Source: Crystallibacter degradans (GTDB taxonomy: Bacteria; Actinomycetota; Actinomycetes; Actinomycetales; Micrococcaceae). From it: a stretch of DNA of 64,000 nt. The DNA lies in assembly GCF_012952295.1 (NCBI RefSeq), contig NZ_JABBCH010000012.1:1-64000 (forward strand). Direction: 5' to 3'. Within the stretch, counting starts at the first letter, position 1. Every line of letters starts with the position of its first letter. Shown one piece after another: positions 1-64,000 of the stretch. The notes under the pieces were generated by a model, which worked only from the letters and a program-made list of their open reading frames with translations, was not told the origin of the DNA and did no database searches. The translations under genes and the position numbers were made by a program.

Positions 1-269
1 AGACCTACCTCGCCGAAACCGCTCCTTGGAACGATATGAGCCGCGGCGTGACCCACCAGCTCAACGGGCCGGACGAGCAGGCGAAGAAGATCGGCCTGAA
101 CCCGCTCTCCAGCGGCGCCAAGACCGAGGACGAAGGCCTCTACCCCGTCCAGCACGGCTACTGGGCCGAGACCATGCGCAAGGCCGTCGAGGCCGAGGAA
201 CGCGAGGCCGCTGCGCGCGCCGCGAATCCAGCCGCCGCACAGGCCGGCGCCACTGGCTGCGGACACTAG
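1..269 (+). CDS. benA: Benzoate 1,2-dioxygenase large (alpha) subunit, C-terminal part
   Basis: The reading frame is open from the left edge and ends at the TAG at 267-269, so only the last ~88 residues are present. The catalytic Rieske and non-heme iron regions lie outside the window. The visible tail (for example NGPDEQAKKIGLNPLSSGAK) fits the C-terminus of ring-hydroxylating dioxygenase alpha subunits of the benzoate/toluate group. Identity rests mainly on the perfect benB-benC-benD order that follows, with benB starting 24 nt downstream. The family dihydroxylates benzoate to a cis-diol carboxylate in the cytoplasm. The last ~25 residues are Ala/Glu-rich and probably variable. Confidence 0.85.
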   Translation, partial: TYLAETAPWNDMSRGVTHQLNGPDEQAKKIGLNPLSSGAKTEDEGLYPVQHGYWAETMRKAVEAEEREAAARAANPAAAQAGATGCGH

Positions 270-293
270 AGCGAGAGCGGAAGGAACACCACC

Positions 294-827
294 ATGAGCA
301 CCGAAACAACCACCATCCCCCTGAGCGCCGAGGAACAGGCGGTCGAACTCGAACGGATCCGCCAGTTCCTCTACCGGGAAGCCCGCTTCCTGGATGACCG
401 CGAGTTCGAGAAGTGGCTCGACTGCTACCACCCCGACGCCGAGTTCTGGATGCCTGCCTGGGCCGACGACGACGAGCTCACCGAGGACCCGCAGCGCGAG
501 ATCTCGCTGATCTACTACTCCAACCGCGGTGGCCTTGAGGACCGGGTCTTCCGGATCCGCACCGACCGCTCCAGCGCCACCAGCCTGCCTGAACCGCGCA
601 CCGGCCACAACATCACCAACGTCGAAATCGTTGAACAGCGGGGCGATGTCATCGACATCCGCTTCAACTGGTTCACCCTGTACTACCGCTACAACAACGT
701 GGACACCTACTTCGGCACGTCCTTCTACACCCTCGACTGCAGCGGATCGCAGCCGGTCATCACCAAGAAGAAGGTCGTCCTGAAGAACGACTACATCCAC
801 CACGTCGTGGACATCTACCACATCTGA
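294..827 (+). CDS. benB: Benzoate 1,2-dioxygenase small (beta) subunit
   Basis: This 177-aa protein has the length and NTF2-like pattern of ring-hydroxylating dioxygenase beta subunits. Family-typical stretches are REARFLDDREFEKWLDCYHP near residue 30, FWMPAW near 50 and the basic C-terminal KKKVVLKNDYIHHVVDIYHI. The beta subunit forms the structural base of the alpha3beta3 oxygenase and has no metal site. GGAAGGAA lies just upstream of the ATG. The gene sits 24 nt after benA and 27 nt before benC, so the genes are almost certainly co-transcribed. The only uncertainty is substrate: benzoate and toluate enzymes look alike at this level. Confidence 0.93.
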   Translation: MSTETTTIPLSAEEQAVELERIRQFLYREARFLDDREFEKWLDCYHPDAEFWMPAWADDDELTEDPQREISLIYYSNRGGLEDRVFRIRTDRSSATSLPEPRTGHNITNVEIVEQRGDVIDIRFNWFTLYYRYNNVDTYFGTSFYTLDCSGSQPVITKKKVVLKNDYIHHVVDIYHI

Positions 828-854
828 TCTAAGCATCCGGAAAGGAACACCCCC

Positions 855-1889
855 ATGACCTACAAGGTTGCACTGAGCTTCGAAGACGGCGTCACCCGCT
901 TCATCAACTGCGGTCCGAACGAGACCGTCGCGGACGCCTCATACAAGGCCCGCATCAACATTCCGCTGGACTGCCGCGACGGTGCCTGCGGTACCTGCAA
1001 GTCCCTCTGCGAGTCCGGCACCTACGACGGCGGCGACTACATTGACGAGGCGCTCACCGACGACGAGGCGGACGCCGGCTACGCCCTGCCGTGCCAGATG
1101 ACGCCGAAGAGCGACCTGGTGCTGCAGATCCCCACCACCTCGGACATGGCCAAGACCGGTGCCAGCACGCACACCGGCACGGTCACGGACATCAAGCGCT
1201 ACTCGCCCACCACCATCGGTTTCAGCATGTCCGTCGGCGACCGCGCCGCGCTGGCCTACCTGCCCGGCCAGTACGTCAACATCCAGGTGCCTGGCCGCGG
1301 CGTCGAGCGTTCCTACTCCTTCAGCAACGGGCCGGACGTGGAAGAGATCTCCTTCCTCGTCAAGATCACCGACGGCGGCGCCATGTCCACCTACCTGAGC
1401 GATGAAGCCAAGGTCGGAGACACCCTGGAGTTCACCGGCCCCATGGGCAGCTTCTTCCTCCGCGAGCCCAAGCGCCCCGCCCTGCTGCTCGGCGGCGGCA
1501 CCGGCCTGGCTCCGCTGCTGGCCATGCTCGAAACCATGACGACGACGGCGCCCGGCCAGCCGGTACACCTCATCCTCGGCGTGACCACGGATGCGGATCT
1601 GGTGGAGCTGGACAAGCTGCGCCACTACGCCGAGACAATCGAGGGCTTCACCTGGGACTACTGCGTGGCGGATCCGGACAGCGAGGCCCCGAACAAGGGC
1701 TACGTGACCGCCTTGATCGAGCCGACGCATGTCAATGACGGCGACGTCGATGTCTACCTCTGCGGCCCGCCGCCCATGGTCGAGGCAGTGCGCGGCTACC
1801 TGAAGTCCGAAGGCATCACCCCGGTGAACTTCTACTCGGAGAAGTTCGCGCTGGCACCCGCAGCGGACCTGGTCGGAGCCTCGGCATGA
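855..1889 (+). CDS. benC: Benzoate dioxygenase electron-transfer component (ferredoxin reductase)
   Basis: This 344-aa NADH:acceptor reductase carries electrons to the BenAB oxygenase. Three domains are visible in order. An N-terminal plant-type [2Fe-2S] domain has Cys40, Cys45, Cys48 and Cys80 (spacing C-x4-C-x2-C-x31-C). An FAD-binding domain has RSYSFSN at residues 152-158. An NAD-binding domain has GGGTGLAP at 213-220 and CGPPPM near 300. Length and domain order match BenC/XylZ. GGAAAGGAAC precedes the ATG. The last four bases overlap the start of benD (ATGA), which suggests translational coupling. Confidence 0.95.
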   Translation: MTYKVALSFEDGVTRFINCGPNETVADASYKARINIPLDCRDGACGTCKSLCESGTYDGGDYIDEALTDDEADAGYALPCQMTPKSDLVLQIPTTSDMAKTGASTHTGTVTDIKRYSPTTIGFSMSVGDRAALAYLPGQYVNIQVPGRGVERSYSFSNGPDVEEISFLVKITDGGAMSTYLSDEAKVGDTLEFTGPMGSFFLREPKRPALLLGGGTGLAPLLAMLETMTTTAPGQPVHLILGVTTDADLVELDKLRHYAETIEGFTWDYCVADPDSEAPNKGYVTALIEPTHVNDGDVDVYLCGPPPMVEAVRGYLKSEGITPVNFYSEKFALAPAADLVGASA

Positions 1890-2710
1890 CCGGTGCCCCG
1901 GAGGCAACGCCCGCGGGTGCGCTCAAGGTGTTCCCGGGCCGGTTCGACGGCAAGATCGCCGTCGTTACCGGCGCCGCGCAAGGCATCGGACTGGCCGTGG
2001 CCCGCCGCATCAGTGCGGAAGGCGCCGCCGTCGTGCTGGTAGACCGTGCCGAACTGGTCCATGACGTTGCCGCCGAGCTTCGCGCCAACGGTGCCAAGGC
2101 CAGCAGCGTGACGGCCGATCTGGAGCAGTTCGACGGCGCGGAGTCGGCGGTGGCCGAAGCCGTCGCCGCCTTCGGCCGGATCGATGTGCTGATCAACAAT
2201 GTCGGCGGCACCATCTGGGCCAAGCCGTACGAGTACTACACTGCTGAGGAGATCCAGAAGGAAATCCAACGCTCGCTGTTCCCCACCTTGTGGACCTGCC
2301 GCGCGGCGCTGCCACAGCTGATTGAACAGGGCACCGGCGTCATCGTCAACGTCTCCTCCGTGGCCACGCGGGGCGTGAACCGGGCGCCGTACGCAGCGGC
2401 GAAGGGCGGCGTCAATGCGCTGACTCAGTCGCTGGCTCTGGAAGCGGCACAGCACGGCGTCCGCGTGGTCGCCACGGCTCCTGGCGGCACCGAGGCCCCG
2501 GCCCGCAAGGTCAAGCGCGGACCCGAACCGGAGCAGGAACAGGAAAAGGCCTGGTACCAAGAGATCGTCGACCAGACGGTGGACTCCTCGCTGCTCAAGC
2601 GATACGGGACCTTGGACGAGCAGGCCGCGGCCATCGTCTTCCTGGCCTCGGACGAGGCCTCCTACATTACGGGCACCATCCTGCCCGTGGCCGGCGGGGA
2701 CCTGGGCTGA
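1886..2710 (+). CDS. benD: Benzoate cis-diol dehydrogenase (1,6-dihydroxycyclohexa-2,4-diene-1-carboxylate dehydrogenase)
   Basis: This 274-aa short-chain dehydrogenase oxidises and decarboxylates the cis-diol made by BenABC to catechol. The Rossmann motif TGAAQGIG is at residues 28-35, NNVGG near 104-108, the catalytic Ser in VNVSS near 157, and the YxxxK pair at Tyr169/Lys173. The C-terminal YITGTILPVAGG fits the SDR family. The start overlaps the benC stop by four bases. Position as fourth gene of the ben operon supports BenD over a generic SDR. Confidence 0.93.
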   Translation: MTGAPEATPAGALKVFPGRFDGKIAVVTGAAQGIGLAVARRISAEGAAVVLVDRAELVHDVAAELRANGAKASSVTADLEQFDGAESAVAEAVAAFGRIDVLINNVGGTIWAKPYEYYTAEEIQKEIQRSLFPTLWTCRAALPQLIEQGTGVIVNVSSVATRGVNRAPYAAAKGGVNALTQSLALEAAQHGVRVVATAPGGTEAPARKVKRGPEPEQEQEKAWYQEIVDQTVDSSLLKRYGTLDEQAAAIVFLASDEASYITGTILPVAGGDLG

Positions 2711-2763
2711 TCGGTGCCCTCGCCGGCGTCGGGCTATACCCGGGCGGGCTAAGCTCGTAGGCG

Positions 2764-5439
2764 ATGGTTTACCGGAATAACGACAGCCTCTTTGTCGGGC
2801 GTCTGCAGGAGCTCTCCGTTCTCGGGGAGCTCCTGCAGGACATTAAGCAGGGCAGGTCCCGGACCGCGGTCCTGTCCGGTCCCGGCGGCATCGGCAAGAG
2901 CGCCGTGCTGGAAAAATTCCTGGCCGGCCATCCGGAGCTGCGGGTCCTGCGCTCCGGCGGACTCCAATGGGTCAAGTCCGCGCCCGGGTCCGGCCTGTCC
3001 CGCCTTGCACAGGGCAGCGACCCGGCGGACCTGCTCGACCGGCTCCGGGAAGACGGACCGGCCGCCGTCGTTCTCGAAGATATCCAGTGGGTGGACGCCG
3101 ATTCCATTCATGAACTGCTCCAGCTGGCGGAAAACCCGGCTTCGGGCCCGCTGCTGGTCCTGCTCACCCTCGACAGCACCGCCGCGATCGACCGCGCCAC
3201 CGCGCGCCACCTGTCCGGCCACCGGATCACCCGGCTGCTGCTTGAGCCGCTCTCCCCCGGCGAAATCCGCGAGCTGCACGAGCACCTCACCGGGCGCGAA
3301 CTCTCCGGGCCGGCCGCGCAGCAGATCCGCCGCCACACCGGCGGCCTGCCCGGCTATGTCCGCGAGCTGTTGCCGGAACTGCCCGCACGTGCCGCCGCGG
3401 ACGGTCTCAGCCGGCTGCCCGCCTCGACGTCCGTCGGCGCCCAGGTAGCCCGCCAGCTCGAAGAAGTTCCCGCCGCCGTCCGGGCACTGATCGAGGCAAC
3501 GGCGATCATCGGCCAGTCCGGAGACCTCTTCGATATCGCGGCCATCGCCCGGGTTTCCGATCCACTGGCCGTCATGGACGCCGCCGTGGCGACGGGCCTG
3601 CTGCGGACCGAATTCTCCGACAATGCGCACCTGCTCGACTTCCGGCTGCCGCTCTTCCGGGCCGCGGTCTACGACCAGCTGTCCGGACTGCGGCGTGCCG
3701 AGCTGCACCGCCAGGCGGCCGAAGTGCTCCCGGACGAGGCCCTGCATCTGTGGCACCTGGCGCGGTCCGCCCCGGCCGCCGACGACGAACTGGCGGACAG
3801 GCTGGATGAATTTGCGGCCAGTCAGGCCTCGACCGGAGCGTGGGCGGCCGCCGCCGACGCACTGCTGGAGGCCAGCAGGCTCAGCACCCAGGCGCGCAAC
3901 CGGCAGGGCCGGCTGGTGCGGGCGGCCGACGCACTGGTCGGTGCCGGGCGGCTCGTCCAGGCCATCCGCCTGCTTCCGGCGCTTGAGAGCATGCCCGCTA
4001 CGGCCGAGCGCGACGGCGTGCTGGGCTACCTCGCCACCTGCCGCGGTCGGGAGGCCGAGGCGCAGTTCCATCTGGACAATGCCTGGAAGCGCCGGCTGCC
4101 CGAGGACCGGGCGATCGGCGCCCAGATCGCCCAGCGCCAGGTCATTCATGCCTTGGCACGTTGGCGCGGCGCCGACATTATCGAATGGGCCACTCGTGCG
4201 GTCGATCTGGCGGCCCCGGGCAGCCCGACCGCCATCGAAACGGAGGCGATCATCGGTCTGGGGCTGGCGGCCTCGGGCCAGCCCGACGCCGCCCACCGGC
4301 ACTATGAGCACGTGCTGGCCGATGCCCCACCCGGCGCCCACAGCCAGCGGGTCCTGCTGGGCAGCGGCTGGGCCCGGCTCGCCCTGGACGATCCGGAAAC
4401 CGCGCGCATGCAGCTGGAGGCCGCCGTCCCCACGGAGTACCGTTCCGGGTCGCTGCGCATTTCGCTGTGGGCCAGCGCCTGGCTAGCGCGCACCCACTTC
4501 ACGCTGGGCGACTGGGACGCTGCCCTCGCCACCGTCGGCGCGGCCACGGCAAAACTCGAGCGGGCACAGCTGGATCTGCTGCGGCCGCTGCTCCACTGGA
4601 CCGCCGCCCAGATCCATGCCCTGCGCGGCAACCCGGACCAAGCCAGGGAGCATCTCCGCCTCGGGTCCGCCTCTGCTGAAAACTACGAAAGCATGCTGAG
4701 CCCGGCGCTGCTGGCACAGGCCCAGCTGTTGGAGGCCGGCACCGATTACCAGGGGGTTGTCCGGGTGCTCGCGCCGCTGGCGCAGACGCACACCGCCCGG
4801 CGCTCCGAACCGTTCTTCTGGATCTGGCAGGATACGTACGCCAACGCCCTGGTCCTGCTCGACCGGTTGGACGAAGCCTCGGCGTTCCTCGCACCGTACG
4901 AGAGCCTGGCCGCGGAGCGCCGACACCGCACCTCGCTGTCCCAGCTGAGGGCGGTACGCGGCCGGATCCATGCCGCCCGCGGGGACCTCGATGCCATGCG
5001 CCGCTCCTTTGAAGGCGCCCTGGGGCAGCTGGCTCCGCTGTCTGCCCCCTACCACCGAGCCCGCGTGCAATACTCCTACGGCCAAAGCCTGCGGCGCGCG
5101 GGCAAACGGCGGGAATCGGCGGAGCAGCTGGCCGCCGCCCGCCAGGCCTTCGCCTTGCTCGGTGCGCAGGTCTATGTGGCCCGCTGCGACCGCGAACTGG
5201 CCGCCAGCGGCGTGGACGTGCAGCGCCGCGATGACCCCGATGGCAGTTCCTTGACGGCGCAGGAACACGCCGTCGCCCTGCTGGTGGCGCAGGGCCGGAG
5301 CAACCGGGAGTCGGCGCAGGAGCTGATCGTTTCGGTCAAGACGGTGGAATACCACCTGACCCGGATCTACGCGAAGCTCCAGATCCGTTCCCGCACCGAA
5401 CTTGCGGCGCGGTACCGGACGGAAGGCCAACGCCCCTAG
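2764..5439 (+). CDS. benR: LAL-type LuxR-family transcriptional activator, probable regulator of the ben operon
   Basis: This 891-aa regulator has an N-terminal AAA/STAND ATPase domain, a long alpha-helical (TPR-like) middle and a C-terminal LuxR HTH. Walker A GPGGIGKS is at residues 39-46 and the Walker B region VVLEDIQWVD at about 102-111. The HTH spans roughly 826-880 (LTAQEHAVALLVAQG, then SVKTVEYHLTRIYAKL). It starts 53 nt after benD on the same strand. In corynebacteria and rhodococci the benzoate operon is controlled by a LuxR-type BenR encoded next to benD, so the same role is inferred here. No strong ribosome site precedes the ATG at 2764. Confidence 0.75.
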   Translation: MVYRNNDSLFVGRLQELSVLGELLQDIKQGRSRTAVLSGPGGIGKSAVLEKFLAGHPELRVLRSGGLQWVKSAPGSGLSRLAQGSDPADLLDRLREDGPAAVVLEDIQWVDADSIHELLQLAENPASGPLLVLLTLDSTAAIDRATARHLSGHRITRLLLEPLSPGEIRELHEHLTGRELSGPAAQQIRRHTGGLPGYVRELLPELPARAAADGLSRLPASTSVGAQVARQLEEVPAAVRALIEATAIIGQSGDLFDIAAIARVSDPLAVMDAAVATGLLRTEFSDNAHLLDFRLPLFRAAVYDQLSGLRRAELHRQAAEVLPDEALHLWHLARSAPAADDELADRLDEFAASQASTGAWAAAADALLEASRLSTQARNRQGRLVRAADALVGAGRLVQAIRLLPALESMPATAERDGVLGYLATCRGREAEAQFHLDNAWKRRLPEDRAIGAQIAQRQVIHALARWRGADIIEWATRAVDLAAPGSPTAIETEAIIGLGLAASGQPDAAHRHYEHVLADAPPGAHSQRVLLGSGWARLALDDPETARMQLEAAVPTEYRSGSLRISLWASAWLARTHFTLGDWDAALATVGAATAKLERAQLDLLRPLLHWTAAQIHALRGNPDQAREHLRLGSASAENYESMLSPALLAQAQLLEAGTDYQGVVRVLAPLAQTHTARRSEPFFWIWQDTYANALVLLDRLDEASAFLAPYESLAAERRHRTSLSQLRAVRGRIHAARGDLDAMRRSFEGALGQLAPLSAPYHRARVQYSYGQSLRRAGKRRESAEQLAAARQAFALLGAQVYVARCDRELAASGVDVQRRDDPDGSSLTAQEHAVALLVAQGRSNRESAQELIVSVKTVEYHLTRIYAKLQIRSRTELAARYRTEGQRP

Positions 5440-5487
5440 CTCCAGTGGGGAGCCAAGGGCATCGGTCTGCCGGTGGCAGCAGTCGTG

Positions 5488-5766
5488 CTACTTGATCGAG
5501 GACGGGTGCTTCGCCAGCGGGATCACGTCAATGTCCATGTACGGGAACAGCGGCAGCCCGGAGAGCAGTTCGTGCAGCTCGTCATTGCTTTCGACGTCGA
5601 ACACTGAGTAGTTGGCGTACTCGCCGACAACGCGCCAGATGCTGGCCCAGCGGCCGTCCTCCTGGAGTTTCTGCGAGTAGGCCTTCTCGGTAGCCTTGAT
5701 CGAAGCGGCTTCCTCGGCAGGCATGTCGACGGGAATATTGACGTCCATGCGGACCAGATACAGCAT
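5488..5766 (-). CDS. catC: Muconolactone delta-isomerase
   Basis: This 92-aa protein starts MLYLVRMDVNIP and contains the family stretch LPLFPYMDIDVIPLAKHPSS, matching muconolactone isomerase in length and sequence. It converts muconolactone to beta-ketoadipate enol-lactone in the catechol ortho-cleavage branch. The start is supported by AAGGAATCAC before the ATG. It lies 29 nt downstream of catB and is probably the last gene of a lysR-catB-catC transcript. It is convergent with the LAL regulator, leaving 48 bp between the stops. Confidence 0.95.
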   Translation of the reverse strand: MLYLVRMDVNIPVDMPAEEAASIKATEKAYSQKLQEDGRWASIWRVVGEYANYSVFDVESNDELHELLSGLPLFPYMDIDVIPLAKHPSSIK

Positions 5767-5795
5767 GTGATTCCTTAGGTTTGGGGAACGGCTTG

Positions 5796-6902
5796 TTACT
5801 TGTTGTCCTGGCGGTAATGCGCCAGCTTGGCTTCATCAATGGCGGCCCCGACCCCCGGGACCTGGCGGACGCTGATCTTGCCGTCCTTGATCACGAGCGG
5901 CTCGGCCAGCAGGTCATCGCTCATGTCCAGGAAGTTGGACAGCTCGCCGGCGCGGCGAGAGGTGGCTTCGTGGGCGGCGCCGAAGGTCACGGTGGCAACG
6001 GTGCCGATCTGCGTATCGATCTGGTTACCCATGACGACGTCGACGCCGAGCCCCGTGCACAGGCCCAGGATCTGCTGGGCCTCGGTGAAACCGCTGCGAG
6101 CGGTCTTGATGCTGATCGCGTTGCAGCCGCCGGAGAGCAGCTCGCGGGACACATCCCCCGCCGTCGGTACGCTTTCATCCCCCACCACGGGGATCGGGGA
6201 CTTGTCCACCAGCCGGCGCCGACTCATGGCTTCCTTGGCGTCGCACGGTTCCTCGAGCAGCGAGAGTCCCAGGCCGTCGGTCTGGCGCAGCACTTCCATC
6301 GCCTCGTTGGCGGTCCAGCCCCGGTTGGCGTCCAGGTACAGCTCGGTGTCCTGGCCCAGCCCTTCGCGCAGGACATGGCAGGCCTCGATGTCCAGCGCGA
6401 GCGGACGCCGTCCGACCTTGAGCTTGAAGGTGTTGATGCCGTAGTCGCTACGGAAGCGCAGGGCCTCGTCGAGCAGCTTCTGCGCGGGCTGGAAGCCGAG
6501 CATGTGGGAGACATCCATGGCATCGGTGTAGCCGCCCAGCAGGGAACTGACCGGGGCGTTGGCCGCCTGGCCGATGATGTCCCAGAGCGCGATGTCCAGT
6601 CCGCCCTTGGCGGTCTGGTTGTGGATGGTCCGGGAGAGGATGGCGTGGATCTTCTGCCGGTCCATGGGATCAAGACCGACGACGGCGGGGGCGAAGATTT
6701 TCGTGACGACCGAAACGATGGAGTCTTGCGTCTCGCCGTAGGTGTAGGGCCGCGGCGGGGTGTCGGTGGTTCCGATGATGCCTTCATCGGTGTGGACCCG
6801 GATCAGCACATGGTCTGCCTCGGTGACCTGGCCGCTGGCAAACTTCAGCGGCTTGGCATACGGGATGGAATAGGGAATTGCCTCGATGCGCTCGATTTTC
6901 AC
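5796..6902 (-). CDS. catB: Muconate cycloisomerase
   Basis: This enolase-superfamily enzyme cyclises cis,cis-muconate to muconolactone. I place the start at the GTG at 6902, giving 368 aa, because GAAGGA lies just upstream and the protein begins in register with the family (KIERIEAIPYSIPY). Longer in-frame extensions would run into the LysR gene. Visible catalytic positions are the KxK pair Lys160/Lys162 (TFKLKVG), metal ligands Asp191 (YLDANRGW), Glu217 (SLLEEP) and Asp242 (VVGDES), and Lys266 (ISIKTARSG). The complete set suggests an active enzyme. Specificity between muconate and chloromuconate cannot be read here, but the ben context favours muconate. Confidence 0.93.
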   Translation of the reverse strand: MKIERIEAIPYSIPYAKPLKFASGQVTEADHVLIRVHTDEGIIGTTDTPPRPYTYGETQDSIVSVVTKIFAPAVVGLDPMDRQKIHAILSRTIHNQTAKGGLDIALWDIIGQAANAPVSSLLGGYTDAMDVSHMLGFQPAQKLLDEALRFRSDYGINTFKLKVGRRPLALDIEACHVLREGLGQDTELYLDANRGWTANEAMEVLRQTDGLGLSLLEEPCDAKEAMSRRRLVDKSPIPVVGDESVPTAGDVSRELLSGGCNAISIKTARSGFTEAQQILGLCTGLGVDVVMGNQIDTQIGTVATVTFGAAHEATSRRAGELSNFLDMSDDLLAEPLVIKDGKISVRQVPGVGAAIDEAKLAHYRQDNK

Positions 6903-6916
6903 GGGTCGACGTTCCT

Positions 6917-7795
6917 TCAGGGCTGGGTGACGGATTGCAGAAGTTCGGTGAAGCGGGCTACCAGCGGCCGGGTATCCGCGCCGCGCCAAGCCATTGCCAG
7001 GTCGACGACGGGTGCGTCCTTGAGCTCGCGGAATACGGTGCCGCGGATGGAGAGGGTGCGGGTGGTGGTGGGGATCAGCGCCACCCCGGTTCCGGCCGCG
7101 ACGAAGGAAAGCAGGGTGGACGTTTCGCGGGCTTCCTGCACCACATTCGGGTAGAAGCCGGCTTTGCGGCAGGCATCGATGAATGCCTCGTTGACGGCGG
7201 AATTTGCCGGGTAGCTGATGAATTGCTCGCCTGCGAGCTGTTCGAGTGACACCGTTTCGAAGGCCACCAGCGGAGAATCATCCGGCAGCGCCACCACTAG
7301 CTCGTCGTGTTCGAGGAACTTCAGTTCCAATCCGGCGGAGCGGACCGGCGGGCGCAGGATCGCCACGTCAAGGCTGTGGTCTTCCAGTCCGTCCACCATC
7401 TGCGGCGTCAGCATTTCGCCGCGGACCTTGAGCTGGACCCCGGGAAGCTTGTCCTTGGCTTCGCGGACAATCTGCGGCATGAGGCGGTAGGTCGCGGATC
7501 CGGCAAAGCCGATCCGCAGGATGCCCTGCACGCCGGTCCCGACCTGCGTGACATCGGATTCCAATGTTTCCAGGTCTTCCAGAATCCGCCGCCCGCGCTC
7601 CAAGAGCATTTCACCGGCCGGAGTGAGCTCCACTTTGCGCGTGGTGCGGGTGAAAAGGAGTGTGCCCAATTGCTCTTCGAGCTGCTTGATCTGCTGGGAG
7701 AGCGGCGGCTGGGCCATGCGCAGACGATCGGCGGCGCGGCCGAAATGCCGTTCCTCGGCCACGGCAATAAAATAACGCAGGTGCCGGGTTTCCAT
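6917..7795 (-). CDS. LysR-family transcriptional regulator of the catBC genes
   Basis: This 292-aa protein has an N-terminal winged HTH (RYFIAVAEERHFGRAADRLR, then PPLSQQIKQLEEQLG) and a LysR effector-binding domain (VALPDDSPL, LAGEQFISYP). Its stop is only 14 nt before the catB start, so it is the promoter-proximal gene of lysR-catB-catC. In Pseudomonas, catR is instead divergent from catBC. Muconate sensing is a reasonable inference. Two dyads just upstream at 7822-7839 and 7856-7866 are candidate binding sites and would give autoregulation. Confidence 0.85.
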   Translation of the reverse strand: METRHLRYFIAVAEERHFGRAADRLRMAQPPLSQQIKQLEEQLGTLLFTRTTRKVELTPAGEMLLERGRRILEDLETLESDVTQVGTGVQGILRIGFAGSATYRLMPQIVREAKDKLPGVQLKVRGEMLTPQMVDGLEDHSLDVAILRPPVRSAGLELKFLEHDELVVALPDDSPLVAFETVSLEQLAGEQFISYPANSAVNEAFIDACRKAGFYPNVVQEARETSTLLSFVAAGTGVALIPTTTRTLSIRGTVFRELKDAPVVDLAMAWRGADTRPLVARFTELLQSVTQP

Positions 7796-7821
7796 TTCGC
7801 ACCTCCGTTTCTTCGCGTCCT

Positions 7822-7866
7822 GATGAATACCACTTCATCCAGATTAGGACGCATTCATTACTAATG
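7822..7866. promoter_or_regulatory. Candidate LysR operator region upstream of lysR-catB-catC
   Basis: Two inverted repeats sit 27-71 bp upstream of the LysR start. The first is GATGAA-N6-TTCATC at 7822-7839, both arms perfect. The second is CATTACTAATG at 7856-7866, a perfect 11-nt dyad. The surrounding bases are clearly AT-richer than the flanking genes. LysR proteins usually bind such interrupted dyads upstream of their target. The assignment is by position and symmetry only. Confidence 0.5.
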
Positions 7867-7972
7867 AGAAATACATATTAGACCCTTATTGATACTCATA
7901 ACATCCTAAACACTGCCAGGTGCGATCTGGTCTGCCCTCCGCGGCAGCCTGCGCCGCCCTCACGCACAAACC

Positions 7973-7986
7973 TGCATGTACATGCA
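7973..7986. promoter_or_regulatory. 14-bp perfect palindrome upstream of the dienelactone-hydrolase-like gene
   Basis: TGCATGTACATGCA is its own reverse complement. It lies about 50 nt upstream of the preferred start at 8039 of the following plus-strand gene. This spacing suits an operator, but no candidate regulator is adjacent on that side other than the LysR protein. Confidence 0.35.
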
Positions 7987-8038
7987 TGAACCACAGCTCC
8001 CCCTTCTCCCCCGCGCGAAGCCGTGCAAGAGTGGCCGC

Positions 8039-8779
8039 ATGGGAGAAATGGTCGAGATCGGCACCGGCGAGAACGCTCTTCCGGTGTACCAGAGCAGTCC
8101 GGGTCCGGATATCAAGGGCGGCCTCATCGTCATCCACGAAGTGTGGGGCCTGAACGACCATGTTAAAGAGGTAGCCGACCGCTTCGCCGCCGAAGGCTAC
8201 TTTGTCATCGCCCCGGATCTCCTCTCGAGTACGGGCCTGGACGTCGATGTGGCCGCCCAACTGGGCGAGGCGATGGCGCATCCGGAAAAGCGCAGCGCCA
8301 CGCTACCCCGTATACGCCCCTTTCTGGCTCCGCTGCGATCGAAGAAGACAGCCGCGGGCATCATCGCGAACGCGAAGCGCTGCTTCGACTACTTGAAGGG
8401 CAACGACGCCGTAGCCGGACGCATCGCCGTGACCGGTTTCAGCTTCGGCGGCACTTACGCGTGGTCGCTGGCGGTCCACGAACCGGAGTTGAAGGCCGCA
8501 GTACCCTTCTACGGCCACGCGGACTTCACCGTGGACGAGTTTCGCAATATCGGCTGCCCGGTGCTTGCGTTCTATGGCGAGCGCGATTCGCGGTTGATCG
8601 AAAAACTGCCGCAGGTCGAGGCCGGTCTGCAGGAAGCCGGACTCAGCTTCCGTTCTGTTATCTACCCCAACGCCGGCCATGCCTTCTTCAATGACCGCAA
8701 CCCGAAGGCCTATAACGAAGCCGCCGCTATGGACGCATGGAACCGCTCCCTGGCGTTCCTCGACCGGCACCTGAACTGA
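8039..8779 (+). CDS. Dienelactone-hydrolase-family alpha/beta hydrolase
   Basis: The family opens enol-lactone rings or cleaves other esters. With the ATG at 8039 the protein is 246 aa; ATG 8048 is an equally possible start, and upstream ATGs at 7976/7982 add a non-family tail. Family marks are IHEVWGL with Glu34, the nucleophile elbow GFSFGG with Ser135, YGERDS with Asp183 and AGHAFF with His214. Classical dienelactone hydrolases use Cys at the nucleophile position, so Ser here marks a variant. It lies beside the catechol genes, but the route shown does not need it (CatD would be the enol-lactone hydrolase), so its substrate is unknown. Confidence 0.8.
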   Translation: MGEMVEIGTGENALPVYQSSPGPDIKGGLIVIHEVWGLNDHVKEVADRFAAEGYFVIAPDLLSSTGLDVDVAAQLGEAMAHPEKRSATLPRIRPFLAPLRSKKTAAGIIANAKRCFDYLKGNDAVAGRIAVTGFSFGGTYAWSLAVHEPELKAAVPFYGHADFTVDEFRNIGCPVLAFYGERDSRLIEKLPQVEAGLQEAGLSFRSVIYPNAGHAFFNDRNPKAYNEAAAMDAWNRSLAFLDRHLN

Positions 8780-8857
8780 TTCCGCCGTGGGACCGCTCCC
8801 TATGCAGCCCCCGCAGGTACGGGCGACAAATGATCCGGGCCAAGGCACCATGGTTAT

Positions 8858-9151
8858 ATGTGGATCGGCTGGATAGAATTCGACCTGCTCCTGGGAGACG
8901 TCCATTCCCTCAAGGAGAAACGATCTGTGGTCCGGCCGGTCATCGCCGAAGTGCGCAAGCGCTTCGACGTCTCGATCGCCGAAGTCGACCATCACAACCT
9001 GCACCGGCGCGCCGGGCTCGGCGTCGGGCTTGTCGGCGCGGACCGGGCCCACATCGTTAAAGTACTCGACGCCGCGGAGAATTACGTGGCCTACCGTCCC
9101 GGGGTGGACCTGCTCAGCGCACGCCGGCAGATCCTCTCCAGCGACGATTGA
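8858..9151 (+). CDS. DUF503 (YlxP-like) family protein
   Basis: This 97-aa protein begins MWIGWIEFDLLLGDVHSLKEKRS and matches the small DUF503/YlxP family throughout, including the conserved LKEKR and the VGLVGAD segment. In many genomes ylxP lies between infB and rbfA, but here it is isolated among metabolic genes. No specific activity is established from sequence. Its stop at 9151 lies 80 nt before the thioesterase start, and both genes are on the same strand. Confidence 0.85.
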   Translation: MWIGWIEFDLLLGDVHSLKEKRSVVRPVIAEVRKRFDVSIAEVDHHNLHRRAGLGVGLVGADRAHIVKVLDAAENYVAYRPGVDLLSARRQILSSDD

Positions 9152-9231
9152 CTTCTTGCAGGCGTCCTCCATCGGGCTGTCTCTCCGATACGGTTGACTT
9201 CGAGACCCACGCCACTGTCATGGAGGAAACT

Positions 9232-9660
9232 GTGACCACGCCCGCAGCCAAAGAATACGAGACGGTCGAAGACCGGATCCGCCACCTCTACTCCTTCGAT
9301 AAGTCGTCCCAGCATCTGGGCATCGAGGTGGTGGAAGCCGAAGCCGGCCGCGTGGTCATGTCCATGGCGGTGCAGGAAAGCATGCTCAACGGCCACGGCA
9401 TCCTGCATGGCGGCTATCTGTTTACCCTGGGCGACACTGTTTTCGCGTTTGTCTGTGAATCCCTTGGACACCCCTCCGTTTCCCGCCAGGCGGAAATCAC
9501 CTACATCGCACCAGGAGCCGCCGGCTCCAAACTGATCGCCACCGGCGTCGAGCGCACCCGCTACGGCCGCAACAACATCGTGGACATCACGATCGAGGAC
9601 CAGGACGCGCAGCATTTGGCCGAGCTGCGGGTCTTCGGCGTCCACGTACCCAAGAAGTAG
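9232..9660 (+). CDS. PaaI-type hotdog-fold acyl-CoA thioesterase
   Basis: I choose GTG 9232, which has GGAGG five bases upstream, over ATG 9220; this gives 142 aa, normal for PaaI. The hotdog motif NGHGILHGGYLFTLGDTVFA spans residues 53-72, with the HGG turn at 59-61 and the catalytic Asp at 68. Such enzymes hydrolyse aromatic or hydroxylated acyl-CoAs, often as a rescue activity in phenylacetate catabolism. No paa genes are in the window, so it may act as a general CoA-recycling thioesterase. Confidence 0.85.
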   Translation: MTTPAAKEYETVEDRIRHLYSFDKSSQHLGIEVVEAEAGRVVMSMAVQESMLNGHGILHGGYLFTLGDTVFAFVCESLGHPSVSRQAEITYIAPGAAGSKLIATGVERTRYGRNNIVDITIEDQDAQHLAELRVFGVHVPKK

Positions 9661-9701
9661 CCCGGGACAAAGCCTGTCCATCTACCGCGAAGGAAACCAC
9701 C

Positions 9702-10532
9702 ATGGCCACTGTGCCCGCGATCGACCTGAACAACTCTGTCTCCATTCCGCAGCTTGGCTTCGGCGTCTTCCAGGTGCCGCCGGCCGAAACCCAGCGCGCC
9801 GTCGAAGCGGCCCTTGAGGCGGGCTACCGCCATATCGATACGGCTGCGGCCTACCGCAATGAGTCCGGTGTCGGCGCGGCACTCAAAGCCAGCGGCATTG
9901 CCCGCGAGGATCTGTTCATCACTACCAAACTGCGTAACGGCGAGCAGCCCTGGGTCCGCAAGGCTTTCGATAACAGCCTTCGCGAGCTCGGCCTGGACTA
10001 TGTGGATCTGTACCTGATCCACTGGCCGGTTCCGGCGCAGAATCTCTACGTCCAGGTCTGGAAGGAGCTGGAGAAGATCCACGGCGAAGGCGGCTCCCGT
10101 GCCGTGGGCGTCTCGAATTTCCTCCCCGAGCACCTGGAGACACTGCTCGCAGCAGCGGACCTTGTCCCGGCCGTCAACCAGATCGAAATCCACCCCACAC
10201 TGCAGCAGGCGGAGACGGTGGAGCTGAGCCGCAAACACGGCATCGCCATCGAGGCCTACAGCCCGCTGGGCCAAGGTGCGGACCTGAACCACGCTACGGT
10301 CACCGAATTGGCGGCCAAGCACAACGCAACGCCGGCGCAAATTGTCCTGGCCTGGCACCTGGCTCAGGGCAATGTCGTCATCCCCAAGACCGTGAGCCCG
10401 GAGCGCATGGCTGAGAACCTCGCTTCGGCCGAGCTGACGCTTACCCCGGACGAGGTCAGCGCCATCACGGCGCTGGAAGCCGGCAACCGGATCGGCGCGG
10501 ATCCGGCCACCGCGGCCTTCACCCAGATGTAG
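9702..10532 (+). CDS. Aldo/keto reductase
   Basis: This 276-aa (beta/alpha)8 NADPH-dependent reductase has the full catalytic tetrad: Asp46, Tyr51, Lys76 (TTKLRN) and His107 (LIHWPV). PKTVSPERMAEN near residue 230 is the typical cofactor-binding segment. GAAGGAAACC precedes the ATG. It resembles the 2,5-diketo-gluconate reductase/AKR5 branch. A second, separate family member is encoded at 36202-37035. The physiological carbonyl substrate is not deducible. Confidence 0.92.
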   Translation: MATVPAIDLNNSVSIPQLGFGVFQVPPAETQRAVEAALEAGYRHIDTAAAYRNESGVGAALKASGIAREDLFITTKLRNGEQPWVRKAFDNSLRELGLDYVDLYLIHWPVPAQNLYVQVWKELEKIHGEGGSRAVGVSNFLPEHLETLLAAADLVPAVNQIEIHPTLQQAETVELSRKHGIAIEAYSPLGQGADLNHATVTELAAKHNATPAQIVLAWHLAQGNVVIPKTVSPERMAENLASAELTLTPDEVSAITALEAGNRIGADPATAAFTQM

Positions 10533-10544
10533 GGCCTCGGCGCT

Positions 10545-11004
10545 CCGGCCGCGGAGACCTGGGCCGTGCGACTGATGGCCAGCGAGTGGTCGGCGCCGTC
10601 CACCACGACGTCCTCGGCATCCGGGAAACAGTCCAGGATGGGCCGGCGGACCTCGGCGAACCTTGGTCCGCTGTCGGTGCCACCCACGTGCAGGACTGGG
10701 CATTGGATGCGGTTAGCGGCCGAGAACTGCCAGGTCAGCAGCGCGGGCACGACGGGCGGCGAAGAGCCGCTCGTTGGCGGCGCGGAATTCGGGAGCACTT
10801 GGGACGTGCACCGGTGGTGGTTCCACCCCACGACGCGTGCCCGCGGGATCGATCCCGGGCCCAGTTGGGGTGCTCTACGTACCCGCGCCGGCGGTAGACA
10901 ATCGTCCGGAACCGGTCGCGCAAACGGTCGGCCACGGGGAACAACTCATCCGCGGTGAGCGCAGTCTGGATGAAGTACCAGTCGCCCTCACCTCGTATTA
11001 AGAA
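10545..11004 (-). pseudogene. Decayed alpha/beta hydrolase gene
   Basis: Two pieces of an alpha/beta hydrolase are found in different minus-strand frames. An N-terminal-like part (GDWYFIQTALTADELFPVAD, then RTIVYRRRGY) lies at about 11001-10840. A C-terminal-like part (PVLHVGGTDSGPRFAEVR, then DVVVDGADHSLAISR) lies at about 10741-10556. The middle, including any GxSxG elbow, is missing and the frame changes between and after the pieces. This looks like a gene broken by internal deletion and frameshifts. It follows 11033-11344 on the same strand. Exact ends are approximate. Confidence 0.7.
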
Positions 11005-11032
11005 ACTGTCGCTCGATCTGCTGCGTGTGCAG

Positions 11033-11344
11033 CTAACAGGCGCAGGGCGGCCCAACCCGGCGTGTGAGAGGAGCCAGCAGCCAAAAGCGAGTCGTGTTTT
11101 GAGCCCTGAGCCTCTGCCCGGCGCGCTGCATAACGTCCACCAGTTCCTGAAGGGTCGTGAAGGCGCGGGCCTCGTCCACTGAATCGAAGTAGTGGAGCAC
11201 GAGGACGTTGTTCGGATCATCAACCATGCGGTGCACGGAGTCGCTCGTCACCCCGCTGAATTCCGGCATGTCTGACACAGAATCGTAGACCTTTCGCCAG
11301 GCTTCGTAGTCGGCAACGCGGTGCAGTATGAGTAAGAGCGCCAT
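11033..11344 (-). CDS. Small dimeric alpha/beta-barrel-like protein of unknown function
   Basis: This 103-aa protein starts MALLLILHRVADYEAWRKVYDS. It has the beta-strand / His / Tyr-Trp pattern seen in ferredoxin-like antibiotic-biosynthesis-monooxygenase and YciI-type small proteins (for example VLVLHYFDSVDEARAF). I do not recognise a specific function. GAGCCC lies upstream, a weak ribosome site. It precedes the decayed hydrolase by about 30 bp, so the two may once have formed an operon. The C-terminal ~15 residues look frayed and could be altered. Confidence 0.6.
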   Translation of the reverse strand: MALLLILHRVADYEAWRKVYDSVSDMPEFSGVTSDSVHRMVDDPNNVLVLHYFDSVDEARAFTTLQELVDVMQRAGQRLRAQNTTRFWLLAPLTRRVGPPCAC

Positions 11345-11855
11345 TCTGGGCTCCTAGAAATTGGGTTGCCTTTGCGCGCGCCGTCGAAGGGGAGTGGGTG
11401 CTGCCGACAAGAGTCAGGCTACGCCGGTGCCGTCAAACAGGGAAGGGCCTTGGGCCGGGCGCGGATCGGTCCGCGGTGATCAGCTAGAAGCGCCTCCCGA
11501 TCGGCGCGGGAGCCTGCTGGTTGGCTTCGCTGATCTTGATCCGGACTCCCTCAGAATTGATCGTTTTCACCGCATGGAGACGTAGAGCTCCCTGAACTTG
11601 ATCGCTCCATCACCTGCGTGTCGCATCCGCCCTCCGCTCCCGGGTAAAAACCGGGCCGGGACAAAAGGCCGTGTCAGGTTAAATCCGCCTGCGTACCGCC
11701 GATTCTTCTAGAAAGAAGCGGCATCAAATCGTCCGCATCGTTTTCTACGTTTCGATTCCCCTTGACGCGGCAGCGTTGCAAGCGGACAGTAAAACTGCGC
11801 GGCCGATCGTTGCTGAACGGCAAAGTCATCGGCCGCACAGGAACCGACAGCTGCC
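11345..11855. other. Intergenic region of ~510 bp without a convincing gene
   Basis: Short ORFs on both strands here lack ribosome sites and recognisable motifs. The stretch separates the minus-strand small protein from the plus-strand MFS gene and must hold two divergent promoters. I could not pick out confident -35/-10 pairs. Local base composition near 11740-11860 is less GC-rich than the genes. Confidence 0.5.
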
Positions 11856-13199
11856 ATGAAGAAGCCATTCGCACAGAAACAGCCCGTAGGTACTGCTCCG
11901 CGGCGGCCCGGGACCGGTAGGCTCCGGGCCCTAAGACCACTCGGCCGGCACGACTTCAGGATCCTGATTACGGCACTGTCCATCTCTATCTTCGGCAGCG
12001 GCATGTGGGCCGTGACCATGGTCTACCAGGTCATCGCCCTCGACGGCGGCCCGGCTGAGCTGTCGCTCGTGGCCGCGTTGGCCGGCCTCGGGTTGGTGTC
12101 TTTTGTCCTGCTGGGCGGCATTGCGGCAGACCGGCTCCCCCGCAGGCTGATCCTTATCAGCGTGGAGGCGGTCAATCTACTGGCCCTGGCCTCCGTCACG
12201 CTCCTGGCCCTGACCGGGCGGCTGCAGCTGTGGCAGGTGGCGGCCGCCGCTACGATGCTGGGCATCGCGTCGGCCTTCTTCTTCCCGGCGTACTCCGCCA
12301 TCCTGCCGCGCATCTTGCCACCCGAGGAGCTCCTGGCCGCCAACGGCATGGAGGGCACCATCCGGCCGGTGCTGCAGCAGGCAGCCGGCCCGGCGGTCGC
12401 GGGCATGGTGATCGCGGCAACCAGTCCGGGGCACACCGCGGCCCTCATCGCCGCCGCCCACACCATCGCGTTCAGCATCCTGCTGCGTTTGCGCTCGGAT
12501 GACGGCGGCGCACCCTCCGCACAGGCCCGCCCCTCTGTGTGGGCGGACCTGCGCGAGGGAGTTGCCTATACCGCCCGCACGCCGTGGCTGCTGTGGACGC
12601 TGCTGTACGCCGTTGTTTTGTTGCTGCTGCTGATGGGCCCGCTGGAGGTGCTGTTGCCCTTCGCCATCCGGCAACAGCTCGGCGGTGGGGCCGCAACGTT
12701 CGGATTCATGCTGGCGATGTTCGGCATCGGCGGCGCGGCCGGCGCTCTGACCGTTTCCAGCTTCCGGCTGCCCAGGCGCTACCTGAGCCTGATGATGCTG
12801 CTATGGGGTTTCGGGACCGTACCGATGGGCATTCTCGGCTTGACCAACAGCTTCTGGCTCATGGCCGCAGCGCTTGCCACCTGCGGTTTCACCTGGGGCG
12901 TGGCGCAGGTGATCTGGGGAACACTCCTGCAGCGCAGGGTTCCTCCACATCTGCTCGGCCGCGTCTCCAGCCTGGACTTCTTTGTCTCGCTGGCGCTGAT
13001 GCCGGTGTCGATGGCTCTCGCCGGCCCGGTCGCCGAAGTAGTTCCGATCTGGCTGATCTACATGGTGGTTGCCGTGGCGTCACCCGTGCTCGCCATCGCC
13101 GCCATCCTCATTGCCCGGATGCCGCAGGATGAAATCGCCCATCCGCTGGACACGCCGGCCGAGGCAGCTGCCAAGGGCGCGCAGCCGCCGTCGTCATGA
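11856..13199 (+). CDS. MFS transporter, probable drug/enterobactin-exporter-like (MFS_3 type)
   Basis: This 447-aa integral membrane protein has about 12 hydrophobic segments beginning near residue 35 (FRILITALSISIFGSGMWAV). The cytoplasmic loop GGIAADRLPRRLILI between TM2 and TM3 matches the MFS motif A. RILPPEELLAANGMEGTIRP is typical of the MFS_3 group of exporters. The ATG at 11856 lacks a clear ribosome site; the predicted soluble N-terminal ~33 residues could be shorter. Its neighbours do not indicate a substrate. Confidence 0.8.
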   Translation: MKKPFAQKQPVGTAPRRPGTGRLRALRPLGRHDFRILITALSISIFGSGMWAVTMVYQVIALDGGPAELSLVAALAGLGLVSFVLLGGIAADRLPRRLILISVEAVNLLALASVTLLALTGRLQLWQVAAAATMLGIASAFFFPAYSAILPRILPPEELLAANGMEGTIRPVLQQAAGPAVAGMVIAATSPGHTAALIAAAHTIAFSILLRLRSDDGGAPSAQARPSVWADLREGVAYTARTPWLLWTLLYAVVLLLLLMGPLEVLLPFAIRQQLGGGAATFGFMLAMFGIGGAAGALTVSSFRLPRRYLSLMMLLWGFGTVPMGILGLTNSFWLMAAALATCGFTWGVAQVIWGTLLQRRVPPHLLGRVSSLDFFVSLALMPVSMALAGPVAEVVPIWLIYMVVAVASPVLAIAAILIARMPQDEIAHPLDTPAEAAAKGAQPPSS

Positions 13200-13265
13200 G
13201 CCGCGTTTAAACCGAAGCGGCGGCGCCAGCCAGGCACCGCCGTCGTTGTTTGAGTGGTTTGGAGG

Positions 13266-14363
13266 TTACCGCGGGCGGTACGTGTTGACCATCGGGCAGT
13301 CGAACGGATCCCGCGCCGAGAGGCCCACTTTGTTCAGGTAGTTGACGACGATGCCGTACGACTTGGGCAACGTGGTCTCTGTGTAGGGGATCTTGTGCGT
13401 GGCGCAGTATTCGCGGACGATCTCGCTGGCGTGGGCCAGGTTGGGCCGGGGCATGCTCGGGAAGAGGTGGTGCTCCACCTGGTAGTTCAGCCCGCCCATG
13501 AGGCCGTTGACAAAACGGTTGCCCAGCGGGGTGCGGCCGATGATGTTGCGGCTGGTCAGGACCTGGCGGCTGAGGAAGTCCACCTTGGAATCCTTCGGGA
13601 TCAGCGGCATGCCCTTGTGGTTCGGCGCGAAAGACGCACCCATGTAAACGCCGAAAACGGCCAGCTGGACACCGATGAAGGCGAAGGCCATGCCGAGCGG
13701 CAGGAAGTAGAAGATGGCCGCGATGTACAGGGCCAGCCGGGCAAAGACCATGCTCAGTTCGCGCTTGCGGCCCTTGACGGTCTCGCGCGAGAACAGGTAC
13801 TTGATGGACGTGGCGTGGAGGTTCAGGCCCTCCAGCGTGAGCAGCGGGAAGAACAGGTAGCCCTGACGGCGGGTGAACCAGGCCATGAAGCCCTTGCGTT
13901 CTGCCACCTGTTCCGGCAGGAACGAAATGGTGTCCTGCTCGATGTCCGGGTCCTTGCCCATCGTGTTGGGGTTGGCGTGGTGGCGGTTGTGCTTGTTCAT
14001 CCACCACTGGTAGCTGATGCCCACAAATGCGTTGGCCAGCACGCGGCCGGCACGGTCATTCGCGGGGCCGGATTCGAACACCTGGCGGTGCGAGGCCTCA
14101 TGCGCAATGAAAGCCAGCTGCGTGAACAGGATGCCCAGCACGCCGGCAATGATCAGCTGGAACCAGCTGTCGCCCAGCAGCACGAAACCGGTGGCGGCGC
14201 CCGCCAGCCCCAAGCAGAGGGCCACGAAAAGAGTGATGTAAAAAGAAGTGCGACGGCGCAGGAGGCCGGCTTCGCGGATCGTCTTGATCAGATTCGAATA
14301 GCTGCTCGAGGCAGATGTTCCGCGGGTTGTGCGGGTATTACCTGGTGACGTTGTTATGCTCAT
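13266..14363 (-). CDS. Membrane fatty acid desaturase
   Basis: I set the start at ATG 14363, preceded by GAAGG, giving 365 aa. The three di-iron histidine boxes are intact: HEASH at 88-92, HNRHH at 125-129 and QVEHH at 295-299. Gln in box three is typical of acyl-lipid and front-end type desaturases. Hydrophobic pairs lie at about 42-85 and 205-243. It inserts double bonds in membrane lipids and would increase fluidity. It is divergent from the cold-shock gene at 14752, sharing a 388-bp intergenic region, so cold induction is plausible. Confidence 0.92.
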   Translation of the reverse strand: MSITTSPGNTRTTRGTSASSSYSNLIKTIREAGLLRRRTSFYITLFVALCLGLAGAATGFVLLGDSWFQLIIAGVLGILFTQLAFIAHEASHRQVFESGPANDRAGRVLANAFVGISYQWWMNKHNRHHANPNTMGKDPDIEQDTISFLPEQVAERKGFMAWFTRRQGYLFFPLLTLEGLNLHATSIKYLFSRETVKGRKRELSMVFARLALYIAAIFYFLPLGMAFAFIGVQLAVFGVYMGASFAPNHKGMPLIPKDSKVDFLSRQVLTSRNIIGRTPLGNRFVNGLMGGLNYQVEHHLFPSMPRPNLAHASEIVREYCATHKIPYTETTLPKSYGIVVNYLNKVGLSARDPFDCPMVNTYRPR

Positions 14364-14573
14364 ACGGCCTTCAGGGGGATTGAGTCCGACTTCCCAGCCG
14401 TGTGATAAGTGGGCGTATGCCCTGCAGATACGTTTCATTGTAACCGGCGAATCTGAACGCAGGCTGAATGCGCGCGTAACCGCACGCTACTACCTGAGGA
14501 CGTCGGGCGCTGACGTGCAGCTCTCGCCGTGCCGGAAGAGCTGCACGCGAACGCCCGCTTAAAGCAGTGGTAA

Positions 14574-14600
14574 TTGACCACCCAAAACATCCTGTAGAGT
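14574..14600 (+). promoter_or_regulatory. Putative promoter of the cold-shock gene with long 5' leader
   Basis: TTGACC (14574-14579) and TAGAGT (14595-14600) form a plausible sigma-70-like pair with a short 15-bp spacer. Transcription from here would give a leader of about 145 nt before the ATG at 14752. Long structured leaders are characteristic of cold-shock mRNAs. The promoter is read by eye only. Confidence 0.45.
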
Positions 14601-14751
14601 TATCCCCGTAGTTGTTGTGTTGCGCATTTGATTTTTAGCAACAGGTTCCTCCGCCGGAGTAACTTGTGCTTCTCTGAACGGCCGTAAAGAACACCGCTGC
14701 GAGGGGTCCCGAAAAGCGGGATCTCATTCAAGGCTCTAGAGGAGTACAAAA

Positions 14752-14958
14752 ATGGCAACAGGAACTGTGAAATGGTTTAATTCCGAAAAGGGCTTCGGCT
14801 TCATCGCTCCGGACGACGGCTCTGCCGACGTTTTCGCTCACTACTCGGCTATCGAAGCCAATGGTGGCTACCGCGAACTGCGCGAAGAGCAGAAGGTCGA
14901 GTTCGAGACCACCCAGGGCCCCAAGGGCCTGCAGGCAGCGAACATCCGCGCCCTCTAA
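14752..14958 (+). CDS. CspA-family cold-shock protein
   Basis: This 68-aa single OB-fold RNA chaperone has RNP1 KGFGFI at residues 13-18 and RNP2 VFAHYS at 27-32, and ends QAANIRAL. The opening [18 protein letters not shown] is canonical. GGAG lies before the ATG. A clear terminator follows at 14993-15036, so it is probably monocistronic. It is expected to melt mRNA structures at low temperature or during general growth. Confidence 0.97.
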
Positions 14959-14992
14959 AGGTGGCTGCGGCTAACGCCGCACACTGAATTCC

Positions 14993-15036
14993 AAACGGAG
15001 CCGGTTTCTTCTCACGAAGAGGCCGGCTCCGTTTTT
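14993..15036 (+). terminator. Rho-independent terminator of the cold-shock gene
   Basis: AAACGGAGCCGG (14993-15004) pairs with CCGGCTCCGTTT (15023-15034), followed by further T residues. The position 35 nt after the cold-shock stop fits. Confidence 0.9.
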
Positions 15037-15083
15037 CGTTGCCCGGGCACTCCACTAGCAAGAAGCAGACCCGGGGAGGCAGA

Positions 15084-15698
15084 ATGGTTGTTATGCTCCC
15101 AACCACCGTTGACCCCAGTGCCACCGAATTTGTGACCGAGGTAGTGCCGCAGATCCTGCTGATTGGCGGCGCTGTGGTAGTTGCCATGGGGCTGGCTTTC
15201 GCCGTCACGTGCTGGCTGGTGGTGCGCCGGATCCGGCGTTCCGGCGTGGTGCAGCGCGGGGTGCGGAAGGGCAGCATGGCCGTCCGGTCCGTCACCGCGG
15301 ACGATGCCGGTCGCAAACTGGCGCGGCTGAGAATGCAGCTGGAGCGCTCCTCCGAGGCAACCATCCGCTCGCTGGCTGCTGCCGATGGCCAGGGCCGGCC
15401 GCTTGGCGATTTGCCAGCGGTAGCTGCCAACCTTACCCGCGCGGAACGTGGCTTGGACGAGCAGTTGCACTTGGCCCAGCGTGAACCGAATCCGCAGCTG
15501 CGCAAGTCCCTGGTGCCGGGGCTCGCCGAGCAGGTCGAACGGCTTTCGGGATTGTCCGCGGAGCTGCGCCAGTCACTGCTGCAGAACGGGCACACCGTCA
15601 GCACTTCGCAGATCGAGCGCGTCAGTACGCATCTGGCGCTGGAAGTGGACGCCCTGCGGACGTGGAACACGGCCTACGGCTCACGGCAGCTCCCCTGA
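15084..15698 (+). CDS. Single-pass membrane protein encoded beside PspA
   Basis: GGGGAGGCAGA precedes the ATG at 15084, giving 204 aa. One transmembrane segment is visible at about residues 24-46 (ILLIGGAVVVAMGLAFAVTC), followed by a basic stretch (RRIRRSG) and a ~155-residue cytoplasmic helical domain rich in Leu, Glu and Arg. I do not recognise a named family. It lies 47 nt upstream of the PspA-family gene on the same strand, which suggests a membrane partner for PspA in envelope-stress protection. It is not similar to PspB or PspC. Confidence 0.75.
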   Translation: MVVMLPTTVDPSATEFVTEVVPQILLIGGAVVVAMGLAFAVTCWLVVRRIRRSGVVQRGVRKGSMAVRSVTADDAGRKLARLRMQLERSSEATIRSLAAADGQGRPLGDLPAVAANLTRAERGLDEQLHLAQREPNPQLRKSLVPGLAEQVERLSGLSAELRQSLLQNGHTVSTSQIERVSTHLALEVDALRTWNTAYGSRQLP

Positions 15699-15745
15699 CC
15701 ACGGCCTGACCCTGTCCCGCTCCCCTCACTGCTAAGGATCCTGCC

Positions 15746-16432
15746 ATGTCGATCGGACGACGCCTTTCCCGCATCATCCGGGCCAAACGGTCGGCTGCCA
15801 GCCAGGAGCCCGAGAACCCGATCAGCTCCCTCGATGGCGCCCACCAGCATCAGCTGGACCTGCTGGACCAGGCCCGCCGCAGCGTTGCGGACGTCGCTGC
15901 GAACCGCCGGCGCGTCGAGCTGCTGGCCGAGCAGGCTGCCGCTGAGGTGGCTTCGCTCAACCGCTCCGCCGAACAAGCGGTGCAGGCAGGGAACGACGAC
16001 GGCGCGCGGCAGGCTCTGCAGCGGAGCATCACCGTGGGCAAGCGGCTGGAGTCCCTGACGGCACAGCGCCAGCAACTGGACGCTCAGGTGCGCGGGCTCG
16101 AACAGACTTTAATGCGGCTGGAGCACGGGATCGAGGACTCGCGATTGCGCTACCAGTCCCTCAAGGCAGACCATAACGCGGCGCAGGCCGCCCTCGGAAT
16201 GCGTGAAACCCTGACCGCGTCCGGCCAGCAGGCCGCTGCCGCGAACGCCGCCGCGCGGGAAGCGGAACAGGAGGCCCGCCGGATGCAGGCCCAGGCCGCG
16301 GCCTATGAAGAACTGTCATGGTCGGACCAGAATTCGCCGCAGGTCCTGCAGGCCTTCGAGGAACTGGAGACCAGAATGGGCGCTGAAGAGGAGCTAAGGC
16401 AGCTCAAGGAGCGCCGGAATCCGGGCCCGTAG
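15746..16432 (+). CDS. pspA: PspA/IM30 family membrane-stress protein
   Basis: This 228-aa protein is almost entirely predicted coiled coil. The pattern of Leu/Ala heptads with Gln and Arg and the C-terminal FEELETRMGAEEELRQLKER are typical of PspA/Vipp1 (ESCRT-III-like) proteins that coat damaged inner membrane. The canonical N-terminal amphipathic helix MSIGRRLSRIIRAKR is present. It follows the single-pass protein at 15084 and probably shares its transcript. Paralogues exist in Actinobacteria, so whether this is the main PspA is open. Confidence 0.82.
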   Translation: MSIGRRLSRIIRAKRSAASQEPENPISSLDGAHQHQLDLLDQARRSVADVAANRRRVELLAEQAAAEVASLNRSAEQAVQAGNDDGARQALQRSITVGKRLESLTAQRQQLDAQVRGLEQTLMRLEHGIEDSRLRYQSLKADHNAAQAALGMRETLTASGQQAAAANAAAREAEQEARRMQAQAAAYEELSWSDQNSPQVLQAFEELETRMGAEEELRQLKERRNPGP

Positions 16433-16439
16433 CGTTCTT

Positions 16440-16453
16440 GATTGTTGACAATC
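16440..16453. promoter_or_regulatory. GntR operator copy 1, upstream of the gntR gene
   Basis: GATTGTTGACAATC is GATTGT and ACAATC, perfect inverted arms, around a central TG. With two extra leading bases, TTGATTGTTGACAATC is identical to 20450-20465 between the divergent amidase/racemase and DUF3830 genes. GntR/FadR-family proteins bind short dyads of this size. It lies 80 bp upstream of the regulator's ATG, consistent with autoregulation. Confidence 0.75.
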
Positions 16454-16501
16454 CACATTCGTCAAGCCTGACGACCTAGAATGATCGTGATGACAGTAGC
16501 G

Positions 16502-16515
16502 AATAGTCGACAATC
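16502..16515. promoter_or_regulatory. Degenerate GntR operator copy 2
   Basis: AATAGTCGACAATC matches the operator at 11 of 14 positions, keeps the full ACAATC half-site and lies just ahead of the GGAGGG ribosome site of gntR. Binding here would block transcript elongation or initiation of the regulator itself. Confidence 0.5.
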
Positions 16516-16532
16516 GACGGAGGGCTCCCGGC

Positions 16533-17381
16533 ATGCCTGGGCTTGACGATCTGGCGGCGCTGGAAGAGCGTCCCACCGCTGTGCTGATCGCCAACCGGCT
16601 GCGGAACCGCATTATCAATGGCTCCTTTGAGCTGGGCGAGCAGGTCACCGAGGCGGCCATCGCTGCGAAGCTCAAGGTGTCCCGCGGGCCTGTACGCGAG
16701 GCACTCCAGCGGCTGAGCCAGGAGGGCCTGCTCGTGGGCCACCGGAACCGCGGAGTCTTCGTCCTGGAGCTCACGCCGAAAGATGTCCATGAGATCTACG
16801 TTGCCCGGCGTGCTGTTGAAACGGCGGCCGCATCCGAAATCATCGGTGCCGGCGACAAGGCCGTCAGGCAGGCCGCACGGAAGCTGACCACCTTGGTCCG
16901 GAAACTACCGGACGCCGTGGCGGCGCGGGACTGGAGCAAGGTCGCCGAACTGGACTTGAAGTTCCACGAAACACTCGTGGTGGCCTCGGGCAATTCGCGT
17001 CTGTCACGAATGTTTGTCACCCTAGCGGCTGAATCCCGGATCTGCATGGTCCACGTCAAGATCTCCTACCGCCGGATCGACATGCTGGTCGAAGAGCACC
17101 AGCAGATGATCGACCTGCTCGTCGCGAAGGATGCCGAGGGCCTGTATGCCGCCATCGTGAACCACATGGAAACGGCGACGACGGACCTCACTGAGTCCAT
17201 GGAAGAAATGCTCCGGCTGCAGGAAGCAGCCATAACAACTCCCGACGCCGAAGCCGAAGCGCCTTCGCCTGACGGACAGACACCTAGTCGCGATGGGGAG
17301 ACACCGGCCGGAGCGGCGGCAACGCCGGACGCCGTTTCCAAGCCCGACGCCGCAGCAGTCCCGGCGCCGGCCAGCGCCTGA
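16533..17381 (+). CDS. GntR/FadR-family transcriptional regulator with a Pro/Ala/Asp-rich tail
   Basis: This 282-aa protein has a winged HTH at about residues 15-75 (VLIANRLRNRIINGSFELGE, then VSRGPVREALQRLSQEGLL). An FCD ligand-binding domain follows at about 85-225, with the metal-site pattern including KFHETLVVASGNSRL. The last ~50 residues are a low-complexity Pro/Ala/Asp tail, unusual for FadR-type proteins. GGAGGG precedes the ATG. It is convergent with the amidase/racemase operon (51 bp between stops), and the shared dyad sites make it that operon's likely repressor. Confidence 0.88.
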   Translation: MPGLDDLAALEERPTAVLIANRLRNRIINGSFELGEQVTEAAIAAKLKVSRGPVREALQRLSQEGLLVGHRNRGVFVLELTPKDVHEIYVARRAVETAAASEIIGAGDKAVRQAARKLTTLVRKLPDAVAARDWSKVAELDLKFHETLVVASGNSRLSRMFVTLAAESRICMVHVKISYRRIDMLVEEHQQMIDLLVAKDAEGLYAAIVNHMETATTDLTESMEEMLRLQEAAITTPDAEAEAPSPDGQTPSRDGETPAGAAATPDAVSKPDAAAVPAPASA

Positions 17382-17431
17382 GCGCTCCGCAGCCTGAGCG
17401 CCCCGCAGCCTGAACAATCCGCCGACCGGAC

Positions 17432-18868
17432 CTAATCCTGCCGCTCCCCTGCAGCCAGCACCGGCGGCCGCCCGAATTCTCCGCGCGCCCGCTCAAACGC
17501 CGCCGCAGCCTGCAACACCAGCGCGTCGGCGTGCCGCGGACCGACAATCTGCAGCCCCACCGGTAGCCCTGAAGCGGTCAGACCGCACGGCACGCTGATG
17601 GCCGGCTGCTGGGTCATGTTGAACGGGTACGTGAACGGGGACCACTGGGCCCAGCGTTTGAGGCCTGATTCCGGCGGAACTTCGCAGCCGACGTCGAACG
17701 CTGGAATCGGCAGGGTCGGCGTGACCAGCAGGTCATACTGCTCGTGGAAAGCGCCCATCCGCTGGCCCAGCTTCGCCCGGACGGCGTTGGCATCCAGGTA
17801 CTGGTCAACGGTCACCGCGTGGCCCTGCCGGCAGACCTCCAGCAGCCCGGGATCCAGCTCGCCCCAGCGCGCCTCGTCGTAGGCGCGGATGACCTTGCCG
17901 GCCCCGGCAAACCACAGCACGTGGTACTCGTTGATCGGATCCTGGATGCCCGGATCCGCGGTCTCGACCTCCGCGCCCAGCGTGGCCAGCAGGTCCACGG
18001 CCCGAGCCACCAACTGTGCCACTTCCGGATCAACGTCAGCGAAACCCAAGTCCGGACTGAAGGCGATCCGCAGTCCCTTGATGCCGTCGTGCAGCCCTTC
18101 GGTGAAGGACTGCCGGGGCGGCGCCAGCGCGGACCAGTCCCGCGGATCGGAGGCGGCGAGCACATCCAGCAGCAGGGCGCTGTCCTGAACCGTCCTCGTC
18201 ATTGGCCCGGCGTGTGCCAGCGTGCCGTACGGGGTCGGCGGGTACAGCGGAATGGTGCCATAGGTCGGCTTCATGCCCACAATCCCGGAGAACGACGCCG
18301 GAATGCGTACCGAACCGCCGCCGTCGGTCCCCACCGACAGCGCGCCCATCCCCAGCGCAACCGCAGTGGCCGAACCCCCGGACGAGCCGCCGCAGGTCTT
18401 GGACGCATCCCACGGATTGCCGGTGTTCCCCGTCAGCGGGTTGTCCGTCACGCCCTTCCAGCCGAACTCCGGCGTGGTCGTCTTGCCGACGAACACCGCC
18501 CCGGCCGCGCGCATCGCGGCGACCACCGGGGCGTCCTCATTCCACTCCTGGTCCGGGCTGATCAGCCTGGAACCGCGCAGCGTCGGCCAGTCCTTGGTCA
18601 GCAGCAGATCCTTGATCGAGGTCGGCACGCCATCCAGCGGTCCGGCCGGCGTGCCCGCGGCCCAGCGCTCCTCCGAGTCCCGTGCCGCGGCCAGCGCCTC
18701 GTCCTCCGCCACCAGGCAGAACGCGTTGAATTCGGCGTTGTGCGCTTCGATGCGCGCCAGGCTCGCCTCGGTGGCCTCGACCGGCGAAATTTCCTTGGCC
18801 TTGTACCCCTGAAGGAGTTCCGCCGCGGAGAAGTCGGCGAGCGCCGTCGTCGTTGTTTCGGTGGCCAT
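17432..18868 (-). CDS. Amidase-signature-family amidase
   Basis: This 478-aa enzyme carries the Ser-cisSer-Lys triad of the amidase signature family: Lys86 (SIKDLL), Ser162 (CGGSSGGS) and nucleophile Ser186 (GTDGGGSVRIPAS). The usual GTDTGGS is GTDGGGS here, a mild variation. It hydrolyses a C-N bond of an amide; the natural substrate is unknown. It is the last gene of the minus-strand run with two racemase-like genes, five bp after the preceding stop, so an amide or carbamoylated acid related to their substrate is likely. Confidence 0.9.
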   Translation of the reverse strand: MATETTTTALADFSAAELLQGYKAKEISPVEATEASLARIEAHNAEFNAFCLVAEDEALAAARDSEERWAAGTPAGPLDGVPTSIKDLLLTKDWPTLRGSRLISPDQEWNEDAPVVAAMRAAGAVFVGKTTTPEFGWKGVTDNPLTGNTGNPWDASKTCGGSSGGSATAVALGMGALSVGTDGGGSVRIPASFSGIVGMKPTYGTIPLYPPTPYGTLAHAGPMTRTVQDSALLLDVLAASDPRDWSALAPPRQSFTEGLHDGIKGLRIAFSPDLGFADVDPEVAQLVARAVDLLATLGAEVETADPGIQDPINEYHVLWFAGAGKVIRAYDEARWGELDPGLLEVCRQGHAVTVDQYLDANAVRAKLGQRMGAFHEQYDLLVTPTLPIPAFDVGCEVPPESGLKRWAQWSPFTYPFNMTQQPAISVPCGLTASGLPVGLQIVGPRHADALVLQAAAAFERARGEFGRPPVLAAGERQD

Positions 18869-18873
18869 GGTGA

Positions 18874-19635
18874 TCAGCTTCCTGCCGGAATTCGGATAGC
18901 TTCAGTGGAGCGGAACAAGCTTCCCAGGCCGCTGAAGTTCCGCAGCAGGCCGGCGATGCGCAGCCCCTCCCAGACGGTGACCTGGTTGGCCGTGAGCACG
19001 GGCTTGCCGACGGCGTCCTCGAGTTCGTCGAGCCAGGCCAGCGAGTGCATGGCGGTATCCGGGATCAGGACCGCCTCCGCTTCTGGGCGGTCCGCGGCCG
19101 CGGCCATGCGGGCAATGTCGTCCAAGCCCATCAGACCCACCTCCCCCGCCGTCGCTATCCCGCTGCTGCCCAGATGAACGACGTCGATGCTTGCGTCCGC
19201 GAGGAAGCGCCGGAAGTGCCGGGCCAGGTCTTCGGGGTAGCTGGCGGCAATGGCCACGCTGGATAGCCCGAGGTGCTTGACCGCGTGCGCAAAGGCCAGC
19301 GAGGTCGAAGATGCCGGCAGGCCCAAGTCGTCGCCGATCCGCCGGGCCTGCTCCTGCGCCCCTCTCCAGCCATACACAAAGGAGCCCGAGGTGCACGCCC
19401 ACATCACCGCATCGGGCTGGTAGGCGGCGACCCGACGTGCGCCCTCGAGCAGATTTGCCGAACTGCCCACGCTCAGGAGGGTGTCCACCGTATGGAGCAC
19501 GTCGCCGCCGGCCGTCGTGACCACCGGCAACCGAAGCTGTCCGGCAAGGCGTTGTTCCAGACGGGGGAAGTCATCCTCGGCCCCGACTCCGGGGTAGAGC
19601 AGTCCTATGGTGGGCACTCGGTTCATGTTCTGCAC
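18874..19635 (-). CDS. Asp/Glu racemase / maleate isomerase-like protein lacking the second Cys
   Basis: This 253-aa member of the Asp/Glu/hydantoin racemase - maleate isomerase - arylmalonate decarboxylase superfamily has first-lobe Cys81 (WACTSGSF). The equivalent second-lobe segment reads LIPDTAMHSL, with Asp193 where the partner protein has Cys200. A two-base mechanism needs both thiols; one-Cys decarboxylases usually keep the second. Either this protein catalyses a different step or it acts with the paralogue next door. It lies 21 nt after the upstream paralogue. Confidence 0.8.
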   Translation of the reverse strand: MQNMNRVPTIGLLYPGVGAEDDFPRLEQRLAGQLRLPVVTTAGGDVLHTVDTLLSVGSSANLLEGARRVAAYQPDAVMWACTSGSFVYGWRGAQEQARRIGDDLGLPASSTSLAFAHAVKHLGLSSVAIAASYPEDLARHFRRFLADASIDVVHLGSSGIATAGEVGLMGLDDIARMAAAADRPEAEAVLIPDTAMHSLAWLDELEDAVGKPVLTANQVTVWEGLRIAGLLRNFSGLGSLFRSTEAIRIPAGS

Positions 19636-19656
19636 CTGCTTTCTTTCATTCGATTT

Positions 19657-20421
19657 CTACCGTTCCGTCGGGTGGACGGCCAGGAGCCGCTGGCCCGGCC
19701 CCACCGGCGCCAAACCAAGATGGTGGAGGGCGGCCCACATGACAGCCTGGTTGGCCGTGATGATGGGCTTGCCGAGCAGGCGCTCCAGCGGCTCGATCAA
19801 GTGGTAGGTCGGCAGATTGGTGCAAGCCACCACGATCGCCTCAGCCTCCGGCCGGTCCGCGGAAACAATCAGTTCCGCGGTGTAGGAGTAGGGCACCTTC
19901 CAGATCTCGCCCGACAGTCCGAGCATCGAGACGTGCCGGACATCTATCCCGCCCTCATTCAGGAACTTCACGAAGCGTTCGGTGACGGGTGCTGTGTAAG
20001 GGGTGGCGACGGCGATGCTGTGCAGATCGAGTGCTGCCAGGGCCTCGAGGATGGCGCCGGAAACGGTGAGGACATTCGGCACGCCGTAGCCCTGCACGGC
20101 GGAGACGAATTCCCGTTCACCCTGGATGCCGTGAATAAAGCTGCCGGAGGTGCAGGCGTAGATATAACAATCCGGTGATACAGCGCTGATCCGCCAGGCC
20201 GTATCGGCCACGATGTCCGGCCGGCTCACAAGCTCGGCCTGTTCGACGCCGACCAGGACAGGCTCGAAGGGCGAGCGGGCGAAATAGAGGTCGGCGCGTC
20301 CTTCGGCCCAGCGCGCCATCTCGTGATCCAACGCCATGTCATACGGGGCGACAACGCCGATTTTGTTCAGCACCAGCGGGCCTGACGGGATGACGCTTGC
20401 ATAGTTCGCAATAGAAGTCAT
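19657..20421 (-). CDS. Asp/Glu racemase / maleate isomerase-like protein with both catalytic Cys
   Basis: GGAGGG precedes the ATG at 20421, giving 254 aa; the upstream ATG at 20463 would overlap the operator. Both lobes keep catalytic thiols: Cys90 (YACTSGSF) and Cys200 (VACTNLPTYHLIEPLE). This fits a maleate cis-trans isomerase or a two-base racemase. It is the first gene of the racemase-racemase-amidase transcript. A GntR-type dyad lies 30 bp upstream. The paralogue at 18874-19635 is of similar length but lacks the second thiol. Confidence 0.85.
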   Translation of the reverse strand: MTSIANYASVIPSGPLVLNKIGVVAPYDMALDHEMARWAEGRADLYFARSPFEPVLVGVEQAELVSRPDIVADTAWRISAVSPDCYIYACTSGSFIHGIQGEREFVSAVQGYGVPNVLTVSGAILEALAALDLHSIAVATPYTAPVTERFVKFLNEGGIDVRHVSMLGLSGEIWKVPYSYTAELIVSADRPEAEAIVVACTNLPTYHLIEPLERLLGKPIITANQAVMWAALHHLGLAPVGPGQRLLAVHPTER

Positions 20422-20451
20422 TCCGCCCTCCGAACGCTCCCAGTAATGGTT

Positions 20452-20465
20452 GATTGTTGACAATC
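20452..20465. promoter_or_regulatory. GntR operator copy 3, between the divergent racemase and DUF3830 genes
   Basis: GATTGTTGACAATC is identical to 16440-16453. It sits 30 bp upstream of the minus-strand racemase start and 115 bp upstream of the plus-strand DUF3830 start, placed to control the minus-strand operon and possibly both directions. It includes TTGACA, a possible -35 box on the plus strand (20457-20462). Confidence 0.75.
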
Positions 20466-20579
20466 GTAGGGCATGATCGGTTACGCTCGCATTAAGAATT
20501 CGAGGAAATTTTTGTGTATTTTTTCTGCCGCCGTTATCTGGGTGTTATCGGGGTCAGGAAAGCGAACAAGGAGGATCAG

Positions 20580-21089
20580 GTGGAGCGGTTTATCAAGGTT
20601 TCGCTGGAGCAGCGGCAGGTCTCCTGCATTGCCAGGCTGCTTGACGACGAGGCTCCGCGGACGGCAGCGGCGGTCTGGAATGCGCTGCCACAATCCGGCC
20701 AGGTCTTCCACGGCAAGTATGCGCGCAACGAGATCTACAACCTGCTGCCGGCGTTCGCACCGCAGGAGCCCGGGCCGGAAAATACCACCATCACCCCGAT
20801 CCCCGGCGACCTGTGTTATTTCACCTTCAACGCGGACATCCTCCACACCCCCGCGTACGGCTACAAGGACGACGACCGGGTCCAGACACCGGAAGCGATC
20901 ATCGACCTGGCGTTGTTCTACGGCCGCAACAACCTGCTGATCAACGGCGACCAGGGATGGGTACCGGGAAACGTCTTCGGGACCGTAGTCGAAGGACTCG
21001 AAGAAATGGCCGCTGCCTGCCAGAGCATCTGGATGGACGGAGCGCGCGGAGAGGCCTTGACTTTCTCGCGCCACGAGCCCGCCGGCTGA
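20580..21089 (+). CDS. DUF3830 family protein
   Basis: A perfect AAGGAGG lies five bases before the GTG at 20580, giving 169 aa. The sequence matches DUF3830 along its length: CIARLLDDEAPRTAAAVWNA, KYARNEIYNLLPAF, ITPIPGDLCYFTF, LALFYGRNNLLIN and VEGLEEMAAAC. This family is thought to have a cyclophilin-like fold and has no confirmed reaction. It is divergent from the racemase-racemase-amidase operon across the GntR operator, so it probably serves the same small-acid or amide pathway. Confidence 0.85.
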   Translation: MERFIKVSLEQRQVSCIARLLDDEAPRTAAAVWNALPQSGQVFHGKYARNEIYNLLPAFAPQEPGPENTTITPIPGDLCYFTFNADILHTPAYGYKDDDRVQTPEAIIDLALFYGRNNLLINGDQGWVPGNVFGTVVEGLEEMAAACQSIWMDGARGEALTFSRHEPAG

Positions 21090-21443
21090 GGCTAGAACGG
21101 GCCCCCAACCTGAGGGAGTGCCCGGCCACGTCCTGAGCGGCCTAACGGCTGAAGTAAATACCCAATTTGGGGGTTGTTGGCACGTTATCGCAGGCCTACT
21201 GTTACAGACACACCGCAGAAGCACGGTGTAGGGGCAAGCTCTTTGGCGAGGGCTTCACCAGTTGCAGCAAACTGGAACTGTACGATAACGAGCCGGTCCG
21301 GGTGATGCCGCGATCGGTCTTCGCACAACATGAACGGCACGCGAGGATGCGCGGCCGGGGGGCCTGTGCCGTTTTTAGGGAAACGAGGCGAACGCCCGAG
21401 GGGTTCGCTGTGCCCGGCAAAATCCAGGAAGTAAAAAGTCATC
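21090..21443. other. Intergenic region of ~350 bp upstream of the Asp/Arg-rich secreted protein
   Basis: No gene with family support is seen on either strand. ORFs crossing it are low-complexity shadows. The GGAAGT just before 21444 is the probable ribosome site of the next gene, so a long leader or distant promoter is possible. Confidence 0.5.
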
Positions 21444-21989
21444 ATGAAAAAGTCATCAATAACGTGGTGCCTGTTTACCTTGATTACAGGTACGTTGCTT
21501 GGACTCCTTGCAGGACTGGGAATTGCAGCACCAGCCAGCGCAGACTCTGGATCCGCTACCGTTGCGGATGGGCCGCACGACGACGACGACGACAATCGGC
21601 GTGACTGGGACGACCGGCGTGACAACGACGACCGGAAAGACCGGTGGGACGACCGCCACGACGACGACGACCGGAGAGACAACCGCCGGCATCACGGCGA
21701 CAATGACGATGCTGAACTGGCAATTGAGAGAGATGGTAGACGAGCCGTCGAAGTCAGCGGCGAAGAATATGAAGGCGACCAGCGGGTAACCGTCTACCTT
21801 GTCCGCAATGGACATGTCGTTGAGAGGGAGCGTGTGTGGCTGGACGATGACGAGGAAGACTTCACCGTCGATTTCCGCGATCTGCGTTGCGGCCGCTACG
21901 TGGCCTACACCAAGAGCCATGAGGAAGGCTGGGTTCGTAGCGACGACTCGGTCCGCATTTGTAACCGTGATCACGACCGCAAGCACTGA
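21444..21989 (+). CDS. Secreted Asp/Arg-rich low-complexity protein
   Basis: This 181-aa protein starts with a Sec signal peptide (MKKSSITWCLFTLITGTLLG, likely cut after APASA near residue 33). Residues ~45-88 are a run of Asp with alternating Arg, His and Asn (repeated DDRRD and DDDD units), highly charged and likely disordered. A C-terminal ~85-residue region (VEVSGEEYEGDQRVTVYLVR, ending DLRCGRYVAYTK and two Cys) looks folded. Metal or mineral binding at the surface is a guess from charge alone. I do not recognise a family. Confidence 0.75.
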   Translation: MKKSSITWCLFTLITGTLLGLLAGLGIAAPASADSGSATVADGPHDDDDDNRRDWDDRRDNDDRKDRWDDRHDDDDRRDNRRHHGDNDDAELAIERDGRRAVEVSGEEYEGDQRVTVYLVRNGHVVERERVWLDDDEEDFTVDFRDLRCGRYVAYTKSHEEGWVRSDDSVRICNRDHDRKH

Positions 21990-22023
21990 TTAGGATCAAC
22001 ACAAGCACGGCGTCAGGCTGTGT

Positions 22024-22056
22024 CAGGAGGACTGGGGCACCGTCCCGGTCCTCCTG
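22024..22056. terminator. Stem-loop downstream of the Asp/Arg-rich gene
   Basis: CAGGAGGAC (22024-22032) pairs with GTCCTCCTG (22048-22056). It begins 35 nt after the stop at 21989. There is no T-run, so it may be a weak or factor-assisted terminator. Confidence 0.5.
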
Positions 22057-22084
22057 CTTGCACTCCGCTAACCACTGACATAAC

Positions 22085-22120
22085 CGGACCCCGGCAGCTG
22101 GGGCGAGCTGCCGGGGTCCG
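22085..22120. terminator. 15-bp perfect hairpin between convergent genes
   Basis: CGGACCCCGGCAGCT (22085-22099) and AGCTGCCGGGGTCCG (22106-22120) form a perfect 15-bp stem with a six-base GGGGCG loop. It lies between the Asp/Arg-rich gene and the convergent RNase Z gene, so a bidirectional terminator is likely, although no T-run follows on the plus strand. Confidence 0.6.
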
Positions 22121-22185
22121 GGGCCTCCGACCTTCTGAGGTCTCTGGCCACTAGTTACTTTGGTACACGAGTCTTGGAAAAACCT

Positions 22186-23079
22186 CTAAACAGAGTGCCG
22201 CCGCCGCTTGGGGAAGGCTATCCGGTCGAAGTCATTCGCGGCCTGGACAACTGCTCCGCCTGCCTGCGCCCGTGCCTGTTCTGCGAGTGGACCAACGTCG
22301 ACATAGCGCGATGAGAAGTGGGTCAGCACCAGCAGTCCAACCCCGCCGCCGGCCGCCAAGGCACCTGCTTGTCCTGCGCTGAGGTGGCGGTACTGGGCGG
22401 CCAGTTTGGCGTCGTCGTCGTCAAACGTGCACTCGGCCACCAGCATGTCCGCGCCGTCCGCCAGTTCCTCGGCACCCGCACAAGGAGCAGTGTCCATCAC
22501 GAACGCGAAGCGCTGGCCAGGCCGAGCGACACTCACATCCTCTAGGCTCACGCCGCGCAGCTTCCCCTCGCGCTGGAGACGTCCGACGTCTGGCCCTGAA
22601 ATTCCGGCAGTTGCGAGTCTCTCCGGCAGGAGGGTCCGGCCATCAGGCTCGACAAGCCGGTAGCCGTAGGTTTCGATGCGATGATGCAACGGCCGCACCT
22701 CGAGTCCCGCCGCGATCGGCCCGGCCTCCGCATGCGGATGCAGTCGCAGATCGATGCCCGGGGACGAAACGGACACCAGCGCTTTGACAACTTCCTCGCC
22801 GGAGGCCGGATAGTGCAGGTGCACGGTGTGGGCGACGCCGTCCAGCGCCATGCGCGATAGCACGCCGGGCAGGCCGTAGCAGTGGTCGCCGTGGACGTGA
22901 GTCAGGCAGATACGCGTGATCTGCCCGGCTGAAACGCCTGCATGAATCATCTGCCGCTGCGTACCCTCCCCCGGATCGAAGAGCAGCCCCTCGCCGTCCC
23001 AACGCAGCAGGTACCCGTTATGGTTGCGGGTCCGTGTGGGAACCTGCGAGCCAGTGCCGAGGACAACGAATTCACGCAT
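22186..23079 (-). CDS. rnz: Ribonuclease Z (tRNase Z, metallo-beta-lactamase fold)
   Basis: The family start MREFVVLGTGSQVPTRTRNH places the ATG at 23079, giving 297 aa, the short bacterial form. The zinc-binding HVHGDH motif is at residues 61-66, preceded by LLFDPGEGTQRQM. Further ligands are in HHRIETYGYR, FVMDTAPC and LTHFSSRY. The enzyme trims the 3' ends of tRNA precursors lacking an encoded CCA, like the tRNA-Ala at 28071-28143. No clear ribosome site precedes the ATG, so the transcript may be short-leadered. Confidence 0.92.
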   Translation of the reverse strand: MREFVVLGTGSQVPTRTRNHNGYLLRWDGEGLLFDPGEGTQRQMIHAGVSAGQITRICLTHVHGDHCYGLPGVLSRMALDGVAHTVHLHYPASGEEVVKALVSVSSPGIDLRLHPHAEAGPIAAGLEVRPLHHRIETYGYRLVEPDGRTLLPERLATAGISGPDVGRLQREGKLRGVSLEDVSVARPGQRFAFVMDTAPCAGAEELADGADMLVAECTFDDDDAKLAAQYRHLSAGQAGALAAGGGVGLLVLTHFSSRYVDVGPLAEQARAQAGGAVVQAANDFDRIAFPKRRRHSV

Positions 23080-23122
23080 TGGAACAGAGTGTGCCACGTA
23101 TCGGTGAGCGCAGAAACGGGAA

Positions 23123-23590
23123 CTACTGTGCGAGACGGTTGCGGACGATCTCGCTGACAGCCTTGCCGTCAAAGCGGCCGGCGACCTTGGCAGTGACCGG
23201 CTTCATGACCACGCCCATCTGCCGCATCGAGAGCTCGGCGCCGTCGGCCTTGAGTCCGTCTATGACCTCGTCCACGATGGCCTCCACATCCGTTGCCGTG
23301 AGCGGCTCCGGCAGGTAGGCCTCGATGATCTCCGCTTCGGCAATCTCGGCGGCTGCCCGGCTGTCCTGACCCGCCTCGGTGTAGGTATTCGCGGTGTCGC
23401 GTCGTTTCGCTGCTTCCTTCTGCAGGAGTGCAGTCACCTGGGCATCGTCCAGTTCCATGGGAGTCTTGCCCGATTTCTCGCGCGTGGCGATTTCCCCCAG
23501 GACGTTGCGCACGGTCGTCAAGGCAACCTTGTTGCCTGCCTTCATATGTACGACGACGTCAGCCTGGAGCTGTTCTTTGAGCGTGGTCAT
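23123..23590 (-). CDS. GatB/YqeY domain protein
   Basis: GAGGAACACT precedes the ATG at 23590, giving 155 aa. The sequence MTTLKEQLQADVVVHMKAGN, then LQKEAAKRRDTANTYTEAG, then RQMGVVMKPVTAKVAGRFDG matches YqeY along its length. The domain resembles the tail of the GatB amidotransferase subunit and is presumed to bind tRNA; its cellular role is unclear. It lies 43 nt upstream of RNase Z on the same strand, a tRNA-related pairing. A broken second copy is at 27559-27935. Confidence 0.92.
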   Translation of the reverse strand: MTTLKEQLQADVVVHMKAGNKVALTTVRNVLGEIATREKSGKTPMELDDAQVTALLQKEAAKRRDTANTYTEAGQDSRAAAEIAEAEIIEAYLPEPLTATDVEAIVDEVIDGLKADGAELSMRQMGVVMKPVTAKVAGRFDGKAVSEIVRNRLAQ

Positions 23591-23716
23591 AGTGTTCCTC
23601 GTTTCGATAGCCGAACATATCCTGTCTGCCTCCACAATAGGTCGTACTGGCGTCGAAGAACTTCCGGTCGGTAGTCCGGACTGCTGCCTGCGACAGTGCC
23701 CAAAGTGCTGCCGCGC

Positions 23717-23754
23717 GAAGAAGCCCCGGCCGACTGCGACCGGGGCTTCTTCTT
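23717..23754 (+). terminator. Strong stem-loop with short T-rich tail
   Basis: GAAGAAGCCCCGG (23717-23729) pairs with CCGGGGCTTCTTC (23740-23752), followed by TTACTACT. The 13-bp stem sits between the yqeY start and the minus-strand 27-aa gene. It can end transcripts of the small gene in the minus direction, though the T-rich side favours the plus direction. Confidence 0.6.
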
Positions 23755-23773
23755 ACTACTCGGAGGAGATGTC

Positions 23774-23857
23774 CTAGATCGCCGAAACGATCCAGATGAT
23801 CAAGGCAATAGCTGCCAGGACGCCTACGATGGTCCAAATAAGGTTGCTTCCACGCAT
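23774..23857 (-). CDS. 27-aa single-span membrane miniprotein
   Basis: The translation is MRGSNLIWTIVGVLAAIALI followed by IWIVSAI, a charged tip and one membrane span. GGAGGAAGCAAC directly precedes the ATG, an excellent ribosome site, and a stem-loop lies just downstream. These two signals argue for a real gene despite the length. I do not assign a function; such peptides often attach to or modulate a membrane complex. Confidence 0.7.
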   Translation of the reverse strand: MRGSNLIWTIVGVLAAIALIIWIVSAI

Positions 23858-24115
23858 GTTGCTTCCTCCATTTCTCTTTGTAGTCCCCATTATTTGCACA
23901 GAAGAAACGTTTTAGGGGGAGAACACCAAAATCCGCTGGGTGGCTTGCATCACGACGATCGGCGATCCGGCGCCGCTTGCTCACCTGGATCAGCCTCTCC
24001 ATGGCCGCGCGTTTTGGTCTCACGGGCGGCGGTGGCATCGCGGAGGCTACTTGGCGCACGGGGAGTCCTGCCCGTCCGGTTGAACTTGTGACGAACTGCT
24101 CCTGGTCAACGCGGC

Positions 24116-24556
24116 CTAGAGGGATCCGGGATCCGGTTCCGGCAGAAGTCCCAGCTGCATCATGAAATCCAGCTGGTCCCAGTAGAAGTGGTGGGAAGTA
24201 ATCAGGCCGCCTTCGGCTCGGGCAACATCACAGCTTCTGAGCCTGAGCTGCCGACCAGTCGCCGGCACAGTCTCACCTGAGGGCGTGTGCATTTGGCCGG
24301 TGTGGGTCCCGATGAAATATCCCTCGTCGATTGCGACGCTTCCAGCCTCGTGCCTTTCAAGGGACTCGTAGACGGCGTCCGGAAACGCCTCTGTCAGCTG
24401 CGACATGTAGCGGCGGATGGCGTCACGTCCGCTGAGTTCGCCCTGGTCAGGTGTAACGGCCACCGCGTCCTCGGCGTAGCAAGCAGCCAACGCCGCCAAA
24501 TCCTTCGACGTCATGGCCGCGGTCATCCGGTCCATGATCTCCCGCACCTCATCCAT
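24116..24556 (-). CDS. SnoaL/NTF2-like protein
   Basis: GAGGAACTC precedes the ATG at 24556, giving 146 aa. The protein has the SnoaL-like pattern MTAAMTSKDLAALAACYAED, then VTPDQGELSGRDAIRRYM, and an acidic C-terminal barrel. Members are polyketide cyclases, isomerases or of unknown role, and no catalytic set is diagnostic here. It is an isolated gene. The longer upstream reading frame to 24667 has no ribosome site and is not preferred. Confidence 0.8.
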   Translation of the reverse strand: MDEVREIMDRMTAAMTSKDLAALAACYAEDAVAVTPDQGELSGRDAIRRYMSQLTEAFPDAVYESLERHEAGSVAIDEGYFIGTHTGQMHTPSGETVPATGRQLRLRSCDVARAEGGLITSHHFYWDQLDFMMQLGLLPEPDPGSL

Positions 24557-24727
24557 GAGTTCCTCGCTCCCGGCCCTACCGCATGCGCTCGGGCCACTTG
24601 CTGGCATGGTGCCTGCCCGCGGGCGCCCGTCCATTTCTAGTACACGCCCGGGATTAGGGTAGGTCAACGGGGCGCATCCTGGACGAAAGGGTTCTGTGCT
24701 CCCTCAGCGGCCGGTAGGATCGCGTCC

Positions 24728-25006
24728 ATGGAATACGTCGTGATGTACAGCCTTCGTGACGGCGTCGACCTCTCGCGCGTCATGGAGACGTTCCCCCGTC
24801 ACAAGACCTACTATGAGGCTTTCCGTGCCGACGGCGGCGGGCTCATTGCTCTCGGCCCGTTCCAGACCGCCGATCCTGCCGGCGCCTCGATGGGAATCTT
24901 CACGTCGCGCGAGGACGCTGAACGTTTCTTCGCCGATGATCCGTTCGTCACCGAAGGTCTTGCAGAACCGCGAATCCTCGAGTGGGACGTTGAACGCTTC
25001 GAATAG
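24728..25006 (+). CDS. YciI-like (YCII domain) protein
   Basis: This 92-aa protein, MEYVVMYSLRDGVD, then PRHKTYYEAFRADGGGLIAL and FTSREDAERFFADDPFV, fits the YCII family, a ferredoxin-like fold with a conserved His-Asp pair; here His25 (PRHKTYY) and Asp75 (ADDPFV). Family members may act on small ketones or be regulatory. It is divergent from the SnoaL gene at 24556, with ~170 bp between them. Confidence 0.85.
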   Translation: MEYVVMYSLRDGVDLSRVMETFPRHKTYYEAFRADGGGLIALGPFQTADPAGASMGIFTSREDAERFFADDPFVTEGLAEPRILEWDVERFE

Positions 25007-25159
25007 GCGGCACGTCCTGACCGACACCTGCTGTCTCAGCCTCCTCCAGAACAGGATTGAGCCCTAGCGGCGGCCAGACCTGGCGGGCAAGGTCCTCTTC
25101 TCCGGGCCGGTTCGGAGCCTACCGCTCCACATACGACGCCGCTATGGGAGGATTTCCCC

Positions 25160-25636
25160 ATGGGGAGAAGGATCGATGTCATCCCGCTTTGGCTGCGGCG
25201 GACCGGCGTCGAAGTGCTCGGCTGGGCCCTTATCCTTATTGGTGTCGCGATGCTCGTATTGCCGGGCCCGGGCCTGCTCGCAATCGTGAGCGGCCTGGTA
25301 GTGCTGTCGCTACACAATGTTTGGGCAAAGAATCTGCTTGCCAGGGTCAAGACCCGTGCGATCAGGATAGCGATGGCGGAAGTGCAGACGTGGCCCCGCA
25401 TCCTGGCCGGTGTCATGGGCGGGCTGATGGTTGTTGTCGCAGGCGTCGTATGGACTGTCCAACCGTCCATGCCGGACTGGTGGATGTTCGGTGAGCAGTG
25501 GTGGCTTCCCGGAGGATGGGGCGTCGGACTCGCCTTGATCTCCTCCGGCCTGATAGCACTGCTCATCCTCTTCTATTGCTTTCGCAGGTTCCGCCCGCCC
25601 CGTTCCTCGTCACCCCGCGGGGGATCAAAACCATAG
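25160..25636 (+). CDS. PGPGW-type membrane protein
   Basis: This 158-aa protein has two hydrophobic stretches near residues 19-50 containing LPGPGLLAIVSGLVVLS, the signature of the PGPGW transmembrane family. A third span lies at about 80-98 (VMGGLMVVVAGVVWTV) and a fourth at about 118-140. GGGAG lies ahead of the ATG. The family has no assigned function. The C-terminus is basic and proline-rich. The ~180 bp to the convergent HipA-like stop at 25818 holds no visible gene. Confidence 0.75.
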   Translation: MGRRIDVIPLWLRRTGVEVLGWALILIGVAMLVLPGPGLLAIVSGLVVLSLHNVWAKNLLARVKTRAIRIAMAEVQTWPRILAGVMGGLMVVVAGVVWTVQPSMPDWWMFGEQWWLPGGWGVGLALISSGLIALLILFYCFRRFRPPRSSSPRGGSKP

Positions 25637-25817
25637 GCCTTCGCCCCTTGCCAGGGATCGGCATCAGCGCCGATGTCTTGCGCTCAGCCTGTTGGTCCTC
25701 TCCGGAAGTACAAACGGCTCAAGCTCCCCCGGAGGAATGCCGGCCGCTTCGCGCAGCTGGACCCTCGGGCGTCACGTCGTCGCCCCGTGCCGGCGGCCGC
25801 AGCGGTACTGCTAGGTC

Positions 25818-27164
25818 TTACCGGCGCCTGAAATGCCCTTCGATTCGCCGTCCCCGGCGCACGTGCGGTTTCACCCACACGTCACCGGAGGCTGCCGGGG
25901 GAAGTGCCGAGGCCATGTCGATGACAGTCGGCCCCGACACGGCCAGGGCTGCTGTTCTCGCGCGGTTTTCGCCTTCGAAAGCGTGGGTCATGAAGTCGAG
26001 TGCGTCAGGTGCAACCCCGGCCCCTACTGCCTCGTCCCGCCAGACTGATACCGCGGCGTCGACCGCCTGAATCCGTTGTACAGCTTGGTCGCGGGTCAGC
26101 CGGAACACGTGGGCGTGCTCAACCAGGAGCCCGATATCGCGGTCCGCCGGATCGTCCTCCGGTGTCAGGGGTGTTGCCGCGCTGTCCAGCCTGGAGGGGT
26201 TTACGTCGAAGGACGGCGAAAGCCGCCAGCCGGCCCCCACCCGGAGCAGTCCGTGGTTGCGCATGTGGTCATCAATGTTGTTTACCATGGCCGTGAAGGC
26301 AGCGCGGGAGAAAAGCTCGGCGGCATCCGCGTCCGGGCTGGAAGAGATACCGGCGACTTTCGAGGCAAGAGTGGCGTAGTCCACGAGCTCATGTTCGGCG
26401 ATCCGGAACGCCGTCCTGAAGCTCATGTAAGGCAGCCGCCGCACGCCCTCGCGGTCGAACCTCCGCGTGAGGAACACCGAATGGTCATGACCCAGCGGGA
26501 CCGTCTGCGACGGCTGGACCGCAATACCGGCCTTGGCCTGCATCCGTATCGCAGCGAGCTCCCACGCTGAGATGTCGTAGACGTCCGAGGTGCGCGGGAA
26601 CTTCGCCAGGTGCATCGTTCCTTCCTCGTCGCGTACCCAGGCCTTTGGTTGCGCGCCGCCGGGGGATGAACCGACACCGATCAATTCTTTGACTCCTTCA
26701 TCCACTTCACCGTTTTCAGCGAAACGGTTTGCGGCGTCGGCGAGCCTGGCAAGGTCGCGGATGCCAGCCCGTTCATGGGCGGGATCGAGGAAAACTCCCT
26801 TCTGACGGAACCGCAGCGCACCTTGCCGGGTTTCGTCGCTCACGGCCAACAGAAGATCAATCTCCGACGGTTGACGAAACTTCTCCCGACGATCGCGCGC
26901 GGCCCGGCGCATGCCGGCGTCAAGCAGGTTGCGGCCCCACCGGTCGGGGGCAGCGTCATCGAATGCCACGAAGGTGGTCCGGTGCGGGGGCGGCGTGTGA
27001 GGCCCCCGCTGCAAAGGCAGGTCGGGCGAGATCGCGAAGGCCCTGTCATCGGCGAGCCAGTCGTCCAGGTAGGTGAAAGTCAGCGATGGGGCTTGGAACC
27101 CCGGGCGCACCTCGACCGCGCAAATTCCTGTTTGCCGGTCGTCGACCCAGACTTCGAAAGTCAC
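25818..27164 (-). CDS. HipA-like serine/threonine kinase toxin
   Basis: This 448-aa protein has the HipA layout: an N-terminal barrel domain (MTFEVWVDDRQTGI), a couple/ATP-binding part with the Gly-rich GVGSSPGGAQPKAW (163-176), and the catalytic loop NNIDDHMRNHG (295-305) with DVNPS at 320-324. HipA of E. coli phosphorylates glutamyl-tRNA synthetase and induces dormancy. All motif residues are present, so it is probably active. It overlaps the HTH gene by four bases (ATGA). It could equally be a HipA-like kinase without toxin activity. Confidence 0.88.
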   Translation of the reverse strand: MTFEVWVDDRQTGICAVEVRPGFQAPSLTFTYLDDWLADDRAFAISPDLPLQRGPHTPPPHRTTFVAFDDAAPDRWGRNLLDAGMRRAARDRREKFRQPSEIDLLLAVSDETRQGALRFRQKGVFLDPAHERAGIRDLARLADAANRFAENGEVDEGVKELIGVGSSPGGAQPKAWVRDEEGTMHLAKFPRTSDVYDISAWELAAIRMQAKAGIAVQPSQTVPLGHDHSVFLTRRFDREGVRRLPYMSFRTAFRIAEHELVDYATLASKVAGISSSPDADAAELFSRAAFTAMVNNIDDHMRNHGLLRVGAGWRLSPSFDVNPSRLDSAATPLTPEDDPADRDIGLLVEHAHVFRLTRDQAVQRIQAVDAAVSVWRDEAVGAGVAPDALDFMTHAFEGENRARTAALAVSGPTVIDMASALPPAASGDVWVKPHVRRGRRIEGHFRRR

Positions 27165-27439
27165 GAGGACCGCCTGGCACGCTGCCGGCCGAGCAGATGG
27201 GCCCGCAACCGGCCCAGGTCAGTTTCCAAGGGGTCGGTGGCCGATTCCAGCCGCTCCGTGAGGTTCAGGATGTTCGACAGGGCAAGAAAACTGCCGAGAC
27301 GGACCCCGTCGTCGCCACGTTCTATGCGGCGCAGTGTCGGCACTGAAATGTCTGCCCGCTCTGCAGCCAGCTCCTGGCTCAGCCCAAGCATTATTCGCCA
27401 CTGACGCAGGTGCTCGCCCAATCGCTCGCTCGTTTCCAT
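27161..27439 (-). CDS. HipB-like Xre-family antitoxin
   Basis: Start ATG 27439 has AAGGAG seven bases upstream, giving 92 aa. The HTH_3 domain spans about residues 10-65 (MLGLSQELAAERADISVPTL, then RRIERGDDGVRLGSFLALS). HipB-type proteins bind operator DNA and the HipA kinase. The four-base overlap with HipA and the inverted repeat over its own start (27434-27459) support an autoregulated toxin-antitoxin pair. The basic C-terminal tail LGRQRARRSS may contact the toxin or DNA. Confidence 0.88.
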   Translation of the reverse strand: METSERLGEHLRQWRIMLGLSQELAAERADISVPTLRRIERGDDGVRLGSFLALSNILNLTERLESATDPLETDLGRLRAHLLGRQRARRSS

Positions 27440-27459
27440 TACCACTCTCCTTAATGGAA
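27434..27459. promoter_or_regulatory. Operator-like inverted repeat over the hipB start codon
   Basis: TTCCATTA (27434-27441) and TAATGGAA (27452-27459) are perfect arms 10 bp apart. They straddle the ribosome site, and the left arm includes the ATG of the HTH gene. HipB of E. coli recognises TATCC-N8-GGATA, so arm size and spacing are comparable. Binding here would block hipBA expression. Confidence 0.65.
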
Positions 27460-27558
27460 CTAGTCTATTGTCTTTCTACACATAACTGAATGAGAGAGTT
27501 GTGTTACCTCCAGGAGGGCTGGGCCGCCAAGACGCCCCTACCCCTCCGGTGCTCTGAG

Positions 27559-27935
27559 TCAGGCAGACAAGCGTCTGCGGACGATTCGCTGGCCGCCTTG
27601 GCGTCGAACCGGCCAGCGATCTTGGCCGTCACGGGCTTCATCGCCTGGCCCATCTGGCGCATGGTCAGTTCCGTGCCGTTGGCCTTCAGACCTTCCACGA
27701 CGTCCTGGACGATCTGCTCAACCTCGGAGCGGGTCGGCGCTTTCGGCAGGTAGGCCTCGATGACCTCGGCTTCGAGAACCTCTGCGAGGCCCGGCTGTGT
27801 TCGTCTGCCTCGGTGTAGATGCGGGCGGTGTCGGCGCTTGGCAGCTTCTTTCTGCAGCAGTGCGATGACCGGGGCATCGGCCAGCTCGGCCGGCATCTTG
27901 CCGGACTTCTCACGGGCAGGCTTTGAAGAAGTCAT
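27559..27935 (-). pseudogene. Degraded second copy of the GatB/YqeY domain gene
   Basis: Segments matching the intact YqeY at 23123-23590 occur in two frames: AREKSGKMPAELADAPVIAL, then ALLQKEAAKRR in one frame; DTARIYTEADEHSRA in another; then EVIEAYLPKA and MRQMGQAMKPVTAKIAGRFD back in the first. The end SEIVRRRLSA plus stop appears only after a further frame change. About 25 residues of the N-terminal region are missing. At least three shifts plus a deletion mean no functional product. The copy lies upstream of tRNA-Ala. Confidence 0.85.
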
Positions 27936-28070
27936 GAACACCACGTCACAGCTGCAGCAGATGACGCTACCGTAGTGCCATGACGATGGCACTTGAAACC
28001 GCCCAAAGAGGCAAAGTGTGGGGAAAGTGTGGGATTGCCCTCACGAAGAGACAAAAGTCCCCGTCAATAG

Positions 28071-28143
28071 TGGAGCTTAGGGGAATCGAACCCCTGACCT
28101 TTTCATTGCGAACGAAACGCTCTACCAACTGAGCTAAAGCCCC
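28071..28143 (-). tRNA. tRNA-Ala(CGC)
   Basis: A complete 73-nt cloverleaf is read on the minus strand. Acceptor GGGGCTT pairs with AAGCTCC, including the G3-U70 wobble that defines alanine identity. The D-arm is GCTC/GAGC, the anticodon stem TTTCG/TGAAA with loop TTCGCAA (anticodon CGC), and the T-arm AGGGG-TTCGAAT-CCCCT. The discriminator is A and CCA is not encoded, as in most Actinobacteria. It would decode GCG, common in a GC-rich genome. Confidence 0.97.
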
Positions 28144-28300
28144 GTGCCACTGCGTTCGATCATATGGCGGCTGGCTGCTTTGGAACAAGCTGAGGCGTCA
28201 AAAACCTTTACGCAGCCTCAGGACAGGAACGGCAATAACGAATCGGGAGCACTTCTCCTGCAGCCATGCTCACAACGTGCAACAGACCTAGAATCTGGTC

Positions 28301-28807
28301 ATGGACGACAAAGTGCTCAAGGCCGTTTACACGATCTTCCTCGGGGTCATTCTTGCGTTGTTCGTCGGTCTCGGCGTCCGCACCTTCTACCCGCCGCCTG
28401 AGATGCCGGAATTCCCGATCGAATTGTCCGTCCCGACGAATACAGAACCCACGGATGAAGAACTGGCCCAGCAGCAGGAGGCCCAGCGGGAATACGAGAT
28501 CGCGAACCGCGCCTGGATGGAGGAAAACGAAGCCTACAACCGCAATGTCACCACCGTGGCGTTGGCTGCGTCGGTGGTCATGCTCGGCCTCAGCCTGCTG
28601 CTCGAGAAGCGGAACAGGGTTCTCGCCAACGGCGTCATGCTGGGCAGCCTCTTCACCCTGATCTACAGCATCTTCCGCGGCTTCTTGTCCGGAGACACCA
28701 CGCTCACCTTCATCACGGTGACCATCGGACTGGCCATCGTACTCTTCCTTGGTTACCGCCGGTTCTTCCAACCGCGGGCCCAGACCCCGGTGGAGGCTTC
28801 GGGCTAA
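28301..28807 (+). CDS. Four-span membrane protein of unknown function
   Basis: This 168-aa protein has a first span at residues 7-27 (AVYTIFLGVILALFVGLGV). An acidic, Gln/Glu-rich external loop follows (about 28-83, including EELAQQQEAQREYE). Three more spans lie near 85-100, 107-125 and 132-150. I recognise no family motif. It is alone between tRNA-Ala and the Lrp gene. A strong hairpin follows at 28838-28878. Confidence 0.75.
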   Translation: MDDKVLKAVYTIFLGVILALFVGLGVRTFYPPPEMPEFPIELSVPTNTEPTDEELAQQQEAQREYEIANRAWMEENEAYNRNVTTVALAASVVMLGLSLLLEKRNRVLANGVMLGSLFTLIYSIFRGFLSGDTTLTFITVTIGLAIVLFLGYRRFFQPRAQTPVEASG

Positions 28808-28837
28808 CGCCCGCCGTCCCGTGCAGCTAAAACAGCA

Positions 28838-28878
28838 AGACCCCTGTATCTGCCGAGGATCGGCGGATTCAGGGGTCT
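28838..28878. terminator. Stem-loop after the four-span membrane protein gene
   Basis: AGACCCCTG (28838-28846) pairs with CAGGGGTCT (28870-28878); an inner CCG/CGG pair tightens the loop. It lies 31 nt after the stop. No T-run follows, so efficiency is uncertain. Confidence 0.6.
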
Positions 28879-29044
28879 AAAGCTGTGTGAACAACAAGGT
28901 CGGTGCTTTGCGGGCTCCTCTGACAGGTTGGCGGCGGGTTGTGCCGTTTCTCCTGCACCTCACGGGCACTTGCTTGTGGCGCGGCCCGTTCTGGAAACCA
29001 TTTCAGCAGAGCTCGGGCAATCCGTGCAATAGTTAGTTCATTAG

Positions 29045-29061
29045 TTGGTCAAACTGATCAA
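29045..29061. promoter_or_regulatory. Candidate Lrp/AsnC operator
   Basis: TTGGTCA-AAC-TGATCAA is an inverted repeat with one mismatch, 27 bp upstream of the GTG of the Lrp-type gene. Lrp-family proteins are commonly autoregulated through AT-rich dyads of about this size. Confidence 0.5.
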
Positions 29062-29087
29062 AGTAAGCAGGCTCTGCAGGACAGGAA

Positions 29088-29558
29088 GTGGTCATTTTGC
29101 AGCAACTCGACCCGACGGACCGCAAAATCCTCCTTGCGCTTGATGAGGATCCCCGGATTCCCGTCATGCTGCTCGCACAGAAGCTCGGGTTGGCCCGCGG
29201 CACGGTCCACTCCAGACTGGAACGTCTGGCCGCGACCGGCACGCTGCGCCCCAATTCAGCCCGGGTCGTTCCCGAAGCCGTCGGACGCGGCGTGACCGCC
29301 ATGGTCAGCGCGGAGCTGGACCAGAGCAAGCTCAATGACGCCATCGATGCCTTACGGAACATTCCCGAGGTCCTTGAATGCCACGCGCCGGCCGGAGACA
29401 CCGATCTGCTGCTGCGGGTGGTCGCAAAGAGTCCGGATGATCTGTACCGCGTCAGCGAGGAAATCAGGCTGTGCCCAGGCATCACCAGGACGTCAACGCA
29501 GATGTTCCTGCGGGAGGTCATCCCCTACCGCATCACGGGGCTGCTCCACGAGGAGTAA
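29088..29558 (+). CDS. Lrp/AsnC-family transcriptional regulator
   Basis: This 156-aa protein has an N-terminal winged HTH (LDPTDRKILLALDEDPRIPV, then LARGTVHSRLERLAATGTL) and a RAM effector domain (VLECHAPAGDTDLLLRVVAK). The family senses amino acids or related acids and forms octamers. The GTG at 29088 is used as start with AGGACAGG upstream. A downstream TTG at 29097 is an alternative. The neighbours (DUF456 and DedA membrane proteins, convergent) do not suggest a target. Confidence 0.85.
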   Translation: MVILQQLDPTDRKILLALDEDPRIPVMLLAQKLGLARGTVHSRLERLAATGTLRPNSARVVPEAVGRGVTAMVSAELDQSKLNDAIDALRNIPEVLECHAPAGDTDLLLRVVAKSPDDLYRVSEEIRLCPGITRTSTQMFLREVIPYRITGLLHEE

Positions 29559-29598
29559 GCCGCCAGTGGGGCGAGCCGCCGGGCGGAAGGCTGCGGGG

Positions 29599-30096
29599 TC
29601 AGAAGAAGAAGTGCAGGATCACGCCGATGCTCCAGATGCTGCCTGCTGCGAAAGCGCAGCCCAGCTCTATCAAGATCCCGATCCCCATGGCTTTCAGCGC
29701 GACCGCACTCGAGTGCAGGGCGGGACGGAGTTCCCGCTGGCGCAGGTATTCGCTGAGCAGCAGGCCTACTGCAAAACCGACAAACAGTCCCACCACGGGG
29801 ATGACGAACATCCCCACCAGGCCAACAACCACGCCGACCACAATGGAGCGGTTGGGAATCTGGCGGCCCTTCAGCCGCTTGCCTGTCAGGACGGCGCTGG
29901 CCAGCATGCCGGCAACCACCAGCACCGCCCCCAGGCCAAAGACCACCCAGCCCACCGTGTTCTGCAGGACCAATGCCCAGATGAGCAGGCTGACGCCAAT
30001 GGTGATGGCCCCGGGCAGCACGGGAACAATAATTCCGGCAACGCCGACGGCGATGAGCAGTCCGCAAACGAGCGTGACGATGATCTGGGCTTCCAT
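29599..30096 (-). CDS. DUF456 family membrane protein
   Basis: This 165-aa, four-to-five-span protein includes IVTLVCGLLIAVGVAGIIVP at the N-terminus and VGMFVIPVVGLFVGFAVG. It matches DUF456 in length and in the glycine-rich spans. Function is unknown. It lies 9 bp after the DedA-like gene on the same strand, so the two may be co-expressed. It is convergent with the Lrp gene, 40 bp between stops. Confidence 0.8.
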   Translation of the reverse strand: MEAQIIVTLVCGLLIAVGVAGIIVPVLPGAITIGVSLLIWALVLQNTVGWVVFGLGAVLVVAGMLASAVLTGKRLKGRQIPNRSIVVGVVVGLVGMFVIPVVGLFVGFAVGLLLSEYLRQRELRPALHSSAVALKAMGIGILIELGCAFAAGSIWSIGVILHFFF

Positions 30097-30105
30097 AGCC
30101 CCAGC

Positions 30106-30672
30106 CTATTCGGAACGGTCCGTGTGGCCCGGTGGCGCCGCACTGAATGTCGGATGGGACGCGCCCTCGGTGGGCTCCGCCGTCGTTAGTCTTTCTGTTT
30201 TCGCGCTCTGCCGCTTGCCACGCTTCCTGCGCCAGATCAGGCAACCCAGAACGCCCAGCAGTACCACCACAATAACGACGGCGGCGACCGGGGATGCGAG
30301 GACCAACGCCACCCATGCGGCGATCGCTGCCATCCCCACGGTCGCGTAGACGATGGCCCAGAGGAGACTGCCAAGCACGACGGCGGGCAGGAACCGGATC
30401 ATGCGCATCCTCGCAATTCCGGCGCTGCTGACCACCGCGGTCTGGATGCCGACAGTGAGGAAGCACAGCGTGACCGCGAAGGGACCGAAGGTGTTCATGA
30501 ACCGCTCGGCACGCTTCATGACCGGGCCGTTAAGGTGCCGCTCGAACCGGGTATGGCGTCCGCCGGCGGCGATTCCACGGCCGAGCCAGTAGGTGGCATT
30601 GGAGCGCATCATGGCGACGCAGAAGAGCGCCAGAATTGCCCAGCCCAACGGAAGGTCGAGGAAAATATCCAC
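30106..30672 (-). CDS. DedA/VTT-domain membrane protein (short form)
   Basis: This 188-aa protein has the VTT signature FGPFAVTLCFLTVGIQTAVV followed by SSAGIARMRMIRFLPAVVLG and SLLWAIVYATVGM, and RSNATYWLGRG in the first third. DedA proteins act as lipid scramblases or flippases (for example for polyprenyl phosphate or phosphatidylethanolamine). It lacks the longer N-terminal part of typical ~200-220-aa members. The C-terminus is basic then hydrophilic. Confidence 0.8.
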   Translation of the reverse strand: MDIFLDLPLGWAILALFCVAMMRSNATYWLGRGIAAGGRHTRFERHLNGPVMKRAERFMNTFGPFAVTLCFLTVGIQTAVVSSAGIARMRMIRFLPAVVLGSLLWAIVYATVGMAAIAAWVALVLASPVAAVVIVVVLLGVLGCLIWRRKRGKRQSAKTERLTTAEPTEGASHPTFSAAPPGHTDRSE

Positions 30673-30790
30673 AGACTTCCTTTCGCCGCTGCCGCCCCTG
30701 ACACCTAAATTCTACAGCCCGTAGAAACATTGGGGAACGGATCCCACACCGCGTAACGGCCGGTTCCACCCGCATTATTCCGTTACTGCC

Positions 30791-32065
30791 CTACTGCACG
30801 CCCTTGATCTTCACCACGAACACCGCGCCGAGCAGGCCCACCACGGCGGCGAGCACGAACAGCGCGGTGTAGCCGCCCAGATAAAGCACCACGGGGGCCG
30901 CCACCAGCGGAGCGAAAACCTGCGGCAGCGAGTTCGCCACGTTGATCACGCCCAAGTCCTTGCCCCGGTCTGCCGCGCTGGGCAGCACCTGGGTCAGCAG
31001 GGCGAAGTCGACCGCCAGGAACATGCCGAAACCGGCGCCAAGCACTGCCGCCGCCACGAGCCCCATCGGCCAGCTGGGCCAGAACGCCACCAGGATGGAC
31101 GCCGTCGCAATCGTCACCGCGGAGGCGATCACGAACGGCTTCCGCCTGCCCAGCCGGTCGCTCCACGGTCCGCCGATGACGGCGGTAATCATCACCATAA
31201 CCGCGTAGATGCCGGTCAGGATCAGCACGCCAACGGCCGGATCGGCGTGGCCCACGGCGTCCTGCAGGAAGAAGAACAGGTAGAGCGTGAAGAGGTTGTT
31301 GCCCAGGTTGACCAGGAACCGCGTCACCCAGGCCCAGCCGAAGTCGGGGTATTTGGCCGGGGAGATGTAGAAGCTCTTCAGGAACCGGCCCCACACAAAC
31401 GGCGGGCGCAGGGCCGGATCCAGCGGGGTGTCCCGGCCCTTGATCAGGAACGCGATGATGCTTACGCCTAGGAAGACCGCGCAGTAGAGGTAGCCCAGGA
31501 CAAAGCCGCCGGCGAGATTGGCCAGCACCGCACCGAAGACGATGCCCACGGTCTGGCCCATCGCGGCCAGGCCGCCCACCTGCCCGCGCTGCAGGGTGGG
31601 CACCTTGTCCGGAATGGTGGCGGTCACCGCGGCGTACGCCCCGTTGCAGCCGGCCTGGACCAAACACCAGCCGATCACCATGACAGCGATGTTCGGTGCC
31701 CCGGAGAGCATGAGCAGGGCGGCGAAGGCCAGGATGGTCCCGCCAAGGACCCACGGGACGCGGCGGCCCAGGCGCGAGGTGGTGCGGTCGCTGAGCGCCC
31801 CGGCAATTGGGTTGGCCACCAGCGATACGGCCGCACCGAACCCGGTGGCCAGCGCCAGCACGGCTTCCTTGTTGGCGGCGTCGAAACTTTGCGACTGCTG
31901 AGCCAGCAGCACCTGCAGCGAGGCAAAGAGGACCGCGTTGATGCCCAGATTGGTCAGCAGGACGGCGGTGATCCAGCCCGGTCCGACTTTCCGGGTGGGT
32001 TCGCTGTAAACGTCCGGGGCCGCGGGAAAGGCCTGCCCGGTCTCGCCCGGATCCTGGATTGCCAC
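30791..32065 (-). CDS. MFS transporter (sugar/cation-symporter-like)
   Basis: This 424-aa protein has 12 predicted spans. NPIAGALSDRTTSRLGRRVP (about 84-103) is the MFS motif A region of the GPH-like and sugar-porter groups, and IGGPWSDRLGRRKPFVIA repeats it in the second half. The substrate cannot be told from sequence and no catabolic genes adjoin it. A 34-aa single-span ORF lies 15 bp upstream on the same strand and may be co-expressed. Confidence 0.85.
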   Translation of the reverse strand: MAIQDPGETGQAFPAAPDVYSEPTRKVGPGWITAVLLTNLGINAVLFASLQVLLAQQSQSFDAANKEAVLALATGFGAAVSLVANPIAGALSDRTTSRLGRRVPWVLGGTILAFAALLMLSGAPNIAVMVIGWCLVQAGCNGAYAAVTATIPDKVPTLQRGQVGGLAAMGQTVGIVFGAVLANLAGGFVLGYLYCAVFLGVSIIAFLIKGRDTPLDPALRPPFVWGRFLKSFYISPAKYPDFGWAWVTRFLVNLGNNLFTLYLFFFLQDAVGHADPAVGVLILTGIYAVMVMITAVIGGPWSDRLGRRKPFVIASAVTIATASILVAFWPSWPMGLVAAAVLGAGFGMFLAVDFALLTQVLPSAADRGKDLGVINVANSLPQVFAPLVAAPVVLYLGGYTALFVLAAVVGLLGAVFVVKIKGVQ

Positions 32066-32080
32066 CGCTCGCTGCGCCCC

Positions 32081-32185
32081 TTACTGCCCGGCGAACTGCG
32101 TGATGAAGCCCGCCCCGATCGTGGCCACCATGGCCACAACGACGAGCCAGACGAAGGGTGTCTTGAATCTGCGCATAGTCTTCAT
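32081..32185 (-). CDS. 34-aa single-span miniprotein upstream of the MFS gene
   Basis: The translation begins MKTMRRFKTPFVWLVVVAMV and ends TQFAGQ, with one hydrophobic span and a basic N-terminus. It lacks a ribosome site, but a TAAACT box nine bases upstream of the ATG would suit a near-leaderless transcript. The stop is 15 bp before the MFS start. Evidence is limited to layout and membrane character, so it may be a small partner or a chance ORF. Confidence 0.4.
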   Translation of the reverse strand: MKTMRRFKTPFVWLVVVAMVATIGAGFITQFAGQ

Positions 32186-32211
32186 GATGGAACCAGTTTA
32201 GGCCCCGCGGG

Positions 32212-33018
32212 TCAGCCGACCGGCGCGCGGCCGGATTGTTTAGCGAGCTTCTTCAGCCCCACCGAGACCTGCACCGGCTCCGGCCAGCGCGGCGGCAGGT
32301 TGTCCCCCAGCGTGACGCCTTTGAGCTTGCGCCCGAACATCGGCACCACCCAGTCCCGCAGCCAGGCCCGTTCCGCCCGCGCCAGCTCCCGCCAGCCGGC
32401 CCGTTCCAGAGGCTCCAGTTGCTTGAGTTTGAGGGTGTGCCGCACGCCGAGCGCCGAAAGCACCTGCGCGGCCATGTATTTGTGCCCCACCGGAGACATG
32501 TGCAGTTTGTCGGTATCCCACATCCGCGGGTCCTGGTAGATCTCGAACGCCCAGTGGTCCACCAGCAGCGCATCGTACCGGCGGGCGATTTCGCGCACCG
32601 CCTCGTTGTACAGCCAGTTGCGGCGCCGCATCGGCTCGAGCACCGGTGGCAGCATCACGTCGAACCCGGTGAACAGCAGCAGCTGCGCGCCGGTGGAGGC
32701 CAGCCGTGCCACGGCGTTTTCATACTGCTGCAGCAGGACGTCCATATCCTTGCGCAGTTCCAGGATGTCGTTGCCGCCGGCGTAAAAGGAAACCAGCGTC
32801 GGCTTCATCGCCACAGCGGGCTCGATCTGGTCCGCTACGATCTGGTGCAGCCGCTTGCTGCGCACCGCGAGGTTGGCGTAGCGAAACTCCGGATCCGGCT
32901 TGCCCAACTGCTTCGCCACCCGGTCCGCCCAGCCGCGCACCCCGTTGGGGAACTTGGTGTTGCGGTCCCCCACACCCTCCGTGAAACTATCCCCGAGCGC
33001 TACAAATAGACCTGGCAC
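32212..33018 (-). CDS. SGNH/GDSL-family hydrolase
   Basis: The GTG at 33018 starts the family motif VALGDSFTEG, giving 268 aa. Longer in-frame starts overlap the divergent gene at 33107 and encode no known domain. The SGNH blocks are GDSFTEG (block I), a conserved Gly, YAGGNDILEL (block III) and DKLHMSPVGHKYM (block V, Asp-His). It is a Ser hydrolase of an ester, acyl group or glycan. No signal peptide is seen, so it is probably cytoplasmic. Confidence 0.85.
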   Translation of the reverse strand: MPGLFVALGDSFTEGVGDRNTKFPNGVRGWADRVAKQLGKPDPEFRYANLAVRSKRLHQIVADQIEPAVAMKPTLVSFYAGGNDILELRKDMDVLLQQYENAVARLASTGAQLLLFTGFDVMLPPVLEPMRRRNWLYNEAVREIARRYDALLVDHWAFEIYQDPRMWDTDKLHMSPVGHKYMAAQVLSALGVRHTLKLKQLEPLERAGWRELARAERAWLRDWVVPMFGRKLKGVTLGDNLPPRWPEPVQVSVGLKKLAKQSGRAPVG

Positions 33019-33106
33019 GCGCCCCACGCTAGCCGCGCACGGCAACGGCCGGGCAAACACCGGGTGAACTTCCGCACCCCACGGCGGAGCGGAATATGCT
33101 GTAACC

Positions 33107-33970
33107 ATGAGCGCTGATTCCACTCCCGTGTCCGTTGCCGCCGAAACCGCCATCACCGGAGCCACCGGCTCCCTGGGCGGCACGGTTGCCCGGCTGCTCT
33201 CCGAGGCGGGAGTCCCGGCACGACTGATCGTGCGGGATGAGGTCAAGGCCCCGAAACTTCAAGGAACGACGACGGCGCAGGCCGACTTTGGCGACAAGGC
33301 CGCCTCCCGCCGTGCTTTGGAAGGCATCAAGACGCTCTTCATGGTCTCCGCGTCCGAGTCCGAGGACCGCCTTGAGCAGCACTCCACTTTCATCGACGCC
33401 GCCGTGGAGGCCGGCGTCGAGCACATTGTCTATACCTCGTTCTTCGGCGCCGGACCGGACGCCACCTTCACCCTGGCCCGGACCCACTACGCCACCGAGC
33501 AGAAACTGCGGGAAACGGGCCGCAAGCACACGCTGCTGCGGAACAACTTTTACGCCGACATCCTGCCGCACTTCGCCGACGAAAACGGCGTCATCCGCGG
33601 CCCGGCCGGCGACGGCAAGGCCGGCTTCGTGGCCCGCGAGGATGTTGCCCGCGCCGCAGCGGCGATCCTGCAGCAGCCTGTGGCGCACGCCGGTTTCGTA
33701 TACGAGCTCACCGGGCCGGAATCAATAAACCTGACCGAAGCGGCAGCCATCATTGCCGACGCAACGGGCCGGCCGACGTCGTTCCTCAATGAATCGGTGG
33801 AGGAAGCGTATGCCTCCCGGGCGCACTACGGCGCGCCGGACTGGCAGCTGGACGCGTGGGTAAGCACCTACACGGCGATCGCCAACGGCGAGCTGGACAA
33901 GACAACCAACGACGTCGAGCTGCTCACCGGCCGTCCGCCGCTGAGCCTCCGGGACCTGCTTACCAAGTAG
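33107..33970 (+). CDS. NmrA-like NAD(P)-binding oxidoreductase (QorB type)
   Basis: This 287-aa protein opens with the atypical-SDR Rossmann motif ITGATGSLGGTVARLL. HIVYTSFFGA, THYATEQKLRETGRKHTLLR and FVAREDVARAAAAIL follow in family order, matching NmrA/QorB quinone-reductase-like proteins. It lacks a YxxxK pair in the classical place, as usual for NmrA forms. Members sense NADP(H) or reduce quinones. It is divergent from the SGNH hydrolase. Confidence 0.88.
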   Translation: MSADSTPVSVAAETAITGATGSLGGTVARLLSEAGVPARLIVRDEVKAPKLQGTTTAQADFGDKAASRRALEGIKTLFMVSASESEDRLEQHSTFIDAAVEAGVEHIVYTSFFGAGPDATFTLARTHYATEQKLRETGRKHTLLRNNFYADILPHFADENGVIRGPAGDGKAGFVAREDVARAAAAILQQPVAHAGFVYELTGPESINLTEAAAIIADATGRPTSFLNESVEEAYASRAHYGAPDWQLDAWVSTYTAIANGELDKTTNDVELLTGRPPLSLRDLLTK

Positions 33971-33989
33971 TCCCCGGCGCCCGAGAAAC

Positions 33990-34835
33990 CTACGCGTTCC
34001 AGAGTCCGTAGGAGTCGGCCAACGAGGAGATCTTTTCGGCGCGGGCCAGTCGCGGCAGGTAGGAACCGTCCCCCACCACGGCGCCGGCGGCATGCGCGTC
34101 CAGAAGTTCGTGCGCCCAGCGGATTTCGGACTCGCTCGGCGAAAGCGACTTGTTGATCGTGTCAGCGGCATCCAGCAGCAGGCACAGCTTGCCGGTCATG
34201 CCCATGGACGCCGTGACCTTGCAGGCCTGCTTCAGGTCATCGCCCAGCGCGCCCACGGTGGGGCCGTCGATCGGGCCGGGCAGCTGCCCCACGCGGGACG
34301 CGATCACCAGGCGGGAGCGCGCGTAGGCCAGCGCCATCGGATCGTCGCTGGCGCCAGTGTCCTTGCGGAAGTCGCCCACGCCAAAGGCCAGGCGGAAGGT
34401 GCCCGGAGCGCGCGCAATGTCGGTGGCGTTCTCGACGCCGATGGCCGATTCGATGAGCGCGAGCACCGGTGTGCCGGCCTGCAGCCGCATGGCGGTGTGC
34501 GTGACCTGGTCCGGGCGCTCGGTCATGGCCAGCATGACACCGCGCAAACCCGGAGCCTTGGACAGCGCCGCCAGGTCATCGGCCCAGTACTCGGTATCGA
34601 TGCCGTTGACCCGGACCCAGGCCGTCATACCGGTGGACAGCGCTTCCACCACGCGTTCGCGCGCTTCAGCCTTGCCTGGCGCCGGCACTGCGTCTTCCAT
34701 GTCGAAGATCACCGAATCGGCTTCCGACGCCAACGCCGGAGCGAAATTGGCTTCATCGGCGGCCGAGGCGAGGAGCCAGGAACGGGAAAGTTTTGCAGGC
34801 AGTGCTGCGGCGCGGCTGTTTCTGAACGTGGGCAT
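33990..34835 (-). CDS. CitE-like HpcH/HpaI aldolase/citrate lyase family protein
   Basis: This 281-aa TIM barrel has DSVIFDMEDAVPAPGKAEAR (about 40-59), the metal-binding region, ALIESAIGVENA, and RLAFGVGDFRKDTG. Stand-alone CitE-like proteins without citrate lyase partners act on 3-methylmalyl/citramalyl/malyl-CoA or similar esters. The C-terminal ~35 residues (SYLPRLARAEKISSLADSYG) are variable. It is convergent with the NmrA gene, 19 bp between stops. Substrate is unassigned. Confidence 0.85.
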   Translation of the reverse strand: MPTFRNSRAAALPAKLSRSWLLASAADEANFAPALASEADSVIFDMEDAVPAPGKAEARERVVEALSTGMTAWVRVNGIDTEYWADDLAALSKAPGLRGVMLAMTERPDQVTHTAMRLQAGTPVLALIESAIGVENATDIARAPGTFRLAFGVGDFRKDTGASDDPMALAYARSRLVIASRVGQLPGPIDGPTVGALGDDLKQACKVTASMGMTGKLCLLLDAADTINKSLSPSESEIRWAHELLDAHAAGAVVGDGSYLPRLARAEKISSLADSYGLWNA

Positions 34836-34975
34836 ACCTAGAGCCTACTTAACGCGGGCGCAACCGGCTAACATCCTGAGTGAAGAATGCGGCCAACATC
34901 ACGCGGTTTACGCGGTTCGGGGTGCCCACGGCCCGGCGCCCGGCGTGCGTAGCAGCTGTGGCCTAAGGTGTGACT

Positions 34976-35356
34976 ATGGCGCAGTTGAAACCCCGCACCA
35001 CCGACGCTTTGTCCGACGCCGAGTCCAAGCGGCTGGCCCGGGCCCTGGCGGACAGCGATGATGTGACCGTTTTCGTCAACGGCACCACGGTGAAGCTTCC
35101 CGCCCAGGCGTGCAACGCCGTCGTCGATGTTTTGCAGCGCTTTGCCCAGGGCGATGCGGTCATGGTCAGTTCGGCCGAGGATCTGCTCAACACCTCGCAG
35201 GCGGCCGAAGTCGCCGGCGTTTCGCTCACGTACATGCGGCGGCTGACCGATGCCGGGACCATCCCGGTGGAATACCGCGGCACGCACCGGCGCATCCGGC
35301 TGCGCGATGTGCTCGCCTGGCTCGGAACCCGTGAGCAGAAACAGCCGCAGGGCTGA
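34976..35356 (+). CDS. Excisionase-like HTH (MerR-like) DNA-binding protein
   Basis: ATG 34976 gives 126 aa. The C-terminal half is a DNA-binding winged helix: DLLNTSQAAEVAGVSLTYMR, then RLTDAGTIPVEYRGTHRRIR and LRDVLAWL. The N-terminal half carries VFVNGTTVKLPAQACNAVVD and may dimerise or bind a partner. This architecture is common in antitoxin-like proteins; a toxin (PIN domain) usually follows, but the next gene is an unrelated FMN reductase. It might be a stand-alone regulator. Confidence 0.75.
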   Translation: MAQLKPRTTDALSDAESKRLARALADSDDVTVFVNGTTVKLPAQACNAVVDVLQRFAQGDAVMVSSAEDLLNTSQAAEVAGVSLTYMRRLTDAGTIPVEYRGTHRRIRLRDVLAWLGTREQKQPQG

Positions 35357-35480
35357 GCGAACGGCGCATTCCCAGCCTCCAGTGAGGGGAAACACAGGGC
35401 GAGACGGCCGTTGTGGGGAATGGTCGCGGGGAAGTACGTGGTTATCCACGGTGCACGTACTACTTTGTCTAGGAGATTCA

Positions 35481-36041
35481 ATGAGCATCAAGGTCCTGAC
35501 CCTCGTCGGCAGCCTTCGCAGCGATTCCATCAACCGCCAGCTGGCCGAAACCGCCGCAACGGTTGCCCCGGAAGGTACCGACGTACGGATCTACGACGGC
35601 CTCGAGAACATCCCGTTCTATAACGAGGACCTGGACGTTGAAGGCTCTGTTCCGGCAGCGGCCGAGGCACTGCGCGAGGCCGCCAAGGAAGCCGACGCCG
35701 TGCTGCTGGTCTCCCCCGAATACAACGGCACCACCCCGGCCGTGCTGAACAACGCCATCGACTGGCTGTCCCGCCCGTTCGGCGCCGGCGCTCTGAACGG
35801 CATGCCGGCGGCCGTCATCGGCACCTCCCCCTCGCCTTACGGTGCGCAGTGGGCGCACGACGACGCACGCAAGGCGCTGGGGATCGCCCAGGCCAAGGTG
35901 CTCGAGGACGCCAAGCTTTCCATCGGCGCCCGCTTCGAGGTCTTCGCCACGACCCATCCGAAGGACCACGCCGAATCGGCCGCCGAGATCGCCGGCATTG
36001 TCTCCGCCCTGGCCGGCGCGGTGGAACTGGTCAACGCGTAA
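35481..36041 (+). CDS. NADPH-dependent FMN reductase
   Basis: AGGAG lies five bases before the ATG at 35481, giving 186 aa. The flavodoxin-like fold shows GSLRSDSINRQLAE (phosphate loop) at about 10-23 and SPEYNGTTPAVLNNAIDWLS at about 78-97. SPSPYGAQWAHDD is also present. Family members reduce FMN, quinones, azo dyes or chromate. It lies after the HTH protein gene with 124 bp between them and ends at a terminator. Confidence 0.9.
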   Translation: MSIKVLTLVGSLRSDSINRQLAETAATVAPEGTDVRIYDGLENIPFYNEDLDVEGSVPAAAEALREAAKEADAVLLVSPEYNGTTPAVLNNAIDWLSRPFGAGALNGMPAAVIGTSPSPYGAQWAHDDARKALGIAQAKVLEDAKLSIGARFEVFATTHPKDHAESAAEIAGIVSALAGAVELVNA

Positions 36042-36060
36042 GCATCTTCGCCAGGCACCG

Positions 36061-36113
36061 AGCGGAGAGCGTCCGTAGCTGGCATCAGCGAGTGCGGCGG
36101 CTCTCCGCTTTTG
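36061..36113 (+). terminator. Terminator of the FMN reductase gene
   Basis: AGCGGAGAGC (36061-36070) pairs with GCTCTCCGCT (36100-36109) followed by TTTTGCTTT. The loop of 29 nt is long, so an inner structure is likely. Confidence 0.75.
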
Positions 36114-36201
36114 CTTTCCGGGTTCTGCACGGGCGCGGGAGCCCTTAGGCTGAGGGTCTGGCAATACCACCAACGCTTCAGAAACGATCACAGGAGGTTC
36201 C

Positions 36202-37035
36202 GTGAGCGTAGAACTTGCTCCGATCATTGAGCTGCGGAACGGTGCCAAGCTGCCGTTTCTTGGCCTTGGCACCTGGCCCATGGACAATTCCGAAACGGCC
36301 GATGCGGTAGAGGCTGCCCTGAAAATCGGTTACCGGATGATCGATACCGCCGAGAACTACGGCAACGAACAAGGGGTCGGCGACGGCCTGCGGCGCAGCG
36401 GGCTGGACCGCAGCGACGTCTTCCTGACCAGCAAGTTCAATAAGGAATGGCACAGTTACGACGGCGTTGAGCAGGCTTTCGACGCCAGTGCCCGCCGGCT
36501 GGGCGTCGAGTACATCGACCTGCTGCTCATCCACTGGCCCAATCCTGCCCAGGACCGGTACGTCGATGCTTTCGCTGGCATGACAAAGCTGCTGTCGGAC
36601 GGCCGGGTCCGGGCCATCGGCACCTCCAATTTCAAGCCGGCCCATCTGCAGCACCTTTTCGATTCGGGCCTGGTGCCGGAGGTCAACCAGATCCAGCTGG
36701 ACCCGCGACACACCCGGCAGGACATTGTCGCCATCCACCAGGAACGCGGCATCGCCACACAGGCCTGGAGCCCCATCGGCCGCGGCGGCGACCTGCTCAA
36801 GGAGCCGGTCATCAGGGAGCTGGCCGAAAAGTACCAGAAGACACCGGCCCAGATCGTGCTGCGCTGGCACACCCTGCTGGGGCACGTCGTCATCCCCAAG
36901 TCGTCGAATCCGCAGCGGCTGGCAGAGAACTTCAGCATCTTCGACTTTGTCCTCACCGGTGACGAGCTGCGCCGGATCAGCGCCATGGACACCGGCGACG
37001 AGGAAATTCTCGACGCCGACAGGTTCGGCCACTAG
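36202..37035 (+). CDS. Aldo/keto reductase
   Basis: The GTG at 36202 has AGGAGG five bases upstream, giving 277 aa. The tetrad Asp48, Tyr53, Lys78 (TSKFNK) and His111 (LIHWPN) is complete, and IPKSSNPQRLAENF is the NADP-binding end. It resembles the 9702-10532 protein but the two are clearly diverged. A bidirectional terminator separates it from the convergent SBP gene. The substrate is unknown. Confidence 0.92.
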   Translation: MSVELAPIIELRNGAKLPFLGLGTWPMDNSETADAVEAALKIGYRMIDTAENYGNEQGVGDGLRRSGLDRSDVFLTSKFNKEWHSYDGVEQAFDASARRLGVEYIDLLLIHWPNPAQDRYVDAFAGMTKLLSDGRVRAIGTSNFKPAHLQHLFDSGLVPEVNQIQLDPRHTRQDIVAIHQERGIATQAWSPIGRGGDLLKEPVIRELAEKYQKTPAQIVLRWHTLLGHVVIPKSSNPQRLAENFSIFDFVLTGDELRRISAMDTGDEEILDADRFGH

Positions 37036-37049
37036 GCTGCCGGACACAC

Positions 37050-37085
37050 AGCTGGGCGGCTCCCCATGTAGGGAACCGCCCAGCT
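37050..37085. terminator. Bidirectional terminator between aldo/keto reductase and SBP genes
   Basis: AGCTGGGCGG (37050-37059) pairs with CCGCCCAGCT (37076-37085), then TCCC with GGGA inside after one mismatch; loop CATGTA. It lies between converging stops at 37035 and 37105. No T-run. Confidence 0.65.
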
Positions 37086-37104
37086 GTTGGCGATGTGCCG
37101 GCTG

Positions 37105-38094
37105 CTACTGCACGGTCATGGCAGCCACGTCGGGCGCGCTGTCCACGTACTCGTATTTGACCATCAGTTCGCCCATGTCACTCAGCACCTGTGTGGGCAC
37201 TTCGCCGTCGAACGTTTCCATCTTCAGGTCCTTGGCCACGGCCTCGTCCATGCCCATAAACTTCGGTAGCACGGCCCGCACGCCTTCCGGATCCGCCTCC
37301 GCCGCGGCCAAGGTCTCGGTCACTGCAGCCTTGAAGTCCGCCACAATTTCCGGGTTCTCCTCCGCGTAGCTGCCGCTGGTGAACGTCACCATGGTCGGCA
37401 GGCCGGGCAGGGCCTTCTGGTTCGGGTAGCCCACCAGCTTGTAGTTCTCGTTGGCCAGCGCCCGTGACTGGAATGGCTCCGGGATCCAGATGGCGTCAAC
37501 GTTGCCGCGTTCCAGCTGCGCTTCCATATCAGGGAAAGGCATCTCACTGAACTTCAGCGCTGACGGATCTCCGCCGTCGATTGCCGCGCTTTCCATGATC
37601 GTCAGGTCGCCCTGCGTCTTGAGTGTGTTGACGGCGGTGGTCTTGCCTTCCAGATCCGCAAAATCTTCGATGCCTGAGTCCGCCTTGGTGACCACGGCGT
37701 TGATGTCTTCGCCTTCAGCTTTGGAGTTGCTGTAACCAGAGACGATCTTCATGTCCAGGCCCTTGTTGACGGCGGTCATCACCGACAGTGGATTGCCCAC
37801 CGCGAAGTTCATTGTTCCGGTGGAGACAGCCGGCAGCATCGCTGCGCCGCCCTGGCCCGTCTGCAGCTCCACATTCAGTCCGTGCTTTTCGAAAATCCCC
37901 TCATCGATGCCGTACTGCATCGCGGCGGAGGGGGCAATCGTGAGGACTCCGACGGTGACGTCCTGCAGACCGCCGCTGGCGCCAGCGCTACCTTCCGGCG
38001 CCTCAGATCCTGAAGGTGAACCCGAGCCGCAACCAGTCAGGGCCAGGGCGATAATGGCGCCGCCGGCAAGAACTTTGGAGAAATGCCTTTTCAT
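37105..38094 (-). CDS. SsuA/NMT1-type ABC substrate-binding lipoprotein, catabolic-operon copy
   Basis: This 329-aa protein starts with a lipoprotein signal (MKRHFSKVLAGGAIIALALT, lipobox LTGC, Cys22) and a Gly/Ser linker. The mature part fits periplasmic-binding type 2 domains of the nitrate/sulfonate/taurine group: GIFEKHGLNVELQTGQGGAA and AVGNPLSVMTAVNKG. It is the last gene of the SDR-amidohydrolase-ACAD-MaoC run, 66 bp after maoC. It probably feeds the transporter at 42397-45860, which has its own SBP; the two are diverged paralogues. Confidence 0.88.
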   Translation of the reverse strand: MKRHFSKVLAGGAIIALALTGCGSGSPSGSEAPEGSAGASGGLQDVTVGVLTIAPSAAMQYGIDEGIFEKHGLNVELQTGQGGAAMLPAVSTGTMNFAVGNPLSVMTAVNKGLDMKIVSGYSNSKAEGEDINAVVTKADSGIEDFADLEGKTTAVNTLKTQGDLTIMESAAIDGGDPSALKFSEMPFPDMEAQLERGNVDAIWIPEPFQSRALANENYKLVGYPNQKALPGLPTMVTFTSGSYAEENPEIVADFKAAVTETLAAAEADPEGVRAVLPKFMGMDEAVAKDLKMETFDGEVPTQVLSDMGELMVKYEYVDSAPDVAAMTVQ

Positions 38095-38160
38095 AATGAG
38101 CCTCTTCCGTGAGGTGGGTAGTGTGACTTCGCCCGGACGCTGACTTGTCCTGACGCGGGG

Positions 38161-38616
38161 TTAGGCGTAGAAGCGGGCGAGGAATTCCGCGACGACGGCG
38201 GGACGTTCCTCGCCTTCGATCTCGATGGTGTTGCTGGTCTTGATCTGCACGCCGCCCTTGACCTCGGTGACTTCGGCGATGACGGAGTGCAGGCGGACCT
38301 TGGCACCGACCTTGACCGGGTTGGTGAAGCGCACACGGTCCAGTCCGTAGTTGACCTTGGTCTTGACGCCCTCGACGTCGAACAGCTCGCTCCACAGCGG
38401 GATGATGAGCGAGAGGCTCAGGAAGCCGTGCGCGATCGGGGCGCCGAAAGGACCGTCCTTGGCCTTCTCCGGGTCGGTGTGGATCCACTGGTGGTCGTTG
38501 GTGGCATCGGCGAAGGTGTTGATCTGGTCCTGGGTGATCTCATGGTAATCGGTGTAGCCGAGGTCCTTGCCGACAAGCCCGGACAGTTCTTCGAAAGTGA
38601 CAACGAGGTTGCTCAT
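38161..38616 (-). CDS. MaoC-family enoyl-CoA hydratase
   Basis: This 151-aa hotdog-fold protein carries the hydratase-2 motif NDHQWIHTDPEKA, then GPFGAPIAHGFLSLSL, with Asp and His in the expected places. It hydrates trans-2-enoyl-CoA to a 3-hydroxyacyl-CoA. The start MSNLVVTFEELSGLVGKDLG and AGGAGCATCTT upstream support the ATG. It lies 44 nt after the acyl-CoA dehydrogenase gene, forming dehydrogenase-hydratase-SDR for beta-oxidation-like steps. Confidence 0.9.
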   Translation of the reverse strand: MSNLVVTFEELSGLVGKDLGYTDYHEITQDQINTFADATNDHQWIHTDPEKAKDGPFGAPIAHGFLSLSLIIPLWSELFDVEGVKTKVNYGLDRVRFTNPVKVGAKVRLHSVIAEVTEVKGGVQIKTSNTIEIEGEERPAVVAEFLARFYA

Positions 38617-38660
38617 AAGATGCTCCTGAAAAAGTAGATGTTGATGGTATTGACGAATTT

Positions 38661-39872
38661 CTAGCGGAAGGCGCCCTTGCCCGTGATGGCCCGACCGACG
38701 ATCAGCGCATTGATCTCATGCGTGCCTTCGTAGGAATAGACGGCTTCGGCGTCGGCGTGGAAACGTGCGACGTCGGTGTCCAGCGTGATCCCGTTGCCGC
38801 CGACCACTTCGCGGGCCAGGGCTACGGTTTCGCGCATTCGGGCGCAGCAGAACATCTTGGCCAACGCGGAATTCTCGTCCGCGTAGATGCCCTGGTCCTG
38901 CTGCTGGGTCAGCCGCACCACCATGCCAAGGGAAGCGGTAACGTTGCCCAGCATGGTGGCCAGCTTCTCCTGGACCAGTTGGAAGCTGCCGAGGCTCTTG
39001 CCGAACTGCTCGCGCTGCTTTACGTAGCGCACTGCTGCCTCATAGGCCCCGGCCTGCAGGCCGGCGGCGATCCATGCCACGTCCGAGCGCATGTTCCGCA
39101 GCATTGCGGCGACGTCGGCGAAGGAGTTGACGTTCTGCAACCGCGCAGACTCCGGCACGGTGACATCCCGGAAGTCGATATCAGCGTTCTGCATCAGGCG
39201 AAGCGAGGTCTTCCGGTGGATCTTGGAGATGGTCACGCCCGGCGCGTCGGTGGGAACCAGGAAGGCCTTGACCTGCTGGTCTGCCTCGTCGCGGGCGAAA
39301 ACTGCCAGCACGTCGGCGGAGGCGGCTCCCCCGATCCAGCGTTTGGCGCCGTTAATGGTCCAGGTGTCCCCGTCCCGCCGGGCACTGGTTTCCAGCCCGC
39401 CGGCGATATCCGAGCCGTGGTCCGGCTCGGTCAGCGCGAAGACGCCTTTGTGCTCAAAGGAGCGGATCTTCGGGTCCAGCTCCGCGGCCTGCTCGGCACT
39501 GCCGCCGAGGTTGACCGCGGTCCGGAACAGGCCGGACTGGGCATTGTAGAACGTGGCCACGGAAGCATCCGTGCGGGCCAGCTCGAAGTTTCGGAAGCCC
39601 GCATAGAGTCCGCTGGCGGTCGCACCGCCGTCGCCGGGCTGCGAGGGCTCCATCAGGTTCAGATCGAACAGCGGCTGCGCAATCTGATACGGAAACTCTC
39701 CCGCTTCCCAATACTCGGCCAGCAGCGGGTGGACCTGCTCGTCCAGCACCTTGCGCAGCCGTCCCAGCACCGCCAGTTCGTTCTCGGTGAGCAGGGACGA
39801 GAAGCCGTACTGGTCCGACGGGTAGAACCGTCCCGCCGTGGCTCCGGCCCGTACGTCCGCAGCCACGCTCAT
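38661..39872 (-). CDS. Acyl-CoA dehydrogenase, glutaryl-CoA-dehydrogenase-like
   Basis: ATG 39872 overlaps the previous stop by four bases and gives 403 aa. All-alpha N-terminal, beta and C-terminal alpha domains are present. FAD-binding FALTEPDHGSDIAG and WTINGAKRWIGGA are typical. The end VYSYEGTHEINALIVGRAIT resembles the glutaryl-CoA dehydrogenase group, including the catalytic Glu in YEGT. The true acyl group may be another mid-sized or dicarboxylic CoA ester. No CoA ligase or electron-transfer flavoprotein gene is adjacent. Confidence 0.9.
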   Translation of the reverse strand: MSVAADVRAGATAGRFYPSDQYGFSSLLTENELAVLGRLRKVLDEQVHPLLAEYWEAGEFPYQIAQPLFDLNLMEPSQPGDGGATASGLYAGFRNFELARTDASVATFYNAQSGLFRTAVNLGGSAEQAAELDPKIRSFEHKGVFALTEPDHGSDIAGGLETSARRDGDTWTINGAKRWIGGAASADVLAVFARDEADQQVKAFLVPTDAPGVTISKIHRKTSLRLMQNADIDFRDVTVPESARLQNVNSFADVAAMLRNMRSDVAWIAAGLQAGAYEAAVRYVKQREQFGKSLGSFQLVQEKLATMLGNVTASLGMVVRLTQQQDQGIYADENSALAKMFCCARMRETVALAREVVGGNGITLDTDVARFHADAEAVYSYEGTHEINALIVGRAITGKGAFR

Positions 39873-40774
39873 GCCTTTTTCCCGGCCTCGAGGCCGAGCA
39901 GCTTCACGGCGTTGGCCTTCAGGATCTTCGGCCGGACTTCGTCCTTCAGCGGCAGGTCGGCGAACGCGCTGAGCCATTTCTGCGGGGTGATCAGCGGGTA
40001 GTCGGTACCGAAGAGTACCTTGTCCTGCAGTACCGAGTTGGACATCTTGACCAGCGACTCCGGGAAGTACTTCGGGGACCAGCCGGAGAGGTCGATGAAG
40101 ACGTTTGCCTTATGCGTGGCAATCGAGTTCGCCTCGTCCTGCCAAGGCACCGAGGGGTGGGCCATGATGATCTGGAACTCCGGGAAATCCGCTGCGACGG
40201 CGTCGAGCAGCAGCGGGTTGGAATAGGCCAGCTTGATGCCGTAGCCGCCGGGCAGTCCGGCGCCCATGCCGTTCTGGCCGGTGTGGAAGATTGCCGGCAG
40301 ACCGATCTCCTGCAGCGCCTCCCAGAGCGGGTAGTACTGCTCATCGCTCGGGTCGAAGCCCTGCAGGCTGGGGTGGAACTTGAAGCCGCGCACGCCGTAG
40401 TCGCTGGCGAGCCGCTTGGCCCGGTCGATCGCATCCGCACCGGTCAGCGGGTCTACGGAGCCGAACGGGATCAGCACGTCGTTGTTCCGCGCCGCGCCCT
40501 CGACAATGTCCTCGATGCTGTTGGGCTCGCGCTTGAGCTTGGTCCGCGCGTCGACGGTGAAGACGACGGCGGCCATGTTCAGCGCGCGGTAGGTTTCCGC
40601 GATGCTGTCCAGGGACGGCGTGCGCTCCTCGGCCTTGAAATACTTGCTCGACGCGTCGTTCAGCACCGGAGGCAGGGACACATGGCCGCAGTTGTCGACC
40701 TCCACATGCACGTGCATATCGACCGCTTCGATTGCCGAGGCGTCGATCCCGAGTTCGTATGCCGTCGCTGCCAT
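39869..40774 (-). CDS. Amidohydrolase-2 (ACMSD-like TIM barrel) protein
   Basis: This 301-aa metal-dependent hydrolase or decarboxylase has the DMHVHVEVD metal motif at about residues 18-27, RGFKFHPSLQGFDPSD, IFHTGQNGMG, IIMAHPSVPW and LFGTDYPLITP with the metal Asp. This order fits the ACMSD/gamma-resorcylate decarboxylase/2-pyrone-4,6-dicarboxylate lactonase-like group. It lies two bp after the SDR gene and overlaps the ACAD gene. It may decarboxylate or hydrolyse the ring product of the operon; the reaction is unassigned. Confidence 0.85.
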   Translation of the reverse strand: MAATAYELGIDASAIEAVDMHVHVEVDNCGHVSLPPVLNDASSKYFKAEERTPSLDSIAETYRALNMAAVVFTVDARTKLKREPNSIEDIVEGAARNNDVLIPFGSVDPLTGADAIDRAKRLASDYGVRGFKFHPSLQGFDPSDEQYYPLWEALQEIGLPAIFHTGQNGMGAGLPGGYGIKLAYSNPLLLDAVAADFPEFQIIMAHPSVPWQDEANSIATHKANVFIDLSGWSPKYFPESLVKMSNSVLQDKVLFGTDYPLITPQKWLSAFADLPLKDEVRPKILKANAVKLLGLEAGKKA

Positions 40775-40776
40775 GT

Positions 40777-41712
40777 TTACTTCGCTCCCGCTGCCTCGGG
40801 CTGCAGGTCGGCGGGCAGTTCCGGGAAGGTCTCGCCTACGCTCTGCAACCGCTCGCCGAAGAGATCATCGAACCGCTCGAGCAGTTCCTCGTAGCTCCAG
40901 CCGCCGTCCTTGTACTCGGTGGCTACTGCTTCCGGGTGCGACCACAACTGTAGGCGGTCGCCGCCGATCCCGATCGCTTGGCCGGTTACCTTGCCCGCGG
41001 CGTCGGAGGCGAGGAAGGCAACCAGCCCGGCAACGTCGTCGGCCGTTCCAAAGCCCAGGTCCTTACGGAAGAAGTCCGGCATGGCCTCGCCGCGCTCGTC
41101 GGCCTCCACAGCTTTCTGGAAGAACGGAACGGTCTTGGTCATGGCCGTCGCCGCCACCGGAATGATCGCGTTGGCGGTGACGCCAGCCTTCTTCATTTCC
41201 AGCGCCCAGGTGCGGACCATACCGACAATGCCGGCCTTCGCGGCGGCGTAGTTGGTCTGGCCGAAGTTGCCGCGCTGCCCGGTCGGGGACCCGATGGTGA
41301 TGATGCGGCCGGCGACTTTGTTTGCCTTGAAATAGGCGTAGGCCTCGCGGACGCAGGTGAAGGTCCCGCGCAGATGCACGTTGATGACCAGGTCGAAGTC
41401 TTCATCGGTCATCTTCAGCAGGGACTTATCCCGCAGCACGCCCGCGTTGGTGACCAGGATATCCAGCCCGCCGAAGGACTCGACGGCGGTCTTGACCAAC
41501 TGCTGCGCGGTCTCGGTGGAACCGACGGGAGCGACAACGGCCACGGCCTTGCCGCCGGCACCGGTGATGCTCTCGACGGCCTCGCGGGCTACCTGCTCGT
41601 CAACATCATTAATAACGACGGCGGCCCCCTGGCGGGCGAGCTCCTGAGCATAGGCTAGACCCAGTCCGCGACCGCTACCGGTAACAATGGCTACTTTTCC
41701 TGCCAGCGACAT
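40777..41712 (-). CDS. SDR oxidoreductase, MFE-like (3-hydroxyacyl-CoA dehydrogenase-type)
   Basis: This 311-aa SDR has TGSGRGLGLAYA at about 11-22, NAGVLRDKS and TIGSPTGQRGNFGQTNYAAAK with the Ser-Tyr-Lys triad. The final ~50 residues (WSYEELLERFDDLFGERLQS) extend beyond classical ~250-aa SDRs, as in the dehydrogenase domain of peroxisomal multifunctional enzymes. First gene of the minus-strand run. A MarR gene is divergent across 124 bp with an inverted repeat. Confidence 0.88.
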   Translation of the reverse strand: MSLAGKVAIVTGSGRGLGLAYAQELARQGAAVVINDVDEQVAREAVESITGAGGKAVAVVAPVGSTETAQQLVKTAVESFGGLDILVTNAGVLRDKSLLKMTDEDFDLVINVHLRGTFTCVREAYAYFKANKVAGRIITIGSPTGQRGNFGQTNYAAAKAGIVGMVRTWALEMKKAGVTANAIIPVAATAMTKTVPFFQKAVEADERGEAMPDFFRKDLGFGTADDVAGLVAFLASDAAGKVTGQAIGIGGDRLQLWSHPEAVATEYKDGGWSYEELLERFDDLFGERLQSVGETFPELPADLQPEAAGAK

Positions 41713-41774
41713 CTAAAGCTCCTTCGCTTCCACCGGCCTTGGACCGGTGTTTCGGGGTTATCCTGAACTAAGAC

Positions 41775-41795
41775 CAATGACAACGTATATCATTG
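41775..41795. promoter_or_regulatory. Candidate MarR operator between SDR operon and marR gene
   Basis: CAATGA (41775-41780) and TCATTG (41790-41795) are perfect 6-bp arms nine bp apart. The site is 42 bp upstream of marR and 63 bp upstream of the SDR start, overlapping likely promoter DNA in both directions. MarR dimers commonly bind dyads of this span. Confidence 0.6.
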
Positions 41796-41836
41796 AAAAA
41801 GTCAACAGTATTGAACCGATCAACGGATGAGGAACG

Positions 41837-42325
41837 ATGTCCGCACACACGACGACCAGAGGCAACGACGCCGACCTGGCCGAGAACACAAACGGGGCCC
41901 AGCGTCTCCACACCACTGAGCTGGCCAACGAGATCGAGTTCCTCACGGCCCGGGCCCGGTCCCTGGGGTCAGGACGGGCCAACAATATGCTTGCGGAGCT
42001 GGATTTGAAGGTCCGCTCCTATTCGGTCCTCTCCCTCGCGTGCAGCGGCCAGAATCCTTCACAGCGCGAACTGGCGGACTTCCTGAGCCTGGATCCCAGC
42101 CAGATCGTCGCCCTGGTGGACCAACTTGAGCACCGCGGTGCAGTCGCCCGCGAAACGGACCCGCGCGACCGTCGCTCCAAGGTCATCGTGGCCACAACAG
42201 CGGGCCGGAGCCTCTACAAGCGGGCCGAAGCGATTATCCGCCGCTCGGAGGACCAGTCCCTGTCAACGCTGTCGCTGCAAGAACGCGAAACCCTCCGCGA
42301 TCTGCTCAAGCGCATCGCGTTCTAG
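41837..42325 (+). CDS. MarR-family transcriptional regulator
   Basis: This 162-aa protein has the MarR winged HTH: NPSQRELADFLSLDPSQIVA, then LVDQLEHRGAVARETDPRDR and SKVIVATTAGRSLYKRAE. GAGGAACG precedes the ATG. The divergent position and the dyad at 41775-41795 suggest it represses the SDR-amidohydrolase-ACAD-MaoC-SBP operon and itself until an acidic aromatic or CoA-type ligand binds. The ligand is inferred from general MarR behaviour. Confidence 0.9.
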   Translation: MSAHTTTRGNDADLAENTNGAQRLHTTELANEIEFLTARARSLGSGRANNMLAELDLKVRSYSVLSLACSGQNPSQRELADFLSLDPSQIVALVDQLEHRGAVARETDPRDRRSKVIVATTAGRSLYKRAEAIIRRSEDQSLSTLSLQERETLRDLLKRIAF

Positions 42326-42340
42326 GCAGTTCCACCTCCA

Positions 42341-42379
42341 GAAAGCGCCGGCCTCCCCATCGGGATGGCCGGCGCTTTC
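42341..42379. terminator. Bidirectional terminator between marR and the ABC ATPase gene
   Basis: GAAAGCGCCGGCC (42341-42353) pairs with GGCCGGCGCTTTC (42367-42379), a 13-bp perfect stem with T-rich flanks on both strands. The converging stops are at 42325 and 42397. Confidence 0.9.
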
Positions 42380-42396
42380 TGTTGTGGAAGGGCGTA

Positions 42397-43287
42397 TCAG
42401 GCCGCGCCAGAACCTGCACTGGAATCAGTCTGAACCGCAGCGGCGGGGCTATGGCCCTGCTTGGCGAGCTGGATCTGTTCGTAGACGTGGTGGCGCAGTT
42501 CGGTAAAGCGCGGCAGCGAGCGGGTGTTCAGCTGGTCGCGCTCGTCCGGCAGGTCAATGGTCAGGTCTTCCTGGATGACCGTCGGCGAACTGGAAAGGAT
42601 GATGACGCGTTCTCCGAGGTAGACGGACTCGTCGATGTCGTGGGTGACAAACAGGACGGTGACGCCGAGTTTGCGCCAGACGGTGCGGATCAGGTCTTCC
42701 AGGTCCGCTCGGGTCTGCGCATCCACGGCCGCGAACGGCTCGTCCATGAGCAGCACCTCGGGCTGGTACGCCACGGCGCGGGCGATCGCCACGCGCTGCT
42801 GCATACCGCCGGACAGCTGCCACGGGTAGGACTGCGGCACGTGGGACAGCCCGACTGCTTCCAGGGCGTCATCGACAAGCTTGTCCCTCTCCGCCCGCGG
42901 CACGCCCTGGTTCTTCAGCGGCAGCTCGACGTTCTCGCGCACCCGCATCCAGGGGAAGAGGGAGCGGCCGTATTCCTGGAACACGACGGCCATCTTCTTC
43001 GGCGGCCCGGAGACGGGCGTGCCGTTCAGCAGCACTTCGCCCTCGGTCGGGGCCATCAGCCCGGAGATGCACTTCAGGAGCGTGGTCTTGCCGGAGCCGG
43101 ACGGGCCGACCAAGCAGGCCAGTTCGCCGGCCTTCAGGTCGAAGGTCAGGTTCCGGACGGCCTCGATGTCGCCACCGTCGGTCTTGTAAACCTTCTTCAG
43201 GTTGCGGACCGAGAGCATAGCCTCGTTCCCCGGCAGGGTCTTGCCCGCCGGGGCCGGGGTGGTTCCGGGAGTTGTTTCAGACTGCAT
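42397..43287 (-). CDS. ABC transporter ATPase (SsuB/TauB-like)
   Basis: This 296-aa ATPase has Walker A GPSGSGKT (61-68), the ABC signature LSGGMQQR (158-165), Walker B VLLMDEP (178-184) and the switch His in THD near 215. The C-terminus carries ~35 extra residues ending in a low-complexity Ser/Ala tail. It overlaps the permease gene by 11 bp and is the last gene of the operon. It energises import of an anionic organic substrate. Confidence 0.93.
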   Translation of the reverse strand: MQSETTPGTTPAPAGKTLPGNEAMLSVRNLKKVYKTDGGDIEAVRNLTFDLKAGELACLVGPSGSGKTTLLKCISGLMAPTEGEVLLNGTPVSGPPKKMAVVFQEYGRSLFPWMRVRENVELPLKNQGVPRAERDKLVDDALEAVGLSHVPQSYPWQLSGGMQQRVAIARAVAYQPEVLLMDEPFAAVDAQTRADLEDLIRTVWRKLGVTVLFVTHDIDESVYLGERVIILSSSPTVIQEDLTIDLPDERDQLNTRSLPRFTELRHHVYEQIQLAKQGHSPAAAVQTDSSAGSGAA

Positions 43288-44050
43288 TTTCTACCTCTCG
43301 CAGGCCGTGGTACCAGCGCAGCACACGCCGCTCGGTCCACTGGAAGATGAATGACAACGCGACACCGATCAGGCCCAGGACCACAATGCCGGACCACATT
43401 TCCGGAATCGCGAAGGACCGCTGGAACTGCACGATCGTGAAGCCGAGCCCCGAGGACGAGGCGAACATTTCGGAAATGACCATCAGGATCAAGCCAATGG
43501 ACAGGCACTGGCGGATACCGGCCATAATCTGCGGCCCGGCCGAGGGAAGCACCAGGTACTTGATCCGCGCCCAGCCGTGGATGCCGTAGGTGTGGGCCGA
43601 GTCGGAGAGCACTCCGTCGATGGCACGGACACCTTCGATAGTGTTCAGCAGCACCGGCCATACGCAGCCCGAAATGATCACCGCGACCTTCATGCCGTCC
43701 GTGATGCCCATCAGCAGCATCAGCACCGGCACCAGGACCGGCGGCGGAATGGCGCGGAAGAATTCGAGCACCGGTTCCGTCAGGTCCCTCAGCCACTTGA
43801 CCGAACCAATCAACAGGCCCGCGACAATGCCGATGATAATCGCCGAGGCAACCCCGACGACCAACCGCCCGATGCTGGGCAGCACGTCCGAGAAGATCCG
43901 CTCCCCGAACCACGTCTCGGCGAACGCCTCGGCCAGCAGTGCCGGGGTTGGCACGAAGAAGTTCGTCTCCCCCAGCGTCGAGGCCCACCAGATTGCAACC
44001 AGGATCAGAGGCAGTGCCAGCAGGTATCCGAGAGTTTTCAGGAACCTCAT
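43277..44050 (-). CDS. ABC transporter permease (SsuC/TauC-like)
   Basis: This 257-aa protein has six predicted spans. The EAA loop region lies at about 162-180 (AHTYGIHGWARIKYLVLPSA) with the conserved glycine. It overlaps the upstream permease gene by four bases (ATGA). Two different permease genes in one operon imply a heterodimeric channel, less common than the usual homodimer in this family. Confidence 0.92.
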   Translation of the reverse strand: MRFLKTLGYLLALPLILVAIWWASTLGETNFFVPTPALLAEAFAETWFGERIFSDVLPSIGRLVVGVASAIIIGIVAGLLIGSVKWLRDLTEPVLEFFRAIPPPVLVPVLMLLMGITDGMKVAVIISGCVWPVLLNTIEGVRAIDGVLSDSAHTYGIHGWARIKYLVLPSAGPQIMAGIRQCLSIGLILMVISEMFASSSGLGFTIVQFQRSFAIPEMWSGIVVLGLIGVALSFIFQWTERRVLRWYHGLREVENAV

Positions 44051-44889
44051 ACGATCACCTCCGAACGGATCGAGGAATGCCAGGACAGGGTCTTGCGTTC
44101 GATGAAACGCATGACCAGATTGATGACGACGCCGATCAGGCCCGTCGCGAGTACCAGCGCGTACATCCCCGAGATCGCGCCACCGGACTGGGCCAGGGCA
44201 ATCTCGCGGCCCAGTCCCGGGGAACCGATCACCAGTTCGGCGGTGATCGCCAGGATCAGCGCCACGGAAGCGGCCAGGCGGATGCCGGTCATCAGGTACG
44301 GCAGTGCCGTCGGGAACACGACGTGGCGGACCCGGGCCATGGCGCCCAGTCCGTAGGACTTAGCGGTCTGCATCGCCACGTTGTCCACATCGGCCACACC
44401 GTAGAGCACCTGGATGAAGACCTGCCAGAACGAAGCGTAGACCACCAGCATCAGGGTTGATTCGATCTTCACGCCGAACAGCAGCACGGCCAGCGGGATC
44501 AGCGCCACCGAAGGGATCGGGCGGAGGAACTCCACGGTCGAGTTGGTGAACTTCCGCAGGAACATCGACGAACCGATAATGAAGCCCAGCACCACGGCCA
44601 GCACGATCGACATCACCAGGCCGATCGCCCAGGCCAACATGGTTTCGCCGACCGCTACCCAGAACGCCGTCAAACCAAAATCGGTGATCAGTGCCGCGAT
44701 GACCTCACTGGCCGGTGGCAGGAACCGCGGCTCAACGATGCCCACGCGTGGGATCAGCTCCCACAGCAGCAGGAACCCGACAATGCCCGCTATCCCGAGC
44801 AACTGCTTCGTCGGCACCTTCTTTGCCGGCTGCTTTCTGGCGCTCGGGATGGGCGCGGCGCTGTTGGTTGTTACGGCTTCTTGTGTCAT
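44047..44889 (-). CDS. ABC transporter permease (SsuC/TauC-like)
   Basis: This 280-aa protein has an extended cytoplasmic N-terminus (about 28 residues, basic) and six spans. The EAA loop reads AKSYGLGAMARVRHVVFPTA. It is a diverged paralogue of the next gene and overlaps both neighbours by four bases. Together they would make the membrane channel for the SsuABC/TauABC-type system. Confidence 0.92.
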   Translation of the reverse strand: MTQEAVTTNSAAPIPSARKQPAKKVPTKQLLGIAGIVGFLLLWELIPRVGIVEPRFLPPASEVIAALITDFGLTAFWVAVGETMLAWAIGLVMSIVLAVVLGFIIGSSMFLRKFTNSTVEFLRPIPSVALIPLAVLLFGVKIESTLMLVVYASFWQVFIQVLYGVADVDNVAMQTAKSYGLGAMARVRHVVFPTALPYLMTGIRLAASVALILAITAELVIGSPGLGREIALAQSGGAISGMYALVLATGLIGVVINLVMRFIERKTLSWHSSIRSEVIV

Positions 44890-45860
44890 GGCAGCAGCTC
44901 ATCCAGGTTCGGGGCCTCGCTCAACGTGCCGTACTTTGCGGCCGCTTCGCCGAGCGCCTGGGCCGCTTCACGGCTGAACTCCGGGCGGTACTCCGGCAAG
45001 GTCAGCTCCGCGAGGGTTTCAGCATCGATTTCGGTGTAGGTTCCGACAATGTCGCGGACTTCTTGCGGGTTCTCCTGCGCGTATTCAAGGGACTTATTCA
45101 TGGCCCTGGTGAACTTCTCCACCAGCTCCGGCTCGCCCTGAACCTTTTCGGAAGTTGTAAAGTAGCCGGCAATGTCGAGCTCCGGGTGCATTTCCGTGAA
45201 GTTCCACGACACCACACGGGCTCCCTCGGACCGCGCCTGGGTTAGGAACGGATCCAGGATCCACGCGGCATCAACCTGCCCATTTTGGAGCGCGGCGGGA
45301 GCATCGGGGAAAGCGACTTCCACGAAGTCGATGTTGTCTGGATTGCCGCCGTCCTGCTCGACCACGTGCTTGATGGTCGTATCGCCGATATTCGAGAGGT
45401 TGTTGACCGAAACGGTCTTGCCTTCGAGATCCGCTGCGGACTGAATGTCGGAATCCTCAGGAACGACTACGGCGCCGAAGCCCGCTCCTTCCTCACCGGT
45501 GGTGGAGGCCCCATTGGCAACGAACTGCAGGTCCAGCCCTTTGTCATTCGCTACCATGACCGAGATCAGGTTGGAGAAAGCGAAGTCAAAACTGCCGCTG
45601 ACCACGCCGGGAACGATCGCGGCTCCGCCGGTAGCGGTCTGCAGATCCAGCTCGAGGCCTTCTTCGGCGAAGAAGCCCTTCTCATCACCGAGCCAGATGG
45701 GCGCCGTATCTACAATGGGGATTACCCCGACGGAGATCTTGGTCAGTCCGCCGCTACCGGCGGGCGCCTCGGACCCGCCGCCGCTCGGGGAGCCACTGCC
45801 ACAGGCAGAGAGGGCGAGCACTGAAACTGCGGCCACGAGCGCGGTCAGTCTGCGTTTCAT
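44886..45860 (-). CDS. SsuA/NMT1-type ABC substrate-binding lipoprotein, transporter-operon copy
   Basis: This 324-aa protein has a lipoprotein signal (MKRRLTALVAAVSVLALSAC, Cys20) and a Gly/Ser linker. GFFAEEGLELDLQTATGGAA and FSNLISVMVANDKGLDLQFV fit the same binding-protein group as 37105-38094. It is the first gene of the operon and overlaps the permease by four bases. Identity to the other SBP is clear in the fold-defining parts but low elsewhere, so the two may bind different ligands. Confidence 0.9.
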   Translation of the reverse strand: MKRRLTALVAAVSVLALSACGSGSPSGGGSEAPAGSGGLTKISVGVIPIVDTAPIWLGDEKGFFAEEGLELDLQTATGGAAIVPGVVSGSFDFAFSNLISVMVANDKGLDLQFVANGASTTGEEGAGFGAVVVPEDSDIQSAADLEGKTVSVNNLSNIGDTTIKHVVEQDGGNPDNIDFVEVAFPDAPAALQNGQVDAAWILDPFLTQARSEGARVVSWNFTEMHPELDIAGYFTTSEKVQGEPELVEKFTRAMNKSLEYAQENPQEVRDIVGTYTEIDAETLAELTLPEYRPEFSREAAQALGEAAAKYGTLSEAPNLDELLP

Positions 45861-45904
45861 TTTCTACTCCTTAGTGATCCCTGAGAGACCCGGGAAAACC
45901 TGAA

Positions 45905-45929
45905 TGTTCGCGCAACGAACAAATGTTCA
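45905..45929. promoter_or_regulatory. Clustered TGTTC half-sites upstream of the ABC operon
   Basis: TGTTCG-CGCAA-CGAACA (45905-45921) is a perfect inverted repeat, and a third half-site TGTTCA follows at 45924-45929, giving also GAACA-AA-TGTTC (45917-45928). The cluster lies 45 bp upstream of the first ATG. The pattern suits an IclR-, LysR- or TetR-type operator and differs from the MarR dyad at 41775. Confidence 0.55.
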
Positions 45930-46262
45930 CTCATTAGTCTGCGCGACTCCTATTGTGACGTCAAACACATCACTTCATCGTTATAGACACGATACTCGGT
46001 GACGCACCTACTCGGCATTGAATTGAAGTTTTCAACGAATTGTGAAGCGAGATACCAAACGGGAACCCGTTACCCTCCGGCGCCGGGACTGGCCCATCCG
46101 GCGAGTCCTGGACGTGACTAACCTGCAACGGGATGGTGACCGGAAATCCGTTTGTGGCTGGTTCTTTCGCGCGTATCGTGAGTGATAACCACAGGCCACC
46201 GGCCCCTGAGCGGATGTTTAAGCATCCTCGTCCCGGCGGCATCACGTTTACAGGGGGTCAAC
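45930..46262. other. ~330-bp intergenic region between divergent ABC operon and GerMN lipoprotein
   Basis: No gene is supported. An AT-rich tract at about 45955-46060 follows the operator cluster and would suit promoters for both directions. The ORF track in this stretch shows only short, motif-free frames. AGGGGG just before 46263 is the ribosome site of the next gene. Confidence 0.5.
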
Positions 46263-47399
46263 ATGAGCAAGCAACGAGTTCTGGGGACCGCATCAGCAGC
46301 CCTGCTGCTGGCTCTGACAGCGTGCAGCCCTCCGACCGGTCAAGGCCAGTCGCCAACGGCAAATCCACCGGCGACCGTCGTAGCCGAGCCACAGGGGATC
46401 ACCCCACCCACGAATACGGCTCCCGGCCCATCGGCTCCGCCAGCGGCGTCGGCCCCACCTGCTACGGTCCCCGCGCCGACCGAGGAAACGGCTGCAGCGC
46501 CAGTCGCCCAGTCGGAAGTTTCGGTGAGGTCAGAGAACGGGGCAGGAGTTCCCTTGACGATGTATTACATCGCAGTAGAAGACGGCGGGGTCTCTGGCGC
46601 GGAGATCGGTTGCAGGGACAGCCTCATCGCCGCCTATACGGAGCCTGTCAAGACTCAGGATCATGTGAAGGCCAGCATGGAACGCCTGCTCGCTGACGGG
46701 GACAGATTGCACGGATCATCCGGACTGTACAACGCCCTCCACGAATCCGCACTGACGTACGAACGCGCCAGGATCGATGGCGACACCGTCACCGTCCACC
46801 TTTCCGGGGAGCTCAAATCCGGAGGCTCGTGCGATGACCCGCGCATTGAATGGCAACTGAGACAAACCGCAGCCACTGCCGCCGGAGTCGGGGAGGCCAT
46901 CATCCTGATCAACGGGATGCGGATTGAGGATTACCTCAGCGGACGCGGCCCCGCCGTTCCCGAAGCACCGGCGCCTGCTGCACAGGCCCCCATTACAGTT
47001 CCCTTGACCGTCTACTACATCGGGCTCGCTGGCGAGGAGACTTCAGGCGGCGGTATAGGGTGCGGCGACAGCGTCGTTGCCACCCTTACACAGCCTGTGA
47101 CGTCCACCGATCAGCTTGGGGCGAGCATCACCCACTTGTTGGCAAACAAGCAGGAGTTTCTCGGCGAGTCAGGCCTCTATAACGCGCTGAACTCCTCTGC
47201 GTTGTCCTATCAAGGCAGCACCCAGGACGGCGATACCGTGACAGTTAATCTGTCCGGCAGTGTCACGGTCCGTGGAACCTGTGACGGTCCCCGCATTGAA
47301 GCGCAGTTGGAACAGACTGCTGCCACAGCCGCCGGTGTTGCCGAAGCCGTAGTACTAGTCAACGGCATCCCCATTGAAAAACTCGTCGCCGTAAAGTAG
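46263..47399 (+). CDS. Lipoprotein with two tandem GerMN domains
   Basis: AGGGGG before the ATG at 46263 gives 378 aa. The signal ends at lipobox LTAC (Cys21), then a Pro/Ala-rich linker to about residue 90. Two copies of one domain follow: residues ~96-225 (VPLTMYYIAVEDGG, GLYNALHESAL, GDTVTVHLSGELKSGGSC, DPRIEWQLRQTA) and ~246-372 (VPLTVYYIGLAGEE, GLYNALNSSAL, GDTVTVNLSGSVTVRGTC). Each has a Cys pair that could form a disulfide. This matches GerMN; surface role unknown. Confidence 0.82.
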   Translation: MSKQRVLGTASAALLLALTACSPPTGQGQSPTANPPATVVAEPQGITPPTNTAPGPSAPPAASAPPATVPAPTEETAAAPVAQSEVSVRSENGAGVPLTMYYIAVEDGGVSGAEIGCRDSLIAAYTEPVKTQDHVKASMERLLADGDRLHGSSGLYNALHESALTYERARIDGDTVTVHLSGELKSGGSCDDPRIEWQLRQTAATAAGVGEAIILINGMRIEDYLSGRGPAVPEAPAPAAQAPITVPLTVYYIGLAGEETSGGGIGCGDSVVATLTQPVTSTDQLGASITHLLANKQEFLGESGLYNALNSSALSYQGSTQDGDTVTVNLSGSVTVRGTCDGPRIEAQLEQTAATAAGVAEAVVLVNGIPIEKLVAVK

Positions 47400-47450
47400 C
47401 CATCAGTAGGCGTGGACGGCAGGGGCGTGCAGATTTGACGCGAACAGCCG

Positions 47451-47485
47451 ACTGGCCGGAACCGTTGGGGGCAGTTCCGGCCAGT
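47451..47485. repeat. Inverted repeat copy 1
   Basis: Arms ACTGGCCGGAAC and GTTCCGGCCAGT (perfect 12 bp) around an 11-nt loop CGTTGGGGGCA. Confidence 0.9.
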
Positions 47486-47498
47486 AGGCCTTGGGGGA

Positions 47499-47533
47499 AC
47501 TGGCCGGAACCGTTGGGGGAAGTTCCGGCCAGT
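47499..47533. repeat. Inverted repeat copy 2
   Basis: Same 12-bp arms as copy 1, loop CGTTGGGGGAA. A T-run (TTTATTTTTTT) follows 5 bp downstream, so copy 2 could serve as a terminator on the plus strand. Confidence 0.9.
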
Positions 47534-47555
47534 AGTTTATTTTTTTGGGGGGGTA

Positions 47556-47590
47556 ACTGGCCGGAGCCGTTGGGGGAAGCTCCGGCCAGT
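47556..47590. repeat. Inverted repeat copy 3 with a compensatory change
   Basis: Arms ACTGGCCGGAGC and GCTCCGGCCAGT, loop CGTTGGGGGAA. Relative to copies 1 and 2 both arms changed together (A to G and its partner T to C), so the stem stays perfect. Confidence 0.9.
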
Positions 47591-47615
47591 GGTTTATGGG
47601 GTCATCGTGCGGGAT

Positions 47616-47804
47616 TTACTGCCAGGCGTGGTCTGCCCAAGCTGCATCTCGCGAGTAATCGCTCCCACTCAGGTTCCACAGATCGCCATCTTGGCCGTGG
47701 GCTCCCACGACTCCGATCTGGTCGAGTGCTGAAGCCGGGCCTTGTTCTGCGTTGCCGGGGGCCAATGGGCCCACGGGCGCCGATGTGATGCCATAGGGAG
47801 TCAT
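47616..47804 (-). CDS. 62-aa ORF overlapping the SpaB_C gene, possible second peptide
   Basis: ATG 47804 overlaps the SpaB_C stop by four bases (ATGA), which suggests translational coupling. The product is acidic with Gly/Ala/Pro-rich N-terminal half and the C-terminal AAWADHAWQ, rich in Trp, Asp and Ala. The C-terminus is reminiscent of AAWDW in the 44-aa upstream peptide. No ribosome site of its own or known family. It could be a precursor, an immunity or leader-binding peptide, or an unused frame. Confidence 0.4.
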   Translation of the reverse strand: MTPYGITSAPVGPLAPGNAEQGPASALDQIGVVGAHGQDGDLWNLSGSDYSRDAAWADHAWQ

Positions 47805-48766
47805 CGTCTTCTCTTCTCCAACAGAGCGGATTCAGTTTCCGGGGTCCAGGCGCGGGCGTAAATTCCCAAAGCCGCCTCTTCCCACATTGTGAAGCCCAAG
47901 CGGTTCATCATCAGATGCGACTGGCTGAAAGTCAGATTCTGCGCACCGCGGCTGACCCTCGATTTATCTGCCCGGTACAGGTAGGCGTCAATAGCCCGCT
48001 TCCAGCGGCGACGCCAGTTCTGCACGCTACCTTCGGCTGCCGTGGCGGCCATCAGGCGGTGCATCGGTGCGGTTTTCGGCGCCAAGGTGGCAGTCAAACC
48101 GAGCCGGGCTTTGGCAGCGCCTCTTCCAAGTTCCATTGTCGAAACGCGGAGGTGGTTGTCCCAGCAGTAATCCCAGGAGAGCCGGCGGCGGTCCGGCCAC
48201 TGCGGAGCCTTCGGCCCGTTGAGCATGGCCCAAGCCGCGTCGGAGAGCAACAGTGCGCCGAGAGCAGTGCGGCCCTGCGACTTGTTGAACCGTTGCGCTG
48301 CCCAGCTACCAAGTTCAGAAGACAGTTCAAAGACCTCTTCGGCAAGTTCGAGCCCTTCGAGCCCGCCAAATCTGTCCAGATCCGATTCCTGCACCAAGGC
48401 GACAGTTCCCAGAGTGCCGATTAGATCCGTGCTGTCCGGCGACACGACGTAGTGCTGCTGGACTCGAACTGTTGGCAGGATTTCAAGGAGCCGGTTCCGG
48501 GCCGCCAGCTCAAACCTTTGGAGGCTATCAAGGGCTGAGCGGTGGCCCAGGAACCGGACCTTTAGGTGAGGCCCCACCTCATCAACATGGTGGCTGAAGT
48601 ACCAGCGGCCCACGCCTTCGCGGCGAGCGTGGGCCACCAGTGGTGTAATCAGTTCTCCTATGACGGTTTCGGCTACGTCTTGTCTACCCGTGTAAATAGA
48701 CAGGACCCACCAGTAGCGTTTGAGACTGAGCTTTTCCGAAGAGCGTACGGCTGTCAGCTGGCTCAT
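47801..48766 (-). CDS. Stand-alone SpaB_C / thiopeptide-type bacteriocin biosynthesis domain protein
   Basis: AGGAGAAGCGC precedes the ATG at 48766, giving 321 aa. Family marks are RYWWVLSIYTGRQD at 17-30, RWYFSHHVDEVGPHLKVRFL at 54-73 and the DRFGGLEGLELAEEVFELSS block near 132-151, all typical of the SpaB_C fold. In class I lanthipeptide and thiopeptide systems this domain catalyses glutamate elimination or a cycloaddition. Here no LanB glutamylation domain, cyclase or protease is adjacent. The catalytic step is therefore open. It lies between the 44-aa peptide gene and the 62-aa ORF. Confidence 0.85.
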   Translation of the reverse strand: MSQLTAVRSSEKLSLKRYWWVLSIYTGRQDVAETVIGELITPLVAHARREGVGRWYFSHHVDEVGPHLKVRFLGHRSALDSLQRFELAARNRLLEILPTVRVQQHYVVSPDSTDLIGTLGTVALVQESDLDRFGGLEGLELAEEVFELSSELGSWAAQRFNKSQGRTALGALLLSDAAWAMLNGPKAPQWPDRRRLSWDYCWDNHLRVSTMELGRGAAKARLGLTATLAPKTAPMHRLMAATAAEGSVQNWRRRWKRAIDAYLYRADKSRVSRGAQNLTFSQSHLMMNRLGFTMWEEAALGIYARAWTPETESALLEKRRR

Positions 48767-48865
48767 GCGCTTCTCCTAGATCTGCTCGCTGGTGGTTGGG
48801 GAGGGATAGCCGTTGCCGTCCTGATTACAGGATCAGCGGGTATGCTGTTGCGGTGGGGCAGCTTT

Positions 48866-49000
48866 TTACCAGTCCCACGCAGCCGTAACGATTGCGTTGG
48901 ACTGCTGGCCCTGGTCGGCTGCCACTGCAGGAGCGGCCGCGGAGACCGCACCTACAGCAAGCAGTAGACCTGCCGTAATGCCGGCGATCTTCTTGAACAT
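48866..49000 (-). CDS. 44-aa Sec-signal-bearing peptide, putative RiPP precursor
   Basis: ATG 49000 has AAGGGGAATGAC just upstream. The first ~28 residues are a good Sec signal (MFKKIAGITAGLLLAVGAVS, with AVAA before a likely cut). The predicted mature peptide is DQGQQSNAIVTAAWDW, 16 residues with three polar Gln, Ser, Asn and Thr positions and a Trp-Asp-Trp end. It is too short for the ORF list but codes cleanly to a TAA at 48866-48868. It lies 99 bp upstream of the SpaB_C gene on the same strand, in the position of a precursor. Modification is inferred. Confidence 0.6.
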   Translation of the reverse strand: MFKKIAGITAGLLLAVGAVSAAAPAVAADQGQQSNAIVTAAWDW

Positions 49001-49049
49001 GTCATTCCCCTTCGATGTGAGTGGCAATCCATCGAGTATCGTTCCCCCG

Positions 49050-49062
49050 ACTCTTCAAGAGT
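49050..49062. promoter_or_regulatory. Perfect dyad ahead of the 44-aa peptide gene
   Basis: ACTCTT-C-AAGAGT, 13 nt, lies 50 bp upstream of the peptide start, within likely promoter DNA of the minus-strand RiPP-like operon. The divergent regulator at 49300 is a natural candidate to bind it. Confidence 0.5.
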
Positions 49063-49205
49063 TCCGCGTCACCCGGCATGCTGTCCAGTCAATGTGGGGG
49101 CAACATCATGACATGCCCTTATCGGGACGAATCACGGCGTCCATGAACGTTCTGACACTTGGTCATAACCGCGGATTCCCGCATGATTCAAGGATTTTCC
49201 AACAT

Positions 49206-49224
49206 GAGTATGATTTGAGTATGA
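49206..49224 (+). promoter_or_regulatory. Direct repeats and TATGAT box upstream of the two-headed HTH regulator
   Basis: GAGTATGA occurs at 49206-49213 and 49217-49224, 11 bp apart (one helical turn). The first includes TATGAT (49209-49214), a good -10 element. A matching -35 is weak (ATTCAA). Tandem sites one turn apart suit cooperative binding, perhaps autoregulation. Confidence 0.45.
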
Positions 49225-49299
49225 CCACTACAGTTAGGTGGCACATACCGGACATGGCAGATAGTTACACACCACAATTCATGCTTGAGGGGGCACCAG

Positions 49300-50274
49300 A
49301 TGTTGAGTGGAACAGCCTTTGAGCTCTATGAATACGCGGTAACTCACCCGGACTGGACCAAGGAGTCCGCGTCGACTGCTCTCGGCTACACCATTCGGGA
49401 TCTCAATAGCGCCATTAATGAGCTCACTGGACGCCGCCTGTTCCAACAGCCGGCGCCCGATGTGGACTGCTTTACTGCCATCTCTCCGGACGTGGCCCTG
49501 GCGCAGCTGGTCGAGGTCGATGAACGTCTGCTTATCGATCTACGCGCCAAAATCAGCGGGCACCGGAGCGACATGGCTTCGCTCGTCCCCACATACCTTG
49601 CGGCACGAAAGCGAATCGCTCTCGATTCGTCCATTGAAATACTCGAAGACCCTGGGGTAATTCGAAAGCTACTGATGGACTACGGGCGGGATGTCACAGA
49701 ACAGGTCCTGATCAGCCAGCCTGGCTCAGGGTCTACGGCGGAGGTCCATGAAGAGGGCATCCAGAAGGACCTGGAACTCCTGGAACGCGGCATAGTCAGA
49801 AAAAATCTCTACAATGCCAGCACTCTGGATCATGTGCCTACTCGGAAAGCGGTCGCCGCGACGGCCCCCGCTGGCTTGGAATATCGGACATTGCCCTACG
49901 TGCCACTGAAAGTCCTGATCTTCGACCAGTCCTTGGCACTCGTAGCCCGCCAACTGGACGCCGATGATCGAGCAGCTCTGGTGGTGCGTGACGTCAATCT
50001 AATCCATGTATTCACGCAGTTATTCAATGTGGCATGGGAAGTTGCAACCCCCTACGGCTGGGAGACCGAAAGCCGAAACCCTGCTGACCTCAACAGCATT
50101 CAACGATCCGTCCTCCGCGGCATGGCTGCCGGTTACTCCGACGAAGTGATTGCACGGAGGCTGGACATCAGTGTGCGCACCTGCCGCCGGCATATCGCAT
50201 GGATGCTCGAAGGGCTGGGCGCCGAAAGCCGCTTCCAGGCGGCACTCAAGGCCAAAGAAGCAGGCTGGCTCTAG
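49300..50274 (+). CDS. Transcriptional regulator with N-terminal winged helix and C-terminal LuxR HTH
   Basis: GAGGGGG six bases before the ATG at 49300 gives 324 aa. The N-terminus (~1-60) reads like a TrmB/MarR-type winged helix (FELYEYAVTHPDWTKESAST, then SAINELTGRRLFQ). The middle is a PLD-like sensor region (for example LPYVPLKVLIFDQSLALVAR). The C-terminus is a LuxR HTH (NSIQRSVLRGMAAGYSDEVI, then VRTCRRHIAWMLEGLGAESR). Such regulators often sit next to peptide and secondary-metabolite loci. It is divergent from the peptide/SpaB_C genes and is their likely regulator. Confidence 0.8.
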   Translation: MLSGTAFELYEYAVTHPDWTKESASTALGYTIRDLNSAINELTGRRLFQQPAPDVDCFTAISPDVALAQLVEVDERLLIDLRAKISGHRSDMASLVPTYLAARKRIALDSSIEILEDPGVIRKLLMDYGRDVTEQVLISQPGSGSTAEVHEEGIQKDLELLERGIVRKNLYNASTLDHVPTRKAVAATAPAGLEYRTLPYVPLKVLIFDQSLALVARQLDADDRAALVVRDVNLIHVFTQLFNVAWEVATPYGWETESRNPADLNSIQRSVLRGMAAGYSDEVIARRLDISVRTCRRHIAWMLEGLGAESRFQAALKAKEAGWL

Positions 50275-50342
50275 TCGGGAAGCAAGAAATCAATTGCACA
50301 AATAGAAAACAGCTGTTGCCTTCGGGGCAACTGTTCGGGTTA

Positions 50343-50366
50343 TCCTGTGTGAGTGAGAACACAGGA
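50343..50366. promoter_or_regulatory. Inverted repeat over the GTG start of the aminotransferase gene
   Basis: TCCTGTGT and ACACAGGA (8-bp perfect arms, 8 bp apart) flank the GTG at 50353. TATCCT (50341-50346) is a possible -10, which would place the transcript start at or near the GTG, that is a leaderless mRNA. A repressor on this dyad would block it directly. Confidence 0.55.
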
Positions 50367-51639
50367 ATCTTCCGCTTCTGCCGACATGCCAACCGAAACC
50401 GAAGTAGCGCTTGAACGTGCGGTCACTTCGCATCGGCACCACAGTCTGTACTCGGACCGGGCAGCCAAAATCAAGCAATCCGCCGTTCGCGATGTCTTCG
50501 ATATTTCGCTACGCCCCGGCCTCGTCTCGCTCGCCGGAGGAAACCCGTTTTTGCAGTCCCTGCCCTTGGAGAAGCTCGCGGGAATGGCCTACAGGCTCAT
50601 CGCCGAGCAGGGCATGACAGCCCTCCAGTACGGCGGCGGCCAGGGAACCGAACGGCTTCGCACCCAGGCCTGTGAAGTCATGGCCGAGGAAGGCATTGAG
50701 GACGCCGACCCGGCGAACGTGGTGATCACCACCGGTTCCCAGTCCGCCCAGGACGTCGCCTGCAAGGTCTTCTGCAACCCCGGAGACGTTGTGCTCTGTG
50801 AAGACCCAACTTATGTGGGTGCCCTGAACACTTTCGAAGCTTATGAGGTCACGGTGGAGACCGTAGCCATGGATGAACTCGGCCTCATTCCCGACGAACT
50901 GCAGCGGCGCATTGATGAGGTCCGCTCTGCCGGCGGCAACATCAAGTTCCTTTACACCATCCCCAACTTCAACAACCCGTCGGGCATCACGCTCGCCGCA
51001 GAGCGCCGGCAGCGCGTCGTGGAGATCTGCCAGGACGCGAACATCCTGATCATCGAGGACAACCCGTACGGCTTGCTGCGCTTCGATGGCCACCCGATCG
51101 CCCCACTGCGCGCGGGCCACCCGGACGACGTGATCTACATGGGTTCGTTCTCCAAGATTCTCGCGCCCGGCCTGAGGATCGGTTGGGCCTTGGTGCCGGC
51201 GCATCTGCAGCGGCGTTTCTATCTGGCCAGTGAGGCAGTCACGCTCTGCCCGCCCACGCTGAACCAGATGCTCATCTCGGAGTACCTGGATGGCCACGAC
51301 TGGCGCGGGCAGATTACTACCTACCGCAGCCTCTATTCCGAGCGCTGCACAGCCATGCTCCAGGCGCTCGAAGACTTCATGCCGGAGGGCGTCAGCTGGA
51401 CCCAGCCGGAGGGCGGTTTCTTTATCTGGGTGAGCCTGCCGGAGGGAATCGACACCTACCCGCTGCTGTACAAGGCGATCGACGCCGGCGTCATCTTCAT
51501 TCCCGGCGCCGCCTTCACCCCATCCGACGATCCCTCCAGCAAGCTCAGGCTGGCATTTAGTGCCGTGTCCACCGAGAACATCCGTGAGGGCGTGCGCCGG
51601 TTGGCTCCCGTGTTGCAGGAGGCTATGGGTGCCCGGTAG
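50353..51639 (+). CDS. PLP-dependent aminotransferase, class I/II (2-aminoadipate transaminase/MocR-like)
   Basis: This 428-aa fold-type I aminotransferase has the substrate-binding SLAGGNPFLQSLP near residue 60, YGGGQGTERLR near 95, NNPSG near 205 and the Schiff-base Lys in GSFSKILAPGLRIGW near 272. It is closest in style to the LysN/aromatic-2-aminoadipate group without the MocR HTH. The GTG at 50353 may be leaderless; ATG 50386 is a shorter alternative. The amino acid used is unknown. Confidence 0.85.
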   Translation: MRTQESSASADMPTETEVALERAVTSHRHHSLYSDRAAKIKQSAVRDVFDISLRPGLVSLAGGNPFLQSLPLEKLAGMAYRLIAEQGMTALQYGGGQGTERLRTQACEVMAEEGIEDADPANVVITTGSQSAQDVACKVFCNPGDVVLCEDPTYVGALNTFEAYEVTVETVAMDELGLIPDELQRRIDEVRSAGGNIKFLYTIPNFNNPSGITLAAERRQRVVEICQDANILIIEDNPYGLLRFDGHPIAPLRAGHPDDVIYMGSFSKILAPGLRIGWALVPAHLQRRFYLASEAVTLCPPTLNQMLISEYLDGHDWRGQITTYRSLYSERCTAMLQALEDFMPEGVSWTQPEGGFFIWVSLPEGIDTYPLLYKAIDAGVIFIPGAAFTPSDDPSSKLRLAFSAVSTENIREGVRRLAPVLQEAMGAR

Positions 51640-51645
51640 CAGCTA

Positions 51646-51861
51646 TCAGCGCTTCTTGAGGTACTTGTAGTAGACATAGCGGCCGCCGAAGTAGAGACCC
51701 AGGACCAGAATGATGCGCAGAATTCCGTTCATGCCCGGGAACAGGAATATGAATACGTAGCTCAGCAGGAATATGACGGCCATGCCCCAGAGGGTGCGCC
51801 GCCAGTCGATCTTGGGCACGTCGGGACGGTTGCCGGACCCCGAAGGTCGGTTATTGCTCAT
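51646..51861 (-). CDS. Small two-span membrane protein
   Basis: ATG 51861 gives 71 aa. After a hydrophilic Asn/Pro/Arg-rich ~25 residues come two hydrophobic stretches (WGMAVIFLLSYVFIFLF and GILRIILVLGLYFGGRYVYY) and a Lys-rich end. It is convergent with the aminotransferase, 6 bp between stops. No family recognised. Confidence 0.65.
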   Translation of the reverse strand: MSNNRPSGSGNRPDVPKIDWRRTLWGMAVIFLLSYVFIFLFPGMNGILRIILVLGLYFGGRYVYYKYLKKR

Positions 51862-51905
51862 GGCCCAAGTCAATCACAGGCGCGGGCGGTCCCTGTTTCG
51901 AATGC

Positions 51906-52394
51906 TCAGCGCTCGACCAGGATGCCGTCTGCATCGGCATAAACCATGACACCTGGCCGGAATGCCACACCAGCGATCTCGACGCGCACATCCACTTCGC
52001 CGAGAGCGTCTTTGGCGCTTTTGCGCGGGTTACTGCCCAGTGCCTTGACCCCCAGTGACAGCTGCGCAAGGGCAGTGCGGTCGCGAATGGGTCCGTTGAT
52101 GATGACGCCAGCCCAGCCGTTTTCCACCGCTGCGGCGGCGATCATGTCCCCCATCAGGGCGGTGTTGAGCGAGCCGCCGCCGTCCACCACGAGAACCGCG
52201 CCTCCCCCGGGTGAATTCAGAACGGATTTCACCAATCCGTTGTCTTCATGGCAGCGAATGGTACGGACGGGGCCACTGAATGCCACGTTGCCGCCCAGGT
52301 CCTGGAACTGCAGCGGCACCGACTGGAGGTCTTCGCCTCGCTCGTCATACAGGTCCGCGGTGGAAACAGAACCGGAAAGATCAGTGCTGGTCAT
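51906..52394 (-). CDS. RraA-like protein (regulator of RNase E / HMG aldolase fold)
   Basis: This 162-aa protein has VRTIRCHEDNGLVKSVLNS, VVDGGGSLNTALMGDMIAAA, GWAGVIINGPIRDRTALAQL and VRVEIAGVAFRPGVMVYADA, all family-typical of RraA. GGGIRDR-like GPIRDR is present. E. coli RraA inhibits RNase E; other members are 4-hydroxy-4-methyl-2-oxoglutarate aldolases, distinguished by a metal-ligand Asp and Arg pair that looks present here. Its role here is therefore open. It lies about 110 bp after the bkd operon, same strand. Confidence 0.88.
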   Translation of the reverse strand: MTSTDLSGSVSTADLYDERGEDLQSVPLQFQDLGGNVAFSGPVRTIRCHEDNGLVKSVLNSPGGGAVLVVDGGGSLNTALMGDMIAAAAVENGWAGVIINGPIRDRTALAQLSLGVKALGSNPRKSAKDALGEVDVRVEIAGVAFRPGVMVYADADGILVER

Positions 52395-52505
52395 CGGGAA
52401 TGGTCTCCTTTCGCCACATGCGCTCGATCATAACCCAAGCCAGAAGGGAGCCACGCCTTCCTACGGGCGCAGGCCCCTTCGACGACTTCGACCGTTCCGA
52501 GGTCT

Positions 52506-54071
52506 CTAATCAAGCAGAAGCGCGGGTTCTTCCATGATCGCGGCAACGTCGGCCATGAAACGGGCGGAAAGATCGCCGTCCACCACACGATGGTCGAAGG
52601 AACCGCCAAGGGTAGTGATCCAGCGCGGAATGACTTCCCCGTCCAGCACCCAGGGCTTCTGCTTGATGGTGCCGAAGGCCACGATCGCTACTTCGCCCGG
52701 GTTGATGATGGGTGTTCCGGTGTCGATGCCCAGCGCCCCGACGTTGGTGATGGTCAACGTGCCGCCCTGCATTTCGGCCGGTTGGGTCTTGCCCGCGCGC
52801 GCCTTGGTGGCGAGTTCGTTGAGGGCGATGGCCAGTTCCTTCAGGGACAGATCCTGTGCGTCCTTGATGTTCGGAACCATGAGTCCGCGCGGCGTGGCGG
52901 CGGCGATCCCGAGATTCATGAAGTGCTTGATCAGGATCTCGTCATCGGTCCAGGTGGCATTCACGGAGGGGTTCCGCGCTGCCGCCCAGATGACCGCTTT
53001 GGCCAGAATCAGCAACGGTGAAATCTTGATGCCCTCGAAGTCGCGGCTGACCTTGAGCCGCTTCACGAACTCCATGGTCCGGGAGGCATCCACATCAACG
53101 AAGATGCTGACATGCGGAGCGGAAAAGGCCGATTCGACCATGGCCTTAGCCGTGGCCTTGCGGACACCCTTGACCTTGACCCGCTCAATGCGCTGGTTCT
53201 GCGGCTTCTTGCTCGGTGCCCAGAAGGTCTCGGCCTGATCCAGCTCGGCGTCGCGCTGTGCCTGGTAGCTCAGCAGGTCCGCCTTCGTGACCTCTCCACC
53301 GCGGCCGGTGGGAGTGATGTCCGCCAGATCGATCCCCAGATCCTTGGCAGCCTTGCGCACAGGCGGCTTCGCCAACACGCGGGTCAGCAGGCGGTTCACT
53401 GCGGCCTGCACGGCCTCGCCGCGCTGCTGGCCCTTGGTGCCGTCCCGGGTTATTCCGCTTTCGACGGCGGAGTCAGGGGACGCTGCCGAGGGAACCGGCG
53501 GCACGTGCGGGGCATGCTGCTGTGGCGCCGAATCGGAGACACCATGGCGGTGATGGGGAGCCGCCGTCGTTGTTTGGTCAATAGCTGGGCTGGGGCTGGA
53601 CGTGCGCCGCGGGCGGCGCTTGACGGCATCTGCCTTGGGGCCGGAGCCGACCAGCGATCCGCTGACCATGCCCGGTTCGCTGGCTGGCGGCGTTGCCTCG
53701 ACTGCGTCAGCCAGTGGATCGCCCTCAGTCTTCGCGGGCGCGTCCCGTGGCAGGGCACCGCTGTCCGGACGCGCTGGGGCCTGCACTGCGTCCCCGGAAT
53801 CTTTCACGGGCAAGGGCTGGCCGGCGCCGCCGACGTTCACGGAGATGATCGGTGTGCCCACCTCGATGGTCTGCCCCTCCGGCACGAGCAGTTCCGCCAC
53901 GACGCCCGCGTACGGGCTGGGCAGCTCCACCAGGGACTTGGCCGTTTCGATCTCCACGATCACGTCATTGACGGCGACCGTGTCCCCGGGCTTGACCTTC
54001 CAGGAAACGATTTCGGCTTCGACCAGGCCTTCGCCGACGTCCGGGAGGTTGAATGATTCGATATTCGACAT
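52506..54071 (-). CDS. bkdC: Dihydrolipoamide acyltransferase, E2 of branched-chain 2-oxoacid dehydrogenase
   Basis: This 521-aa E2 has one lipoyl domain with Lys45 in [15 protein letters not shown], a long Pro/Ala/Ser-rich linker (about 90-225), a peripheral-subunit-binding domain ([20 protein letters not shown], then [13 protein letters not shown]) and a catalytic domain with the active-site motif [10 protein letters not shown] near the C-terminus. Third gene of the operon, 15 bp after E1 beta. The complex oxidises branched-chain 2-oxoacids to acyl-CoA; a pyruvate-type role cannot be fully excluded. E3 is not in the window. Confidence 0.92.
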
Positions 54072-54086
54072 GGAAACTCCGATGCG

Positions 54087-55061
54087 TCAGTAGGCGAGGG
54101 AACGGTCGAGGGCCTCAAGCAGGCGGTCGATGTCCGGAAGATAGTGCTCCTCCACCTTGGCCACGGGGTAGGGCATGTGGAAACCGCCTACCCGCAGGAC
54201 CGGGGCCTCGAGGCTGAGGAAGGCGCGTTCGGAGATGCGCGCGGCGATCTCTCCGCCGATGCCGCCGAAAGTGGGCGCCTCGTGGGTGACGATCAGGTGC
54301 CCGGTCTTGTGCACCGACGTCGTGATGGTGTCGAAGTCGATCGGCGAGATGGAGCGCAAGTCAATCACCTCCACACTGTTGCCGTCCTCCTCGGCGGCCT
54401 GCGCCGCCGCCAGTGCGACCGGCACAAGCGGGCCGTAGGCGACGATGGTGGCGTCCGCTCCCTCCCGGACCGCCTTGGCGCTGAACGCGTCCTGACCGGG
54501 ATTGTCCGTGTCGACTTCGCCCTTGAGCCAATAGCGGCGCTTGGGCTCAAACACGATGACCGGGTCGTTCGATTCGACGGCTTGCTGGATCATCCAGTAG
54601 GCATCGTGCGGATTGGACGGGGTAATGATGCGCAGCCCCGCGGTATGCGCAAAGAGCGCCTCCGGCGATTCGGAGTGGTGCTCGATGGAGCCGATGCCGC
54701 CGCCGTAGGGAATGCGGATGACGACGGGCGCGCTGAGGTCCCCGGAACTGCGGGCGTGGATTTTGGCCAACTGCGTGGTGATCTGGTTGAAGCCCGGGAA
54801 CACGAATCCGTCGAACTGGATTTCGCAGACCGGCCGGTAGCCGCGGAACGCCAGGCCGATCGCCGTGCCGATGATGCCGGATTCGGCCAGCGGAGTGTCG
54901 ACCACTCGGGTCTTGCCGAACTCGGCCTGCAGGCCTTCGGTCACGCGGTAGACACCGCCCAAAGCGCCGATATCCTCGCCCATGAGCATGGTCTTCGGGT
55001 TGTTCTTCATCGTTTCGCGCAGGCCGGCGGTAATGGCCTTGGCGATGGTCATGTTGGCCAC
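54087..55061 (-). CDS. bkdB: Branched-chain 2-oxoacid dehydrogenase E1 beta subunit
   Basis: This 324-aa protein starts at the GTG at 55061, which overlaps the E1 alpha stop by one base (TAGTG), with GGAGGG seven bases upstream. Family regions are MGEDIGALGGVYRVTEGL, GTAIGLAFRGYRPVCEIQFD, FIHARSSG-type segment and VEVIDLRSISPIDFDTI. It matches the transketolase-type beta chains (BkdA2/PdhB). ATG 55052 is a less likely alternative because of its ribosome spacing. Confidence 0.93.
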   Translation of the reverse strand: MANMTIAKAITAGLRETMKNNPKTMLMGEDIGALGGVYRVTEGLQAEFGKTRVVDTPLAESGIIGTAIGLAFRGYRPVCEIQFDGFVFPGFNQITTQLAKIHARSSGDLSAPVVIRIPYGGGIGSIEHHSESPEALFAHTAGLRIITPSNPHDAYWMIQQAVESNDPVIVFEPKRRYWLKGEVDTDNPGQDAFSAKAVREGADATIVAYGPLVPVALAAAQAAEEDGNSVEVIDLRSISPIDFDTITTSVHKTGHLIVTHEAPTFGGIGGEIAARISERAFLSLEAPVLRVGGFHMPYPVAKVEEHYLPDIDRLLEALDRSLAY

Positions 55062-56233
55062 TAGTTGCCCTCCCCTGCCGCGTCGGCGTCCGCGAAGCCT
55101 GCCTCATACTCGCGGTGCCACGCGAGTTCTTCGGCGACCAGCGGGTGCGGGTCGGCGTAGACGTTGTTGAAGCTCTGCACCATCTCCGGACCGGTCATGG
55201 CCAGGACCTCGGCACGGACCTTAGCGGCCAGCTCATCGCCCTGGACCGCGACCTCCTCGAAGAAGGAGTCCTCCGCGGTGTTGCTGGAGCGCAGATACCG
55301 TTCCAGGCGCTTGAGCGGGTCCTTGTCCCTCCACGCGTCCTCCTCTGCGGAGAGCCGGTACTTGGTGGGGTCGTCGGCAGTGGTGTGGGCGCTCATCCGG
55401 TAGGTGAACGCCTCGATGAGCACAGGGCCCCGGCCGGAACGGGCATGCTCCAACGCCCAGCGCGTGACGGCGTGGACGGCAACCACATCGTTGCCGTCGA
55501 CCCGGATCCCCGGGAAGCCGTAGCCGCTGGCACGGTTCGACAGCGGGATCCGCGACTGCACTTCGGTAGGCACGGAGATGGCCCAGTGGTTGTTCTGGCA
55601 GAAGAAGACCACCGGAGACTGGTTCGAGGCGGCGAAGACCATCGACTCGTGGACGTCGCCCTCGGAGCTGGCACCGTCACCGAAGTAGGCGACACTGACG
55701 CCGTCCTCGCCGTCCCGCTGCAGGCCCATCGCGTAGCCGACGGCGTGCAGGGTCTGGGCGGCGAGGACCAGCGTGTAGAGGTGGAAGTTCTTTTCCCGGG
55801 GATCCCAGCCGCCGCTGGAAATTCCGCGGAAGAGCTTCAGCAAGGCGGACAATTCGAGCCCACGGGTCAGCGCCACACCGTGTTCCCGGTAGGTCGGGAA
55901 CACGTAGTCATTCGCCTGCAGCGCGGTCCCGGAACCGATCTGGGCGGCCTCCTGCCCCAGTAACGGCGGCCACATCACCAGCTGCCCCTGGCGTTGCAGG
56001 GCCACGGCTTCCTGGTCGAAGCGCCTGACCAGGAACATGTCCCGGTACAGCCCGCGCAGGGCCTCGCCGTCCAGATGCGCGGCGTAGGGGCCGTACTGGA
56101 CGTCCTCGCGCAGGGTTCCGTCCGAGGCAAGTAGCTGGACCATTTCCGGGGCGTCTGCAGGGTCGCTGGAGGTCATGGACTGCTCAAGTTCCTCAATGTC
56201 GAATTCAGAGGTGGGCAGGTGCTCAGCGCCCAT
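55061..56233 (-). CDS. bkdA: Branched-chain 2-oxoacid dehydrogenase E1 alpha subunit
   Basis: GAGGAG precedes the ATG at 56233, giving 390 aa. The TPP motif runs GDGASSEGDVHESMVFAASN to FFCQNN (about 185-212). RYREHGVALTRG-type (TYREHGVALTRG) and YRMSAHTTADDPTKY segments are family-typical. It is first in the bkdA-bkdB-bkdC order. A long palindrome sits 50 bp upstream. An aminotransferase gene lies further upstream on the same strand, consistent with amino-acid breakdown. Confidence 0.93.
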   Translation of the reverse strand: MGAEHLPTSEFDIEELEQSMTSSDPADAPEMVQLLASDGTLREDVQYGPYAAHLDGEALRGLYRDMFLVRRFDQEAVALQRQGQLVMWPPLLGQEAAQIGSGTALQANDYVFPTYREHGVALTRGLELSALLKLFRGISSGGWDPREKNFHLYTLVLAAQTLHAVGYAMGLQRDGEDGVSVAYFGDGASSEGDVHESMVFAASNQSPVVFFCQNNHWAISVPTEVQSRIPLSNRASGYGFPGIRVDGNDVVAVHAVTRWALEHARSGRGPVLIEAFTYRMSAHTTADDPTKYRLSAEEDAWRDKDPLKRLERYLRSSNTAEDSFFEEVAVQGDELAAKVRAEVLAMTGPEMVQSFNNVYADPHPLVAEELAWHREYEAGFADADAAGEGN

Positions 56234-56282
56234 ACGAACTCCTCGCCGGCATGCCGCCCGTCGACGGTTACCTTAGCTGCTG

Positions 56283-56324
56283 ATATATGCCTTGCCGGGA
56301 ATGCATTACCGGCAAGGCATATAT
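56283..56324. promoter_or_regulatory. 42-nt near-perfect palindrome upstream of the bkd operon
   Basis: ATATATGCCTTGCCGG (56283-56298) and CCGGCAAGGCATATAT (56309-56324) are perfect 16-bp arms; inside, AATG/CATT pair again across one G-A mismatch. It begins 50 bp upstream of the bkdA ATG and 59 bp after the aminotransferase stop. A large operator or a hairpin are both possible. Confidence 0.8.
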
Positions 56325-56382
56325 TGGTCGATTTTCTGTTCCAGCCTAACGATACCGGGCCTCAGCCCCGCTGTTGTTACGG

Positions 56383-57534
56383 TCAGGAAACGCCGGGGCC
56401 TTTTGTATAGTTCGCACACAGAGAGAGGAAACGGGTATTGGCCTCCACCTCGCCGATGCTGACGCGGACTCCTTCGTTGGGGAAGGCCCGGACAGAGAGG
56501 GCCTGCTCCCCCGCGTAGGCCGCAAAGTCCTGGGCATTCTCACCCAACGGAAGCCAGACGAAATTGCCCTGGGACTCCGGGATCTTCCAACCGAGATCGC
56601 TCAGGCCAGCTACTACGCGGTCGCGTTCGTCCACGAGGCTTTGTACCCTTTCCACAACCTTGTCGTAGTGCTTCAGCGAGGCAATGGCCGCGTCCTCGGC
56701 CAGGCTGGACACCGCGAAGGGCGTCGCGGCGACTCGCAGGTGCTGGGTGAGTTCCGGGTTCGCGACCGAGTATCCGACGCGCAGATTGGCCAGGCCGTGG
56801 GCTTTGGAGAAGGTCCGCAGGACGATCACGTTGGGGTGCTTCTTGTACACCTTGATGCCGTCCACCACTTCCGGATCCCGGACGAACTCGGTATAGGCCT
56901 CGTCGATGACCACCACCACGTCCTGCGGGACCTTGGCCAGGAAGTCCTCCACCTGGGAGGTGGTCAGGGCCGGGCCGGTCGGGTTGTTCGGGGTGCACAA
57001 CAGGATGACTTTAGTCCGGTCGCTGATGGCGGCTGCCATGGCTTCTAGATCGTGCGAGCCGTCGGCCTGGTTGGGGATCTGCACGCTTGCTGCGCCGGAA
57101 AGGCCGATCATGATCGGGTAGGCCTCGAAGGAGCGCCAGGCGTAGATAACCTCGTCCGCTGTGCCGTCCTCGCTCTGGCCGGAGAAGGTCTGCAGGATCT
57201 GGACCAACGCGCCCAGGCTGCCGGCACCGGTGACAATGTCCTCCGCGGGTACATCCAGGAAACGGCTCAGCTCGGTGCGCAACGCTGTAGACAGCGGATC
57301 AGGGTAGCGCATGATGTTGTGCTGGGACTGGATGGACTCCAGCACCTCAGGGATGGGCGGAAGCGGGTTCTCGTTGGAGGAGAGCTTGTACGGCTGCAGC
57401 CCTTCAATAACGGCCGGTGGTTTGCCCGCCGCGTATTTGGGCAGCCGGTCCATAACCGGGCGGGGGCGGATCTGACGGTCCTGAGCGGTCGTCTGAACCG
57501 CAGCTACTTTGGTGGGGTTCTGGCTAGAAGTCAT
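56383..57534 (-). CDS. Histidinol-phosphate/aromatic aminotransferase (HisC-Pat type)
   Basis: This 383-aa PLP enzyme has KLSSNENPLPPIPEVLESIQ, TGAGSLGALVQILQTF, TPNNPTGPALT, DEAYTEFVRDP and the Schiff-base Lys in RTFSKAHGLANLRVGY. It matches the HisC / aromatic amino acid (Pat) group, as is common in Actinobacteria. No his genes are nearby, so a Pat-type role (Phe/Tyr) is more likely than histidine synthesis. It lies upstream of the bkd genes on the same strand, separated by the palindrome. Confidence 0.88.
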   Translation of the reverse strand: MTSSQNPTKVAAVQTTAQDRQIRPRPVMDRLPKYAAGKPPAVIEGLQPYKLSSNENPLPPIPEVLESIQSQHNIMRYPDPLSTALRTELSRFLDVPAEDIVTGAGSLGALVQILQTFSGQSEDGTADEVIYAWRSFEAYPIMIGLSGAASVQIPNQADGSHDLEAMAAAISDRTKVILLCTPNNPTGPALTTSQVEDFLAKVPQDVVVVIDEAYTEFVRDPEVVDGIKVYKKHPNVIVLRTFSKAHGLANLRVGYSVANPELTQHLRVAATPFAVSSLAEDAAIASLKHYDKVVERVQSLVDERDRVVAGLSDLGWKIPESQGNFVWLPLGENAQDFAAYAGEQALSVRAFPNEGVRVSIGEVEANTRFLSLCANYTKGPGVS

Positions 57535-57617
57535 GGGTTAAAGAATACGGTGATGCAACGAGGTGTTTGTCACGCCGATCCTGTGCCTCCTGATCGGCGG
57601 TATGACAGCATGAAGCC

Positions 57618-58022
57618 ATGGGAAAGTTCATTGTGCGTGTTCTGATCAACGGCCTGGCGCTGTGGATAGCAAGCTGGATCCTGCCGGGCATCACGGTGGA
57701 AAGCACCGCCGCAACGGAAGTTGCGCAGGGAAACTCTACGGCCGGCGTCGTACTTGCGTTCCTCTTTATCGGGCTCATTTTCGGCCTGGTCAACGCGATC
57801 GTGCGGCCGATCGTCAGTTTCCTGTCGCTGCCGGTCACGATCCTGACATTGGGCCTGTTCACCATCATCATCAACGCGCTCATGCTGATGCTCACGGCGT
57901 GGCTCTCTTCCTACACGCCCGTGAACTTTGTAGTGGATTCCTTCTTCTGGACCGCGGTGCTCGGCTCGCTGATCATCAGCCTCGTGTCCCTGATCGCCGG
58001 ATCGATCACGCGGACCCGGTAG
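57618..58022 (+). CDS. Phage-holin-superfamily-IV (DUF360-like) membrane protein
   Basis: This 134-aa protein has four spans: residues 8-24 (VLINGLALWIASWILP), 43-64, 68-92 (VSFLSLPVTILTLGLFTIII) and 112-131. MGKFIVRVLINGLALW with FGLVNAIVRPI is the signature of the actinobacterial 4-TM superfamily IV holin-like proteins, which are chromosomal and not part of a prophage. Function is unknown. Confidence 0.82.
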   Translation: MGKFIVRVLINGLALWIASWILPGITVESTAATEVAQGNSTAGVVLAFLFIGLIFGLVNAIVRPIVSFLSLPVTILTLGLFTIIINALMLMLTAWLSSYTPVNFVVDSFFWTAVLGSLIISLVSLIAGSITRTR

Positions 58023-58032
58023 TTCCCGGTTG

Positions 58033-58068
58033 GCCTCACCGGCGGCCGGCGGCGCGGTGAGGCACTTT
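58033..58068 (+). terminator. Terminator after the holin-like gene
   Basis: GCCTCACCG (58033-58041) pairs with CGGTGAGGC (58055-58063) and is followed by ACTTTT. Confidence 0.8.
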
Positions 58069-58162
58069 TGATCCGCCCGTAACGTGCCGCCATCGCTGCC
58101 GAAACACGCCGTTCCTACAGTCTTACCAACAGGGTGAAACCGCTCCCCTTTTGGAGGACTGA

Positions 58163-59572
58163 ATGAGTGTTGACCAGATTAAGACCACAGGCACCGCGCG
58201 CGCCGACGAAGGGACAGGTTCCCGGCTGCGTGTACGTTCGGGCCGGTGGGTGGACGGCTGGGATCCGGAAGATAAGGACTTCTGGGAAACCGAAGGCCGA
58301 CCGGTCGCGCGGACCAACCTGAACTGGTCCATCTTCTGCGAGTTCCTGGGCTTTGTCATCTGGCAGCTGTGGTCCATCTTGGCCGTCCAACTGCCCGCGA
58401 CCGGGTTCGACTTCAGCAATTCGCAGATCTTCTGGCTGATCTCGATTCCGAGCCTGGTCGGGGCCACCCTGCGCATCCCGTACACCTTCATGGTGCCGAA
58501 ATTCGGCGGTCGGAACTGGACCGTGATCTCAGCGCTGCTGCTCCTGGTGCCGTCGATCGGGTTGGCCGTGTGCGTGGCCAACCCGGAGACGCCCTTCGGC
58601 GCAATGCTGCTGGTGGCAGGTCTGGCCGGTCTCGGCGGCGGGAACTTCGCCAGCTCGATGGCCAACATCACCTACTTCTATCCCGCGGCCGAAAAGGGCT
58701 ACGCGCTGGGGCTGAACGCCGCCGGCGGAAATCTTGGCGCCGCCGTCGCGCAGTTGGTGGTGCCCGTGGTCATCACGCTCGGCGCGGCCGCTTCGCTCAA
58801 CCTCCCGCTGGGCGGACTAATCTGGGTGCCGCTGATCCTGCTCGCCGCCTGGGGTGCCCGGAGGTACATGCACAACCTCTCGCATGCGAAGGGGGACGCG
58901 GCCGGTTCCGTGGCAGCCTTGCGCGAGCCGCATCTGTGGATCATGGCGCTGCTCTACATCGGCACCTTCGGCTCCTTCATCGGTTTCTCCGGTGTCTTCC
59001 CGAAACTCATCCACGATGTCTTTCCCGCGTTCTCCTCGTTCGCGGTGGGCTCGGCTGCACTGTCGCTGGCGTTCCTGGGTCCGCTGGTCGGATCGCTGGC
59101 CCGGCCGCTGGGCGGCAAGCTCGCCGACCGCTTCGGCGGAGCAAGGATGACAGTAGCTTCGTTCGCAACCATGGCGTTGATTGCACTGGCGGTGGTGTGG
59201 ACGCTGCCGCTGGGGAACTTCTGGCTCTTTCTGCTGCTATTCCTGGCGCTGTTCACCGCGAGCGGCTTCGGCAACGGCGCCACCTACCGGATGATCCCGC
59301 GCATCTTCGCCATCCGCGGCCGAATAGGGTCTACCCGCAGCAGCGTGCACGTTGGCAGCGAGCGCAAGGCGGCTGCGGCGCTCGGTCTGGTTTCCGCCAT
59401 CGGCGCATACGGCGGTTTCCTGATTCCCCAAGTCCTCAACGCCTCCAGTACGGCCACCGGCAGTTACACCGGCGCGTTCTACGGATTCGTGGCGGCCTAC
59501 GCGGTGATGCTGGTGGTGGCCTGGTTCTGCTACCTGCGGCCCGGTTCCGAGATGGCCCGGGGCGGTGTCTGA
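58163..59572 (+). CDS. narK: NarK-type nitrate/nitrite MFS transporter
   Basis: GGAGGAC precedes the ATG, giving 469 aa. After a hydrophilic N-terminus of ~60 residues come 12 spans. NNP-family marks are LVGATLRIPYTFMVPKFGGR, GLGGGNFASSMANITYFYPA near 165 and GFGNGATYRMIPRIFAIRGR near 385, with conserved Arg residues in the spans. It imports nitrate or exports nitrite. It ends in TGATG, overlapping the nitrate reductase start by one base. Confidence 0.93.
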   Translation: MSVDQIKTTGTARADEGTGSRLRVRSGRWVDGWDPEDKDFWETEGRPVARTNLNWSIFCEFLGFVIWQLWSILAVQLPATGFDFSNSQIFWLISIPSLVGATLRIPYTFMVPKFGGRNWTVISALLLLVPSIGLAVCVANPETPFGAMLLVAGLAGLGGGNFASSMANITYFYPAAEKGYALGLNAAGGNLGAAVAQLVVPVVITLGAAASLNLPLGGLIWVPLILLAAWGARRYMHNLSHAKGDAAGSVAALREPHLWIMALLYIGTFGSFIGFSGVFPKLIHDVFPAFSSFAVGSAALSLAFLGPLVGSLARPLGGKLADRFGGARMTVASFATMALIALAVVWTLPLGNFWLFLLLFLALFTASGFGNGATYRMIPRIFAIRGRIGSTRSSVHVGSERKAAAALGLVSAIGAYGGFLIPQVLNASSTATGSYTGAFYGFVAAYAVMLVVAWFCYLRPGSEMARGGV

Positions 59573-61755
59573 TGGCCGTGGATACACACTGCCCCTACTG
59601 CGCGCTGCAGTGCGCAATGCGGCTGGCGCCCTATGAACCGGCGGCCGCAACGGTGGCTACCGAACCAACTTACGACGACGGCAGCGCGCAACTCCCGGCT
59701 GACGGGACGCCGCTGGAAGCAGCCGGCCGGGACTTTCCCACGAACCGCGGAGGTTTGTGCCGGAAGGGCTGGACCTCGCCGGCGCTGCTGGACTCGCCGG
59801 AACGGCTGACCGAACCGCTGCTGCGCGACGGCGACGGCAGCTTCCGCCCCATCGGTTGGGAAGAAGCCCTCGACCTGGCAGCGCGGGCCATCCGCAGCTC
59901 CCGCTCGCTGCACGGACCGGACTCGGTAGGGGTCTTCGGCAGCGGCGGCTTGACCAACGAAAAGGCGTACCAGCTGGGCAAGTTCGCGCGGCTGGCCGTA
60001 GGCACATCCCGGATCGACTACAACGGCCGTTTCTGCATGTCCTCCGCCGCAGCGGCGGGGAACCGGGCGTTCGGCGTGGACCGGGGGCTGCCGTTTCCGC
60101 TGGCCGACCTGGACCAGGCCCACACCGTCCTGCTCCTGGGCTCCAACGTCGCGGACACCATGCCGCCGTTTGTCCAGCATCTGCAGGACGCCCGGGCTGC
60201 GGGCGGCCTCATCGTGGTGGACCCGCGCCGTACCGCCACGGCTGTACTGACGGAGGCCGGCGCCGGGCTCCACCTCCAGCCGACACCGGGTACGGACCTG
60301 GCGCTCCTGCTGGGGATCGCCCACGTCGTCGTCCATGAGGGACTCGCTGACCAGTCCTTTATCCGAGACCGCACCACAGGCTTTGAGGCACTACTGCGGA
60401 GCCTGAACCACTGGTGGCCGGCACGGGTCCAAACCGTGACCGGTGTTCCGGCGGAATTGATCCGCGAGACGGCGCACCGGCTGGCATCCGGGGCACGGCC
60501 TGATGCGGCCGGACAGGCGACCGGCGGGACCTATATCCTCACGGGCCGCGGTGTTGAGCAGCATGTCGATGGCACGGACACCACGACCGCGGCCATCAAC
60601 TTGAGCCTGCTGCTGGGCCTTCCGGGCAGCAGCCACAGCGGCTATGGCACGCTCACCGGGCAGGGCAACGGGCAAGGTGCCCGCGAGCACGGACAGAAGG
60701 CCGACCAGTTGCCGGGCTACCGCAAGATCACTGATCCGGCCGCCCGAGAACATGTGGCCGGCATCTGGGGTGTGCGGCCCGAGCAGATTCCCGGTCCCGG
60801 TGTTCCCGCCGTCGAAATGCTTATGGGCCTTGGCCGGCCCGGCGGAGTGCGCTGCCTGCTGGTGCACGGGTCCAATGTGGCAGTTTCTGCCCCTGATGCC
60901 GGTGCCGTCATCCGCGGGCTGCGCAATCTGGACTTCCTCATGGTCTCCGACTTCTTCCTGTCCGAGACCGCCGCCGAAGCGGACCTCGTGCTGCCCGTCC
61001 TGCAATGGGCCGAGGAAGAAGGAACGATGACCAACATTGAGGGGCGTGTGCTGCGGCGCCGCCGTTCCATCGATCCGCCGGCGGGTGCGCGGTCCGAACT
61101 GTGGATCATGGCCGAACTGGCCCGGCGGCTGAACGCACCGTCGAGCTTCAGCGCTGACGCCGCAACCGTCTTCGAGGAACTCCGGCGGGCTTCCGCCGGC
61201 GGTCCGGCCGATTATTCGGGCATCAGCTATGACTTGCTCGACGCCGGCGCGGAGGCCTACTGGCCGTTCCCGACCGGGTCCGCGGGTACGCCGCGGTTGT
61301 TTCTGGACCGCTTTGCGCACGACGACGGCCGGGCCAGACTGGTCCCCGTCTCGCCGGCGGCACCAGCCGAGGCCCTCAACGAGCCCGGCAGCCTCACGCT
61401 TGTCACCGGCAGGCTGCTGGAGCACTACCAATCCGGCGCCCAGACCCGGCGGGTTGCCGAGCTCGCCGCTGCACAGCCCGAAGCACGGCTGCAGCTGCAT
61501 CCCGTAACGGCGCAGGGCCTGGATGTCGCGGAGGGAGACCTGCTGGAAGTCACCGGCGCGCGCGGCTCGGTCCGGATCCGGGCACGTGTAACGGTCGGGA
61601 TCAGGCCGGATACGGTCTTCCTGCCCTTCCACTTCCCCGGGGACCAGTCGGCAAACATCCTCACCTCTACGGCTACCGATCCCATTTCCGGCATGCCCGA
61701 ATTCAAAGCCACCGCCGTCCGGGTGCGTGTGCTGGCGAAAGCAGCGGCCCAGTGA
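59572..61755 (+). CDS. nasC: Assimilatory nitrate reductase catalytic subunit (molybdopterin oxidoreductase)
   Basis: ATG 59572 gives 727 aa; the earlier frame before it is just narK in another register. The [4Fe-4S] site is C7-x2-C10-x3-C14-x48-C63 (MAVDTHCPYCALQC, then GGLCRKGW). Mo-bis-MGD binding regions follow: VGTSRIDYNGRFCMSSAAAA (Cys Mo ligand in RFCMSS), LLLGSNVADTMPP, GRGVEQHVDG and EEGTMTNIEGRVLRRRR. It reduces nitrate to nitrite in the cytoplasm. Its stop overlaps the next start by four bases (GTGA). Confidence 0.9.
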   Translation: MAVDTHCPYCALQCAMRLAPYEPAAATVATEPTYDDGSAQLPADGTPLEAAGRDFPTNRGGLCRKGWTSPALLDSPERLTEPLLRDGDGSFRPIGWEEALDLAARAIRSSRSLHGPDSVGVFGSGGLTNEKAYQLGKFARLAVGTSRIDYNGRFCMSSAAAAGNRAFGVDRGLPFPLADLDQAHTVLLLGSNVADTMPPFVQHLQDARAAGGLIVVDPRRTATAVLTEAGAGLHLQPTPGTDLALLLGIAHVVVHEGLADQSFIRDRTTGFEALLRSLNHWWPARVQTVTGVPAELIRETAHRLASGARPDAAGQATGGTYILTGRGVEQHVDGTDTTTAAINLSLLLGLPGSSHSGYGTLTGQGNGQGAREHGQKADQLPGYRKITDPAAREHVAGIWGVRPEQIPGPGVPAVEMLMGLGRPGGVRCLLVHGSNVAVSAPDAGAVIRGLRNLDFLMVSDFFLSETAAEADLVLPVLQWAEEEGTMTNIEGRVLRRRRSIDPPAGARSELWIMAELARRLNAPSSFSADAATVFEELRRASAGGPADYSGISYDLLDAGAEAYWPFPTGSAGTPRLFLDRFAHDDGRARLVPVSPAAPAEALNEPGSLTLVTGRLLEHYQSGAQTRRVAELAAAQPEARLQLHPVTAQGLDVAEGDLLEVTGARGSVRIRARVTVGIRPDTVFLPFHFPGDQSANILTSTATDPISGMPEFKATAVRVRVLAKAAAQ

Positions 61756-63383
61756 CGGCGCAAAATGTTGAACGGATTGTCATTGCCGGCTTCGGTCCGG
61801 TGGCAGCCCGGCTTGTTGACGAGATCCTTCCCGCGGTCCGCGAGGGCAGGCTGAAGCTGACGGTCATAGGTGCCGAAGGCGTTGCGGCCTACAACCGTGT
61901 CCTGGTTGCCGACGTCGGTACGGGGCGCACTACCGGGGAGGCCATTGGGCTGGCCGACGCCGCCCAGCTCCGCAGCGACGGTGCCACGGTGCTGCTGGGC
62001 CGCACCGTCCGACGGATCGACCGGGCGCGCAGGGTCGTGCTGCTGGACGATGGAACACAGGAGCCGTTCGACCGCCTGGTACTCGCCACCGGGGCGCAGC
62101 CCGTGGTCCCTACGCTGGCCGGCCTGAACCCGGACCCGGCCGCAGTCCATTTGCTGCCGCCCGGCGTGACCGCCCTGCGGGATCTGGAGGATGCGTTGAA
62201 GCTGCGCGCTGTTGTCGGTTCCAACGGCCGGATCGTCGTTCTTGGCGGCGGGATTCTCGGCATCGAAGCGGCGCTGGCCGCGGCCGAGGAAGGAGCCGAT
62301 GTCACCGTGGTCCATCACGGACCGCACCCGCTGGGCCGCAACCTTGATCCCGGCGGCGGACGGATGTTGGCCGCCGCGCTGCACGCCAGCGGAATCCGGC
62401 TGGCGTCCGACGTCCGTTCCACCGCAGTTGCTTTCCGTCCGTCCGCGGGAGGCCGCCACCAGTTCCGCGCGCTGGTGCTCGAGGACGGCAGCGAGATTCC
62501 CGGCGATCTTCTGCTCCTGTCCTGCGGGGTGCGCGCGAGGACCGAGCTGGCTGCCGGCTGCGGACTGGGCGTGGACAAGGGCATTCTGGTGAACCACAGG
62601 CTCGAAGCCGATGTGGAAGGGCGGATATTCGCCGTCGGCGACTGCGCCCAGGTGGCGTGCGGCGATGGCGGCTGCACAGGCTGTTCAGACAGTAGTGCGG
62701 GACCTGCCGGTCTGATCGGCCCGGGCTGGCGCCAGGCGGAATACGTTGCCCGGCGTTTGCTGGAGCTCGCGCCACGGCGGCAGGTGGCCGTGGCAAGCGG
62801 GACAACGGCGCAGACCCAGGCGGCGCCGCTGGCACCGGAACGGCCCGGCATCATGCTGCTCAAGGCGCGAGGACTGGACATGGCCTCGGCCGGGAACATC
62901 TCCCCCGAGCTCTGGGACGCTTGGCGGCCGGAACGGGATAACGGCGGGGATTCGCCAGGTCGCCCGCCCATCCAGGTAGCCCAGTGGGCCGACCCGGAGC
63001 ATGGGCGGTACGCCAAAATGGTCACCCGGGCCGGAGTGCTTGAAGGACTGGTCTGCGTCGGCATGCCCCGGACCGCGGCCGAACTGGTGCTTCTGTATGA
63101 GCGCGGCGCCGAACTGCCCGCGGACCGCACCGCCCTGTTCCGGTTGGATGCGGTCGACCAGCAGGATGACGCGCCGGCACCAGCCGATCCGGACTCCACT
63201 TTGTGCCGCTGCAGCGGGGCAACGCTCGGCGGGGTGGAGAACGCGATAGCCGGCGGCTGCAGCAGTGTTGAAGAGGTTTCCGCCTGCACCCGGGCCGGCA
63301 CCGGCTGCGGCGGCTGCAAATCGCGCATTGGGGAATTGATCGAGGCGTACGCATCAGTAGCCATGCGGGCGGTTCCGCAATGA
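61752..63383 (+). CDS. nasB: Nitrate reductase electron-transfer flavoprotein with BFD-type [2Fe-2S] domain
   Basis: This 543-aa GTG-start protein has an N-terminal FAD/NAD(P)-dependent disulfide-reductase fold (IVIAGFGPVAARLVDEILPA, VVLGGGILGIEAALAAAEEG, IFAVGDCAQV). A rubredoxin-type Cys segment VACGDGGCTGC lies near 304, and a C-terminal BFD-like [2Fe-2S] domain has LCRCSG, EVSACTRAGTGCGGC (CxC and CxxC). It resembles the N-terminal half of NirB and NasB-type partners. It would pass electrons from NAD(P)H to NasC. Nitrite reductase (siroheme) is not in the window. Confidence 0.85.
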   Translation: MTAQNVERIVIAGFGPVAARLVDEILPAVREGRLKLTVIGAEGVAAYNRVLVADVGTGRTTGEAIGLADAAQLRSDGATVLLGRTVRRIDRARRVVLLDDGTQEPFDRLVLATGAQPVVPTLAGLNPDPAAVHLLPPGVTALRDLEDALKLRAVVGSNGRIVVLGGGILGIEAALAAAEEGADVTVVHHGPHPLGRNLDPGGGRMLAAALHASGIRLASDVRSTAVAFRPSAGGRHQFRALVLEDGSEIPGDLLLLSCGVRARTELAAGCGLGVDKGILVNHRLEADVEGRIFAVGDCAQVACGDGGCTGCSDSSAGPAGLIGPGWRQAEYVARRLLELAPRRQVAVASGTTAQTQAAPLAPERPGIMLLKARGLDMASAGNISPELWDAWRPERDNGGDSPGRPPIQVAQWADPEHGRYAKMVTRAGVLEGLVCVGMPRTAAELVLLYERGAELPADRTALFRLDAVDQQDDAPAPADPDSTLCRCSGATLGGVENAIAGGCSSVEEVSACTRAGTGCGGCKSRIGELIEAYASVAMRAVPQ

Positions 63384-64000
63384 GTACGATGCCCGCTTAT
63401 GCGGCGGCAGCGTGTCCCGGGCAGGTACCTGCCGGGTCAGCGTGAACAGGTGCCGGCTTGCCAGGCCTCCGCCTACAGCGGCTCCGAGCGCTAGTCCGGC
63501 ATCTGTAACCGAGACGTCCGTGCTGTCCTGCAGCAGCTGGGCTCCGGCCACGTAGTTCCCGAAGTCGTGTCCGGGGCCAAGGCCGCCGTCTTCGTTGTCG
63601 GGCGTTGCTACTTCATTGGTAAGGGTCACGGTTACCCGGTCCCTGGTATCCGGGCTGGCACGTCCGTCGGCACCGGGCACCCAGTCCTGGACATGTTCCA
63701 GGTGCAGGCTTCTGAGTCCTTCCGGCAGATCCACGGCACCGACCGGGGAGCCGGCCGTGAGCACGTAGGAAACGTTGTGCTCGGCCAGGAATGCCTTGTC
63801 TGCGGCCATGTTCATGGCGTGGATGCCGCCCTGGCTGTAGCCGACCAGGACCACCTGGTCCGCGGCGTCTGCGCCGGCCTCCTCCAGCGCAGTGGAAACC
63901 GCCGCCGAGACATGCTGGCTGTCATAAGCGAGCGCTTCGGCGACCCCCGTCTCATCGAAAGGATTGGCCGTTGCCTCCGGCCCCTGGGACTGGGTTCCGG
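63354..64000 (-). CDS. Alpha/beta hydrolase-like protein, N-terminus beyond the window
   Basis: The frame is open from the right edge (reads GTQSQGPEATANPFD onward) and ends at a TGA at 63354, so the 5' end is missing. The visible 215 residues include the nucleophile elbow GYSQGGIHAMN and a later Asp-containing VTVTLTNEVATPDNEDGG and GHDFGNYVAGAQLL, consistent with lipase/esterase-type proteins. The 3' end overlaps the nasB end by 30 bp on the opposite strand. A Sec signal may lie outside the window. Confidence 0.75.
   Translation of the reverse strand, partial: GTQSQGPEATANPFDETGVAEALAYDSQHVSAAVSTALEEAGADAADQVVLVGYSQGGIHAMNMAADKAFLAEHNVSYVLTAGSPVGAVDLPEGLRSLHLEHVQDWVPGADGRASPDTRDRVTVTLTNEVATPDNEDGGLGPGHDFGNYVAGAQLLQDSTDVSVTDAGLALGAAVGGGLASRHLFTLTRQVPARDTLPPHKRASYSLRNRPHGY

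Follow-up and report, generated by a model that had tools for sequence, protein, structure and literature searches.

A conserved four-gene cassette joining a lone SpaB_C protein to short W-[DE]-W peptide genes in relatives of soil Arthrobacter

What might a lone SpaB_C protein be doing beside a gene for a 44-aa peptide? The question is raised by four ORFs in the window, the whole 64,000-nt stretch of Crystallibacter degradans DNA analysed here, for which a first-pass annotation had called a secreted 44-aa peptide, a SpaB_C protein, a 62-aa ORF overlapping it and a divergent regulator, and had judged the layout unusual. All four ORFs were found where it had placed them, and the unusual layout was borne out. 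We refer to them, in the order R-A-B-C, as a cassette of regulator (R), peptide (A), lone SpaB_C protein (B) and 62-aa protein (C). The features of the locus, including putative regulatory sites, are these:

47616-47804, minus strand: C, 62 aa, overlapping B as ATGA; its conserved tail reads YSRDAAWADHAWQ-stop in the window
47801-48766, minus strand: B, 321 aa, lone SpaB_C / Lant_dehydr_C protein
48782-48795, minus strand: weak remnant of a CGCCCCAGCGG-GGTAACC element that precedes B in other genera
48866-49000, minus strand: A, 44-aa Sec-type peptide (signal judged by eye) with the C-terminus ...AAWDW-stop; GAAGGGGAAT precedes its ATG, and B follows 99 nt downstream
49082-49087, minus strand: -35-like TGGACA, 10 nt beyond operator 2
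49098-49118, minus strand: putative R operator 2, GGGCATGTCATGATGTTGCCC, with the inverted repeat GGGCA/TGCCC
49239-49259, minus strand: putative R operator 1, TGCCATGTCCGGTATGTGCCA, conserved in alignments and close to the R start
49300-50274, plus strand: R, 324 aa, divergent from A-B-C; an in-frame TTG lies upstream of its start, at 49285
50353-51639, plus strand: class I/II aminotransferase, a neighbour on the same strand as R

Conservation of the cassette and its surroundings

Many bacteria related to soil Arthrobacter keep the cassette, and the divergent R adjoins A-B-C in 69 of the 73 loci that carry both B and C. In the 400 nt before B, an ORF containing W[DE]W and equipped with a Shine-Dalgarno-like sequence was present in 72 of these 73 loci, the last one reading WGW. 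The same search succeeded in 3 of 3650 shuffles, for none of the 34 B genes that lack C, namely the locus L056 and 33 orphan paralogues, and in 2 of 2182 flanking windows. The rule for this ORF was set only after the loci had been inspected, and its weight therefore rests on the controls. The first-pass annotation had asked whether the 44-aa frame persists where relatives keep the SpaB_C gene; an A-type frame accompanies B at 73/73 B+C loci, but a W[DE]W ORF at 0/34 of the B genes lacking C. Protein C was present in 80 of 395 family genomes, a single copy in each, adjoining B in 80/80, and what had been listed as an overlapping ORF is thus a conserved cassette part. The possibility that A or C is a chance ORF was ruled out by the shuffle, flank and orphan controls together with this conservation.

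Exceptions to the full set were few. L056 carries R and B, with C absent and a candidate A that reads YDWP. In L061 and L197 (2 of the 73 loci) B is split, with A, C and R intact, and further B matches elsewhere are partial; B can therefore disappear ahead of the other cassette genes. Orphan B copies occur in one genus, and several of them have a common upstream block.

In 65 of the 72 R-bearing loci the aminotransferase follows downstream of R at a distance of up to 1.5 kb. It is found in cassette-free genomes too and is probably a core gene outside the cassette. R was absent from the examined flanks of 18 aminotransferase loci in genomes without a B match. The compact island first described accordingly stands as R-A-B-C, set beside this core gene. 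No cassette copies were found in the plasmid collection, and the only known RNA element found in the window was a tRNA. Searches of the available literature found no paper on the cassette; one of the peptide strings searched was matched, by papers whose subject is antimicrobial peptides, from venom or other sources.

Protein B and its relation to LanB systems

By profile match and fold, B is a member of the SpaB_C / Lant_dehydr_C family, as first annotated. It matched PF14028 at E 1.3e-23 and TIGR03891 at 48.7 bits, barely passing the cut-off of 48.45. Foldseek matched its model (pLDDT 91.8) to MibB, MadB, TbtD, PbtD, TsrL and NisB, with 18 fold matches at E <= 0.001. A PDB sequence search with P0001 alone gave no match at E <= 1, and a PDB profile search returned MibB weakly (E 0.0027) plus a dynamin-like chance match (E 0.59).

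The B protein of the window retains R71, R132 and H284, the equivalents of NisB R786, R826 and H961, with H284 also placed by the S958/H961/R966 spacing. The H284 position is His in 69 of 71 cassette B proteins versus 2 of 33 orphans, and the H961 equivalent is present in 6 of 7 outgroup B proteins. Across the 71 cassette proteins, position 132 is R or K save for T in five, and the NisB R786 position (R71) is Arg in just 30. B relatives that adjoin LanB_N proteins (L059, L060, G896/G992) fall outside cassette B in the tree.

The first-pass annotation had also raised the question of a LanB partner elsewhere that would explain the SpaB_C protein. The LanB glutamylation domain (PF04738) was matched in none of 30 lone-B genomes, nor in the genome of the window itself, nor in 14 named control genomes; it was found in 5/5 expected-positive genomes at E <= 0.001, above the curated cut-off in four. 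This check, like that on the A frame, thus went in favour of the first-pass annotation. The LanC cyclase (PF05147) was likewise matched in 0/30 lone-B genomes, with matches in 2 of 5 genomes of the LanB-positive set and 1 of the 14 named controls. No Lant_dehydr_N-type ligase of the PEARL (peptide aminoacyl-tRNA ligase) pathway was found in the 30 lone-B genomes. A lanthipeptide or thiopeptide cluster was ruled out because LanB and LanC matches and Ser/Thr/Cys cores are missing.

Several known systems nonetheless resemble parts of the cassette. The thiopeptide [4+2] pyridine synthases TbtD, PbtD and TsrL are stand-alone SpaB_C proteins of a length similar to B, and their fold matches have TM scores of 0.54-0.61 on B. 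Their substrates are cores bearing two dehydroalanines, made by LanB from Ser, with LanB and YcaO enzymes alongside, whereas the cassette has no LanB match and neither A nor C has a conserved Ser (pair). Split LanB elimination subunits, such as SptBb of SapT in the class I lanthipeptides, belong to the Lant_dehydr_C family as B does; the cassette differs from them in having no LanB_N or LanC match and no conserved Ser/Thr/Cys core, and in having a Sec-type or leaderless 7-aa peptide gene and a candidate partner protein, C. SptBb is without the His (PMC9011353). The stand-alone CoiSA-type elimination-domain proteins of class I lanthipeptide clusters are extra PF14028 proteins beyond a LanB (PMC7268733; PMC9011353). 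Their clusters also encode a full LanB, and fusion to a PCMT methyltransferase is frequent. In contrast, the lone-B genomes have no LanB match.

Peptide A, protein C and regulator R

A has no Pfam or NCBIfam family match. Its forms range from signal-peptide precursors with 1-6 tandem motif copies through to leaderless genes of 7-17 codons in one genus (for example, MKSWDWF and MTKVWDWI), and 26 A peptides, none longer than 33 residues, show no evident signal. The Sec-type precursor noted at first is present in the window, but the system can do without it, as the leaderless genes of that one genus show. In-frame motif copies number one in 46 genes, two in 22, three in 3, four in 1 and six in 1, in keeping with a peptide produced as several copies. 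Of the 109 copies, 108 have Asp or Glu in the middle; the motif is preceded by S in 75 copies, by V in 17, by A in 9, by N in 5 and by I in 3. The motif types vary between genera and within g32 (SWDWPK, KSWDWF, KSWEWF, KVWDWI/L, GVWDWPQQ and AAWDW). No Cys lies beyond residue 25 in the 73 A sequences and no conserved Ser, Thr or Cys was found in the core, so glutamate elimination and aza-cycloaddition are both left without an obvious substrate.

We considered whether A is instead a regulatory leader ORF, at whose W-x-W codons stalling or Trp-starvation sensing would control B and C, the peptide itself being functionless. Such a leader would be well placed, since A lies 76-148 nt upstream of B in 73/73 loci; some A genes have only 7-9 codons with two Trp codons beside the stop, a hairpin element stands 36-45 nt upstream of B in most genera, and TGGGANTGG could be a nucleotide motif. 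The codon-position signature, moreover, is unclear in the shortest A genes. In 20 A genes of 47 codons the variation was 0.237, 0.139 and 0.361, highest at position 3, and position 3 was also the most variable in the sets of 45, 58, 17, 9 and 8 codons; it was not the highest in the 10-codon set (0.087, 0.037, 0.0) or the 18-codon set (0.167, 0.194, 0.181), and for the shortest genes the test is scarcely informative. We regard the leader as decidedly unlikely, however: the middle position is held to Asp/Glu, hydrophobic N-termini and in-frame tandem repeats are maintained, and the hairpin, in the segments examined, is followed by no U-tract and leaves the Shine-Dalgarno region uncovered. The CGCCCCAGCGG-GGTAACC element forms its hairpin in other genera and is unstable in the window. 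Of the 73 loci, 67 have CCAG[CT]G no more than 75 nt from B, a count made without shuffle control.

C likewise has no Pfam or NCBIfam family match. None of six C proteins scanned against Pfam reached the cut-off; one gave weak matches to HTH_17 (E 0.21) and DUF3853 (E 0.16) and another to KH_DUF2096_C (E 0.21), and a Pfam domain was rejected for C on these grounds. Its C-terminus is another matter, as RDxxWAxxxWx-stop is present in 73/73 proteins and RDAAWAxxxWx-stop in 69, the end is fixed one residue past the last Trp in every case, and the tail persists where the remainder is degenerate (L190, L191, L195 and L196). These features, and the single-copy position directly behind B, would fit C as the true precursor of B, with A an inducer only and RDxxWAxxxWx the part that is modified, as the core of a conserved product akin to a cofactor. 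We think this highly unlikely, since L056 lacks C although R and B are there, no Ser, Thr or Cys is conserved in the tail, and neither a protease nor an exporter is encoded by the four cassette genes (the comparison of flanks covered three neighbours).

The call of a TrmB/LuxR-like regulator held up. R combines an N-terminal TrmB-like winged helix, a PLD-fold middle domain and a C-terminal LuxR/GerE HTH (GerE, E 1.2e-8). TrmB itself scored 21.6 bits, just below the 22.2 cut-off, and TrmBL2/TrmB came top in a Foldseek search with the R model (pLDDT 83, pTM 0.58), which also matched PLD-family proteins and LuxR-type regulators. With up to three mismatches, operator 1 was matched once in each of seven out of 10 genus genomes, every time between R and A, and nowhere, own locus included, in the other three; a reversed control pattern gave three matches. 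A wider R regulon was looked for and not seen in this limited search, operator 1 being matched solely at its own locus in the seven genomes; given the three unmatched genomes and the three control matches, a wider regulon may still exist. Operator 2 is based on a CATGTC(C) block upstream of A that is conserved in alignments, and (T)GGACA is conserved in most alignment rows. A CATTCT-like -10, 17-18 nt after the -35, is conserved in the g31/g25 alignment and absent from the window. Placed beyond operator 2, the -35-like element would be compatible with activation by R.

Readings of the cassette

In the Rgg-SHP and ComQXPA-type pheromone cassettes of Bacillota, a very short peptide gene heads the regulated operon beside the regulator, and the peptide is leaderless or Sec-type, with a modified Trp in ComX. 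The Rgg-SHP architecture, a short peptide ORF divergent from the regulator and before the target, recurs in 69/73 loci, a likeness of architecture alone; R is a TrmB/PLD-LuxR protein, neither RRNPP nor histidine kinase, radical SAM proteins and prenyl transferases bear no relation to B, and the four genes include no importer or exporter. On this model the cassette could be a peptide-sensing module without chemistry, in which A would be a pheromone, secreted and re-imported or, when leaderless, intracellular, and B a non-catalytic receptor of RiPP-enzyme descent. The tail of C (AAWADxxW), which resembles the A peptide, may sit on B as long as the signal is absent, and R would control the locus. 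The Rgg-SHP-like layout, the motif types that differ among genera and inside g32, and the orphan B copies of one genus, which could be solo receptors, all point this way. Against it stand the catalytic-type His in 69/71 cassette B proteins, superfluous in a pure receptor, the confinement of operator 1 matches to the locus itself, and a motif conservation that is very high for a pheromone. We consider such a module possible, if somewhat unlikely.

The reading we prefer, and to which we give nearly an even chance, is that R-A-B-C is an autoregulated, self-contained peptide cassette in which B processes, modifies or binds the WDW peptide. It builds on the conserved parts, their order and co-occurrence, the fold and His of B, the absence of LanB and LanC matches and the conserved operator-like sites. 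A would be a short peptide with W-[DE]-W and its flanks as the active part, made as a secreted precursor of one to several copies, and then presumably exported, or, in the genus with leaderless genes, translated straight into a peptide of 7-17 residues. B would trace back to a split LanB, as its elimination half, after loss of the glutamylating partner; it would bind A, as substrate or ligand, and then process or modify it, probably via the retained active-site histidine. C would bind B as its partner through the conserved C-terminal tail. R would bind the two sites between R and A, turning A-B-C on, and may sense the product.

For this cassette reading we counted the survival of the A frame in signal-peptide and leaderless forms, the multi-copy motif, the constant place of C beside B and its outlasting tail, the retention of H284, the WxW ORF in 73/73 loci and R in 69/73, the missing LanB_N and LanC matches, and the locus-specific operator 1. 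Counted against it were the A core without Ser/Thr/Cys, the variable R786 position, the split B genes, the 26 signal-less A peptides, L056 without C, and the operator 1 gaps in 3 of 10 genus genomes. The earlier suggestion of a minimal peptide-modification system, or a peptide hormone with its processing protein, is partly supported.

A bolder version, which we consider unlikely, would make the cassette a new RiPP class with a stand-alone SpaB_C enzyme and no LanB. Here the Asp/Glu of W-[DE]-W would replace the transferred glutamate in the elimination pocket, the retained His would abstract an alpha-proton, the product being for instance a Trp peptide that is epimerised or cross-linked, made from precursors of as few as seven codons, and C would be a trans-acting guide with its tail docked on B.

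The cassette appears to be a system, not described before, for a peptide product or a peptide signal. The published PF14028 network describes groups of full-length LanBs, of split LanBs and of a lanthipeptide-cluster type with two elimination domains, and such a LanB-free case is missing from them (PMC9011353); LanC-based lanthipeptide mining, as set out in PMC7268733, would miss it. Should B act on the A peptide, this would be the case of a SpaB_C enzyme that works without LanB and without a classical leader, on precursors down to seven codons, and the parts list is short enough for direct reconstitution.

The cassette and its distribution

The first-pass annotation had proposed four adjacent genes, for a short secreted peptide (A), a lone SpaB_C protein (B), a small protein (C) and a divergent regulator (R), and all four were present in the window exactly where it had placed them. 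The window's named relatives put it in Arthrobacter, crystallopoietes group. The features, with two conserved sites between R and A, are as follows.

47616-47804, minus strand: C, a 62-aa protein 3' of B
47801-48766, minus strand: B, 321 aa, with a match to Lant_dehydr_C
48866-49000, minus strand: A, a 44-aa Sec-type WDW peptide
49098-49118: site 2, GGGCATGTCATGATGTTGCCC, conserved, putative R operator
49239-49259: site 1, TGCCATGTCCGGTATGTGCCA, conserved, putative R operator
49300-50274, plus strand: R, with a GerE HTH match and a sub-threshold TrmB match

Neither A nor C had a match in Pfam or NCBIfam, and our search of the open-access literature returned no description of anything like the R-A-B-C cassette. 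Stand-alone elimination domains are described in lanthipeptide clusters that possess a LanB (PMC9011353, PMC7268733).

Relatives of B occurred in 26 of 148 genomes. A profile built from 15 B sequences, applied to overlapping draws of genomes from the family, order and class, matched 88 of 395 family genomes, which spread over 11 of the 32 genera; in the order-level draw it matched 19 of 396, and in the class-level draw 16 of 296. Beyond the family, only G896 and G992 scored strongly (E ~1e-73; next best 2.6e-16), and in both B is adjoined by an ORF of ~1000 residues with a match to the LanB glutamylation domain (LanB_N). The C profile matched 80 of the 395 family genomes, in single copy in each; 73 of these loci were checked on DNA, and the other seven (G205, G229, G270, G329, G343, G385 and G409) were judged from match coordinates, which place C at most ~70 nt from the B match. 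Eight genomes have B without C: G014, G030 and G371 carry split-LanB clusters, a contig end truncates the G073 locus, G016 (locus L056) has R and B, the B matches of G262 and G310 are weak, and the eighth is G342. In G030 (L059), an M50 peptidase gene and an MFS transporter share the locus with a LanB_N protein, relatives of B and of R (the latter at 462 bits) and a 129-aa ORF, so an R-like regulator also accompanies a split-LanB cluster.

The data fit an autoregulated peptide cassette in which B, partnered by C, would bind or process a W[DE]W peptide. The earlier suggestion of a minimal peptide-modification system, or of a peptide hormone with its processing protein, is supported as far as conservation can carry a proposal read from sequence.

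The A peptide and the C protein

An ORF with WxW at or near its end lies 76-148 nt upstream of B at all 73 B+C loci (W[DE]W at 72 of them and WGW at the other), and R is divergent at 69; the four loci lacking R (L048, L128, L163 and L164) are all from genus g32. In a control search for the W[DE]W rule, which the WGW locus fails, 72 of the 73 loci passed; among 3650 dinucleotide shuffles 3 did so, and among 2182 flanking windows 2. No W[DE]W ORF precedes any of 34 B genes without C, namely 33 orphans (B genes with no R, A or C nearby) and L056, where an alignment read by eye offers a candidate short ORF, of uncertain start, reading ...GIYDWPTVA.

The motif occurs in 109 copies (94 WDW, 14 WEW, 1 WGW), once in 46 A genes, twice in 22, three times in three, and four and six times in one each. 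At g25 loci L050 and L053 the unit GVWDWPQQ is present in four and six in-frame copies, respectively, and g31 loci carry one to three of SWDWPK, two of them also with NWEWPK. Peptides of at most 33 residues make up 26 of the 73, and 25 of those 26 have at most 17. Signal sequences were called by eye, without a predictor, and none was evident in g32, whose peptides are MKSWDWF (8 loci), MTKVWDWI (3), MTSKVWDWL (2), MKKATAPVSIKSWEWF (3) and close variants. In the longer sets of A genes codon variation is highest at position 3, a pattern that the sets of 10 and 18 codons do not show. A may instead be a leader ORF.

C, our candidate partner of B, may itself be the true precursor. It ends in RDxxWAxxxWx-stop at 73 of 73 loci and in RDAAWAxxxWx-stop at 69 (YSRDAAWADHAWQ in the window), and this tail is retained even where the remainder of C has decayed. 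The N-terminal half is variable; one relative has a weak HTH_17 likeness (E 0.21), in a segment missing from the window genus.

B and its relatives

The AlphaFold model of B is confident (pLDDT 91.8), and Foldseek returned 18 matches at E <= 0.001 (TM-scores on B 0.44-0.61), comprising MibB, MadB, TbtD, PbtD, TsrL, NisB and a [4+2] aza-cyclase. NisB numbering was set by alignments and by the S958, H961 and R966 mutants quoted in PMC4341554, where H961A is reported to be inactive and R784A slightly reduced; H284, R71 and R132 of the window B correspond to H961, R786 and R826. Of the cassette B proteins 69 of 71 keep H284, as do 6 of the 7 in the outgroup, whereas only 2 of 33 orphans keep it; the elimination histidine is therefore retained with A and C and mostly lost without them. 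R71 is kept in only 30 of the 71 cassette proteins, so part of the glutamate pocket drifts. B may act purely in sensing, rather than in processing the peptide.

Among 30 lone-B genomes (29 with C, plus G016) there was no match to LanB_N or to the cyclase LanC. Because 14 named control genomes gave no LanB_N match, five expected-positive genomes were added; LanB_N was found in all five at E <= 0.001 and above the cut-off in four, and LanC in two. At L061 and L197, B is broken into two frames next to A, C and R, and in G385 it lies in two pieces next to C; some strains may be able to do without B or may have lost it recently.

Among the matches listed there are at least 33 orphan B genes, all from g32; G369 carries at least five in addition to the B of its cassette. 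The orphans, noted at L167 and L145 and also at L129, L130 and L131, have no R, A or C nearby, and some are clustered. Most lack the catalytic-type histidine, and a block around CTGCTGGAAGTATATGAGCCTGACGGCATC recurs upstream of several.

Control and genomic setting

The R model (pLDDT 83, pTM 0.58) has fold matches to TrmBL2/TrmB, PLD-fold proteins and LuxR-type regulators. We searched 10 genomes of the genus for site 1, as a 21-nt pattern with at most 3 mismatches: seven gave one match each, always between R and A, the locus was missed in the other three, and the reversed pattern used as a control gave three matches. TGGACA begins 10 nt past site 2 and would suit a -35 box. From these sequences we infer that R binds the conserved intergenic sites and activates the cassette. 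At 67 of 73 loci the 75 nt ahead of B contain a CCAG[CT]G element, which folds as a hairpin in most genera; in the genus of the window it does not. Just 3' of C (47445-47597), a 48-nt repeat occurs three times, each with an inverted repeat like ACTGGCCGGAAC...GTTCCGGCCAGT; these may end the minus-strand A-B-C transcript.

The cassette is adjoined in the window by a secreted protein with a Germane (GerMN) match (46182-47399), by eye of two similar halves, and some of the other cassette loci have similar genes nearby. At gathering scores, Rfam matched the window just once, at a tRNA gene (28071-28143, minus strand).

Of the 72 loci that have R (69 cassette loci plus L056, L059 and L062), 65 have an aminotransferase gene downstream of it, on the same strand and within 1.5 kb. 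This gene is widespread in the family, with matches at E <= 1e-100 in 46 of 61 genomes. R stands at 9 of 30 aminotransferase loci, all nine in cassette genomes, and at none of the 18 in genomes without a B match; the other three are in cassette or L056 genomes, with R beyond the compared flank (~1.5 kb). The cassette thus behaves as a unit next to a core gene.
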